Shown here: one piece after another, positions 1 to 64,000 of the stretch
Numbering within the stretch: the first letter of the stretch is position 1
Layout of the letters: every line of letters begins with the position of its first letter
DNA from: Haemonchus contortus
Lineage: Eukaryota > Nematoda > Chromadorea > Rhabditida > Trichostrongylidae
Direction: 5' to 3'
Length of the DNA stretch: 64,000 nucleotides
Assembly: GCA_000469685.2 (NCBI GenBank)
Contig: LS997566.1
Coordinates: 32,110,996-32,174,995 of the forward strand
Notes under the pieces: generated by a model
Database searches by the model: none
What the model saw: the letters and a program-made list of their open reading frames with translations, nothing else
What the model was told of the DNA's origin: nothing
Made by a program: the position numbers and the translations under genes

Positions 1-1292
1 AATGGCGAGAGTGGCCAGCAGGGACGATGACTGATGACGAACAATTCAAGTGAAATGATGAGAGGATGTATCGTGGACGTAGCACTCCATCTAATCCCAT
101 CGAACATCTGCCGTTTGTCGGGCCGTTCCACCCTCAACGTCGATGGCTTCCGGCGGCGTAGGGCGGGCCATGTCGCCGCTTTGGCACGATTCAGGCCAAA
201 GCCATTCAATCCTATGATTAGTTTGTGCATGCAAAACACTTTACCATATTACCAATCAAACTTAATGGAGTCATTGGAAAGTTGAGGTCCCCGAAGTTTG
301 TTGGAGAAAATCAAAACAAAACAAATAGACCAGTCAGAACTATTTTGCTCATCCATTTACTCATCCAAAGTCAGTTTTTTATGAAAACAAATCATTTTGT
401 TATGAGTACAGTGGTAAAAAGTGGAGTAGTTCAGTTCCAATCACATCCTCGTATAGTCGGAAAATTGATTTCAGCTTTCCCGAAAAGGTCAGTATGGGGA
501 AAAGTAAGTGAGCACCACAGCCAGTGGGTCTGCTGGTCGTGTTTACTACGAAAAAATGAATTTCAATAGGAGTATGGGAGAGAGGAGCTTGCTGTTTTCG
601 TCATGTCAGAACCTATCCCAATCGGATGCCGTTCATACTGCTAATTACGGCAATTAAGGGGCTGGTTCCTGCAATTAGCCCGGTGACTTTAGTGGGAAGG
701 CAGTACAAAAATAGAGCCTCAATGAGAGAAGCTTACCCTCTTCACGCTAACCCTTTTTCACTCTCTATGCGGCTTCGAAATCCATAGAGGAGGGAGAGAT
801 GCAGGAAGAATCCTAAAAAATTCGCTCACAGTAGTAATTCCACTAAAGTATGCAGAGCCCACATCGCGATAAGGCCAACATTTATGGCTGCAGCATAAAC
901 TGAAAGCTTCTCTGGCGACTAGTATGAGCTCTGTTTTAATTACTATCAGTATCGTTATTATTGTTATAGAAAAAAGTCTGAATAAAGTCTTTTAACGCTT
1001 ATCCATTCCGTTTTTAAGAGGCACCCCTGCACTCGTTTTCCATTCAGAATCGTAGAGGCATTTGAAAGCGTATGAGCGCTCATACAACGAATCGCGGTTA
1101 CCAACCGATGTACAGTTTTGTGCTTTTATCCTTCCAGACGAGTCCCCTTACCTGTCGATCTAAGCTGAAGGGATGGAACATTTGGTTGGCCTGGGTGGGC
1201 ATGTTCAAGGACTCGAACCCCGAACGATGCTTCTGTGCGAACATTGCCGCCTTCGCCCTTTATCATTATTGTTATTATTATTACCTATGCTA
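1..1292. other. no gene recognised; gene-poor flank
   Basis: I see no recognisable coding exon here. The open frames are short, overlap on both strands and match no family I know. A sequence near 1,190-1,260 resembles the 3' half of a tRNA on the minus strand, with a B-box-like GGTTCGAGTC. It has no matching 5' half, so it is at most a decayed SINE fragment. Confidence 0.5.
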
Positions 1293-2860
1293 CAGTGCGT
1301 TTCATAATTATAAGGTCACCCCAGATTTTTGCGATTCCGGAGAAAGCAGCCAGAATGCAATTTTTTGGCAAACACTGGTAGATTCCTCGTCACAATGTAC
1401 CTCTGTACTCAAATTTTGGTCGCAATATCTTTCACCTCAAATTTTTTACGAATTTTTTAAAGATAGTGTCGGCTTTTGCACCGTTTCATAATTATAAGGT
1501 CACCCTGAGGAAGTAAATGATTTATCAATGTTAATGGCATATGTACAACAGTTAATAATCTATAGCTCCTCCTTGTTTAGGAGCAACATCAAAGAGCCTG
1601 TGTGGCATACCAGAAACTAGGTTTCGAAGATGTTCCTCATCGGTTGCTCTCCATGCTTCGATAAGTGCTCGCTTCAGCTCTTCTTTGCCCTGGAACTGAC
1701 GGTTATTCGCATAAACCTGTCTGAATATTATGTCCCAGATATGTTCCATCCGACTGAGGTCGGGACTGCAGGCTGGCCATGGTAGGACGCTTATTTATTG
1801 GCATTGCAGCCACTCATCCGTTGCACGGCTCACATGATTGTAGGTATCTTGTTGAAAGACATAGTTGAGGTGACGGCGATGGCATAGAAAAGGTACTAGA
1901 TGATGCTCCAAGACTTTCTGGTAATCCTCGAAATCCATACCGCAGTTCACGACAACACGACATCATTGCAGAACCACCCCGCACCATAGGCTTCCTCCAC
2001 CGAAACTGCGACGTCTGAAGTAGACTGGTTCCTTCCTCAATCGCGCCAGTATCGCTTGTTTCCGTCAGATTGAACTTCTTTTCATCCAAAAAGACGACCT
2101 GAGTAGGAATTATTCAGCTCTATGGTGAGATTTCGATGCAGATCTACCTTTGCCCAATCTCTCCCTAGGTTCATCTTTGCAAATCCGAGTCGAGCCTCTT
2201 TGTGACGATCGGTGATTCGTGGCACCTTCTCCATTGCTTGCCTGGTGATGTTTTCGCATCTTCTCACTGCTCTCCAGACTGTAGTTTTCGACACAGAGAG
2301 GTTTAATTCCGATCGGTTCTGGTTCAAGGAGGACGTACTGTTGGAAACAGTCCTCAGAATTTTCCGCTCATCACGAGTAGTAATCTTTCATGGGTGTCCA
2401 CAGTCGGTGTTATATCTAACGACATGAGCACTCTCTAGAAATCTCCGAATGGACCAAGGGGATCTCTCTATTTGCCTGGAAATGGCTCGAGTACGGAGCC
2501 CACCTTCATGATGAGCCTTCTCATCAGAGGAAAGCAGATGACCACGAGCCATGTTGACAGTCAGGTTTAGAAATGCCCTTACTACACATGCTTACCTTTA
2601 CAAGTATCTTCAAACACGAAATTTCCTCTCTTTCGTAAATAATTGTTCACTTTCTCAGGGTGACCTTATAATTATGAAACGGTGCAAAAACCGATAAACT
2701 GTTCTAAAAAAGTTCAGAAGAATGCAGCAGCGGCTAAGCAACGGATACCTAGGTTATTCGTGCTGGGGAATCTGTTCATGATGCTAGAAAAAATCCTTAA
2801 TGATTACTTTTTTTGAAAGTGCAAAAATTGAGGGTGACCTTATAATTATGAAACGCACTG
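1293..2860 (-). mobile_element. Tc1-like DNA transposon, decayed, with doubled (IR/DR-type) terminal repeats
   Basis: The element is bounded by TA dinucleotides, the Tc1/mariner target duplication. Both ends start CAGTGCGTTTCATAATTATA (1293 inward; 2860 inward on the other strand). The same motif followed by AGGTCACCCT recurs inside each end, at about 1,482-1,507 and 2,655-2,682. Each terminal repeat is therefore about 205-215 bp long with a direct repeat at its outer and inner edge, the layout known from IR/DR Tc1-like elements such as Sleeping Beauty. A broken minus-strand transposase gene fills the interior. Total length, 1,568 bp, is normal for this superfamily. Confidence 0.85.
1552..2552 (-). 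pseudogene. Tc1-like transposase pseudogene
   Basis: Reading on the minus strand, an ATG at 2552 opens an N-terminal helix-turn-helix region. It is broken by an in-frame stop near 2,390, after which the frame resumes. The middle holds a Tc1-family signature (KTTVWRAVRRCENITR, then a DEKKFNL motif around 2,075-2,095), but those parts lie in different frames, so at least one frameshift separates them. The C-terminus (about 1,552-1,750) ends in the family-typical pattern around a MPHRLFDV motif followed by Lys-Gln-Gly-Gly. The DDE catalytic domain cannot be read as one protein. The copy is inactive and could move only if an intact transposase elsewhere recognised its ends. Confidence 0.8.
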
Positions 2861-5800
2861 TATTATTATAATATAAAACTTATCAGGCCCAAATGCTACA
2901 ATTAGACTGGCTTCAGACACATGAGAAAGAACGCAGTGAAAGAGAAAAAAAGCCAAAAATAAGCGTCAATCTAGCCAAATCCAATTATCTTGTCATTAGA
3001 CAAAGACGAAGTGAAAGGCGGAACTCAACCAACCTGTTGAATCCACTGAAATCATGACACGGTCAGTGGAGAATGGCTTAACAACACCAAGTGTCGAATT
3101 ACCTTCTCTAAGCTGCCCTTGACTATTGAAGACTTATTTAAAGAGCTTTTTCGAGCTTTCCCTTTGTTTCACTCGCAGAAATTCTGAAAGCTGCAGCTGC
3201 AGCCCTATTATCACAACAGTTCCATTTTTCTGTTCACTTGACTGAGCTTATGACGTATATATCTATCAATCTATTCGATAAAAAGCTATTCGCTCTCTTT
3301 CAATCTCGACAGCTGACGAAGATTGGCTCTTTGAGATGGGATTGGCGCATCGAGCCCTTATTTCCTTTGATTGCTGAGGAGCTGCAGCTCTGGAGCTGCA
3401 AAGTTGTCAAACCGATAAGATTACGGTGGAAAATAGATATAAGGGAAAGAGGGGGGGGGGGTTGGAGTTGGACCGAATTTGTAAACAAAGCTGACCTTGA
3501 CGTTCAAAATTCAGATTACAGAAAATTTGCGTAGTTCCATTAATGTCCTTCATATTGCTGGGAAGAAACTTATGTTTTATCAAAATTTCGTACTTGTACG
3601 CCTCGTCTTGCGGGCACAAGCAACAAACCATTTTGCTTCTGCCCTCGCCATCCATGGTAGACTGAAAATCTGACGAAAACGACGATGTGAGGAATCGTTC
3701 AACTGCATTCACACCTGTTTTACAATACATGGTCAACGAGTACATCCCCAGTGTGGCACCAGGCCTATTCTTTGATCGTGAAGACCCTGTGGTAGCCCAC
3801 TCGGCTGTTCTTCTTGTCCATCTGTCATCATCTCTTCTCATGATCAAGGCCTCGTAACAAATGATGATAAATGTTACTCATCATGAGTGATCTTTTGCAG
3901 AATCCCTGCAAAAGCCTCACTTGATGGAGGGTTACCTTTATGCAACCTCGAGCATCGGATACAGACCAAAGGATTCATAGAACTCGTTAAAGTCGAAGTT
4001 TTTTGGGGATTAACAGCCTTATATAACGTCGAATGGATGACAAAGTAGCACCGACGAGCACAAAGCTTCTTTTCCTTATCACAATGAATTCGTTCTGGGT
4101 GGAGAGAAGCAGGAAGAAGAAAAATGTGTAGAGTAAGTCAAAAAATGAAAATTTAGTGTAACGAACTTCAAAAGGAGCGTGCTTCGAGTTCAAGGGATTA
4201 AATGCATGGCTGCTGGTGCCCTGGAAGAGCAGCAGGAGTTTGAGTATTACTAAGACTAAACTTTTTGCCCATAACTTTTCGTCCTCTTTGGGACTTGAAA
4301 GAGTTTTTTCTAGAAGAGCTATACAACATAAACATCGCATAGAAAATCTCACAAAGTCGGCCATAAATGCAAAACCTTGGCCTCGGATGGGACTTGATCC
4401 GTACTTGTGCTCTGCGGGCGTTGTGCTCCTAACCCTGACACAAGCGACCCTGGTTGTACCCTGCTTATCAGTTAGCAAGAACACCAAGTCAAAGTGCTCT
4501 GAAACGGCTTCGTGGTGATGTGGAGATTTCAATGAAATGAAAATATCGTTTGAGAGTTAGCGATGTGAAAGAATACTAGTTTTTCAGAGATAATCATCAG
4601 TCCAGAATGGATGGCGAGGCAGACGGGCGCTGTGGGCCTCAGCGAGACTGGTGAAAGTTTAGAGAGTCGAAAGGGCAGAGTTGACAGTTTATAATAATCC
4701 GGATGGGGGTAGTGATGTGGCAGGAGCGAAGCGGGGCAGGGGGACCAATTGATCGCTGGCCTATTGATGTTGTTGAACGGTACGGGAATGACATGTGTGT
4801 ACATTTAAGCACTGCTCTGATAATGGAGCAAAGTGGAACCAAGTTCCACGTGGGTGGCAAAAAGCACTTGTATTATAAACCAGACTGCAGGTCTGATAGT
4901 CCCTATGCAGATTGTGCTGCTTTTGGAGAAAAGCCTCTCGATAGTGATTTTAGCCAGAAGTCTGCAACTTACAGACTAGACTTACAATCTTTCGAATGCA
5001 TTGCAGGTCTTGGAAAGGGTCGTGGAAGAAGGAGTAAGGGCATACAAAACGTCCAGGACTCTGAAAATCTACCAAAAGCCTAAAAATTGTTTAAAGTTCT
5101 TCCCCTTGAAGAAGGAATAAAAGCAACTGGAACAACTTCGAAAAAAAGATTCCGAAGAATTTCGTTTTTCAAGTTTTCCCTCTTTTCAACTATTCCCTTC
5201 AGGTTTACTATATAAAACTGATTTTTCATTGACTGCTGATAATAGTCTAAGAATTTCGGACCTTCTCTACTGATGAATCAGTTGGAGATCCATTGGTGAC
5301 TCAAAAAGGGATGTAGTTCCTCTAAGAGGCTTCATATTCACCCCTCTTTTAAGGTGAGTCGATCTATTTGAGCCGAACTTTCCCTGAAAACATCGAACAT
5401 GTCGGAAGCGAGAACTACTCAATCTGTGCGAATGCTACAACATGATAATGAATATGTATATATGGAAGTCTCGTAAGCCGAAATTCTTTATCAAAGAATC
5501 AGAGAAAAAAACCAAATCTGGCTCTTATCATTAAACCAATCTATCAGTCACTCACTCACAAAACAGTAGCGTTACTATTTGATGGCCTACTCTTGAGAAA
5601 GTGTGAAATTGTTGTGACCCTTTAGTTTTATTCCAAATATTTCTACATCCACTGAGCTGCTGCCACGAATAGTGGAGGTCCCTGCACCCTATCGATGTTT
5701 GAATCTTCATGCAAGAACCTTACTTGTTAAGGCTTCTACGAACTATTGGACTTGCTTGGGACTGTTCCTATTCAGGCGAATGCTAACTTAGCTATCGGCC

Positions 5801-8800
5801 AGACATAACAGCCTCGAAGAGATGATTAGAGACAGAGTACTTTAGTACATTGTGCTTATGGAACTTGATTAGGATCATTTACGGACGTGAACATGAGGAA
5901 TGTTTGCGAAAATTACGAATCATATTGGATAGCTGCTAAAAATGTCCATCAAAGGGGAAAAGTTGCAATATTAGCTACGTGAAGGTTGTTATGAGCACTT
6001 ATGGAGGGGGAAATGACGATTGATAAGATATCAATAGGGGAGATGCTCACGTTTGATGGATACAGCATCAGTAGACAAATAGGTGGTTGGAACCATATGA
6101 AATAAAGAAAATTTGAAAGTAAAAATATCAAATTTTCATATTACGCTAATCGCCACACATATGACAAATAAATTTCACTCGAGTTGCGCCAATTGAAAGA
6201 CAAAGTTCAAAAGAGGGGAGCCTATAAAAGCACCCCACTACTACCGTGATATGTAGTGGAAGCTAATCAGTAATATGGTCGTACTGATCACCTTAAATTC
6301 TGTTCGATGCAGGACATCCGATATAAAATGTACGATGAAAATAGGGACCTGGATAGGAGTTTGTGTTAGGGGGAAGTTTATGAACTTCTGGGACTTTCTG
6401 CATTACTTTCCTGAATATTAAAGTAATATGCGAATGAGGCAAACTCACCAACACGGACTTTGATCTCAGTGGAACTGTAAGGCGACTTAGGGCATCTCCA
6501 TGACGCTCGCCATCGTTGCAGCTTCTGGAGATTGGTACTCACCGTTGTTTCTGTCCCCTCTCACTTCCTAATCCTCACTTTGTATAGTGGCGGCGGGTAG
6601 TTTATTTGCTTCTATTTGTGGCGCATTTAGCGGAGTATATAAATAAATAAATGAGTAGATAAACAAACTCAAGCTGATGGAATCTCGCGAAGTCTACGTC
6701 CTGCAACGCTCCTGAAAAGCCTCACCCGAACTTGAGCCCATGTGCACCCCAGGTTGGGGAGTTCTAGATGAGCCCATGACAGAAATGCGAAAACTCAGTA
6801 GGGTAGGTTTTGATCGTAACAAGTATAATAGAAGAATTCGGCGGAAACTGTCGAGCAAGTAATCACATTCCATTCTTACCAATCTTACTCATGTCTTCAA
6901 TAGTCCTTATTCCAACCATTCAGTTGCGCTAGGATGGAAAGTGAACAATGAGAAATAGGCGAAGGCAGGACGGCCTCTGGAGCAAAGTAACGGCAACAGC
7001 TCTGCACGTATTATCATCCGTTGGAAGAGGAGGTATTGTACGTGTGTACATCATTGTATTGAGCTATGTATCGTACTGTTTACATATCCAAGTGGAAGGA
7101 AAGATTTCTAGTCGAAAAGTCAATAGAAACTCCATTGACGTTGAAAGTAATCGCCAATGGATCACGTTTTTCCATAAGCTTCTCAGGATTTGGAAAACCA
7201 AAGCCCTTCACTTGCAAAGTATATCAGTAACGAAGTTTTTCTAAAGGGCCACTCTACCATCTGGAGAGCTGCAGCGGGATGGGAGCAGAAGAGAAGGCAC
7301 ATAACTAGTTTCTGGTTGATATTAATCTCACTTCGAATACCGGCACAGTACAACTGATTGCAGTAGAGAGTTACGGTACAACTATACGGTACGTAGAATG
7401 GGTGGCCCCAAAGATTAGATGAGCTAGTCGAGCATTCACACTTCTTCCTTGTTTTCCTTTAAAAGAAGATTGAGCAGCTTGCGAAATGACTTTGTTTTTG
7501 CTGTTGCCCTTTATTTCGTGTGTAATCGCTTGAAAGGAGTCCATTGATTAGTATTTATCCCTTTCTTTGTTGATCCTTATTTCCGACAGATCCTTGTTAG
7601 ACACTTCCTTCCCAGCTGTCGAAGTTTCTAGGTGGAATTCATTTCAAAAATGAGTTCCTGATCTCTCATTTGTTTAAATAGGTCGACTCAGTTAAGCTTG
7701 AACTGCGCCATAAGCCAAGATCATAGCAATGGCAGGAGGGAAGGTATTGCTGAAGGGGATCAACGACGTTGTGCTTGAATCGAAGCCGATAACTCGATAG
7801 TGGAGACCAGGACGTGGGTGAAACTTAGTCGTTCATGAATCTACCTTCATGTGCCTGGCGTTCATCTACGGAGCGAGGTGCCAAGAGCTGCTCCGTCATG
7901 TGAAATAATTTACCCTCTCGGGATATTTCACTTTAGCTCCAATCAAATACATATAACTTTTAAACGGTCCATGCATATGATATTGAACAGTCAATCGAGA
8001 GAGAGAAAGATGAGTGATTTGCCGTGGATGGAACCAAACCCAACCTCAAAAAAATATTCCTTAGGCAGTCTGTTTTGAATGTTTTTTTATATTTACTCGT
8101 TGCTGAAGGGTTGCCAAGCAACTTTTTCGTTGAACGACGTAACATGAGCGTATCATTTGTCTTCGCACCTAATGTTACGTACGAAATTCGACCCAGCCCC
8201 GGTGGAGATCAGATTTCCCGGATGAGCATTGTGTCAGAAGTTTTCTGGAAAGCATCCTGAATTCGCAACTTCACTATATTTTGAAAGAACTTCCATCTGA
8301 AAGACTAATATTTTAGAAAGGAAGCAGCAATTTGATGGATTGTCTCGCATTTCACACTTCCTTCCGCTTCCACAGAGTGCATTTTACGTATACTATGTAA
8401 CTACTTGGAGAGTACTTGTGGAACTTTTGCAGTAGACCTGATCTTTTCAGGAATGCTCTGAGAACGTTCATAGAATTGCTAAATAGGGAGACTACCGTTC
8501 TGTATACATTCAACATACCTGGCTCTGTTCTTCTTGTTCATTCAACCTCAAAAGACCGATCCTCATATTCGAATTTATGTTTCTGGACAGGATCGTTTGC
8601 CGCCCTCCACTGTTGAAGTCCATCGAAGCTTGAGTCAAATAGAATGTTTGGCCTCGAAACTCGTTCTGAGCACATCTGTGCACGCCTTCTTTCAGTGCTT
8701 CAAACAAGAAAACGTCGGAATAAGTCTCGACCTGGTCAACCACATTATCATAAAATTTCGGGATATCTTATGCCTGTAAGTCTATGAGCTGTATCCCTCT

Positions 8801-9139
8801 ATAGCATTTCTGGAAAACTTCTGGAATATTCCAGAAAAAAAGCCTAAACTGTGTTGAACTTCTCAGCAAATTCTTTTCAAACCCCTGGTAGCAGATTTGG
8901 AACACTTTAAATTTGGGTCCAATTTTATTACATTTGCGAAAATCATACGTGACAAACGAACGGTGACTGACTGACGTGACCACAAAACTGAGCATGAAAC
9001 ATCGAAAAAGTGGAAAGGACCATTCAAATTCTCCAAAAATGTAAGTAGCAAGCATCAGATGACAGCAGGTGATTACGTTTATTGAACAGTCTCGTAAAAC
9101 CTCATCATGTCTAAATAAAAGGTTGGCCATACGATGTTC
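2861..9139. other. intergenic, no recognised gene
   Basis: About 6.3 kb without a feature I can name. It contains a G homopolymer at about 3,451-3,460 and an A/T-rich tail-like run, TATAAATAAATAAATGA, near 6,640 that resembles the 3' end of a retroposon. The longest open frames (146 and 181 codons on the minus strand near 3.4-4.5 kb) show no domain and no credible splice partners. A short RDDDRWT-like motif near 3,820 (minus) could be a remnant of an RTE-type reverse transcriptase C-terminus, but this is weak. Confidence 0.4.
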
Positions 9140-9528
9140 CCGGGTCCGGGAACTTCTCCCCTAACACGGCGTCGCACACGTCGCACCCGCCGCCCATCGC
9201 AGGATTGCGATGGAAGATTGGAGCGCGCAAGTCGTGAGGTAGAGAGTCCTTTGATTATTTGAATTGGCTGGCCGCTCTTTTCAATTCCAATGCGGTATTG
9301 ATTCTTTAATATAGGAGGAGTCATTTTAATTAATCAAGTCTAATAAACACGAAAACTAAAAAGAAACGGAAGAAAAAACGATAAAATCCAATGAAAAAGC
9401 AAGCCAGTCAAGGAAAAATATCGCGTCCTATCGATTGGCGGGAGGCGGGGTGAGTACGGTAACTGCAGTGACATTTGCCGCATGCCGCAAGGGAGAATGC
9501 CGCGATAGGGGAGAAGTTCCGTTACCCC
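9140..9528 (+). mobile_element. non-autonomous TIR element, copy 1
   Basis: The ends are inverted copies of each other: GGAACTTCTCCCCTA near 9,148 and TAGGGGAGAAGTTCC near 9,508-9,522. Between them is about 360 bp without coding capacity. Essentially the whole stretch is present again in inverted orientation at about 42,263-42,648, including the internal GCCGCATGCCGCAAGGGAGA segment and the A-rich centre. That shows it is a dispersed repeat and not a local fold. A shorter relative with similar ends lies at about 9,705-9,838. Confidence 0.75.
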
Positions 9529-9704
9529 GATATTCCCACATTAAGCAAGTAATACAGTAGTTAGTCTGTCTGCAGCTAACTTAAAGTACATAACAGCTAC
9601 CAACCTTCGGAGAAAAATGCCTGGTACGCGGATTTGATTCAGGCCTTGTAAGCGGAATCTTTATGGACTCCCTTTCTCACTTGAGCTTGTCAATACAGAG
9701 GGGG

Positions 9705-9838
9705 TCTGGTACCTTCTCCCCCACGACGTGTCGTGATCGCCGCACGCGACTGTTGTGAAAGGAAAGATTCGAATTACGGAGAGTCGCCGCGAACCACTGC
9801 CGCGGGCCTTTTGAATTCGGGGAGATGTTCCGTCACCC
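9705..9838. repeat. short element with ends related to the 9.1 kb TIR family
   Basis: The left end reads GGTACCTTCTCCCCC and the right end GGGGAGATGTTCCGTCACCC. These are degenerate inverted matches to each other and to the termini of the 9.1 and 42.3 kb elements. The 134-bp interior is GC-rich, with several CGCG-type steps, and non-coding. A partial repeat of its CCTTTTGAATTC end recurs near 9,965. I read it as a short MITE of the same family, or a deletion derivative. Confidence 0.5.
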
Positions 9839-10757
9839 ATTTAGAGGCATTGTAACTTAGCAGATAAAACGAGCTTCCAACCACCATGTGAGCCATGCGA
9901 AGAGCGAAAAAGTTGGGTCTGAATTGTAAGAGTGTAACCCTATTTGTCGATCTATTTTAGTCGCAGCCTTTTGAATTTTGGGATGTTGGAATGACTAAAA
10001 CTATTCGGAAAAGTGATTGGCGTGTGAAATCGCTTGCTTAGGGTGGGACCACTTAAGCCGAGTGTGATGTGAAGGAGGCAGAACTGAAGACATCGTTCAA
10101 GACCGGCAGACATCAAGCTGACCTTCTCAATCCTCGGATCATAGGCTTATACGAAGATCTCCACCCTATATGTATTGGCTTTCACTCAAATGCCTACTTT
10201 TATGAGCACGTCGAGAAGTTTTGCAGTGTAAAAGCCAGAAGAACCGACGATAGCATCCCGCTTCAGGGTACACTGCTTACTTTCTCAGAACTTTCCCTAA
10301 TAGCCCATAGAACAAGGACGTGATGTCTACAGTCTGGCAGTTCTTGAGCCTACATGACGGCTCCATCTTCAGAGTTGGCGCTATCAAAGAGTGTTTCTCT
10401 CTGTTTTCTTCCTATACTGCGTTTGTTCTCTCAACCGCATACTGACGCAAACTTGCGGTGGATTCTCAATCATTTTTCTGTCTGACAAGAGATTTTCGTC
10501 CAATATGTCATTGATGCCTTGTCTTTCTTGTGTGCGCATAGCGGATAATAAATAATGAATAACCCTTGACCCTGGTGAGCAACATATGGCAACCTGCCAT
10601 ATTCCTTTCTCTGTGTGGCACAAGGGCGAAATCGTTGGCACAGCGGGCTCTCATGAGCAAATAAGTGAGCTACGAGCAGTAAAATGGAGATAAAAGGCGC
10701 CAATTATTGTTTTCCATTAGCTGTCAATATACGATCCAGCAAACACCTAATCAAGTA
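9839..10757. other. intergenic, no recognised gene
   Basis: About 0.9 kb between two mobile elements. An open frame of 84 codons (10,069-10,323) has no recognisable domain. Nothing else is supported. Confidence 0.4.
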
Positions 10758-11515
10758 TTAGGTTGAGTCATAAGTCTTCGGACAAAGTGATAGTGATGAC
10801 TTCTAGAGATCATAACTCGGGAAAGAGGTGACGAAAATGGGCGCGCGAAGCATCGTTAGATAGAGTATTAAAACTCTTCCAACTACATACTAACGAGTAC
10901 ACCTGACCATCTCCTGCGCTTGAGCGTGCGGAGAGAAAGTGCCATGTCGGCGCAAAAATCCATGTCATACTGCTTCAAAGCATGAGGCACCCATCGACCG
11001 AGCTTTCGCACCTTGACGATTGACTTCAGTCCACGATAATCGTGGACTGACTCCCCAAGGGTGGCTGCCAGTTCACGAGTAGTTTGATACGGATCGGCTT
11101 CCACCTGGCTCCGCAGCACCTCCAAATCCAACTTCATTGAGCGTCCCGGACGATCTTCATTTTCGATGGAATGGTCGTCGGACGTGAATCTCGTGTGCCA
11201 CTTGTAAATTGTGCATCTAGCAGAGCACCCTTCTTGTAAACTTCCTTGAGACGTCTATCGATCTCCGCGAGTTCTTGGCCAGATAAAAAAAGAAATAGGA
11301 TGGTGCTGCCAAGGTGGAGTTGCGACGGCTTGAAATCATGGGTCATGGTTGCAGGAAATGGAATAGTCAGGTGTGTTTGATAGTATTTACTTGAAGACCT
11401 TTCAGTACTCTATCTAACGATGCCAAGCTTGCCCATTTTCGTCTCCTATTTCCCGAGTTATGATCTCTAGAAGTCATCACTATCATTTTGTCCGAGGACT
11501 TATGACTCAACCTAA
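10758..11515 (-). mobile_element. mariner element, internally deleted
   Basis: TA-flanked element with matching termini: TTAGGTTGAGTCATAAGTC at 10,758 and its reverse complement ending at 11,515. The terminal repeats match for well over 100 bp, through a conserved GATCATAACTCGGGAAA block. The interior, on the minus strand, keeps only the N-terminal part of a mariner transposase, in two offset frames (about 11,346-11,134, then 11,137-10,883). It includes the QTTRELA...LG helix-turn-helix motif and the KVRKLGRWVPHAL motif. The catalytic half is missing and the frame runs directly into the terminal repeat, so the 758-bp copy is a deletion derivative. It belongs to the same family as the full-length copy at 30,154-36,289. 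Confidence 0.9.
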
Positions 11516-12475
11516 TAATAAAGAGCACATAAGCAATAAAAAATAAAAATTTCTAAATATGTAGTACAAAAAAAATAAAAATTAACTTAACAGAATAAAA
11601 CTAGACTTGAAGTAGAGTTTTCAAATGCCCTTATTCATCGATTAAAACTGTGGGTACACAAAGCCGGCAAGGGGAAGTAAGCATTTTAAGATTATAGTGT
11701 TCATCGTATAGAATTTCCCACAATGACATAAAAATTTCTAGAATTTTAGTTAAAAGGCTTCGAGTGGCACAATTTAAACGGTTGTATCACTTAGGATTTT
11801 ACCTATCCAAATCATAACTTTAGCAACCCTCCAACGGTGTGAAGTTTTCAGCATGACAGAAACGGCTATTGAAAATTTTACAGATGTTTATCGATTATTT
11901 TTTCGAACAGTGACAAGAGATCAGAGCAAGACACAGAAATAAATCTGCTGGAGACGACACAGCTGGAAACAATCACAGATGAGTTGTTTTAAATGAAAAA
12001 CATTATCATCATAGGAACAGATAAGTTGTAGCAGCGATGAATGATGAGAGCATGGTGATGCTAGCTGATGAATTGCAGAACTCATAGTTACACGTGTAGC
12101 ATTGACCAGTTCCACCTTGTGCTTGACAGTTGGCCTGGAAAGTGTAACTTCGAAAATTTTCTATTCCAATCATCGCCATCCTAGGGACGAACTATTCTCG
12201 AATAGTTTCTGCGATTATACGGTATCCAAGAATGTCACATAGAACGTTGTAAGACCAAAAACTGTTCGGATAGGGAAGCGGTCATGCCATCTGGGTGTGA
12301 TAATGCCTTCTGGAGGCTACACCATAATAAAGAGGCACTTCGAATGTTCAAACAACTGGTCGTTGGCAAATACAATGGTGGAGAGCATTTTTCGATAGCA
12401 GGGATACTGTGGCTGACTTTTTGCGCAAATACACACACACCTAAATCTCGTACAGAAACTCATTCGTCATCGGCT
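11516..12475. other. intergenic, no recognised gene
   Basis: About 1 kb of A/T-rich sequence following the mariner copy. No gene, RNA or repeat can be supported. Confidence 0.4.
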
Positions 12476-12629
12476 GCTTTCATAGTCCGCGATTTAGCCC
12501 GCGAGCGAGCGACGGGGGCGGCGCTTGCCCCTTGTTTACAACTGAATCTTGGTCGATACCGCCGGACAGGTAATCCCCCGTCGCTCGCTCGCTCGCGCGC
12601 TCGCGATCCAAATTGCGGACTATGAAAGC
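12476..12629. mobile_element. short foldback MITE
   Basis: The two ends are inverted copies: GCTTTCATAGTCCGC at 12,476 and GCGGACTATGAAAGC ending at 12,629. The inverted pairing continues inward through GC-rich CGAGCGAGCGACGGGGG and CCCCCGTCGCTCGCTCG tracts. Only about 60 bp in the centre is unpaired. The 154-bp GC-rich island contrasts sharply with the A/T-rich flanks. It has no coding capacity. Confidence 0.75.
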
Positions 12630-15600
12630 GGCCACCTCAATCTCTTACAGCTCCTAAGTTTAACAAGATCGGGGAAGCCCCATATTTCGTGATTTCTGCA
12701 GATTTTCTTGCATTCTTCGTCATGAATGTACTGCTGATGTGCTCGACTTCTCCATGTGGTTAATAATTGAAAAAATAGCACTGGAAGTATTTAACCGTTT
12801 TTTCCGAAAATTACTCGATAGAACTTCGGTATTGATCACTTTTATGGTTGAAAAGTCGATCGAGTCTACTGCTACATGCTACCAGAACTAAACGGCAACT
12901 GATTCCCAAAACCTACATCTTAATCAGATAAAAGATCCTTGATAGTAGATCTGAATGCGTAAAAGTGGTAATAGCTCACAAAAAATGTTCTCAATGGTTG
13001 AGTGTATTTATTCACTTTTTTCCGCTTTCATATTTTATGCTCCAGTCTTTTGTTTATTTTCTCGAAGCCTTGACAACAACAAACCTGCAGCGTTTGACAA
13101 GCTACTGGTGGATTTGCTGGATCATTGCATCCTTTGAAGATTTGCTCGTCTGAAAATATTTTCCCTCACTCCAGTCTGCTTGATAAATCACCGAATAAAA
13201 AACTGATGAAAAACAACATATGCAGGAGGTTTTTCTTTCCTTTGCATTCCACTGAATGCCCTTAGTTTGTCGGACATTTTCAAAGGAATGTCTGTCTCCC
13301 CAGTGCGACGACAAAGGGTAAGCTAAAAAAAAAACTCACATCCACGCATTTTGCAGACGAATTTCATGCATGACGTGATGTGAGCAGGACATGTTTGACT
13401 GACGACACCTTGGATTGTGTTCATTATGTTGCATTGCAAAGCATCTGAAATCGACGTCTGGATATTTCAAGTCCGATAGTTCAAGGAAACTGTGCTACAG
13501 GAGGGGCCGTGCTTTACATACAGGACGAAGTCGAAGAAAGCAACCTTGGCTTATTTCAGGCTACGACAGTGATAACCCACCCTTTGCCTTTTTTACGGTC
13601 CTGGAAGATTCTACTCGGACAGAACCACTAACAAAAAAGAGGGAACATCTCTAATCGCTGGCTTAAGTAAATTGTTTTAATGATGAGAAAACATGAATTA
13701 TCTCAGCGACGACTGTTTGGATGTATTTTTCATACTCTGAACAATTCTTACCGGAAGAGCCAATTAGCGCAAAAATAAAGATGCTAAGCATGAGACGTCT
13801 CATGTGAAGAATAGCCAAGTGGTTGTGGTTGTCCGGCAACAAGTGAGGGTGAAGGAATCACCAAAGAATGTATGAGTTGCTAGGAGAGCAAACAAACCGA
13901 TGCTTTACCTTCACACATCGGAAACGATCACGACCGTCTATAAAAGGTCCTAGAGAGTGACCTGTACGATCGTTGGGAGGTGCAGCATTCCTAATATCAT
14001 CCGAGGCCGGAACATTCAGTTTTATGGTATAGGAGTATAATTTAGGAAAGTTTGCTGATTCCAATGAATTCTACTTGTAATGAAGGCTACATTGCATCGC
14101 TGAGAACACTGTAGAAGCTGATGTACTGAACGCTTCGCTTCCGTATCAAAGGGATGAGAGCTGGAAGTATGCCTTTCTATGAGTCTGCGATGGTCATCGA
14201 AGTTATTTGCGAAACTAGATCATCTCTAAACCTTTTCCATTATAAGGTTGAACTCTATGACATCTCGCCTTGAGTGAAACCATTTGTTCGATTGGGGATG
14301 CCCATTTTACCATTTGATTTGACCAACGGCTGGGAAATGAATTTCATTCCGCTCTACACCCATCTATGCTGAGGTTGCTCTCGCCCATCTTCTCCATGGA
14401 GGTAAAAATGAAGCTGGAAGAAAAAGTTGTTGCAAGGGCTACCTAGATAGATTTCCCGAGATTTGAGCCATCAAACTTGGTTGGTTGACTGAGAAATCAA
14501 GTTCACGAGCACAATCATTTCTCAAAATATTACGAAACTGATAGTCGGAGTAGTCGGTTTTCAGTGGATATTTTCATTGCTCGTAAAATTTACGCAAGCC
14601 TCACTCTGTGCTGATTCACCTTGTCACGCAGAAGTTCCTTCGCTACGAGAGGGGGAAACCTCTAGACACGTGAAGTACTTAGATAAACGAAGGTGCTGAC
14701 GATTATTTATCAACTTTGGCCAGAGTAAGTGAGTGATAAGCTGACCATGCTAGCTATATTCACTCGCGATCACGTATATCACGTGGTGTGCGTCCAGTTT
14801 ACTCATCATTCATCAGAACCTTTTGAGTTCTGCTTGCGGTATAGTACAGGGTTTGCTTATTTGTGCTTCAAGGTGTTGATCACTGTCTCAACAGTTAAGA
14901 TGAGCAATTTGTCAATTATTCCGACCTACCGTCGTTGCCGCGACTCCTTAATCGCTCTGGCGGTGAGTTTATACTTCGTGTGCTGCGCCACCTCCCAGCC
15001 AAACGCCTTTGGGGGGCTGTTGTCTGCCTATTCAGACTTCCCCAAAATTGATCATCAATACTGCAATGATCGCTCAGTCTGCGACTGAGAAATACCCCCT
15101 GAGATGAGTCAATCTGTCTTTCCACCGCGCCTACTCACCAGGATACTGTCGGAAGGCTTTCAAAAGAAACTTGCTGCGACAGCGTAGTCAGAGCAGGACT
15201 TTATTTCCACTCGTGCTTGTAAGCCTTCCAGGAGTTCAATGCTTCTTATCATCTATCACACACTGATCAACCCTTTATGACTGACTGATGTTATAGTACA
15301 AATCATCAGTTCTGCCCCGGCGAAGTACTCATACGGCATTAGTAATCGCCTGACTCGTGCGGTTCCGTATCCGCAAAAGAGGGATGCTTCACAAATCGCA
15401 CGTCGCACTTAGAAGCTAAAAGCCAGGTAGGTATATGCTCGAAGTAACCGAATTGCTTTCCATTGTGGGTATATCTTTGGGGCGAAGAGAACAAACTAGC
15501 GTCTTTGCCATTTGTTCGTTTGATTTCCAATGCATATTAATCCGCGTTAGAATTTTTCCTTCTGTATCTGCTCACCACATAAGTTTAGCTCTGAATAAGC

Positions 15601-17396
15601 CTATACATGAAGAATGACAGCTGAAGCAAGAGTTTCCGGTCCTTTGATGGGTAGAACTAATCGCTGGGCAGCTGGTCTCAATCTTTCAACATGCGGCCCC
15701 CATATGGGTGGTCCCATAAAATATTCGTGCAGAAGGATTCTTAGTGAAGGCTATCTCCCATAAGAGCATTATACAAAGCACCTTCTCCGTGACAGTCGCC
15801 AAAACGGCAGTAGTCGACCACTTCTAGTCTGGTGCATTATAGCGGTGGTACAGCGGTGTAGGTGCTCATACACAATAGGTAGATTTGACATGAGTTGTTT
15901 TCTCTAAAACATGGGTGACTTCAATGATTCACACAGTGGGAATGTGAAGAAGATGGAATGTGGAATGAACAGGGTTGCATTGCACAAAGGAATGCCCACT
16001 ACTATTCACATAGAATAAAACGACAAAAAAAGCAGGGAAGCCTACTTGAGATATTACTAGATGATCCTTGATGATTACGAGTATACCTTTAATCTTGCTC
16101 TCCCCGCTAGAGCAAGATCTCTCCGCTATTGCTTACAGATCTAAGAAGACACGATTAAACAGCTAGATAACTATCTAGACCTACAGCTTTCTAAACTCTG
16201 GTACAGAAAGGCCAATGTTCTCGGGCAACCTTGACGTTGAAACTACCGAGTTTGAGTCTCCACGATCAACCATCCGGTCCTAGTTTGTGGTGGGGCTGGA
16301 GTTGGTCTGAATGAGAAAGCCCGTCTCATTGTGGTGCTCTACCTGAAGATCGACTACATATATAGGGTCCCTTACATGACATATCCCATCACCCAGTAAA
16401 CTTTATCGTTTCACCTGATTGTGATCCTGCAAAGACAACTCTCACGCGTAGCTCCCATAAAGCAAAAGACGTCCACAATCAAATGTTCGCGAGAGCTTTT
16501 GAAGGACTTTCGTATAACTAGGCCCTATTCATTGTTTCTGCTCGCGTCACGCACTCTATTCCATACTCCGGTGAAAGTCGAATCAAGAACCTCTATAAAC
16601 GCATGACACATGTGCCAACTGGTAGGTAACCATTTTAGATTCCTGTAGGTGACAAACGTCAGTTGTAAGTGGTAGAGGTCTGCGGAGTTGAAAGAGCACT
16701 TAACCGTCATTCCTACCGCAATGGGCCGCCGCATGGAAAATTGTCATCAGCCGCTCTTCAATTGCGGACTTCTCTCACATCTCTCCGACGAGATTGATTA
16801 GCGCCCCAAGACTATCCTTTTATCCTTTATGGCACTGGCACACAAAGTTCACCCTTACACCTTCATGCTCGCCGTAACTATAGGACAGCGCTGTCACAAA
16901 GTTTTTCAGATCGCTGGTTTAGACGTTTTCGTCGCACCTGCATGACCAGTTCGTTTTCCCACCATTTTCATGATAAGTCTATAGCCTCGGATACTACGGT
17001 TCACTTCTCCCGGGCATTTCACCCCCCGGATTTCACCGTTTCGTGAAAGGGAAAGGGTGTTAGCATTCAGTGACATAGGAAATCAATCAGTTTCATAGTA
17101 GAGCGTCAAGGCTTGGTTGTTGCTCTGGTGACTTCTGCCGATTACAAGAGGAGACGGAGCGGTGCAGAAGGCGACGCGAGGGAAGCTGAGGAACAAGCGC
17201 TTTCGGCGAAACCCCGTGCTGTCGCTCCCGGACCTCCGTCGGACCTCTACCCACACCTTCCGCTGTTGTCCGACACATTGCATTTTCGCTCTGTATACCG
17301 CACAGTGAAGACGTTAAGTTTAAATTGTTAGGTGTCACGGTAGACTTGAACTGTATCACACACAAGTATAGGCTTGGACCGACAACCTCAGATTAT
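12630..17396. other. intergenic, no recognised gene
   Basis: About 4.8 kb downstream of the GMP reductase gene. Open frames up to 119 codons occur on both strands, but none shows a domain or a plausible exon structure. A GC-rich patch at about 17,110-17,290 is open on both strands. I could not identify it. Confidence 0.4.
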
Positions 17397-17398
17397 AT

Positions 17399-17404
17399 TT
17401 TATT
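17399..17404 (-). terminator. polyadenylation signal of the GMP reductase gene
   Basis: On the minus strand an AATAAA lies about 45 nt downstream of the stop codon at 17,448, a normal distance for a nematode poly(A) signal. Confidence 0.6.
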
Positions 17405-17447
17405 AATCATTGTAATAAAGAAATCATTGTAATCCAATCACTCTGCT

Positions 17448-20400
17448 TTATTTCTGAGGATTTATTTCGAGAGGCACATACATGTCGTTTGTTTGTTGAG
17501 TGACCCGAATGAACGTTGTACGTTTGGAGAGTTCCTGAAGAACAGAAAATGGAGTAAAGTCTTCAAAATAAGCAAAAAATTCAAAAGTCGATGGCATGAA
17601 CCCGACTTTTTCAGGCAGCGATAGGATTCAGTTTTCAGGGGTTTCACGGAAAATTTGATGAGATAGGGGAAGTCAGCACCCAGTCGAACCTCCGTCTCAA
17701 TCTATGCCGACAGTGTGGTGTCTAATATGCCCGAAGATTCTCCTCAAAGCTCAATATTGACTAACCCTAGCAAGCTACGTACACCAAATTCATGTAAACA
17801 CAGCTCCATGATGCTGAACGGAAGTCAAATGTGGACCTTTTTCTGAAGGCACAGTTCACGATGAACGCGGTTTCCAAGATTATTCCCTAGGATAAACCTG
17901 CGACCCTCAGAGATAGCACAAGGGATGCTGTCGTTCGAGAAACGGCCTGGATAGGGCTAATGAGTGTCCTTAAATTGTCTCAACCGACCTACATATCTAG
18001 AAGCGGACGAGTTCTCACGACATTGTAGACGCTGTGAAGGTCACACCATTCGCACCAAGACGCACACGTTGCACGCAGGCAGCCAACCATAGCTCGCTAT
18101 ACGCATTGGCACACTGACAGCTCGTCAAAATACCGCTTCCATGCCCTGTTTGACTCCGTATTCTCGTCCAACCCCTAATTTTACCACTTTCTTGAAGTCT
18201 TACATTACTCCAAACACTACCGTTCTCGACATTTTGTCAGTACTCTGAACTATCCTTTACGCTATTCGTCTCAAACCAGACCCTAATTATCCTGAGCTAA
18301 GCCTCTCAGGAGATGAGAGCTCATTTTATCTTTCACTTTGCTTATAAATGGTGGAGGATCCCACTACTACAGCCAGTCGTTCTCTGATTTTTAAGTTCGT
18401 GATGTCCGCAAGTTCGACTTCAGATTTGGTGTAACCTCTCCATAACAGCATCAACAAACACTTCGAAAGCATGAATTTTCTTTTTGGCGGTCTTCAATTT
18501 TGTTTCGGGGTCCACATCCGTCTTCCATCAAGAATCGAAGGAGCATTGAAGCATTGGAATGTATACATGCAGATCATGAACTGGCTTCTAGGGGCCAGCC
18601 TAGTTTAGGTCAGTGTATTCTCGGTAATGAGTGTGGTTCCTCTTGCTCGACTCGGCATGCCGCAAGAACTAATTGTCTAAGTCAGATTTTGATGAGATTC
18701 GATTCCCGGCTAGGGCACGTTGTAGTTCGTTTCTTGGTGGTACCCCTCCCAAACCGCCATAAAAAGGAAGCACATCATGGAAAATCCTTTGGTCGGGGGA
18801 CGATACTACGTAAGCTTACCTTCAATTTAGCAGATCCAGTGTACGTGCAGGCAGAGCGAATTCCACCAAGGATATCGAGAACGGTATTGTTGACGTCTCC
18901 CCTGAAAAAACTACTGGTTAGCAAACACTATTGGAAAGTCTCTTGAAACAGAGTGATTACAAAAGAAGCTTTTGAACCCATAAGTCAACAAATGCATGAA
19001 CTTTGGCCCAGGATGATGCACTTTGGCAGATAACAAACCTGTAAGGGATGGTGATCGTTTTCCCTTCACTTGCTCTGTAATCAGCAACATTTCCATGATA
19101 TTTAGTCATCGCCGTGTCTGAGCTCATACCATAAAACAGCTTGAACTTCTAAAACACTGTGACTTTTTGCTCTAGTTTCGGGAACCTAGAGAAAAGTAAG
19201 GTAGAATATCATGCCCAAGTTGTGATGGTCCACCTGTTTCCAATAGTTATTGAGAAAAGTTGAGTAACTCAAGTACTACAGTAAAAGGGTTTTAGTTGCG
19301 TTGTAATTGAACTCACCCGTCCGTTTTGTTCAATAATTTCCCCACCGCTTTGATCATGGCCAGCCAGCAGTCCGCCAATCATTACAAAATCAGCTCCTTA
19401 AGAGGGTTATTCGAGAATCAGAAGCGAAAAGACTGTGAAAGAGGTCAAACCTGCTCCGAACGCTTTCGCCACATCTCCTGGGTTTGTACATCCGCCATCG
19501 CTCATTACATGCCCTCCCAGACCATGGGCAGCGTCAGCACATTCGAGAACCTCCAAAAAACCTACATTATGACGACTTCTTGTAATAAATAAGTAGAAAT
19601 TTACAACTTTGGCTGAGTGTCTATGCAGGTGAAGAGGTTGATCCCGCCCTCATGTCAGTGATAAGCTTCAAGCTTCGCGAACGTAAGCATTAAGGGAGTA
19701 TTAGCAGGATTAGGATTAGCCTCATAGCCTGTCAGTAAGTATTGCATTCTTGTAGAGCGTGAGAGGATGGTCATGAGACTGGTCATAAGGACTTTTCCTA
19801 TGTCTCTCGAGTACAAGGATTAAAGCTGGAAGGAACTGATTTATGGCTGGCTCGGTGAATCCCTTGGGGTGGTGATTCTGAAAATTAAAAGGACGGACAG
19901 ATTCTTAGAAAATGGTTACGTCTTCAATGCTGAGCTCTACACAGTTTTGCTACAGCAAGCTGTTACTAGCACAAAAAAAGTGATCCTCCAAATAGCCGAC
20001 GACTGCGAAGCTGCTTTCTCAAGATCCCACTTTCTCATTACTTTGGAACACCCCTTCTGATCTGCTATCGCTATTTTATGATTCCAATCATCTGCAATCG
20101 ATTTTATTCAGGGGCTATCAATTGCACTTCTTATCTTTGGGCCTCTATATGTTCATTCAGTTACAACCGCTATTTTTTGAAGGCTGTCAATGTCTAAACC
20201 ACGGTGCGATAGTAATTAATTAAATTAATTGAATGACATGTTTCATGGGTTTTCTTGCTGCCGATGCTTTTTATTGTATTGTGTTACTACTACCTAAACA
20301 GTACAAAATATGTAGTCTTCGTCCTGATACTGCATCATTTGCCCCAATTTTGAGCTTCCGGGTCATCCTGTTACCAGAAAGACGAGTTTTTCGCACAACC

Positions 20401-23400
20401 CTGTCTACCCATGCTTAAGACGCCCACCGTTGATCAAATCGGTTTCTACTTTTTTACTGTCTGGTTTTTCTCCATTTCTGGAACTGGTTTAGCCGAAGAT
20501 TTTTCCCAAAAATTTTGTCACCCTCGATGCATGCCGACTATATTTAACAATTTAGCTTTTGCGCACTTCTTTCAAAGATCTCCGAGATCCCGAGCCCTGG
20601 ACATCTTGAAGACGAACCAAGCAATCCTTATCCACCTATATTCCTCTTACTATTGCTTCTAAAAAATATGTTGCATATTGCCATCCCAACTTTGGCCGGG
20701 CCCACGTTCATCCAAGTCATGACACTCATTTGTAGATTGATAATGAAAGCCGTTTGTATAAGTAATAGCGATAAAAAGATGCAATAAGGTAACTTACAGC
20801 GCTCAGTTGTGGATAGCCGACTCCAGCCTTTTTTCTCGTTGTGCAAACGGATCCTGGACCGATTCCTACCTTGCAAATTAGTGAATAAGTACTTGAAGAA
20901 GAATGGATGACACATCTCCGAAAAAAAAGCAAAGAGAGAGCAAAACGAATGCTCAATGAGACACCTTGATGATGTCGGCTCCTGAGAGTATGAGCTCCTC
21001 AACCATCTCACCAGTAACCACGTTTCCGGCCATTATCGTATGCCTGAACAATCAAAAACAGATTGGCAAGCCTGGAAACTGACGTACATTTTGAATGATT
21101 GCTTATTTCCTGAAATGATCAGAAATGTCGTGCACCTTTATAAGTTCTATAAAACCTTTGTAAGTCGTTATAGATTGCTTGAACAAATATGCGATTACAC
21201 AGAAATTCGGCAACATAGAAGTGCTTAAAAGTACAGTGAAAGTACAGAGAAGTATGTACTGGATTGTTGCAGAAGGGCAGTACCTACTTATACTCGCGTG
21301 CCGCAGTTCTAGAAAGAATTCTACGGAGAATTAACCTGCATCAAATCATTCTGTCCATTTGATTCTTGTTGAGTATTCGCACCCATAGAGCAAGAAATGG
21401 TGGAATAATTCGTACGTACTGATGGTAATATGCTTCATAAAGTCAGTGGGTACCATATGAAAAAAATTATTTGCAGAAATTGGACAAGTACGCAGTGAAG
21501 AAATTTCGTGTGTGTGGGGGAGTTTATGGGAGAGGGGAAGAGACGTATGAGGTTGTCTTGGCAAGCACTCCGGTGGCGTAGGGTGGGGGACCGAAACTTG
21601 AAATAGCATCTCAAAGATCTGTATGCCGAAAATCCGAGCCATAAGCACTAAAAAGCATTAGTTTGTTTTTCATGAAATTCTTTACTTTTTTAATACTACT
21701 TGCTGCAAGTTGAAGCCTTGTACGATAACTGAGTGTAGGCGAAAATAGGAAACGTCGATGATCGGTCGTCTCTCAGAAGAAATATAACCCGGTTACAGAG
21801 GAAAACCATTATGGGGTTCCCATTTGTGCTAGGGTTCACCATGATTAAATCGGTGTTTCAGTACTTACCCTCCAACTGAGATCGAATCCAGCATCATAAT
21901 CTGATCCCCAGAACATGATTTTTGATTTCCGAGATGCAGGGTACTTCTCCCCATCGAGGGTTTGCGCGGTCGTTTCTCAAGTTTTAAGGTTCCCTAGATA
22001 TGGTAATTTTCACGGCGTTTCTCACACATCTTACTCTAAAAGTTTCAATCTAAAGCCACGGGTTATGATAAGCTCGGTTGCGCAGATACTGTGGTAGAAA
22101 GAATTTCTGACTTCAGGGAGTCGATCTATTCGTGCGAACTACCAGAGAAACATGCTAAACTGTTGAAAAGGGATACCTGGGGAAATGCTCGCGGACCTTC
22201 CGAATATATTCGATAAACGTTTCTGAGTAACCGTTTGCCACGTCCAGGCAAATGCTCTCTAACAACGGCACCATCTCGCAAATCGATCGCAACTATAATC
22301 AGGTGCTTTTTTTGGATGCTCCTATCTGTGCTAATAAAAATAACTGATCCGTGGATCAGTGTTTTCCCTTCGTAGCAGGGTTTCATATGATTTCGATGAT
22401 GAACAGAATTTCAGGTGGTTTTTAGTCCCACTCCAGCACAACTCACACATTGATATCATGAGCTGAGGGATTTGGCAGGATATCGTGCCCAACTCTAGGA
22501 GCTCAAGTGACCAATCATTACAAGTGCTCTGCATTTCAGTAATTACAGAATCGTGGTGGACACTGTGCCAGTACCAAAACATGGGAATGGGACCCCAGTC
22601 GCAAAATATCGAAATGGGAGACCGTTAGATGAAAGGGAATTTTGCTACTTACCTTTTCGAAGTCTTTATCAGATAAACCGGATGATACAGCAATATTCTT
22701 GAACACGTCTGTATTTTTGTTTTTCTCGAAGAACGCTTGCCATTCATCCAGCTAAAGAAGCTAGTGTTAGACAATGTTGGGGAGTTATGGAGAGAACTTC
22801 GGACCCGGGCGAGACTCGAACCCGTACTTCTGCCATGCAAACTCTCCATTCTCTACACTTCCGAGACCCCTCTTGTCCTAGCCTTTTTAATGGCCTATGT
22901 AGCAGTTAACAAACATCATCGAAACAAGCTAATGTTACAATATGCTTCCATCAGCTTGAGGAATCAAAAAGAGATGAGCTTCTTATGAAAGGACCGCTGG
23001 AAATGTGGATCACACTATCTGAACAACAGATACCAAGTAACAGAAGACTAGAACAGGTTGTGGAGATGGAAAAAAGTTTAGAAAACTGACAGCGATCATT
23101 TGGAATTACGTGGGAAGCCCCACACCTAATGCTTATATCACCCAGGCTACACTTAGCCATCGAGTAGACGGAAGCTCGCTCACTCCGGATTAATAACTCA
23201 GCAGATTTCCGACAAAAATAGAACAGTAAAAGAATGATCCACATGCATAGGAATGAGCTAAGGGAATTCGGTAAACAATGAACACTAAAGAGAAAAAGTG
23301 GGAATATCCTAGTGAGTGACTTGAAAAAGCCTATCGTCTGTTTCCAGGAATTCATAACACTTGAACAGGAAGGAACGCCGTGAACAGATGGAAGCTGCTC

Positions 23401-23739
23401 ATATGGCATTTTGCAAGCGTAGATGACAAAACTCACAGAGTAATGTTTGTGTATGGTTGTGAATAGTTGATGTTTAGCAAGCGTTTCTGCCATTTCAAAA
23501 GTTCCCACTGTATCCATATTTGACGCCACCACTGGTACTCCACTATAGGTTTTCTTCGAGTTTTTGAATGTGTACCTCAAACAGATTGATTATTCATTAT
23601 GAAATAACCGAACAAATGAAGGTTTCCTCACGTACTCTCGAACAAGATCCACATCCGCTCTGCTTTTCAATGTAGACCGTTTTGGTCGCAGAAGAACATC
23701 TTTAAAGTCGAGCTTTGGCTCAAACTCGATCCGAGGCAT
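17448..23739 (-). CDS. GMPR: GMP reductase, complete 11-exon gene
   Basis: Catalyses NADPH-dependent deamination of GMP to IMP in cytosolic purine salvage. Exons (minus strand): 23636-23739, 23437-23575, 22653-22751, 22177-22292, 20965-21043, 20798-20869, 19451-19550, 19317-19396, 19039-19148, 18820-18901, 17448-17534. All ten junctions are GT-AG and in phase, giving 1,068 nt and 355 aa, against about 345-348 aa in mammals. Recognisable blocks in order: [13 protein letters not shown] near residue 10, [48 protein letters not shown] with catalytic Cys188, [36 protein letters not shown] and RVTQQ near the C-terminus. No key residue is missing. IMP dehydrogenase is excluded because there is no CBS insert and the SVCTTR and GMSSDTAM blocks are GMPR-type. 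Introns range from 54 to 1,285 bp. Confidence 0.96.
22798..22872 (-). repeat. tRNA-derived sequence (SINE or tRNA pseudogene) in a GMPR intron
   Basis: On the minus strand, inside the intron between GMPR exons 2 and 3, is a tRNA-like stretch. It starts GGTCTCGGAAGTGTAGAG, has TTTGCATGG at the anticodon position (TGC, Ala-like) and a clear B-box GGTTCGAGTC. The acceptor stem does not pair (the 3' side reads GGGTCC), so a functional tRNA is unlikely. Confidence 0.55.
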
Positions 23740-23760
23740 TCTATCTGATAGAAAAGCGAT
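23740..23760 (-). promoter_or_regulatory. probable trans-splice acceptor of GMPR
   Basis: On the minus strand the sequence CTTTTCTATCAG ends 5 nt before the GMPR start codon. A U-rich tract plus AG this close to the ATG, with no upstream exon, is the usual nematode spliced-leader acceptor. It supports the ATG at 23,739 over the in-frame alternative further upstream. Confidence 0.6.
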
Positions 23761-26700
23761 GTCAGAAAAATTCAATCATGTGTCAAGGCTAGGAGAACAA
23801 GAAATGTTTGTAATAATATTAGCGAACAGCTAATGATTGTTCCAGAGTAAACAGATGTAAGAGGATCAAGCGATTTTTTCAGAACATTTTGGTCATCTAC
23901 CGGCATCCACATAATTCCAAAAATCTATTCGAAAGACGAGTTGCGTGGCAATTGGAGACTGCATGATTATAGGGGGGGGGGGGGGGAAGGGGTGGTAGGA
24001 GCACTGTCTGATTCCTGGGATTGTTGCTCAAGGTTCAAACGATGTCTCTTTCACTTTTTAAGTAATTACGCACTCTCAGCTGGTTACACACAGCTGGTTT
24101 GAACTGACGTTAAATATCTCGAGCTCAACACAAAAGCTCAAGAAGAGCTCAAAAGGTTCAAAAGGCATAGCATTAATTCAAAAACACGATTAGCTGAACC
24201 AACTCCACCATAGCATCATTCCAAAACAACCATAGATAATATAATCAAGATTGTGATGAGGATCGAGTTCAAGTTTGTCGAAACCAGGCAGAGTGCGTTC
24301 GTGGTTCCAGAGGGTCTGCTTTGTCAAGACCAAGAGGAAACAGACGTTACAGGAACTTGAGAATTGATTACCTGCCAGGGCGTTTCCTCGAAAAATACCA
24401 CAATCTTACTAAATCTATGACGAGTCAGTCAAAAATGAGAAATCATTGGCAATTAGCAGTCGTGACTATAGAATGCATGCACGCCATACGTCGTATTCCA
24501 ATGATGTCTGACTCCTAATGACTTCTTCATTAGATTTCGCCAACTCAGCGCCGACAGAATTGAGAGACAACTTTTCACTAGGTTTCACTAATTTCCAGGT
24601 CTTCTATGGGTATCAAAAGTAAACCACTTCGACCAAATGCCTGACGAGAAGAGCAGATCCCCCTAGGCCGCAGATAATGAGGATTTGTTCAAGACGCAAG
24701 CAATTACTCAAATTGCATAGCATACCTTTTAGCATAGGAGAGCCCTAAAATAGTAAAAGATGTGATGTTCTATACTATTTTGCAGAAAAAGTTACAAAAC
24801 TAAGCTAAACTTTTACCCTATACGGCAAAACAGTATAGAACATTATGAAAAATGATCAGGTTCCAAGAAAACCGAACGTGGAAGTTTTTAAAAGATGTGA
24901 ATTATGAATTACACTGGGAAAGATATGTTAAGCAATACATATCAGAACATTTTAAAGGAACGTTACATTGATGGAAATTGATTACAAATTCTAAAAACCC
25001 GAGGCAGTGTACTATGCACACTGATAAAGAGACAATATGCCCTTGGTTATAGATGGGGCTGGGTCAAAAAACACTCCTTCGAACAGTGTTGAATTCTATT
25101 ATTTATTGATGTGCTGTGCTCTACAATACAACCACATGGCAAGTGGAGCACTGATATGGTTTTTCAGGCCAAAATTCGCTCGGCCGATTAACCCTTTGTG
25201 GTGGACCAATGCGTAATATACTCGTCCAGGAGAATAAGGACAATGACTTGCATATCTGCTCACCACCATAAGTAATTGTGTAGGTCGAATACTATTTCAA
25301 ATGTTATTGCTGAGCAGCCTCATCGTATGAGTTGACCAACTGCCAAAACTTTCTCCTTTATAGTTTCCCGAAGTGAACGGTTCTATTATTTGCTGTCAGA
25401 TCTAGCTCAGAATTGAGACTTGTGGAACAGCTACAAGACCACAGCCGACACCTTTGGGAGGCAGCAATTCAATGCAGTTCGAGACGCTCGAGAAAAGTCG
25501 AGACGCTTTGAATACGTTCACATGACAAAATAGCCGAATCATATTTGGGGGTTCATCAGAGAAAATTTCAGTGCTATGCAAAGAACTGAAAATCTTGGTG
25601 ATAAGTAGGCTTCAGTAACAAATATGCATTAAAGGGGAAGTAGAAAAATAGATTTGGTTATGGTGAAAACATAGACGGATGGGAATGAATAGAGCGGGAG
25701 GCAGCTGGTCGGCAATCAGTGTCGTCGACTTTTGCCGAGCACTTGCTGTGTAAGAGTCAAGAAGCGCAAATTTCTCCTTGTTCTCTGTTTGCGAGAGGAC
25801 CTCGTCAGCAGTGATAATACGTTCAAACTAAGATCAATGGTCGACATCACTGCACTTTCCTCAGCTCGTGTTGACCATACTTTCAGGAGAGAAAGAACAT
25901 TGTATTTGGTTGTTGAGTACCCAATAGAAAATCGTGTCCACAGTCCGTGACGAGTATTGCTGAGATTATAGCTTGGAATGTGGGTTGAAAGTTGGTCAAC
26001 CACACTATGAGCTGCGTCAGGTCTTGTATCTCCATTGAAATTATGCTGTTGTTTGTAAGGGCATGTTTGTGTGAATTGATATTAGTAGGCAGACAGATAA
26101 ACAACTCCATTCTTTAATCCCGCATATAGTATTACCAGTCGGGCCGCCCGGCTAAGGCCAGGCTTCCCTCCTTCTTATGGGTTCGCCCGGCTACGCCGGA
26201 CGCTCCTTCTCCCTGTGAGAAATTTGCTATGCGTCAATAACACTTCGGATTCACTTTTTGCTTTGAGACCTTTACACCCTCAGTAGTAGCTTCGAATTGG
26301 GAGCGGTTCTCATTTTCTCTAAGTAATCGCCTTTGCGATATTATACGATGTTCTTTCGGACACAGCGAGGTTGTCTTACAGAAAAGAGTATTCAGAGACT
26401 TCATCGCGGCTGAGGCTACTATGTTAGCTACCATCAATGTTCCTCAGTGCCATCATCAAGGGCTCTCCTCCCTCTTGGGGCAAAGGGACTTTGCCCGAGG
26501 AATATCGAATTAATGAAATTCCCTCTTTTTAATATGTTATTTTGCTTTTTCGCTGAGCGAGAGTATAGACTATCAAATGCCTCCAAAGATGTACCTTCTT
26601 TTCTCTACAGATACATCATTAAATGTGAATGCAACATTATTACCGGTCGGATAAGTCTTGCTAAGAGTGTTATGAAAGCAAAGAGAAACCGTGATCTTTT

Positions 26701-26894
26701 ACTCAATCGCAAACTCTGCTGGGTAGCGGTCGTAATCTAATAGCAAGAAGTAAACCAAATTCATCTCCTTGTAATCACACAACTTAACCTTATTGTCGAA
26801 TGAAACATATCAAAAAGTCAAAGCTAGATCGTAAATAACAAAGGCGCTAGGAGGTGATTGGTGAATGGATCTTCTCCTCTAAGGCCTCTTCTAT
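23761..26894. other. intergenic, no recognised gene
   Basis: About 3.1 kb upstream of GMPR. It includes a long G homopolymer at about 23,972-23,985 and a GC-rich patch with repeated CCCGGCTA motifs at about 26,135-26,205 that may be an old repeat. No coding exon is supported. Confidence 0.4.
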
Positions 26895-27480
26895 AGTCAG
26901 TGTTCCCATCGTTCCCCCTCCTGAAGATACTCTCTCAAAGTCCACGGGATCAGGAGTTATGGATTTCTACTTATTTATTTCGTGAAATCCTGTTCCTTGG
27001 TAGCGTAGTCCGACACTACTACTCACCATAAGTGTTCCCATACTGCCTCTTACCAAGTTCGAACGCCCTAGAGACAAACTGAAAGTTTTGGCGCAAACTT
27101 CACCTTCTATAAGCGAGGTCCGGTCCTCCCACCTACGATAATTGTTCCCATCCTGCCGCCTGTACCCCTGCCAAGTTTGAATGCCCTAGGGCCAAATTGA
27201 CTACTGCGGCGCAAAACCCCACCCCCTGTGTATGGATTCCGGTCCTGCCACTCACCATAAGTGTTCCCGTCCCGTCGCCTGTGCTCCTACCAAGTTTGAA
27301 AGCTCTAGGTCCACGGGGACAGGAGTTATGAATTTGCGGCCCGAAGTTTCTAACGCGCACGGTGCGTTCCCTGTGAACGGAGTCCGGTCCTGCCACTTTC
27401 CATAGATGTTCCCATCCTGCCCCCCTTACTCCTACCAAGTTCGAACGCTCTAGGTCCACGGACACAGGAGTTATGAATTT
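26895..27480. repeat. degenerate tandem repeat, about 105-145 bp units
   Basis: At least four diverged units share the order CACCATAAGTGTTCCC, then CCTACCAAGTTTGAA, then GCTCTAGGTCCACGG, then CAGGAGTTATGAATTT. The GTTCCC block recurs near 26,904, 27,035, 27,143, 27,263 and 27,404, so spacing varies from about 108 to 141 bp. A (CA)n-like run CACACACCGACACACACACA follows at about 27,487. The 178-codon minus-strand open frame across it is a by-product of the repeat. Confidence 0.7.
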
Positions 27481-28117
27481 CCGGTCAAACACACACCGAC
27501 ACACACACACCGACACACCAACAGACACACTTAGCGGATTATATAAAGTAGGATTCAACAGGCCACGAAAGAATGGAATGGCTTGCCGGCCCGGGCGGGT
27601 TCTTATCAAAAGGACGATTTTGGATTTGTGCAAAGAAGTGCTGTTCAGAATTCCTGTTTTCAGCGACACTCTTTTCAGTTATAGTCAATATGGTTGATGA
27701 ATTAAAGTTACAAGGTTTAATTTTTTCAATGATTTTTTGATTTTGATTTTCAATGGTTTTTTCAACAATCCCTATTTCTTCTCTATTATTTCATCGTTTT
27801 TTGGTACAACGGTCAAGGGGTATCGGCTGCTCTAACTTCCAAAAGAGATGGCAGAAGATGGAAATAAAGTTCAAACTAGTCAAAATGGAGATGGAGAACC
27901 GATAAGACTGTAATGGGCAGAGCTAACCAGGGAAGGATCCCAACTCGAAGTGGCCATTTGAAACAAGACCTATACGGCTAGACGTGTTTTTGGGCGCTGA
28001 ATTCAAATCCGCTTTCCAAATCTGCCAAGCAATTTTCTGAACAGAGTTATGAGGGTGGTTTTGGGTGACATTACCTGAGAAAACTTAAATTACATGGACG
28101 CAGGTCAGTTCCCAACG

Positions 28118-28189
28118 GCGGCTTGGTGTAGTGGTAAGCGTGACGCTTCATGGGCCAAAGGCTAGGGTTCGGGTTTCGTGGGAGACTGA
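28118..28189 (+). repeat. tRNA-like block, left arm
   Basis: Begins GGCTTGGTGTAGTGGTAAGC, which fits an RNA polymerase III A-box, and continues to GGGTTCGGGTTTCGTGGG, which fits a B-box, with tRNA-like spacing. The acceptor and anticodon stems are imperfect. I read it as a tRNA-derived SINE-type promoter module and not a tRNA gene. Confidence 0.55.
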
Positions 28190-29126
28190 TTTTTGCATTA
28201 TATGGAATTTATCCTTCCAGGACTAGGAAATACCCTCATGAAGATTTCATCACGTTTTATGACCTTTTCATGCTTTGCTGATACCTTCTCCTACCTACCT
28301 ACCTGTTACCGAGTGGGAAATTCCTCAAAATTTGGAGGTCCGGGCGAGTAAAACGCATATGATGAGTAGTGATGTTGCTAGAGTGAGTGTTGATGCTAAA
28401 TTAGGTGCGATGATGCGTAGCAGACCCGGACTCACCTACAACGGCATTGTTGATAGTGGACTCGTGGACATCATTGAAAGACCAGAAAGCTATTCAGTGC
28501 GTCTCACCTCCACAAAAGCAGGTGAAGGGAATGACACCCTGCTCGATGCTACCACGAGGCTGATACAGCCGATAGAAGCCCATTCCTTATTTCCTTCTAG
28601 AAATATGGTTAAACGCACCACCTCATATGTAATAACTCGTGATCTCTTCTTTTACGTGTACACACGAGACCCCATTCTTTGCTTAATACCGCCTGTCTAT
28701 TTTCAGTTCTGGGCGATGAGAATTAGAAAATTTCTCATGTGTTCATGATTTGCCGCCGGCTGCTTAAGCACTCACCTGGGTGATTCTGGGACGCTTACAC
28801 AATTCTGTTTTCCTTCTGATTTGGGGTTGGTGAATGTAAAGCAATGGGCTGTGACGAGTTCCTTTTCATCCGTTTCTCCCATTGTGAAAAGTTACTTTGT
28901 TTCAAGCATTTCGTGCTAGAGCATCATATCTGTTCATAAAGTGGCAAAAGTTACCCTACTGGGAATCCTGCCGTGAATATAGAGTCATGGCATGCGAGTA
29001 AAACTGAAGTATCACTTTAAGTGGATAAATATCGGCAAAAGCCCTAAAAGGTCATAAAACGTGGTAAAATCACTATGAGAGTATTTCCTAGTACTGGAAG
29101 GAAAAATTCTATATAATGCAAAAACT

Positions 29127-29197
29127 CGGCCTCCCACAAAACCCGAACCCTAGCCTCTCGCCCATGAAGCGTCACGCTTACCACTACACCAAGCTGC
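29127..29197 (-). repeat. tRNA-like block, right arm
   Basis: Mirror copy of the block at 28,118-28,189. A-box TTGGTGTAGTGGTAAGCG and B-box AGGGTTCGGGTTTTGTGG are kept on the minus strand. Keeping both boxes in both arms suggests they were functional or duplicated recently. Confidence 0.55.
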
Positions 29198-29389
29198 TGT
29201 TGCGGAGTGAGCTGCTTCCATGAAATTTAAGTTTTCTCATGTAATGACACCTAAACCACCCTCATAACTCTGTTCAGGGAATCGCTTGGCAGATTTGGAA
29301 AGTGGATTTGAATTCAGCGCCCAAAAACACGTCCAGCAGTATAGGTCTTATTTCAAATGGCCACTTCGAGTTGGGATCCTTCCCTGATA

Positions 29390-30151
29390 AGGAAAGAAAG
29401 ATCCAGAACTATCAACTCAAATTTGTCCGCTAAGTTGCACTTCGATGAGCAAGGAATAGAATACGCTATTACTCTGTTGCGTCAGATGCTTCAGTATAAC
29501 CCTATTCGAAAACCATTATTGGACATATCTTAAGTGTTTTAAAGAAGGATCGTGGGATTGATTCCTTGAAGAAACGAAAGACTGAACTTACTGCGGAGAA
29601 CAACAAACTGAAGGAAGAAATCATAGCGCTTAAGTCTTGTTCGGCGCACTCCTCTACTAATAATTCTTCAGATGTACACTGCAAGTTTAAATCTATGGAA
29701 TCTCGACACGAATGTTGTGAAGCAGCCAAGCGACCTAGATCCGTTATTATTAGCGGGATAGTTGAATGTGCGGATAATAACGTTATCAACTGTCTTAACC
29801 ATGATATTGATTGTGTCAGTAAACTTTCTTCTTTTCTCAACATCGATGTAGACCGTTTACATGTTACAGACTAGGACATCCAAAACCAGATTTTCTTCGT
29901 TTACTCAAAATTGTTTTACGATCTTCCGAGCTTCAATCACTGTTTCTGAAAACCGTGCCGCAACTTCGTTTCTTCCCTGTTGAAGGTAATTTTGCTCGTC
30001 ATTTTCTGATCATGAAGAGCGCTCATTGCGGCGTGTCCAAAAAGTCTTACCACCACAACGTTCTACTCGATACTCTCCTTGTAAACCTTACCACAGTACA
30101 GCTTAGTAGTGAATCACACCGTAATTCAGTCAGAAACACTGTAGCACTTGA
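29390..30151 (+). mobile_element. CR1-like LINE, ORF1 part (dead)
   Basis: The frame 29,566-29,874 carries a coiled-coil start (Lys/Glu-rich, ENNKLKEEI) followed by an RSVIISGIVE motif typical of non-LTR ORF1 proteins. After a stop at 29,874 the match resumes in a shifted frame with KPDFLRLLKIVL and QSLFLKTVPQLRF, again ORF1-like. The LINE is then cut at the TA at 30,152 by a mariner and resumes after it. Confidence 0.7.
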
Positions 30152-31074
30152 TATTAGGTTGAGTCATAAGTCCTCGGACAATGTGATAGGGATGAATTCT
30201 AGCAACCATAACTCGGGAAAGAGGTGGCGATAATGAACGAGCTAAGCATTGTTAAATAGAGTATGGAAAGCTCTTCCAAATGCATACTGGAGTAGGCACC
30301 TAACTGTTTGCTTTCCCGCCACTGTGCCTCATGATTTCAAGCCGTCGCAACTCCACATCCGCAACACCACCATTTATATTATTTATCTGGCCATGAACCC
30401 GCGGCAATCGATACAGGTATGAAGGACGTCCACAAGCAGGACGTGTACAATTTATAAGTGGCACCAGAAGTTCGCATTGGGTGACTATTCCATCGAAAAT
30501 GACGACCGTCCGGGACGCTCAATGAAGTTGGATTTGGAGGTGCTGCGGAGCAAGGTGGGAGCCGATCCGTATTAAACTACTCGTGAATTGGCAGTCACCC
30601 TTGGGGAGTCAGTCCACAGCTCTTCGTGAATTGAAGTCAATCGACAAGGTGCGAAAGCTCGATCCATGGATGCCTCATGCTTTGAAGCAGTATGACATAG
30701 ACCGCCGCGACGACGTGGCACTTTCTCTCCTCACGCTCAATGGCACCACACGTGGCTCGAGTACCTGGTCACCAGGGCTGCGAAGTCGATCCTCTACTCT
30801 AACGTTCACCGGCGTGCTCAATGGATTGACAAAGGTGCGGATGCAGAAGGCTCCCTAAACCCAACGTACTCGCCAAGGAGATGATGCTCTGATTCTGGTG
30901 GAGCGTTCACGGTGTAGAATAATGGGAACTGCTAGACGAGGAATGCACTGTGACCGCACACGTCTACATTACGCAACTGAGGATTGAAGGCGAATCCCGA
31001 AGCTACACGTCCACAGCAGCACGAAGTTCGCTTCCAGCAGGACAACGCTCGCCCTCACATTGCAAGAACGACCA

Positions 31075-31620
31075 TATACTGAAAACTTCAGTATTTCAGT
31101 ATTATTATTCGTTTGATACTTTGCTCTGTTCTCTGATGTTAATGGAACTTTCTCAGCATAAGCCACACGTTTACTGTAACCAGTAACTTGAACAATGCGT
31201 TATCTGTCATATCATCACGCATATGTTTTGAGAAGCAGGCTGGCACCCGCATATAAGCATGCCGGTGAAATCATAGAATACTGATTCATTCTATTGAACT
31301 TCTCCTTTCAGTTTCTTATTTCTTGATTATGCACCGTCACTTTGAGTTTAACTTCATTCATAGGATCTTTAACTACACTTAGCACGATTAGCATTAGAAC
31401 CCGCTTGGTATTATATCCATTTCTCGGGAAGAGTTAGTGTAGCCCTTTGATTCTTTTGATCCTTTGATTACTTCCTCCGAAGATGTGTTTCTTATTAGAA
31501 TTATCATTATCTTAGTTAGTAAAGGTTTAATTACCCAAGTTTGAGGTCGTATCGTGTACAAGTCCCGCGTGGCAGAGTTTTAGCAACGAACATATCCCAT
31601 ATAACTACACGACGATTTTA
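31075..31620 (+). repeat. 5' LTR of the BEL/Pao element
   Basis: 546 bp beginning TATACTGAAAACTTCAGT and ending ACGACGATTTTA. The start can fold into a short hairpin (ATACTGAAA / TTTCAGTAT). It holds a perfect 22-nt SL1 sequence at 31,524-31,545, leaving 75 bp to the LTR end. Confidence 0.92.
31524..31545 (+). promoter_or_regulatory. perfect nematode SL1 spliced-leader sequence in the LTR, with splice donor
   Basis: All 22 nt of the nematode SL1 exon are present, from GGTTTAATTACCC to AAGTTTGAG. The next two bases are GT, as in a real SL1 RNA, but the downstream sequence (GTCGTATCGTG) is not that of a standard SL1 RNA. An identical copy lies in the 3' LTR at 35,851-35,872. The position, 75 bp before the LTR end, fits a transcription start or R-region start. 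Confidence 0.9.
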
Positions 31621-31621
31621 G

Positions 31622-31635
31622 TGGTGCATCGACGG
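31622..31635 (+). other. primer-binding site candidate (tRNA-Gly-like)
   Basis: TGGTGCATCG directly follows the 5' LTR with a one-base gap. It complements the CGATGCACCA 3' end typical of nematode tRNA-Gly. The match weakens after about ten bases. Confidence 0.55.
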
Positions 31636-31834
31636 CTTATTAGAACCGGAATCTTATTGTTGGAGTTATTCACTCTTGACAGGCACCGCTCTACTTGTTA
31701 CTTCGTTACGATTACGTCATCATCGATTTGCTGAGCACGAGCACGAGATCTTCAATATCGTTAACTGTCATAGACAAGTCTGTTATCTCATCTCTAACCC
31801 CACTAGTCCTTCCGTAAAAAATTATTAGCGTGAA

Positions 31835-33742
31835 ATGGCATCGTTACTAAGAACAAGAAAATCGTTGCTGACACGGCGAATAAATTCTTTCGGAGAGTGG
31901 CTCAAGGAAAGCGAGAGCTTACTTGCGCACCCAACCGAAATAGAAGTGTCGAAGCGAGTCAAGGATATTCGGGTTGGACTAAAAATATGTGAGGAAGGCA
32001 TAGTAACCATAGAATCTTCACTGGACAAGCTGGGGGAGGCCTTTGAAGAACTCGAGGAACATTCAGCAGAGGATGACGAAAAATTCGACAAGTATGTGGA
32101 CTCAGCGAACGATATGGTTATCAAGCTGAGCACGTTCAAGACACAACTGCTACGGGCTTTGGAAGACTGCACGGATCCTAGCGGCAGAGGCACGGCAGAA
32201 GACAGCAACGGCTCAGTAGCACAGGCGGTGGTTTCCAGTCCCCTATCACTTAGTAAACTTCCTGAGATACCCATTCCGAACTTTAGCGGAAAGCGGTGGG
32301 AATGGGATAACTATTGGGCGTTATTCCTAGCGAACGTGCACAACCAAGAACTGACAGATTTGCAGAAATACAACTATCTGCCATCATCACTCACGGGCGA
32401 AGCGAGGCAGTCAATATCAAGGTTCCAGGTTTCTGCAGCAAACTACCATAAAGCCATAGATCATTTAATGAAAAGATATGGTCACAAGGATGGCATAATT
32501 CTGGAACTGCACAGAAACTTGAACCTTTGCACTGCACGTGGAGCACGAACAATAGATCAGCGACAACTATTCGAAAAGTTGTCAGCAATCGCGGCCCAAC
32601 TTCGGAACCATGGGGAACATCTGGACAACTATCTAACCGTGCATACTTTTCTCCAAAAGTTTCATGCAAGAATCCAGAAGGCTGCAACGAAACGTTGCAT
32701 GAAATTTGAGACATCCCTCCCTCACGAGGAGCCACGACAAGCGCAGACGCAAGGAGACTCCGACTGGACGTTGGAACTATGGCTTAACACCATAGACAAC
32801 ATCATCGCAGAAGAAGAAAGGCTACAGGATATGCTAGCCAAAGACAAGGAACGATACATATCACAACTGCCCTCGACTAAGGGACTACTCACAGCAGCAT
32901 GCGAGTGCTGCAAACTTAAAGGGCATAAATGGAGTACATGCCCCAAAATTCCAACCCCCTCAGCCCTTACTGCTCATATGCTCAACCCCGAACATCAATT
33001 ACCCATCATACGACCAAATGTGGAATTTCGAAGGCAACGCGACCTAGTGGTGGCACGTATACCGAATTTACCTACGGCAGAGTTCATCGTTAGGATTAAG
33101 GACGAGCTTCATACAACGACGGTAACATCAGACGCCGTTTGTTCAGTAAAAAGCACAGAATGCACAGGCTGCTATAACTGCGCAAAAGGAGCACTAGCTG
33201 AAATTATATGTGCATCTTCTACACCTCAAGAAAGAGCAGAAATCCGATGCGGAGACTACGGATTTACGGTCCCCTGTTCATCTCAAGGAACCAAATCACA
33301 GCTTCGCTTCGCTCCCAAACGAGCACAGTTCCATCTCAATTGCACGGTACAATGTGGAAGGATCCAACAAGCGTTTGAGATAGACGGTATTCTTCGGTAT
33401 ACCGGAGTCTTAAGTACGGCTCTAAGAAGAGTTCTTAGTGGAGAAAGCGAAGTTTTTTCGGAAATTAACTTCCCAGATATCAGCCATATCCTAGATGTGT
33501 TCCTCGGATGGAGCGGAACACTGCTCATCACAGCGCTCGTTGTGTTTATGGCACTTTTGACAACATACATCTTTTTGACTAACACTGCATGCCTTTTCAT
33601 CCTGAGATCAATCTATCGCCTCATTAAAATTAGTTGTCGATTGCTATATCAGATTACGAGGATAATCATTTGCATGCCAGCGAGATTATTCCACCATCTA
33701 CACAGAGAAAACATGGCGAAACCGGAAGGAAAACTATACTAA
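31835..33742 (+). CDS. BEL/Pao Gag fused to an Env-like C-terminal tail
   Basis: A single open frame of 635 codons. Residues 1-120 are acidic and helical. Residues about 150-300 hold the Pao-type Gag block with LPEIPIPNFSGKRWEWDNYW and the LTGEARQ...YGHKDGI region (DUF1759-like). One CCHC zinc knuckle lies at residues 356-369. From about residue 385 the character changes to a Cys-rich ectodomain with CTGCYNCAKGA at about 445-455. A hydrophobic segment at about 562-590 is followed by a basic tail. This second part resembles the membrane-proximal region of phlebovirus-like Env proteins known from nematode BEL elements. Pol, which normally lies between Gag and Env, is absent, and so is most of Env. 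Whether the joint arose by deletion or is conserved in the family cannot be told from one copy. Confidence 0.8.
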   Translation: MASLLRTRKSLLTRRINSFGEWLKESESLLAHPTEIEVSKRVKDIRVGLKICEEGIVTIESSLDKLGEAFEELEEHSAEDDEKFDKYVDSANDMVIKLSTFKTQLLRALEDCTDPSGRGTAEDSNGSVAQAVVSSPLSLSKLPEIPIPNFSGKRWEWDNYWALFLANVHNQELTDLQKYNYLPSSLTGEARQSISRFQVSAANYHKAIDHLMKRYGHKDGIILELHRNLNLCTARGARTIDQRQLFEKLSAIAAQLRNHGEHLDNYLTVHTFLQKFHARIQKAATKRCMKFETSLPHEEPRQAQTQGDSDWTLELWLNTIDNIIAEEERLQDMLAKDKERYISQLPSTKGLLTAACECCKLKGHKWSTCPKIPTPSALTAHMLNPEHQLPIIRPNVEFRRQRDLVVARIPNLPTAEFIVRIKDELHTTTVTSDAVCSVKSTECTGCYNCAKGALAEIICASSTPQERAEIRCGDYGFTVPCSSQGTKSQLRFAPKRAQFHLNCTVQCGRIQQAFEIDGILRYTGVLSTALRRVLSGESEVFSEINFPDISHILDVFLGWSGTLLITALVVFMALLTTYIFLTNTACLFILRSIYRLIKISCRLLYQITRIIICMPARLFHHLHRENMAKPEGKLY

Positions 33743-34020
33743 AATTGTCGTTATACACGAGCACGATCATATATCGATCATCATATGGAACGATTGCACT
33801 AACAATCAGCTTCTTCGAAAAGGATACTATTCCAGTCGAGTACCGAGAAAATGAATGGAAGATCTTTCAGATGTCTTCTTCCGATCATCTCGAGAATCGT
33901 CTACGAAAAGAACTGTACAGGAAAATTTCCATTGTAGAGAGCTAACACGCACGACCCTCAGAAGGACTGATTCAAGAAAGGATTCGCTACTATGGAAACA
34001 AATGCTACGAGGCGAACCAA

Positions 34021-35388
34021 ATGATCCAACAGGCACGCTATGAGTACGCCGCACTAAGATCCGATAAGGAACACCTTTTTAATAGAAGAGGCGGAGCGTT
34101 TCACTACTTAGTGAAACTCAGACAGCTGGCATCATCACATCGTCAGCAAAGAAAAGAGCTCGTCACCTTTACGGAACTGTTCGTTCTATCGCACGAGTGG
34201 TATGAAATACTGGTAACCGCGGACGAAGTGGAAGAACTTTCCAGACTCGAATTCCTTAGCAAACTGGGAGAAGAGGAGTACGTGGAGCCAACAGAACCTG
34301 GAGACCGAAACTACCCGGAACCAGTTAAAACGCACCGAAGCTACTATCAAAAGGACGTGACCACAATGATCAGGCACCAACTCATCAAATTCGACGCCCT
34401 ACTCGAAGAAGAACAGGAGGCGTGTGAATTCGCGGAGGCAGAGACTAGGAGAAATACCACACTGGAAGACGAGGCGTTGCGTCAAATGCGTGAATCATTC
34501 GATGATTTGCAAGATGAGATACGCCGACAAAAGGAAGACAACACGGAATGGATTGAGACTGTAAGGGATAGCTACTATTCGTTCATGGAACAAAACAAAA
34601 GAAATGTGGAGAATTCTAAAGCAATGGCAGCGGAACTTAAAAGAGTAGAGGCAAACCAGAGGGAGATTATCACTCAAATGACGAGATACATGAACGAGTG
34701 CCAGCACCTTGCCGCAAAGATCGAAGAAAATTTGATGGAATCACGTAGTCGGGAAGAAGAGAAACAAATGGAGCACGATTGCACTAGTCCCGGCTGTTCA
34801 AGAACGGGATACAAAAGGAAACACTATGGAGTACACATCCCTACCGCGGACAAGGAGAAATATGAAACGATCTTGAAGCAAAGCTTGCAAGAATTGCAAG
34901 AGATCGATGACTTCCTCAGCTACAATGTCATCAAAGAAAGACGTTATGGCGATAGAGTCATGAAAGAGACTGAGGAAGGGATGGCATGTGTATACTGTAA
35001 AACGAAGGGCAGGCATTACTCAGATGCTTGCCCGGAAGTACGACTCGTATCCAAACGACTGGAAATATTGAACTCGGAAAAAAGATGTAAGGAGTGTCTC
35101 GGGTACCACTATCGTAAGGAATGCACTAAAAAATTGCCTTGTTTTTATTGTAAGGCTGGTAAGTACCAGGACGACTTCGATCATCACTGCAGTGTCTGCA
35201 GGAAACCTGAAGAAGTCGAAAACAAACTTAAACGAAGAGGAGAAATGCAAATTATAATTGAGTTCTGTGAAAAGGCACTTGAAAGTATTGACTTCAGGAA
35301 CTCTTCAGAGACGCGCGCACAAGCACGACAAGAAACTACAAGGACCAGCCGACCTCAGCGTTACCGAAGGAGTTATGAAGCACCTTAA
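34021..35388 (+). CDS. coiled-coil / triple zinc-knuckle protein of the BEL element (3' ORF)
   Basis: 455 codons, ending 13 bp before the 3' LTR. The frame is open from about 33,946, so the true start could be a spliced exon. The ATG at 34,021 is the first in frame. Residues 1-130 are mixed helical. Residues about 130-250 are strongly charged, with long Glu/Lys/Arg runs and heptad-like spacing, and I read them as coiled coil. Residues about 320-400 carry three zinc-binding clusters: CVYCKTKGRHYSDAC, CKECLGYHYRKEC and CFYCKAGKYQ...HHCSVC. A basic, Arg-rich tail ends the protein. The zinc triad resembles the nucleocapsid end of Pao Gag proteins, but here it is in a separate gene after Env. A role in RNA binding or packaging is inference. 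Confidence 0.7.
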   Translation: MIQQARYEYAALRSDKEHLFNRRGGAFHYLVKLRQLASSHRQQRKELVTFTELFVLSHEWYEILVTADEVEELSRLEFLSKLGEEEYVEPTEPGDRNYPEPVKTHRSYYQKDVTTMIRHQLIKFDALLEEEQEACEFAEAETRRNTTLEDEALRQMRESFDDLQDEIRRQKEDNTEWIETVRDSYYSFMEQNKRNVENSKAMAAELKRVEANQREIITQMTRYMNECQHLAAKIEENLMESRSREEEKQMEHDCTSPGCSRTGYKRKHYGVHIPTADKEKYETILKQSLQELQEIDDFLSYNVIKERRYGDRVMKETEEGMACVYCKTKGRHYSDACPEVRLVSKRLEILNSEKRCKECLGYHYRKECTKKLPCFYCKAGKYQDDFDHHCSVCRKPEEVENKLKRRGEMQIIIEFCEKALESIDFRNSSETRAQARQETTRTSRPQRYRRSYEAP

Positions 35389-35401
35389 TTTGGGGCCGGA
35401 G

Positions 35402-35947
35402 TATACTGAAAACTTCAGTATTTCAGTATTATTATTCGTTTGATACTTTGCTCTGTTCTCTGATGTTAATGGAACTTTCTCAGCATAAGCCACACGTTTA
35501 CTGTAACCAGTAATTTGAACAATGCGTTATCTGTCATATCATCACGCATATGTTTTGAGAAGCAGGCTGGCACCCGCATATAAGCATGCCGGTGAAATCA
35601 TAGAATACTGATTCATTCTATTGAACTTCTCCTTTCAGTTTCTTATTTCTTGATTATGCACCGTCACTTTGAGTTTAACTTCATTCATAGGATCTTTAAC
35701 TACACTTAGCACGATTAGCATTAGAACCCGCTTGGTATTATATCCATTTCTCGGGAAGAGTTAGTGTAGCCCTTTGATTCTTTTGATCCTTTGATTACTT
35801 CCTCCGAAGATGTGTTTCTTATTAGAATTATCATTATCTTAGTTAGTAAAGGTTTAATTACCCAAGTTTGAGGTCGTATCGTGTACAAGTCCCGCGTGGC
35901 AGAGTTTTAGCAACGAACATATCCCATATAACTACACGACGACTTTA
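35402..35947 (+). repeat. 3' LTR of the BEL/Pao element
   Basis: Same 546 bp as the 5' LTR. I saw only two substitutions in the alignment by eye (one near position 123 of the LTR, one near the end). It contains the second SL1 copy at 35,851-35,872. The preceding GGGGCCGGAG may serve as the polypurine tract. Confidence 0.92.
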
Positions 35948-36291
35948 GACCAAAACTGAACTGACGAATTTCGGCAGGACAAGTTTGCCACACCATTCAT
36001 GTTCCCCAGACTTAGTTCCTTCGGATTACCAGCTTTTTCCTCATCTTCAATGTCATCTGGATGGTCAGGACTTTCAAACCCGCGACGACATCAAAATGGC
36101 ACTGGGGCAGTTCTCCAAGGGCCAGCTCTCAGCGTTCTAAAGCAAGGGCATCTACGATCTGCCCAAACATTGGCAGAAGGCCATCGATGCCAATGAGGCG
36201 TATTTCAAATGATTCGCTATTGTCGTTTAAAAATTGTAAGATAAATATTATCATTGCCAATTTGTCCGAGGACTTATGACTCAACCTAATA

Positions 36292-36973
36292 AATTACCGA
36301 ACCACTGTACGACTTCATCTCCTAGTTATATAACTTCGATCCAACAGTCAGAAAACGCTTAGAGCTCCCTCGCAGAAGGGTCAATCAACTATTGGGCACC
36401 CAATTATATTTTACGCAGAAGTTTCAACTTTCATAATACTGATTGTAAGAATTGGCTTTCTATTTTTGCAATAACTGAAACTTGGTTGAAAACATCCAAT
36501 GGTATTTATTTATTTATTTATTTAATATACACAAAGGTGTCCCACTAGAAAAGCCTAACAGGGTAGCAATACCCAGAAACACAGAAAGCCATCAAAACTG
36601 AAACCGTACAATAACAGTGCTTCACACACTAGATGTCATACTTGCATGTCAATAATATTGGAGTGAAATGAAATAGAAGACAGTCTAGCCCTCAGGTATT
36701 GCCCTCATACTAGGAGGAATATGCAATTTGTATGATTCGATGCGATAGAACTCGCAAAAAGGGTAGGGAGTTGCTCTGCTTCTAAATAGAGAGCTTCATC
36801 ATATTTTATGAAGTTCTTGCTTGTGATTCACCGTGCGCGTACACCTACTTCCAGAATAATTTTCGTTTGCCGTACTCCAAGCTCTACTGCAGAGCAATTC
36901 AACAATCTACTCAAGCGTATTAATGACCTTTCAATTTGTGAATACCCGTGTGTTCTTGTTGGTGATTTTAATC
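36292..36973 (+). mobile_element. CR1-like LINE, endonuclease part (dead), with an internal insertion
   Basis: Resumption of the LINE cut at 30,152. The endonuclease start is visible as AITETWLKTSN near 36,470-36,500. A TATTTATTTATT tract and about 280 bp of unrelated sequence follow. The endonuclease then continues near 36,820 with a CRTPSSTAEQFNNLL block and VLVGDFN at about 36,951-36,971, where the next insertion begins. Confidence 0.7.
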
Positions 36974-38646
36974 AGTGTGAGGACGCGAAAGTCTTACAAG
37001 AATTTATTAACAAGCATGGCATAATTACATGTCGCAAATACAGAATAACGAATAGGCGCGAATAGGTTAAATAGGTAGCATAAATGAGCAGTCGAATACG
37101 GCCGTGGAGTCGATCGATGGGGCAGCAGCCGAAAGCAGAAGACGTCCTGAGCCCGAGGCCATGGGTGCGAGCCGCCGTTCCTCGTCCTGTCGTCTGCCTC
37201 GAATACCAGCGCATCGCGTTGTTCTCCGCACCTCCTGTAATCAGTGCTTTCATCTAGGAATTCCATCGGCTACCGCCTGCTCCCAACATCGATCTTACTG
37301 GACCCATCACCGTACCCGGGATAGAAGAGTAAGGTTTCCAAAAGCCGTCGTCGTTCGATGCAGTGCTGGCATCTTTATCTTTCCCTTTCCTCCATTCGAT
37401 CGCCGTAGAGACCAGTAAGGGTTTTTAGAACGGTGTGCAGGTCGACCGGTGTGGTAGGTACTCCATGGGCCAAAGCAGAGTCTGCTACAAAGCGGAGCAC
37501 CGCGAGGTGGCTATAGTCGTCCAGGCATAGGATAGTCTCGGTAAATTGGGCACAAGCCACGTTTGTCGTGGCCGTCACGATGACGAATGACTGACGTTCG
37601 GCCAGTAAAGCCGCGAGGAAAGCTACAATCACGGTCTCGCCTAAACCGTAAGCGGCTCGGATCGCGAGGAGCGGGAGACCAGCGAGTCCCATGTTTATAG
37701 CTCGGCGTTGGTCGTCGCGAAGGTGGAGGCGGGAGCCGCGAAAGCGCACCGACGATGGAGAATCCGTAGGGTCAGCGTCCTCTATGGCTAAAGTCCGCGG
37801 AGGGCATGCTGCTCCGTAAATCCAATCGAGTATAGTGTTGGCTGGACAGCGCATCGAAGAGTGCAAATCCGCGAAGCAAAAGGAGCAAATAAAAAAGGCA
37901 AATACAACGACGAGTTGCTTGAAGCTATAGGCCCTCTGGCCTCTTGCCGGCGACGCCTCTTGACAAAAACCACCTATGTCGACACAAAGTTCGATTTAAA
38001 CTCTTCGAGCGTTGAACGCTAACTCATACTTAATTTCACTCAAACAAACTCGAATTACTGACAGACTTACTACACAGTCATCTTCATCGGATTTTGGCCT
38101 CGACATAATCAAAAAAAAGAAAAGAGAGATGGGAGAAAGAAAGGAGAAAGAAAAATGCGCGTTGATCAAAAGAAATGAGAAGTATTCTCACAGGAAGAAA
38201 GTTACTCGCGAGTTCAAAGAAGAAAAAGAAAAAAAAAGTTTTGAAAAACTCACCTTGCTCGCAGGGGTGGAACCACTCGCTGCTACCAGTGTGAGGACGC
38301 GAAAGTTTTACAAGAATTTATTAACAAGCATAGCATAATTACACGTCGCAAATACAGAATAACGAATAGGCGCGAATAGGTTACATAGGTAGCATAAATG
38401 AGCAGTCGAATACGGCCGCGGAGTCGATCGATGGGGCAGCAGCCGGAAGCGGAAGACGTCCTGAGCCCGAGGCCATGGGTGCGAGCCGCCGTTCCTCGTC
38501 CTGTCGTCTGCCTCAAATACAAGCGCATCGCGTTGTTCTTCGCACCGCCTGTAACCAGTGCTTTCATCTAGGAATTCCATCGGCTACCGCCTGCTGCCAA
38601 CATCGATCTTACTGGACCCATTACCGTACCCCTCTAGACCCTTACA
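36974..38646 (-). mobile_element. small LTR retroelement carrying a helicase fragment
   Basis: A 344-359-bp direct repeat flanks about 1 kb: 36,974-37,317 and 38,288-38,646. The whole is bracketed by AATC (36,970-36,973 and 38,647-38,650). On the minus strand the right repeat starts TGTAAGGG and ends CCTCACA. TGGTAGCAGCGAGTGG follows at once, which looks like a tRNA primer-binding site. The insertion splits the LINE endonuclease motif GDFN|LPDINW exactly. There is no gag or pol. The interior holds a decayed helicase fragment. The first 15 bp of the left repeat, in minus orientation, are damaged. Confidence 0.7.
37375..37866 (-). pseudogene. SF1 helicase fragment, Walker A lost
   Basis: 163 codons on the minus strand. 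The order is a [14 protein letters not shown]-motif-like block, then [21 protein letters not shown] at the Walker A position, then [17 protein letters not shown], which matches motif Ia of UPF1-like superfamily 1 helicases. The invariant GxGKT reads GLGET, so the ATP-binding lysine is gone. Motifs II-VI are absent. It lies inside a small LTR element on the same strand, so it is most likely a captured or transduced fragment. Confidence 0.65.
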
Positions 38647-39980
38647 AATCTACCCGATATCAACTGGATGCATGGTTGCAACTGCTCAACGACGCTATCG
38701 AGGTCTTTCCTTGATATGCGTGAAATCTATCGTTATTCCTAGGGCCTACCCGACATCGTAATATACTTGATCTTATTCTCTGTAATGATAATCGAATGGT
38801 GTTCGGCATTTCAATACATCCATCTATTGGTAGTAGTGGTTTTTTGCTGCTTGAATTCTGTGATAAGTAATAGGGTCGCCTGTCAAATTAGTCACCTAGC
38901 TAAATTAGGTCTTGATTTGAAAAATACCGATTATAAATCTGTCTTTTTCTTTCTAGCTGATAGTGTCCGGAAAGGTTCCCTTGGCTCCGTAAGTTCGGTT
39001 AGCAAAAAATATGATTTACTTCTTTTCATTGTTAAGCAAGCATTAGAAACCTCTCACCGACAAATTTTTCCTACAATTTACAATTTCTTTTGGAAAGGGA
39101 AATTTTGAAGTCTAAGAAACCTCCTGCCTTCCGTAAACTTCTAAACTCAAGGGTAAAGGATATATAAGGAATCAAACCTTCAGTCCTCGATGCAGGAGTG
39201 GCATTCACTGATCACGAAAAAGCTGGTGTTCTTGCTGAACATTTCGCCAGGGTGTATGCTATCATAAATGGAACCCAAACTATGGAAATTCTATCCGGCT
39301 TCTCACTGATGCCTCCCAGTTCAAGTTATCAAAAAGAAGGGATCGAAGATATTTTAGTGCGTTGGCCTTCCAATTCTATTTCAAAGCCGCTGGATGATAT
39401 TCCGCTTGGAGCAATAGCACCTCTTATTTCTCAACCTATTTCACCAATTTTTAACTTGAGTTTTATGACTGCCGAAAGCCCTCAACGCTGGGAACATTCC
39501 TTTGTGGTACCTACTCCTGAAAAGCCTTTGTTCTCCGTTGCTCGAAACTATCGCTCCATGAGCATATCATCTATTTTCCTTCGCATTTTCAAGAAAAAAA
39601 ACAATCATAGTTCTTCATTTCCTTGAATAAACTCATGTTGATCATCACAGATAGTAGAATGTGAGACAAGACATTCTATTATCTCTGATGATCAACATGG
39701 TTCTATTCAAGGTAGATCTTCTGAAACACATATGTTGGAAGTTTTAAATGACTGGACAATCTCTTTGGATGATAATAGACCAGTAAATATAGTTTACTTC
39801 GACTTCACCTAAGCATTCGATAGAGTATCACATACACTACCTAGAACCGGGATGACTAAAGTAGGTCTAGATACTAGAATCACAAACTGGCTACAAAATC
39901 GACTTTTCAAGTTAGAGTCAATGATAGTTACTCTTTTAGCAGGATAGTGCTTACAGATCCCTACAAGGAACCGTTCTTTC
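38647..39980 (+). mobile_element. CR1-like LINE, endonuclease end and reverse transcriptase part (dead)
   Basis: Starts with LPDINW, completing the endonuclease motif cut by the LTR element. The frame 39,198-39,626 has the linker and early reverse transcriptase region (EHFARVYA, ISPIFNLSFMT, RWEHSFVVPTPEKP, NYRSMSISSIFLRIF). RT continues in another frame near 39,690-39,850 with DDQHGSIQGRSSETHMLEV and VYFDFT*AFDRVSH, a stop replacing the residue between the FDF and AFDRVSH blocks. Several stops and a local inverted duplication at 39,623-39,711 show it is dead. Confidence 0.8.
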
Positions 39981-39984
39981 TCCT

Positions 39985-41936
39985 AGGATCCGGGTTGAGG
40001 ATCCGGGAACGAAGCCGTGTTGTTTCGGAGGATGAAGGTGGTATCTTGAGAGCCAAGCTAGTAATCTATCAGTCACTATCTTCTCCATCACTTTGACAGG
40101 AGTCGGTATAAGACTGTTGGCCGGAAACTGCTAACCAAATTAGGATTGGGCGACATCTGAATAGCAGTCACAATGGCGTCCCTCCTTAGTTGGGAAAGGG
40201 TAATTGAGAGAAAAGAGAGATTGAACATAATCGCCAAGGGCATTCCTTGTACACTAGCTGTCGAATCCCATCATAAGGATCGGTAGTGGAAGGATGGAGT
40301 TTTTCTGAGGATAGCAGAAACAGTACGTGGATGAAAGTTGCAATCAGAACAACTTTCACTGACAAACGGAAGGAAATTCAGTTGCCATCCACCTGCGAAC
40401 TCAGATGAGTAGACACTCGAGAAATACTTGACGAGTGCCTCGGCCTTCTCCACATCACTACGGTATGCATTTCCAACTTTTGTAGAGGGAACTACTTAAC
40501 GGGGAACTCAGCTCATGAAAGAGACACTGCTTTTGCTGCAGCAAATTTTTGATTTTAGGAGGATATTTATGGTCAGGATATCTAGAGAACTTGAAGGAAC
40601 GAAAGAAAGACCAGTATAGATAGCATGGCAGCATCTATGATTGATACTATCGAACAAAGCGAATTGATCGAAAAGTTCCCACCAATCTATGCGAAAGAAA
40701 AAGTCATTGAGGGCTGCAAAGCCTGCGTTCTGAGAATCAGGGACAGGGAGGGCAGGGGAGGTACAAGATAGTTCGGGCATATGGAAGGAAACGATTGCAT
40801 GGTCAGACGTAGCTAGAGGAGGTAGTGTGGAAACATTGTCAATACTATCCGTGGTTGACAACACAATATCGAAGATTCTCATTGTGGGTAGCTTGCTTGA
40901 CATGCTGCTGAAGTCCACACTCGTGGAAAAAGTTCACGTGAGCAGCTCCAGGGGAATTAAACCCAGTAGGCAGTTCAACTTGTAGGTTAAATTCTCTAGG
41001 TAGAACTGTACTGGCACGAGAAGAAACAAGATCTCCTAAAGCATCGATCAGAGCTCCATCATCAGCACTACCGGAATTGGGTGGGCGGTAAACCGTAATG
41101 ATGCGAGTATAGGTCGCTTTGACTGGACAGACTAGACCTAAACAAATTCCCTCAGTATTACCGGGACTGATATTTCGAACGAAGTCAACTTGAAGGTTTC
41201 CCTTCATCAGAAAGTAGACTTCTCCGCCTTTACCCCTTGTCCGATCCAAGCGCTAGAGAAAATATGGAAAGTCAATTGTTATTTTGGAAGCTAAAATTTT
41301 TCCTTTTAGCCAGGTTTCTGTGATAAACAAAATATGAGGTTCGGCGGGGTGAAGATGACAGATTTTGTTTTCTAGACTACGAGTATTAATTAAGCAGCTT
41401 TTCGACGTAAGGGAACCGTGCCAGCTGCAAGGTTTCTCTAGCTGTCTCTCGGAAGGCAAGTTAAATGCACGAGCTGATCCTTGTATACCACTCATTCCTT
41501 GCTGAAAGCCTTTGTTGCGCTCCTGAGCAATCTGCCTCGGAGTAAAGTCCGGCTGCCTTTCCTCCAGTGTCATGATTTGGCGTATAAATACGGGAGGGAA
41601 TCCAGTACCACGAAATAAACGAGCATTAGCGAGAGCGTTTCGCCAGTGAGAAGAAGCTGGGAGGACAACCTTAACAAGATGGGGGCGTTTTGGACCGAGC
41701 TTACCCATGCGATACACCTCGGACGGACGGCATTCGACGTTAAGCCCATCGAGAACTTTGAAGACCTTCTCCTCTAGGTCTTTTTGACATTCGTACGGGC
41801 GGAGCTCAACACCTGCCTCCTCAAGATCGTAGACAACAATGTATAGTACGTAACTATGATCTGTTGGTAATCGAAAAAGGAGGTGATAACGGGCGAGAAA
41901 CAATGGATGACAAAAAACAAACAATTGAACAAACAA
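39985..41936 (-). mobile_element. second CR1-like LINE fragment, opposite orientation (dead)
   Basis: Read on the minus strand from 41,936. An ORF1-like C-terminal region (CRPSEVYRMGKLGPKRP, LPASSHWRNALANARL) runs into the endonuclease start SCLINTRSLENK and LFITETWLKGK. Next come DRTRGKGGEVYF, TVYRPPNSGSADD and the VLPREFNL block (GDFN lost). TSDHAIVSFHM follows near 40,780. An EALVKYFSSVYSSEF block lies near 40,430. RT blocks (VKVMEKIVTDRLLAWL, KQHGFVPGSS) end near 39,985. Frameshifts separate the pieces. The element meets the plus-strand LINE tail-to-tail within the RT domains. Confidence 0.8.
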
Positions 41937-42262
41937 ATAAAAAAGAAAAGAAAAACAAAAGAGTTTGATGAAAAGTGTTTGAAAAAGTCAAAGAGCGAGG
42001 TCCGTCAGAGAGAAAACAAGGTGGAGACTTTTTTTGGCTTGGCTTCTCTTGACGTTGACTGGCGTCAGTCACCAGCGGTAATGATGAAACTGGAGGGCCA
42101 AGGAGTTCAACATTTTGGCGGATGTCTATGACTTGTTGGGTATTGGCGCTGAGTACTCGTAGGTCTCCGAATCAGTTTCCATCTTGCGTAAGGCACATGT
42201 GCAGAAGTTAGTCTACCCTGGTGTGGCATGCAGATGCATACGACTTGCAATTCGGCTATCAT

Positions 42263-42648
42263 GGGTAACGAAACTTCTCCCCTATCGCGGCATTCTCCCT
42301 TGCGGCATGCGGCAAATGCCACTGCAATTACCGTATTCACCCCGCCTCCCGCCAGTCGATAGGTATTTTTCTTTGACTGGCTTGCTTTTTCATTGAATTT
42401 TATCGTTTTTTCTTCTGTTTCTTTTTAGTTTTCATGTTTATTAGACTTGATTAATCAAAATGACTCCTCCTATATAAACGACGATCAAGACCGCAGTGGA
42501 ATTGAAAAGAGCGGATAGTCAATTCAAATAATTAAAGGACTCCCTACCTCACAAATTGTGCGCTCCAATCTTCCATCGCAATCCTGCGATAGGCGGCGGG
42601 TGCGGCGCGTGCGACGCCGTGTTAGGGGAGAAGTTCCCGGACCCGGGC
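42263..42648 (-). mobile_element. non-autonomous TIR element, copy 2
   Basis: Inverted copy of the element at 9,140-9,528. It has the same AACTTCTCCCCTA / TAGGGGAGAAGTTCC ends and the same internal order. The two copies differ by scattered substitutions and small indels. Confidence 0.75.
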
Positions 42649-44690
42649 TATCATCACACTGAACTAGGCTAATGCATTTTGCAGATGTATTATAGTTGTG
42701 AAGAGTCCGATTGTAGCGTTGTGGTTTTAAGAATGCATAACCATGAGCGAATGGTTGTCGGAACAGCTTCTTGGATCATTTTCACGATTTCGGAGCGGAA
42801 TTTCGGATGCTTTCTTGGCTTAAATGGTTTCATGTAGGCGTGAGTAGGGGAATCTGTTTTAAACGATGAGGCTTGCCGTGGCAGCATAGTTGACTTGAGT
42901 GTACCATCATAGTGAGTTATGCCTTCGTAATGGTATACCGCACATCGAAAGTACAGCCATTTTCCGGGTCGTGTCGTTTTCCGGCAGATTGGTAGAGTGA
43001 ACTTGTACTCGACGGAATTAGTATGAGTGGGTTCTCGTCCGTGACGGCTCTCAGCACCTCCTACTGATCTGAAACTCGAGTGTTTGAAATCACACGAGAG
43101 CATTGGCCTCCGTCGTCTATGGCTGTGTTGAGGTTAACGAGGTCGTAACGTCCTCAGTTGGTAAACTAATGATATAATAGTAGTGATGCTAACCTACAGA
43201 TGTAGTGAAGTTTTTGCACGGCGGCTAGAGACGGATGTCGTGGAACATGCTGTGTTGTATGATTACTGGATGTAAATGCGAACGTGAGACAAGGGTTTGT
43301 GTCGGATTAAAATGTTTCGCCCTACAACATATTCTTTATCAAAACTTAATTAATCAGCAATGCATTCAACATAGGCATCTACAACATCCCTTCATTAAAT
43401 TGTACCCACGCTCCACCTTGACTAACTTGCTGCTCTCTTTCTCCGTTCGCATAGCAAGGTTCTGGTTTGAAATTGCTTTCTAGGGTAGTCGCGGTGGCTA
43501 AAGGACTTTGCATTAGCAACTAGCAAGCCTAGCGTTTCGAGCGGCAGAAAATCAAGGTTGATCCTTTTTCAGGAGCATGCACGATTACATGATCTCCAAT
43601 GGTTTGTCTTATTTGTCGAACAAGAGAAGACATAAAAGGTAGGATGGAGCATCCTAATAGCAGGCCATAAAGGCACAGGTCTTTTCCTGAACAGTTCTGA
43701 ATTTATCTCTGCAAGCCAGTCTTCTCTTTTTTTAGAGCAGTCCAACTTCTTTTGTAATGACCGTCAAGGATCCCATTGGAATCTTGCGGTACCAGAAGGT
43801 GCAGGCTCTTTCTGGAATAGGAGCAGTGAAGAACGATTGACAGATACTTGCAGTTCGCTACAGTGCCATCCAGTATCCTCCTTTCATTTGTCTGAGCGTG
43901 ATAAAAGACCATAGTCGTCGATGAAAAGCAGCGATGCAAAGTGAAGCTTACTCTTAAGGTAGTGCCGTCAGTCTCATCTCGACAAGGCAATGAACGCCTA
44001 GCACAATTAGCTCCAGTTATGGAAAACCTGCCGGGGTTATGTTGCGTCAGCTACGCCATTCCGACTTGGGTCACGATGCTGCTCTTCGATAAACAGAGAA
44101 GAATTATTGTAATTATTAATCAAAAAATGAATTCATGGCAAGTGCTACGATAATGTTTGTAATTTAATTGCAACCTACCTGCACAGCAGCTCTATCTCTG
44201 AATATTCATATCTAGGTAAATGTAACGAACGCTGACCTTGTCACTTGGCACCTTGATACTCAGAAATATGGTGGATTGACAGATAAGCCAACAAGATTCT
44301 CAACCTGATTCCTCCAGTCTTTGAAGAGGTAGAACAATCTCGAACCTAACATGTGTACGATCTTTTGGGCGATTCGAACTTTTGAGCAAGAGTGCCAGCC
44401 CTGTTGTTACCCATGTTGATACTTATGCTCCCTGAATAAAATGACTAAACATAACTTACTTTGCAATGCAGCGATTACGTCTCATTTACTTCTAATCGTT
44501 TGCGTACTAGAATAGATTTGCTCTGTGCTGTTGCGGCGCTTTGCCACGTTAGGCATGGATGAGAAACAATCGTATACGCAGAGAACTCTCATGTGTACAC
44601 TTCCAATATAAAAAGCGATTGAAGTAATATTAAGTTTTTGTGGCCATTGGAAAAAAAGTGGCATAAAAAATAAATATATGTTTTCATTCA
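42649..44690. other. intergenic, no recognised gene
   Basis: About 2 kb upstream of the CAP-gene cluster. An open frame of 137 codons on the minus strand (42,690-43,103) shows no domain and may be chance. No other feature is supported. Confidence 0.4.
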
Positions 44691-45481
44691 CAGTGTTTTG
44701 CCACGTATTTGGTAATATGCGGCAATGAACAATCATGGTAGTGATCACATGTGTGATATGTATGTACTTCACATTCATTCCACATCGAAAACGTATTCAG
44801 AAGATTCAGAAGCCATTGTGACATTGCGAAATTATCGAAATATTCTTTTGCACTTTAGGTACTGTGCCAGGTCAATTCAGGAACGTTCGGCAGGGTAGGG
44901 CAAGATGACAATACTACTCCTAATTTGCGTTTCTGCACTCTTTTCGAATAGAAGCATATGGAACATCATCATTGAAATTTGTTTACGGTGCTGCTATGAA
45001 TCATCGAGTGCAAAATGTTCAACGAGTGACCAAATGAGCACAGGTTGTTGTGGAAATCAAGGGGTAAACAACTAGTTGGCATTTGACAAGAACACTTGAT
45101 CACTTTGGTTTATAAGAAGTTGGACAGTGGATACCCAGAAAAAGCATTTCTACGCCATAGGGTGCAATTAGGGGAGCGGACGCAGTTCAGTAAATAGTTC
45201 TAATGACTAACACTTCACGAAATCTTCGTTATTATCATCAATATGTGCTCTCGAACAGCCTGTCGATGTCACTGATAGCTTGGATAAAAGTTTTGAAGGG
45301 TCAGTGCAGCAGTGCGTAATGTTCCTGTGCACTTAAAGTACTTTGCCACGTCAATTCGGTAAAGTACGGCAGGATACAATGAAAATGGCAATAACAAGCG
45401 TGATTACGTGTCTGTATTTATTTAAAAATGAAGCGTATTTAAGAATCCTCGGACAGTATCGTGATCATAGGGACTACCAAA
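44690..45481 (+). promoter_or_regulatory. upstream region of CAP gene A with repeated modules and TATA-like box
   Basis: Three related modules share a GCCACGTCAATTCGGT-type core followed within about 15 bp by ACGGCA. They lie near 44,700, 44,866 and 45,345. Two equivalent modules, about 165 bp apart, precede genes B and B'. A GTATTTAA box at 45,435-45,442 lies 47 bp before the ATG, and the same box lies 43 bp before the ATG of B'. The last module is about 135 bp upstream of the start in both gene types. Conservation between paralogues suggests a shared promoter; the regulator is unknown. Confidence 0.5.
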
Positions 45482-48400
45482 ATGTTCGTGTTCAACGCAT
45501 TGTTCGTACTAACGGTGAGTTCAACTTCTTTTTCATTTTCAAAGAATTATTTCAACATTATCGGACAGATTCTGGTGGCTTCGGCATCTTCGGCAAAGAA
45601 AAATTGCGAGACTTCAGAACCTCCTCCAGATGGTGAGTAGGCTTACAAATATTACTGTAGAAACGTGCTTCTCAAGAGGTCTCAGAAGAAATCGGTCTGC
45701 TGTTCAATTGGCATCTCGCACATTGAGAAATATTAGGTTTTCGAAAATGTTTGATGAATTTTACAAAGGAAATGGTGCTTATAGTAAAATAAATCACTAA
45801 AACGAAAGATTGCACCCCTCTTATGAAGCGTGGGCATGCCAACAGCTTCGAGTATTCGAGCTGAGCAAAGCGCAGACCATGATTTCCATTTAATTGCTTT
45901 GTAACATTTCTGAACGATTAGAGTCACACGATCCCTAGACTGGAGGGCTAGCGTGGGTCAACGGTTCTGGCTTTGTGGTAGGGTTAAAGACAAGTGCGAA
46001 AACGATTCTGCTATGGTAGCTTAGAAATATGAGTGACTGCCTCATAAGCTATCATTGAAAAAGGAGCAGCCGTTTACTTCAGTTTCAACCACTGTACAAC
46101 TCATAGAGAAGTAGCAAGACACGATTGGCTTTCTCACTTTGAGGCGGAAGTTTAGTTGTCCGGAGTTAGTTTTCAGTTTGTCTTCTCACGACTGGAACAT
46201 CCTGCTCTGAATATCTTCATGTGATATTTTCAAAATCTGCTCCAGTAATGCTCGCACTGACGAAAAATGTTCGCTTATTGCTTAAAATGGAGGCGATTAG
46301 CTTTGAAGAGCACTAATTAGAGTGGTATTAGGTTACCATCATCTAAAATCATTGCTTGTGCTCCTTCAGACCTATGAAGTTTGAATTTGGCAAGAGATCA
46401 GGTGACTAGTAAGCACATGATGAGGCATGGATGAAGCCAGTTTTGATGTTCAACAAGTGATATGGAAGCCTTGTGAAGGATGATAGAAAGTGATGCCTGT
46501 TTTGCAATTCGGAAATAAGAACCTTAAGACCCTAGTTCATCATGTAAATGGCAAATCCAGCAGCAAGCCACATTACTCCCTGACATTCCTCTCCAATCGA
46601 CTAGTTTTTATCAAATGTAAAATTGTTAACACGCTTTACTTCATCATTGCAGTGTTTTTTCATTAAGCTTCAAACGAGCAAACAAACAATCATGGTCATT
46701 TAGTTCATTACGCGGCACCTTGACCGTTTCTGAAGCTGATCGTGGGAAAAAGCTCACGGGTATACGGCGGTCGCAATGTTGTCTAATTTTCGTTCATGAA
46801 TGGGATTTTTGCGTTGTAACAGTCAGGACTCTTTCATAACGACTTTACACATCCTCCAATTTCCGAAAAACTTCGAAAGTTCTATAAGTGAGCATGAAGA
46901 GCAGCACCACACATCTCACATCGCTATTAAAACAGCAAACTTACTGTGAACATCTTTGAGCTCATCTCATCTCGCCAACGAAATTGTTTGATAAAGTGAT
47001 TACGTATTTTGGTCGACACGCGTTACAAAAAGTTCTCCTCGAAGTGGAGTCAATTAATGCGAGAAATATTCCAGAATTCCATTGTCAAATCAACGGCACC
47101 ACCATGACCCCTGAGAAACGAAAGCTTTCCTTAATGCTGGGAAATGCTTATCGTACACTAGCAACATCTGGAGTATTTGGATATCCACCAAGCCAGAACA
47201 TGTATCAACTGGTAGGTGATGTTTTTTGAAGTAATAAGTGCCGCCTTCGAAAATGAAACAGTAACTGTGTCAATGACTGTGTTGAATTCCTGTCAGGAAA
47301 GTAGCTGCAGTGGTCTTCAAACTCATGTGTGCAACTTCAATGTGTACAATTTCGTTAAGTCTAATGATACATTGCACTTCGAAGAAATACGATTGATTAT
47401 CGTACAGAACAGGCATTAAGAGCGTTCCCGAAGACGTAGTGATGATTGACAACTTTAGAACTGACGTGCAACCTTCCAGAACTACTCCTGCTTGGCTGAG
47501 AAATACGCAATGGTACTCTGCAACCAACAAGCACCACTCAAACCTGTAGGGTACAATCTGTCTTCTATCCCATTAGCAGCAGCATTCGAATTGTGGTGGG
47601 GCAATCACGACTTTGGTGCTTTCATCAATGAAACTGGAGTCTACAGCCCTAACTTTGATTATACTGTGTTCACACAAGTGAGTTAGTCTGTGAGTCCACT
47701 CCATTTGTACACGCACGAGCGCACATGTGTTTCTAGATGGTTTCGGGTTACGCCGTCAGTATAGGGTGCACCGATACGTGCTATGGCAAACAACAGGCGT
47801 ATTGCGCATTCGAAGTTTGGTAAGTGAAATTATGATTCTACAGAAGTTGATAGCTAGTTCGAAGTATGAATTCTCTCACTCCCTTTTTTATTCTTCTTTT
47901 TCTTTTTCGCCTTTCTCTTGGGACTTCTCTTTTAACATTTTCCCCATAGTTAGTGTAGTACCGCATGGCACTGATTAAAGAACTATAACAATACGCCACT
48001 GAAAACTCCTGGTGCAGAACATTATCCTCAATCATACTTGGCAACCCCATTGCCGGTATAGAATTGTGCGTATCTTGTCGCCTGAACATGACGTGACAAA
48101 AAATTTCTTCACCTAGACTAAAGGTTATTACCGACCGATCCAGCAGTGATATGTTTGGATTTGATATAGGAACAACAGTCCGGTAAACAAGTAAATACCT
48201 GACCCTTCACGTTCTGCCCTTACCCAGACTGAAATGGAAAACGACGAATCATCTAGCCTCCTTCCAAAAATTTATTTTGCCTTTCCACCGTTGCTGACTT
48301 ATAGAATTTCGAGGCCCGAGGATACTGCAGACTGCGGTTCTAAATGAGTCATACAACTGTGCTGTGCTGCAGCATATTACCTCATTTACGAAGCAATCAC

Positions 48401-48829
48401 TTCATAGAAAACAAACTGCGACATAATGTTCAAAATTCAGATTGCCATGAGTTTTTCTTAGAATCGCACGTAGTCACGTGTTTCGCTTCGAAATTGATGT
48501 ATAGAACATTCCTGTCAGAAATTGGTAACTTATGAGAGTTTTAAAAGGAAGGCAACCATTTTCGTCTTAAAAAGCTCATGCTTGATTTCAACGTATTTCA
48601 AGGAAACAACTATGATCTTCAAAAATCATTTCAGTCATCTTCAATAATTGTTTCTTTTTTCAGCACAGCCATGACTTACTTCGGCATGATCTACGAAGCA
48701 GGATCTGGTCCATGTATGGCCGATAGTGACTGCACCACGTATCCTGGATCCACATGCAACATGGCAAATGGATTGTGTGTCAAGCAACCAGACACTCCTC
48801 TCTGCCCGAAAAAGACAAACTTATATTAA
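45482..48829 (+). CDS. CAP/SCP-TAPS (ASP-like) secreted protein, gene A
   Basis: Exons 45482-45514, 45569-45632, 47075-47211, 47480-47677, 47737-47819, 48664-48829. All junctions are GT-AG and in phase, giving 681 nt and 226 aa. Exons 1-2 give a signal peptide (MFVFNALFVLT then ILVASASSA). The CAP domain follows: LGNAYRTLATSG, then YPPSQNMYQL, YSCLAEKYA, FELWWGNHDFG, VFTQMVSGYAVSIGC and GMIYEAGSGPC. A Cys-rich tail ends it (DSDCTTYPGSTC, GLC). The usual CAP cavity residues are mostly replaced: no His before NAYR, no His in the VFTQMV motif, Asn for the usual Glu after WW. N-glycosylation sequons include NGT, NYS, NLS and NET. Likely an extracellular product of the parasite; its host or internal target is unknown. 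AATAAA lies at 48,924-48,929. Unlike gene B, A has no intron between the QQAPL and NLSSIP segments. Confidence 0.9.
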
Positions 48830-48929
48830 CGGCAACAACAATAACAATAATCCCATCCCAGATACAGCCTTACAACTCCGTCTAATGCTGATTGCTTCAC
48901 ATAATCATTTCAATGGGAAGGAGAATAAA

Positions 48930-51781
48930 TTGTGCATCGACATATATTTGTGATTTTTACTCTTTGAATGCAGTATAGACGATAGTTTTCGCAAACGCGT
49001 GCCGACTTTAGGTCAGAAAATAGAAATTCAAAACACCTAGGTCATTAAGAATTGGCAAGTGAGCTATCGCAATCATATGCGAAGAGTGGCAGAATTTAAT
49101 ATCATCCAATAGAGGGTGAGTGAGTTCATCAGGGAACATTTCTGGTTTCCCTCTTCGGGGCCTAAAAGCTACCTCCAAAAAATTTCTGGTCACCATAAAC
49201 GGCATTAGTGTAGGCTTTTGGAACAGAGTGGTGACTGTAGAGTTGGTGACTGTTCGATATCCGGTTCTAACTGCAAGCCTACAAAAGGTATCCTCTGGCA
49301 GTCGTTCTCCTCTCATTTGTCTGTTATTTTCACTGTTGAATGCTTCACAAGCCACAAATGCTCCTGAGATCAAAGGACATGTAGAAGAATTTCAGGGGGA
49401 TTCCCGTGAGGTTCACAGTAGCAAAAAGGATCGTGCCCTCGACTGATCGATTTCTTGTATGTTGTTTCCTGATGTTCTTTCATAAGTTATCTTTGAGTGA
49501 ATCTCTAGGATAATGTTATTTCGTTTCCGTAGACACAATTCTCGATTTGATTGTAAGGGAAAAGAAATCAGATATTCGTCTTCATCATATTGTTGGGATT
49601 GTTATGTTAACTAAAGGGAGAGAGATGCTCATGTGCAAATTGTATAATGTCTGCCCTTTTGGATTGTTTTTCTCGCACTGAAGACATCTATAGCAGAAAA
49701 GCTGACGATGTGCAGCCACTTGCATATACGATCCTTTCCTACTGCGACTACCTTCACTGATGAAGGCCTACAAGCAAACCATTCCCTCAAATGCCGATTC
49801 CAAAAGCACAAGCAGTCTGAATCATATAAAGTGAAACTGAACCACGTACGGTTCATTGTAGGTCACACCAAGCTGCGGTAGTCGAAAGGCTGCACAAAAA
49901 ATATTCCAAGGAGCCTGAGAAATCTACCATTCATGGCACAAGCCACTGAAACACGGTGTTCTTATTTGACCAAGTTTTGTCATTCTCCTTAGCTTCCAAT
50001 AGTCTCCGTGAGAATTGAAAAAGGGTCTTTAGATCCGATTCATTTCGTTTCATGTCTTCGTCTTGGTCTTGATATGGTATCATATGCAAAGATTATAGTT
50101 CAACCTCTCATTACCTATACACGAGTGGCATAATACGAGAAGACGGTTCGAAATGAGTTTGATAGTTCCTTAGGCCCCAGCTATTTGCTTGTCTAGACGG
50201 TCCAACGGTGAGAGAAACCGGAACAATAGTCGCTGTTTATCTTAAAGAAGCTAGCAGTGATCGCTAATCACCTTACTTCGATGAATTTTGGTCTAGAAAT
50301 CGATATCGATAGTAACTTCCTTATCAATAGTTGGCAGAAATGACACAGTAAACGTTGCTTTATAAACCTACTTGCTTCGAATTCTCAAAATATTGCTCGC
50401 TAGCGCCTCCACATTACATTTTGCTCGGGATGGGACGACAGATCGACATAACAGATTACTGGCCTACAATACTCGCGTAAGAACTCGAGAATTAACGCGA
50501 TTACCTTGAGCTCGCATTTTTTTCTTCTGTTCTCCATAATTCGTTCACAGTGGATTATTCCAGAAGCTCAAACACCGTTGAGCTAAGCTCGTCAAAATAA
50601 GCATTAGAAATGCTTGCTTTCAGATCACGCCGTGCACATGAGCTCCAGCCGAATAGTAAGTGCATGTAATGCGTGAAGTGCACGCTTCAATGATTGCATG
50701 AGTTGATCGGTCTGCGGGTTGATTGCTGTGCTTAAAAATCGCTCTAGAATGCACCACTTATTCGAATTTAATCAATACAATGTGAAAATGATTGACGTAT
50801 TTTGTTGTTCAGTCTCCATCGCTCATTTCTATGATGAAGGCGGTAAATTAATTCTGCAATCAACACTTCTCCTTACATGTCTCACTGCCCCATTGGACAG
50901 CAAATTGCGGCAAAATAGGAGAGTAAATTATCGAAAAAACTCACGCTAAAGAATTGCTGGAATTACGAAGGTGTGATTCAGTTCGAAGAGTTTCCAAGAA
51001 ACCTGAACTTCAACGTGAACCTTTACTTTTGAAATTTTATAAAGCAATCAAAAGAGATTTTAAAAATTAGCAAGCCACAATGGAATAGTGTTGCCCTAGA
51101 CGAAACAAGATTGATACACTTCCGGTGATTCGGCAAAGATCATCGAAGCATGGTTGAAAGTTGATGCTGCATGCGCCTTACATATCTAACCACCTTGCAC
51201 CTGATACCACTTATCTCGATCCTTCCGGAACCCCCAAACTCACTACTGCCTCAAAATAACATTTTCCTGGGATGGCACGATAGATCGACACACAGATCAC
51301 TGGTCTATAAATAAAAAGATACAGGAGGATTTGATTTCATCGACACTGCCGCGGTATTGGCTATTTCCGACAAGGAGTATAAAACGAGACTCACCCAGCA
51401 ATGTATAGACAGATGTCAGGGGAAACGAGGAATATGCAGGTAATAAGACGTAGGCACATAAAAATTTGCTCAGAACAACCGCAGGAATGTTTCTGCTCCG
51501 TCTTCGAAGCAAGGTCTGCGCTACACTTTTCACTAAGATCCCGCTCGAACTTCGTCACTGGAATGCAAATATTCAGAGTAACTTATGTTGGAGTACAAGG
51601 TAATGATTACGGGGTTGATATCGTGGTGAGCTAATGCTTATATAGTTATTACATTTGTCGACTCTTTCAAACGTTTTTGACGGTGAACTCTTCAAATCGC
51701 TTCCGTCACAGCGCATATGTACCTGACAATAGAGCAACAAGACGTGAAAATTCACAGAAACACGCAACTTCCAAATCACTA
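48930..51781. other. intergenic between convergent genes A and B
   Basis: About 2.9 kb duplicated intact in the other arm. The stretch 49,008-49,446 is open for 108-121 codons on both strands, with no family I recognise. No further gene is visible. Confidence 0.4.
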
Positions 51782-51787
51782 TTTATT
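51782..51787 (-). terminator. polyadenylation signal of CAP gene B
   Basis: AATAAA on the minus strand about 85 nt after the stop. It is the mirror of 57,450-57,455 in gene B'. Confidence 0.6.
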
Positions 51788-51871
51788 TCTTTCCCAATAA
51801 AATAGTTGTGTGAAGCAATCAGAAGTGGTCGCAGTTATGTTTGCTTTATCTGATTGTTAAAAGTGTTGCAG

Positions 51872-53870
51872 TTACACATTCGGGTAGACACCCGGCGGGC
51901 ATAACGGAGTGTTCGGCTTTTTGATACACAATCCATTTTCTTGATTGCACGTGGAATCGGGGAACGTGCTGCAATCATCATCGACCATACATGGACCAGA
52001 TCCAACTTCATAAATCATGCCAAAGTCACTCATAGCGGTGCTGAAATTGAACAAACATTTCTTGAAAGTTATCTCGGGACAATGAGTGTTCTAAGACTGT
52101 GATCTTTCGATGGATTCTGGTATCAAGCGGAAGCCTGATATTGAAGAAGCCTCGTGAAAATAAATTGTCTCGAATAGCATATAGCATTGCCTCAGTACGA
52201 AATTCGCAAAGTGAAACATGTGCGAAAGGGTTGCCATAAGTCATGTTCAAGGGACAACTCGAAGACGTAATTGATTTGGGAATTTGAAGCCGAGTAAGGC
52301 TTCACATAATATGCCACTGATTGTTAGCATCAGCTCAGTGCAAAGTAAATAAGGTTAACATTCTACTGCTCAGTGCGGATCTACGAGAAACTTCTGAAGA
52401 ATATTCGCGATACCTACAATTGTAAGAGTAGGTGCCAAGTGAGCCGTCAGTAACATGAAAACAAAGTGCATACATCTACTAGAGATAGTATCTTCGTTAT
52501 AGTTTGAATTTTATATCGTCCTTCAGGAGGACGTATTGTTCTTACCACTGTAGGAAAGAGCAGAACACCGATTTTTTACCATAACACGTATCGGTGCATC
52601 CTATGCCAACAGCGTATCCTGCAACCATCTGAAAACATACACTCATGTTGTGCAAATGCAAGTATTCTCTGCAAGAGGAATGGAATCTCCGAAACTTACC
52701 TGAGAAAATAGGGTATAATCAAACGTAGGGTCGTAGACTGCAGTGCTATTAATAAAAGCACCAAATTCGTGGTTGCCCCACCACAGTTCGAAGGCCGCTG
52801 CTATGGGGATGGAGGACAGGTTCCTGAATGACAGGAGCTTTTTTATGACTTTGGTATTGATGAAATACTTTTAAATGCGTCTGATGTTCGGTAGCACATA
52901 TGATATAGAGTAATTTTCGAAGATCTGACTATTGCACCCGTAAGAATTCCAAGCCTTTCAATGTGTCATAACATTTCGAAAAGGTAAAAGCAGTAAGACA
53001 GCACGCAGGGTACCTCATGGGATTGAGTGGCGCTTGTTGATTGCAGATTACTATTGCGGATTCCTCAGCCAAGCAGGAGTATTCCTGGACAGATGCTAAT
53101 CAACTCTAGAGATCTCTATTCTAGAGATTGAAGATGCTTATTGACTAGTGGATTCGAAAGGACCTGTTGAGTGCAATGGAGCCACTCCAATGATAAGAAT
53201 CCAATCCATTCTTTCTCCGCTTACAATTTTGATTCATTCCCCATTGTTATGCTTGATACTTCACTAGCGTCGGAAATCAACCACCTACCAATTGATACAT
53301 GTTCTGGCTTGGTGGATACCCAAACACTCCAGTTGTTGCAAGTGTACGATAAGCGTTGGCCAGATCTACGGAAAGCTTTCGCGTTTCAGGTGTCATGGTA
53401 GTGCCGTCAATTTTGCAATGGTATTCTGTAATATTTCCCGTATACAAAACTCCGAGGCACGCTTTTTGATCTGATATCTCTAGTCATCTACAAAGAGAGT
53501 AGAATAGAAGTCAGGTCGCCGAACTGCAAGTTTTGGGCGACAAAAGTTTTCCAAGGGGCCCTTAAGTGCTAGTGAAAAAGGTGTAGCAGCAGTCGTAACT
53601 AGTTCGTTGTCGTGTCGCTTCTGTAGCTGAGGACTGCTAATTAGCCATATAAATATTAGCTGGGGTGTGTGGCACATATTTTAACGAACAACTTAGTCGT
53701 AATACTACTCACCATCTGAGGGAGCTGCTCTCTTTCTTCTTTCAACATCATGAAAATCCTTTGTGGATACCGAAGCCACCAGAATCTATTCGATTTGAAT
53801 GAACAACTCACTAGAGGAATCGAAACGAAGCGGAACTCACCGTTAATGCAATGCAGTTCAACATGAACAT
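51872..53870 (-). CDS. CAP/SCP-TAPS (ASP-like) secreted protein, gene B
   Basis: Mirror of gene B'. Exons (minus): 53841-53870, 53713-53785, 53289-53425, 53014-53084, 52700-52823, 52546-52628, 51872-52040, giving 687 nt and 228 aa. Signal peptide MFMLNCIALT plus ILVASVST. The CAP domain has LANAYRTLATTG, YPPSQNMYQL, YSCLAEESA, FELWWGNHEFG, LFSQMVAGYAVGIGC and GMIYEVGSGPC. The Cys-rich tail has DDDCSTFPDSTC and GLC. The first exons carry a basic ERRKR stretch soon after the signal peptide, a possible propeptide cleavage site, absent from gene A. The cavity His and most acidic tetrad residues are missing, as in A. The gene is divergent from B' across the palindrome centre and convergent with A. 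The B and B' frames I compared are identical, so both copies probably encode the same protein. Confidence 0.9.
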
Positions 53871-54172
53871 TTTTCTTCCTACGATCACTTAGCATCCAGG
53901 GATCCTTAAATACGCTTTAATTTCCAATAGGTGCAGACACGTAGTCATGAATGTCGCTGCTACTTCATAGCCTCCTGCTACACGTTGCAGGATTGACGTG
54001 GTGGAATACTCCAATTGCATAGGAAAATCCTCATTTGTTAAAAGGCCACAATGGCTTCGTAGTTTTTGAGAGACGCTTACATTCGAGGTGAGTGTGGGCA
54101 GGCAATAATGTGTTTGATTACTGCCACGATTGTCCATTGCCGTATGCAACCGAATTGACGTGGCGAAGCACT
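53871..54172 (-). promoter_or_regulatory. upstream region of CAP gene B
   Basis: Mirror of the B' upstream region. It holds two CCACGTCAAT modules (near 53,990-54,002 and 54,149-54,164 on the minus strand) and a GTATTTAA box at 53,906-53,913. Confidence 0.5.
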
Positions 54173-54372
54173 GTATTCGCGAGTGAACATTCTGATAACT
54201 TTGAATAACTTTAGCAGTTCCACGATTTTTCCAAACGCTTTCTAAACTCAAAGTCACTGTGAGAGGTAAACATGAGATGCCATGGCATGGCAAAGCAAGC
54301 AACTGCCTGAAAACGTCATTACAGAAATATAACTTGTACTCCAACAGCTCCAACGATTTTCGTCCATATACG

Positions 54373-54864
54373 CCGAATAACTCTCTGAATGTAATTGTAA
54401 AAGTGGTTTTAGATGAGACTCGACATAAGCAAACACAATTAGCAAGCATGTACCAGGTTCCATAGTGAAGGTTTTGAGCACTCGTGAACTAATCGAGATC
54501 AGCCAATTCAGCAGAATAAAAAATTTGCATCACGCGCGAGCGCCAGACCTAATGCGAGGACCTAAAAAGATCTTTGACCATTAATTGCGATCGGAAACTT
54601 TGTTTGCACAGCTGGCACCAAAAATATTAAAAAGCAAATTTATGGCATATTACTAGCGCAAACTAAAATGTAATGACCAGTATCACTCCACAAACGCTTC
54701 CCATATGTTCCCTTTTTAATTCGTTCGCTTCCCAATGATCTTGCTCCGGAACTAGGAACAGCAGCGACTCAGGCAGGGCAAAACTTTAGATTTAAATGAC
54801 GCGATTAGTTTCACAATGCACTCAGCGTGACATTTCCACGTTCAAGCAATGCCTACTCATTCGT
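54373..54864. other. spacer at the centre of the inverted repeat
   Basis: 492 bp of unique sequence between the two arms. The arms stop matching sharply outside a shared CGTATATGGACGAAAATCG block (left edge 54,372, right edge 54,865). No coding or repeat feature is seen in the spacer. Confidence 0.85.
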
Positions 54865-55064
54865 CGTATATGGACGAAAATCGTTGGAGCTGTTGGAGTA
54901 CAAGTTATATTTCTGTAATGACGTTTTCAGGCAGTTGCTTGCTTTGCCATGCCATGGCATCTCATGTTTACCTCTCACAGTGACTTTGAGTTTAGAAAGC
55001 GTTTGGAAAAATCGTGGAACTGCTAAAGTTATTCAAAGTTATCAGAATGTTCACTCGCGAATAC

Positions 55065-55366
55065 AGTGCTTCGCCACGTCAATTCGGTTGCATACGGCAA
55101 TGGACAATCGTGGCAGTAATCAAACACATTATTGCCTGCCCACACTCACCTCGAATGTAAGCGTCTCTCAAAAACTACGAAGCCATTGTGGCCTTTTAAC
55201 AAATGAGGATTTTCCTATGCAATTGGAGTATTCCACCACGTCAATCCTGCAACGTGTAGCAGGAGGCTATGAAGTAGCAGCGACATTCATGACTACGTGT
55301 CTGCACCTATTGGAAATTAAAGCGTATTTAAGGATCCCTGGATGCTAAGTGATCGTAGGAAGAAAA
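55065..55366 (+). promoter_or_regulatory. upstream region of CAP gene B' with repeated modules and TATA-like box
   Basis: Two modules with a CCACGTCAAT core (near 55,073 and 55,236) lie upstream of a GTATTTAA box at 55,324-55,331. The order and spacing match the gene A upstream region. Confidence 0.5.
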
Positions 55367-57365
55367 ATGTTCATGTTGAACTGCATTGCATTAACGGTGA
55401 GTTCCGCTTCGTTTCGATTCCTCTAGTGAGTTGTTCATTCAAATCGAATAGATTCTGGTGGCTTCGGTATCCACAAAGGATTTTCATGATGTTGAAAGAA
55501 GAAAGAGAGCAGCTCCCTCAGATGGTGAGTAGTATTACGACTAAGTTGTTCGTTAAAATATGTGCCACACACCCCAGCTAATATTTATATGGCTAATTAG
55601 CAGTCCTCAGCTACAGAAGCGACACGACAACGAACTAGTTACGACTGCTGCTACACCTTTTTCACTAGCACTTAAGGGCCCCTTGGAAAACTTTTGTCGC
55701 CCAAAACTTGCAGTTCGGCGACCTGACTTCTATTCTACTCTCTTTGTAGATGACTAGAGATATCAGATCAAAAAGCGTGCCTCGGAGTTTTGTATACGGG
55801 AAATATTACAGAATACCATTGCAAAATTGACGGCACTACCATGACACCTGAAACGCGAAAGCTTTCCGTAGATCTGGCCAACGCTTATCGTACACTTGCA
55901 ACAACTGGAGTGTTTGGGTATCCACCAAGCCAGAACATGTATCAATTGGTAGGTGGTTGATTTCCGACGCTAGTGAAGTATCAAGCATAACAATGGGGAA
56001 TGAATCAAAATTGTAAGCGGAGAAAGAATGGATTGGATTCTTATCATTGGAGTGGCTCCATTGCACTCAACAGGTCCTTTCGAATCCACTAGTCAATAAG
56101 CATCTTCAATCTCTAGAATAGAGATCTCTAGAGTTGATTAGCATCTGTCCAGGAATACTCCTGCTTGGCTGAGGAATCCGCAATAGTAATCTGCAATCAA
56201 CAAGCGCCACTCAATCCCATGAGGTACCCTGCGTGCTGTCTTACTGCTTTTACCTTTTCGAAATGTTATGACACATTGAAAGGCTTGGAATTCTTACGGG
56301 TGCAATAGTCAGATCTTCGAAAATTACTCTATATCATATGTGCTACCGAACATCAGACGCATTTAAAAGTATTTCATCAATACCAAAGTCATAAAAAAGC
56401 TCCTGTCATTCAGGAACCTGTCCTCCATCCCCATAGCAGCGGCCTTCGAACTGTGGTGGGGCAACCACGAATTTGGTGCTTTTATTAATAGCACTGCAGT
56501 CTACGACCCTACGTTTGATTATACCCTATTTTCTCAGGTAAGTTTCGGAGATTCCATTCCTCTTGCAGAGAATACTTGCATTTGCACAACATGAGTGTAT
56601 GTTTTCAGATGGTTGCAGGATACGCTGTTGGCATAGGATGCACCGATACGTGTTATGGTAAAAAATCGGTGTTCTGCTCTTTCCTACAGTGGTAAGAACA
56701 ATACGTCCTCCTGAAGGACGATATAAAATTCAAACTATAACGAAGATACTATCTCTAGTAGATGTATGCACTTTGTTTTCATGTTACTGACGGCTCACTT
56801 GGCACCTACTCTTACAATTGTAGGTATCGCGAATATTCTTCAGAAGTTTCTCGTAGATCCGCACTGAGCAGTAGAATGTTAACCTTATTTACTTTGCACT
56901 GAGCTGATGCTAACAATCAGTGGCATATTATGTGAAGCCTTACTCGGCTTCAAATTCCCAAATCAATTACGTCTTCGAGTTGTCCCTTGAACATGACTTA
57001 TGGCAACCCTTTCGCACATGTTTCACTTTGCGAATTTCGTACTGAGGCAATGCTATATGCTATTCGAGACAATTTATTTTCACGAGGCTTCTTCAATATC
57101 AGGCTTCCGCTTGATACCAGAATCCATCGAAAGATCACAGTCTTAGAACACTCATTGTCCCGAGATAACTTTCAAGAAATGTTTGTTCAATTTCAGCACC
57201 GCTATGAGTGACTTTGGCATGATTTATGAAGTTGGATCTGGTCCATGTATGGTCGATGATGATTGCAGCACGTTCCCCGATTCCACGTGCAATCAAGAAA
57301 ATGGATTGTGTATCAAAAAGCCGAACACTCCGTTATGCCCGCCGGGTGTCTACCCGAATGTGTAA
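55367..57365 (+). CDS. CAP/SCP-TAPS (ASP-like) secreted protein, gene B'
   Basis: Exons 55367-55396, 55452-55524, 55812-55948, 56153-56223, 56414-56537, 56609-56691, 57197-57365. All six introns are GT-AG and in phase, giving 228 aa. The start was chosen because the 10-codon first exon plus exon 2 gives a clean signal peptide, and the homologous exon exists in gene A. CAP landmarks: NAYRTLATTG near residue 55, PSQNMYQL, YSCLAEES, ELWWGNHEFG, FSQMVAGYAVGIGC, GMIYEVGSGPC. The last exon encodes the Cys-rich tail ending PPGVYPNV. Sequons NLS and NST are present. Intron 4 (190 bp) interrupts a point where gene A is continuous. A poly(A) signal lies at 57,450-57,455. Near-identical to gene B, consistent with recent duplication or conversion. 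Confidence 0.9.
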
Positions 57366-57455
57366 CTGCAACACTTTTAACAATCAGATAAAGCAAACAT
57401 AACTGCGACCACTTCTGATTGCTTCACACAACTATTTTATTGGGAAAGAAATAAA

Positions 57456-60300
57456 TAGTGATTTGGAAGTTGCGTGTTTCTGTGAATTTTCACGTCTTGT
57501 TGCTCTATTGTCAGGTACATATGCGCTGTGACGGAAGAGATTTGAAGAGTTCACCGTCAAAAACGTTTGAAAGAGTCGACAAATGTAATAACTATATAAG
57601 CATTAGCTCACCACGATATCAACCCCGTAATCATTACCTTGTACTCCAACATAAGTTACTCTGAATATTTGCATTCCAGTGACGAAGTTCGAGCGGGATC
57701 TTAGTGAAAAGTGTAGCGCAGACCTTGCTTCGAAGACGGAGCAGAAACATTCCTGCGGTTGTTCTGAGCAAATTTTTATGTGCCTACGTCTTATTACCTG
57801 CATATTCCTCGTTTCCCCTGACATCTGTCTATACATTGCTGGGTGAGTCTCGTTTTATACTCCTTGTCGGAAATAGCCAATACCGCGGCAGTGTCGATGA
57901 AATCAAATCCTCCTGTATCTTTTTATTTATAGACCAGTGATCTGTGTGTCGATCTATCGTGCCATCCCAGGAAAATGTTATTTTGAGGCAGTAGTGAGTT
58001 TGGGGGTTCCGGAAGGATCGAGATAAGTGGTATCAGGTGCAAGGTGGTTAGATATGTAAGGCGCATGCAGCATCAACTTTCAACCATGCTTCGATGATCT
58101 TTGCCGAATCACCGGAAGTGTATCAATCTTGTTTCGTCTAGGGCAACACTATTCCATTGTGGCTTGCTAATTTTTAAAATCTCTTTTGATTGCTTTATAA
58201 AATTTCAAAAGTAAAGGTTCACGTTGAAGTTCAGGTTTCTTGGAAACTCTTCGAACTGAATCACACCTTCGTAATTCCAGCAATTCTTTAGCGTGAGTTT
58301 TTTCGATAATTTACTCTCCTATTTTGCCGCAATTTGCTGTCCAATGGGGCAGTGAGACATGTAAGGAGAAGTGTTGATTGCAGAATTAATTTACCGCCTT
58401 CATCATAGAAATGAGCGATGGAGACTGAACAACAAAATACGTCAATCATTTTCACATTGTATTGATTAAATTCGAATAAGTGGTGCATTCTAGAGCGATT
58501 TTTAAGCACAGCAATCAACCCGCAGACCGATCAACTCATGCAATCATTGAAGCGTGCACTTCACGCATTACATGCACTTACTATTCGGCTGGAGCTCATG
58601 TGCACGGCGTGATCTGAAAGCAAGCATTTCTAATGCTTATTTTGACGAGCTTAGCTCAACGGTGTTTGAGCTTCTGGAATAATCCACTGTGAACGAATTA
58701 TGGAGAACAGAAGAAAAAAATGCGAGCTCAAGGTAATCGCGTTAATTCTCGAGTTCTTACGCGAGTATTGTAGGCCAGTAATCTGTTATGTCGATCTGTC
58801 GTCCCATCCCGAGCAAAATGTAATGTGGAGGCGCTAGCGAGCAATATTTTGAGAATTCGAAGCAAGTAGGTTTATAAAGCAACGTTTACTGTGTCATTTC
58901 TGCCAACTATTGATAAGGAAGTTACTATCGATATCGATTTCTAGACCAAAATTCATCGAAGTAAGGTGATTAGCGATCACTGCTAGCTTCTTTAAGATAA
59001 ACAGCGACTATTGTTCCGGTTTCTCTCACCGTTGGACCGTCTAGACAAGCAAATAGCTGGGGCCTAAGGAACTATCAAACTCATTTCGAACCGTCTTCTC
59101 GTATTATGCCACTCGTGTATAGGTAATGAGAGGTTGAACTATAATCTTTGCATATGATACCATATCAAGACCAAGACGAAGACATGAAACGAAATGAATC
59201 GGATCTAAAGACCCTTTTTCAATTCTCACGGAGACTATTGGAAGCTAAGGAGAATGACAAAACTTGGTCAAATAAGAACACCGTGTTTCAGTGGCTTGTG
59301 CCATGAATGGTAGATTTCTCAGGCTCCTTGGAATATTTTTTGTGCAGCCTTTCGACTACCGCAGCTTGGTGTGACCTACAATGAACCGTACGTGGTTCAG
59401 TTTCACTTTATATGATTCAGACTGCTTGTGCTTTTGGAATCGGCATTTGAGGGAATGGTTTGCTTGTAGGCCTTCATCAGTGAAGGTAGTCGCAGTAGGA
59501 AAGGATCGTATATGCAAGTGGCTGCACATCGTCAGCTTTTCTGCTATAGATGTCTTCAGTGCGAGAAAAACAATCCAAAAGGGCAGACATTATACAATTT
59601 GCACATGAGCATCTCTCTCCCTTTAGTTAACATAACAATCCCAACAATATGATGAAGACGAATATCTGATTTCTTTTCCCTTACAATCAAATCGAGAATT
59701 GTGTCTACGGAAACGAAATAACATTATCCTAGAGATTCACTCAAAGATAACTTATGAAAGAACATCAGGAAACAACATACAAGAAATCGATCAGTCGAGG
59801 GCACGATCCTTTTTGCTACTGTGAACCTCACGGGAATCCCCCTGAAATTCTTCTACATGTCCTTTGATCTCAGGAGCATTTGTGGCTTGTGAAGCATTCA
59901 ACAGTGAAAATAACAGACAAATGAGAGGAGAACGACTGCCAGAGGATACCTTTTGTAGGCTTGCAGTTAGAACCGGATATCGAACAGTCACCAACTCTAC
60001 AGTCACCACTCTGTTCCAAAAGCCTACACTAATGCCGTTTATGGTGACCAGAAATTTTTTGGAGGTAGCTTTTAGGCCCCGAAGAGGGAAACCAGAAATG
60101 TTCCCTGATGAACTCACTCACCCTCTATTGGATGATATTAAATTCTGCCACTCTTCGCATATGATTGCGATAGCTCACTTGCCAATTCTTAATGACCTAG
60201 GTGTTTTGAATTTCTATTTTCTGACCTAAAGTCGGCACGCGTTTGCGAAAACTATCGTCTATACTGCATTCAAAGAGTAAAAATCACAAATATATGTCGA
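57456..60300. other. intergenic between convergent genes B' and A'
   Basis: Mirror of 48,930-51,781. I saw only isolated substitutions, such as one near 57,538. It contains no feature I can name apart from the dual-strand open stretch at 59,791-60,229. Confidence 0.4.
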
Positions 60301-60407
60301 TGCACAATTTATTCTCCTTCCCATTGAAATGATTATGTGAAGCAATCAGCATTAGACGGAGTTGTAAGGCTGTATCTGGGATGGGATTATTGTTATTGTT
60401 GTTGCCG

Positions 60408-62164
60408 TTAATATAAGTTTGTCTTTTTCGGGCAGAGAGGAGTGTCTGGTTGCTTGACACACAATCCATTTGCCATGTTGCATGTGGATCCAGGATACGT
60501 GGTGCAGTCACTATCGGCCATACATGGACCAGATCCTGCTTCGTAGATCATGCCGAAGTAGGTCATGGCGGTGCTAAAAAACGAAAGCAATTGTTGAAGA
60601 GGACTGAAATGATTTTTAAAGATCATAGTTGTTTCCTTCAAATACGTTGAAATCGAGCATGAGCATTGGCATTCGGAAATGATTGCCTTTCTTTTAAAAT
60701 TCGCATAAGTTACCAATTTCTGACAGGAATGGTTCTATACATCAATTTCGATGCGAAACACGCAACTACGGGCAGTTCTAGGAAAGGCTCATGGCGATCT
60801 GAATTTTGAACATTATGTTGCAGTTTGTTTTCTATGAAGTGATCGCTTCGTAAATGAGGTAATATGCTGCAGCACAGCACAGTTGTATGACTTATTTAGA
60901 ACCGCAGTCTGCAGTATCCTCGGGCCTCGAAATTCTATAAGTCAGCAACGGTGGAAAGGCAAAATAAATTTTTGGAAGGAGGCTAGATGATTCGTCGTTT
61001 TCCATTTCAGTCTGGGTAAGGGCAGAACGTGAAGGGTCAGGTATTTACTTGTTTACCGGACTGTTGTTCCTATATCAAATCCAAACATATCACTGCTGGA
61101 TCGGTCGGTAATAACCTTTAGTCTAGGTGAAGAAATTTTTTGTCACGTCATGTTCAGGCGACAAGATACGCACAATTCTATACCGGCAATGGGGTTGCCA
61201 AGTATGATTGAGGATAATGTTCTGCACCAGGAGTTTTCAGTGGCGTATTGTTATAGTTCTTTAATCAGTGCCATGCGGTACTACACTAACTATGGGGAAA
61301 ATGTTAAAAGAGAAGTCCCAAGAGAAAGGCGAAAAAGAAAAAGAAGAATAAAAAAGGGAGTGAGAGAATTCATACTTCGAACTAGCTATCAACTTCTGTA
61401 GGATCATAATTTCACTTACCAAACTTCGAATGCGCAATACGCCTGTTGTTTGCCATAGCACGTATCGGTGCACCCTATACTGACGGCGTAACCCGAAACC
61501 ATCTAGAAACACATGTGCGCTCGTGCGTGTACAAGTGGAGTGGACTCACAGGCTAACTCACTTGTGTGAACACAGTATAATCAAAGTTAGGGCTGTACAC
61601 TCCAGTTTCATTGATAAAGGCACCAAAGTCGTGATTGCCCCACCACAATTCGAATGCTGCTGCTAATGGGATAGAAGACAGATTGTACCCTACAGGTTTG
61701 AGTGGTGCTTGTTGGTTGCAGAGTACCATTGCGTATTTCTCAGCCAGGCAGGAGTAGTTCTGGAAGGTTGCACGTCAGTTCTAAAGTTGCCAATCATCAC
61801 TACGTCTTCGGAAGCGGTCTTAATGCCTGTTCTGTACGATAATCAATCGTATTTCTTCGAAGTGCAATGTATCATTAGACTTAACGAAATTGCACACATT
61901 GAAGTTGCACACATGAGTTTGAAGACTACTGCAACTACTTTCCTGACAGGAATTCAACACAGTCATTGACACAGTTACTGTTTCATTTTGTAAGGCGGCG
62001 CTTATTACTTCAAAAAACATCACCTACCAATTGATACATGTTCTGGCTTGGTGGATACCCAAATACTCCAGTTGTTGCTACTGTACGATAAGCATTTCCC
62101 AGCATTACGGAAAGCTTTCGTTTCTCAGGGGTCATGGTGGTGCCGTTGATTTGACAATGAAATT
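60408..62164 (-). CDS. CAP/SCP-TAPS (ASP-like) protein, gene A' (5' end not in window)
   Basis: Minus-strand exons 62028-62164, 61562-61759, 61420-61502, 60408-60573 correspond to exons 3-6 of gene A. Reading frames and splice sites are intact. The residues seen match gene A closely (LSVMLGNAYRTVATTG, PSQNMYQL, ELWWGNHDFG, DSDCTTYPGSTC), with a few replacements in exon 3. Like A it lacks the intron present in B. The signal-peptide exons are not found between 62,165 and 64,000. Extrapolating from gene A and the outward homology they would lie near 64.4 kb, outside the window. So this is either a complete gene running off the edge or a 5'-truncated copy. Confidence 0.8.
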
Positions 62165-62224
62165 CTGGAATATTTCTTGCATTATTTGACTCCACTTCGA
62201 GGAGAACTTTTTGAAACGCGCTGT

Positions 62225-64000
62225 CCACCTACGACAGAAAGTCTACTAGACCTTTATGGCGATCTATATGTGCTGAGGGCCTGAGCAGCGGAAAACTTGC
62301 AAGATATTGCCAAGGGTTCCAAAGCGCTGATGAAATTCAAGACATTACTGATCCAATGCCTTCTCCCTTCGTGATGGTGAGGGGATGCCATTCAATGCGA
62401 GCATTACAAATCTGCAGTTCATTTGAGTGAGTCGTTAGTAGCAGCAGTCGCCTTCTGTGCAAGCGCAGCTTTGATGTTGCCTCTTGTGAATGATGGCCAA
62501 AAGACGTAATCAGATGAAATGAGCTCAAAGATGTCCGCAATAAATTCGCTGTTTCAATAGTGATATGAGAAGGGTGGTGGGGGGTGGTCTTGCTCTTCAT
62601 GCTCACTCATACAATTCTGAAGATTTGCGGAAATTGGAGGGATGTGTGAAGTCCTTATCAATGGATCCTGGCTGTTCCAGAGGTGAAAGTTCCATTGATA
62701 CCCCAAAAATTACACAATATTGCGACTGCAGTACACCCGTTAGCTTTTTTCACGATCAGCTCTAGAAATGGTCAAAGGGCCACGCGGCGAATTAAATCTC
62801 CATGCTGGCTTGTTTGCAAAAATTAGGGAAAATCCATCGTAATGATGAGGTTAAGTGAGTTGACAATTTTATATTTAGTGAAAATCCACTGGTTGGAGAG
62901 GAATGTCAAGTGTATCTTAGCTTGATCTTCGACTTGCCAGTTGCATGATGAGCTAGGGTTTTGTGGTTCTTACTTCCAAATTGCAAAACATGCTCGATGT
63001 AGCAACTGTGGACATCAGTCGTGTGAGATCGATGCGAAAGATTTAGAGTGAAGAAACTGCATTTTAGAATATCCCTGACGAAAAGTGGAAATTTTCAGCC
63101 ATCTCGAACATAACTCTCTCCACCTGCATTTTTGAGCAGAAAATCTGCTTGTTAATGTCATTTTCATGACTGCGATGTCTATAAATGCCAGTTTCTATCG
63201 GCCATAAAATGAATGCTATGAATGAAATACGAAAGTCTTGATAAAAAATGTTGAACCAATTCATCTGAAAGGTAGAATGGGCACTTTGATGGTGTTAGAA
63301 AAAGGGATGGAGCAGGCTGGAAGTTAGGCTTTTCCAGATGTAAATATTCCTACATCGTTGTATATTAAACCCTGTTAAAACATCCTTCTCCTGCTTTCTA
63401 CTTTTACGAGTCAACAACAGAAATTACTCGGCATACAACTTTTTCCTTTACTTTGATCTAGGGCAGCCGCAAAGGAAAATTTCGTAGCTAACTAGAAGTA
63501 GCCTGACTTGGTCTGTTGCCTTAACTCATGTAGAAAAAGCTTGACAGGTATCTCACTAACATTCCTATCTAGTGATAGCTACAAATTGCTGGTAAACTGT
63601 TCATTTCCTCTATCAGTTCCATCTTTCAAGGTTGGAAGAAGAAGCGTTATCGTTGCACTATGTTTTTTAAATCGGTTCTAGTATTTAAAACCATTGAAGA
63701 GAAACCAAGCTACTTCGCAAAAATCCAGTGACTTTTGCATTCGAATACCATGACCATTTTTTATCAGTTGTTATCACTTTCTATCGTCCTTCACAAGGTC
63801 TTTCATATCATTTGTTAAAGATCAAAATTGACTTCATCCGAGCCTCATCATGTGTGATGAGGCTCGGATGATCAGATTAAGTCAGTGAATTAAAGTCTCC
63901 GAACAACTGAACTTCCATCTCAAAGTGAGAAAGCCAATCGTGTCTTGATACTTTTCTTATAAGCTAGTTGTGCAGTGCCTGCAACTGAGATAAACGCCTG
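62225..64000. other. diverged outer flank of the inverted repeat
   Basis: Intron or upstream sequence of gene A'. Patches of inverted homology to 46.0-47.0 kb are interrupted by indels, the right side being longer by up to about 1 kb. A near-perfect 17-bp-arm hairpin lies at about 63,835-63,871 (CATCCGAGCCTCATCA / TGATGAGGCTCGGATG) and is absent from the left counterpart. No other coding exon is seen. Confidence 0.6.

Follow-up and report, generated by a model that had tools for sequence, protein, structure and literature searches.

Introduction

Why would a retrotransposon carry, at the same place in both of its long terminal repeats (LTRs), a perfect copy of the spliced leader of its nematode host? 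This question is raised by a stretch of 64,000 nucleotides of the Haemonchus contortus genome (hereafter the window), in which the 22-mer GGTTTAATTACCCAAGTTTGAG, identical to the H. contortus SL1 sequence as printed by Doyle et al. (PMC7652881), occurs twice within one element of the BEL/Pao type. We describe where SL1 lies in these and related LTRs, how well it is kept, and which process may have placed it there.

A BEL/Pao Element With SL1 in Both LTRs

Both SL1 copies of the window are exact, lie on the + strand and are followed by GT, and the chance expectation for SL1 at up to three mismatches, estimated from 100 dinucleotide shuffles of the window, is 0 (Table 1). They occupy the same offset in two 546-bp LTRs that differ from each other at 2 positions, with 75 nt between the end of SL1 and the end of the LTR, a placement already given in the first-pass annotation. 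The element measures 4.9 kb and has the target duplication GACCA on both sides; its DUF1759 gag, LTRs, target duplication and tRNA primer site identify it as BEL/Pao, and, as in the SL1-bearing PAO elements of Brugia, same-strand SL1 copies are found near both of its ends. A processed retrocopy of a trans-spliced mRNA was considered and rejected, given that the element has LTRs and that no host coding sequence follows SL1.

Table 1. Features of the SL1-bearing element, in window coordinates
Feature	Position	Strand	Evidence or remark
5' LTR (546 bp)	31075..31620	+	2 differences from 3' LTR; target duplication GACCA at 31070-31074
AGTAAA directly before SL1, perhaps a variant poly(A) signal	31518..31523	+	GATAAA or AATAAA at the equivalent place in other LTRs
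SL1 22-mer, putative 5' part of R, 5' LTR	31524..31545	+	exact match, shuffle control
U5 box CCCGCGTGGCA	31564..31574	+	complementary to host tRNA-Gly(GCC) (anticodon loop, 3' stem)
Primer-binding site TGGTGCATCGA	31622..31632	+	tRNA-Gly 3' end, 1 mismatch
Putative splice acceptor AATTATTAG before gag	31820..31828	+	sequence only
gag, 635 aa	31835..33742	+	DUF1759, E 1.9e-23
3' accessory ORF, 455 aa, Cys/His clusters by eye	34021..35388	+	sub-threshold Pfam match only (BPS1, E 0.006)
3' LTR	35402..35947	+	LTR comparison; target duplication at 35948-35952
SL1 22-mer in 3' LTR, putative start of 3' R	35851..35872	+	exact match
U5 box, 3' LTR	35891..35901	+	offset as in 5' LTR; LTRs identical here

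A pol region (Pao-type protease, reverse transcriptase, integrase) was not found among the ORFs of this copy, which is therefore taken to be a short non-autonomous derivative of longer relatives, such as the element L046/L047, whose SL1 copies lie 10.3 kb apart. The 3' accessory ORF was compared with 13 other 3' ORFs and matches 12 of them, all but that of L066; its relatives adjoin 3' LTRs in other families.

SL1-Bearing LTRs Across the Genome

The genome scanned comprises 283,439,308 bases in 7 contigs and holds exact SL1 at 263 sites. Eighty-two of these are followed by GTAY, as in the SL1 RNA gene arrays on C1, and subtracting them leaves about 181 sites outside the arrays, a figure that rests on nine inspected array units. 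The arrays, built of units near 298 and 319 bp, lie at C1:14.89-14.91 Mb and 30.85-30.88 Mb. At the non-array sites the next bases are GTB (106), GV (48), A, C or T (17) and GTAR (10). Neither the viral nor the prokaryote contig collection contains an exact match to the 22-mer.

Of the 181 non-array sites, about two thirds were read. After array units, identical 200-nt contexts, sites within some 90-110 nt of a locus end and one site with SL RNA-like upstream sequence (L052) had been dropped, 111 sites remained, which formed 37 clusters; the 20 clusters with a U5 box or a primer site are treated here as LTR families. The first-pass annotation had envisaged a search of related LTRs for SL1, and within this one genome these 20 clusters bear out that the sequence is common to many of them. 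Among the 12 LTR families in which a 5'-side ORF was scanned, 10 encode DUF1759, the other two being L067 and L082.

DUF1759 coordinates further provided a denominator that is independent of SL1. From 643 candidate gags 150 were scored, against a list of 175 SL1 sites that omits 6 GTB sites and the GTAY class, and for at least 27 of them an exact SL1 of this list lies upstream on the same strand at no more than 3.5 kb; in 24 of these 27 pairs SL1 and gag are 709-823 nt apart. On the opposite strand, no SL1 was found within 3.5 kb on either side of the 150 gags. For the remaining 123 the list contains no exact SL1 in that upstream stretch, and SL1 is not universal among the gags of these elements. 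The one SL1-free element that was read (L155) possesses AATAAA and the U5 box, and its SL1-like score is at the shuffle level; SL1 is thus not needed for this way of life.

SL1 Lies at the Presumptive 5' Edge of R

The surroundings of SL1 were compared among the 20 LTR clusters. AATAAA or GATAAA occurs within 40 nt past SL1 in 14 of them when judged by the first member and in 15 when judged by any member, as opposed to a shuffle mean of 0.31; three control windows gave 0, 1 and 2 of 20. The poly(A) count does not depend on the choice of clusters by box or primer site. The window family and a few others have no downstream signal, and AGTAAA, GATAAA or AATAAA directly precedes SL1 there; L072, L145, L092 and L154 have no close downstream AATAAA, and GATAAA or AATAAA abuts SL1 upstream.

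Further downstream, the U5 box CCCGCGTGGCA is present at up to two mismatches in 17 of the 20 clusters (shuffle 0.09), a partly circular figure, since possession of a box or a primer site was what qualified a cluster; the fairer figure is 11 of the 14 clusters having a primer site. The reverse complement of the box corresponds to the anticodon loop and 3' stem of tRNA-Gly(GCC) of the host, for which a gene was confirmed. After the 5' LTRs comes TGGTGCATCGG, exact or nearly so, which complements the 3' end of this tRNA. Contacts of U5 with the anticodon arm of the primer tRNA are known from retroviruses, for example from HIV-1 and tRNA-Lys3. The complementarity found here is alike, involving tRNA-Gly(GCC) and BEL/Pao LTRs in place of the HIV-1 pair, and the box is probably a second contact with the primer. 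Tandem gene arrays of the apparent primer tRNA, tRNA-Gly(GCC), with 162-bp units, lie at C3:28.52 Mb and 29.32 Mb. As SL1 precedes poly(A) signal, U5 box and primer site, it falls at the presumptive U3/R border, namely the 5' edge of R.

Identical SL1 Amid Unrelated Flanks

Between clusters, the mean identity of U3 is 0.519 (0.511 when shuffled) and that of R is 0.495 (0.480 when shuffled), based on 20 representatives, and we take the identity of SL1 across the clusters to have been kept, not left over. Conservation ends sharply after the 22 nt, except for a purine at the next base, which is found in 19 of 20 representatives (P 4e-5). This base is G in 18 of 20, and the second base is variable, giving GT in 10 of 20. 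GT varies even within families.

The clusters were retrieved via exact SL1, so that perfect SL1 is ascertained in them, and the count of mismatched copies serves as a check. At up to two mismatches there are 607 sites genome-wide, 344 of them with one or two mismatches versus about 181 exact non-array sites, a ratio that fits an SL1 divergence of at most about 5% if one common divergence is assumed; the estimate would fall if SL1 RNA genes are among the 344, as they may be, and a similar ratio could arise from young and old copies mixed together. Furthermore, 8 of the 19 LTR pairs compared show no LTR-LTR difference, which marks the five families concerned as recently active; among the pairs, the alignment of L074/L073 missed SL1, and L082/L083, which has no primer site, is perhaps no true pair.

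Tandem SL1 Relics

At five places SL1 stands immediately before GTTTAACTACCTAAG, which is itself SL1 with two changes. The upstream copy is perfect in four of these five tandems, and the downstream relic carries two changes in all five. Two of the tandems are the two LTRs of one element (L145, L148), and the three others, known from the match alone, are taken as the same family. In addition, SL1 followed by TTTGAG occurs in two further families, one represented by L018 and the other by L099/L100, whose two LTRs are identical and both carry it. The relic junctions come after AG, formed either by an A of U3 plus G1 of SL1, or by A15 and G16 of SL1. Joining of SL1 to such an AG followed by reverse transcription would yield exactly these tandem products, and slippage can explain those of six bases; the 15-nt relic probably reflects one event in one family. 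These tandems lend support to a possibility raised in the first-pass annotation, namely that SL1 in the LTR derives from a trans-spliced template and was fixed during reverse transcription.

None of the 4 exact SL2 copies of the genome lies in an LTR; over a length of 116 nt each of them has the sequence of an SL2 RNA gene. Reverse-transcribed host mRNAs with SL1 are present as well: L104 is apparently a retrocopy of a kinesin mRNA (by Pfam) that starts with perfect SL1, and L006, L017 and L147, which likewise start with perfect SL1, we take to be retrocopies of other host mRNAs.

A Host-Derived Start of R and Competing Explanations

The reading that we favor, at a probability of about 0.48, is that SL1 forms a host-derived 5' part of R, which would be delivered by trans-splicing and would be able to mediate first-strand transfer. 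Trans-splicing would put the host SL1 on the 5' end of the element RNA, and the 3' LTR encodes the same 22 nt, mostly just before the poly(A) signal, so that SL1 would be present at both RNA ends. Reverse transcription primed by tRNA-Gly would copy U5, R and SL1, and the resulting strong-stop cDNA, ending in the complement of SL1, could pair with the SL1 of the 3' R. The leader would then be copied into both new LTRs, and SL1 mutations could be overwritten by the host SL1 in each cycle. What speaks for this reading is the SL1 common to clusters with shuffle-level flanks, the ratio of mismatched to exact copies, the poly(A) signal behind SL1, the box that accompanies most primer sites, the relics with their AG junctions, the purine after SL1, the SL1-headed retrocopies and the absence of exact SL2 from LTRs; an RNA 5' end at SL1, trans-splicing in each cycle and a use in strand transfer are inferred from these. 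A fuller version, more tentative than its core, holds that the host might supply part of R in every cycle, that the SL1 of the LTR might serve as the landing site of the transfer and that SL1 RNA might overwrite the LTRs, thereby keeping unrelated families identical.

Some observations count against the trans-spliced R. The relic AGs are poor acceptors, and the own end of SL1, GTTTGAG, has G at -3, where the usual nematode acceptor rule is UUUCAG. The TTTGAG repeats could stem from 6-nt slippage, and the repeated GTTTGAG of L111 is at odds with an AG junction. L092 and L154, with flanks dissimilar by eye, have two SL1 changes in common, which suggests an inherited variant and no obligatory renewal. 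The many related gags for which no SL1 is listed weigh against this reading as well.

Ranked below the trans-spliced R, and possible at a smaller probability, is direct initiation of transcription at the first G of the encoded SL1, which would act as an initiator, as a 5' sequence favored in host translation, or as both; R would likewise begin at SL1, and no trans-splicing would be involved. The position of SL1 at the presumptive start of R and the sharp limitation of conservation to 22 nt plus a purine speak for it, as does the tandem family, in which a perfect upstream copy (4/5) and a changed relic (5/5) are what selection on the 5' end would give. The promoter of the Ascaris SL RNA, moreover, reportedly requires the SL sequence itself. 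Direct initiation leaves unexplained, however, why a new SL1 is joined ahead of an old one. Moreover, no promoter motif at a fixed position upstream of SL1 was found in 22 families, only a T-rich composition and certain 6-mers, such as TTTGTT, which occurs upstream of SL1 in 10 of 22 families and in 3 of 22 in a control stretch.

That SL1 is a passive fossil, occasionally added to expressed elements and integrated along with them with no later role, is improbable. Such an explanation has been given for the PAO elements of Brugia (PMC7181701), and the SL1-headed retrocopies of host genes described above are in keeping with it. On the other hand, perfect SL1 stands in 20 LTR clusters whose flanks are at the shuffle level (these clusters being ascertained via exact SL1), it is also perfect in the 8 of 19 LTR pairs free of LTR-LTR difference, and its distance to gag is nearly constant.

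A further suggestion of the first-pass annotation, a built-in donor by which SL1 plus GT would be a 5' exon cis-spliced to downstream acceptors, is very improbable. Its positions were accurate: a candidate acceptor, the acceptor-like AATTATTAG, ends at 31828 ahead of the gag ATG at 31835, and GT follows SL1 in the window and at 116 of the 181 exact non-array sites. As a general feature the donor does not hold, however: only 8 of the 20 LTR clusters have GT in every sampled member, 7 have it in no member, it is variable inside families, and the window reads GAG/GTCGTA, unlike the donor consensus GTAAGT. With GT absent from 7 of 20 clusters, what is conserved here is not a donor for cis-splicing.

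Least probable of all is that SL1 merely marks a recombination hot spot or a captured fragment of an SL1 RNA gene: L018 and L087 do have a common R/U5 with different upstream sequence, and in L042 (2362, reverse strand) gag is joined to SL1-R-U5 without U3 over 11 shared nt, yet only 15 site pairs are discordant versus 197 concordant ones, several of the former being explicable by divergence, and the other sampled LTRs, by eye, have no SL1 RNA sequence past the 22-mer. The L042 junction, GTTTAATTACC, is a stretch common to SL1 and gag and looks like a template switch. An exchange of U3 at SL1, considered as a candidate of its own, was found weak, with few discordant site pairs. As for the captured gene, also proposed in the first-pass annotation, L009 and L010 read GTAAACGTT after SL1, which presumably recalls the C. 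elegans SL1 RNA; the third member of their cluster, L128, is without GTAAACGTT, and GTAAAC follows SL1 at 9 genome sites. Apart from these two, the LTR flanks differ by eye from the SL1 RNA array units, which read GTACTTTC or GTATTTTC after SL1, the window reading GTCGTATC.

Relation to Known Systems

SL1 beside Pao elements is already known from Brugia malayi, where PAO lies no more than 1 kb away from 60 of 120 intrinsic SL1 copies (Foster et al., 2020; PMC7181701). As in H. contortus, SL1 22-mers, sometimes two on the same strand, flank PAO-type LTR elements there, away from the SL1 RNA arrays. In the relevant parts of that account, however, SL1 is described as flanking and not as part of R, and is read as an integrated product of trans-splicing; a poly(A) signal, a tRNA box, relics and a comparison of families, all present here, do not figure in them (PMC7181701). 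In C. elegans, too, the RNA of an LTR retroelement, Cer1, gains SL1 by trans-splicing (PMC3315495). Cer1 differs in being Gypsy-type and in that its spliced 2.4-kb mRNA is trans-spliced while its 8-kb RNA is not, and the sections of that paper on Cer1 RNA mention no LTR-encoded SL1 (PMC3315495). A new leader ahead of an older relic, following retroposition of trans-spliced RNA, has been described for dinoflagellate DinoSL retrogenes (Haro et al., 2025; PMC12014239); these are, as far as the pertinent sections tell, host genes with no LTR, and the leader is not in a terminal repeat. In the open-access literature, subscription papers being mostly outside the search, we found no report that places SL1 in R or shows SL1 relics in LTRs, and it is for the SL1-in-R architecture that no precedent turned up there.

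Trans-splicing would otherwise destroy the terminal repeat of an LTR element; if the favored reading is true, these elements make the host leader the repeat, and a host RNA writes itself into the LTR of a mobile element in each cycle. They would then also offer a direct test of what the SL1 sequence does apart from splicing. In practical terms, SL1 in an LTR would be a sequence tag for recently active nematode belpaoviruses, and caution would be due with reads that contain SL1 and with "SL1 genes", since element RNA may be their source.

Viral-Type Genes Beside SL1-Bearing LTRs

Two SL1-bearing LTRs (L066/L067, C1:38042002-38044465), located 2.4 kb apart, flank an ORF of the totivirus RNA polymerase type. 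This ORF matches RdRP_4 (E 3e-6, 26.9 bits versus a cut-off of 22), the primer site of the 5' LTR is exact, and from its appearance a retroelement has here taken up a gene of an RNA virus; among solved structures, the polymerase-like ORF had no match. In L082 (C3:36760323), an envelope ORF at 1629-3023 that matches Phlebovirus_G2 (E 3e-92) lies directly after an SL1-bearing LTR of the L025/L026 family.
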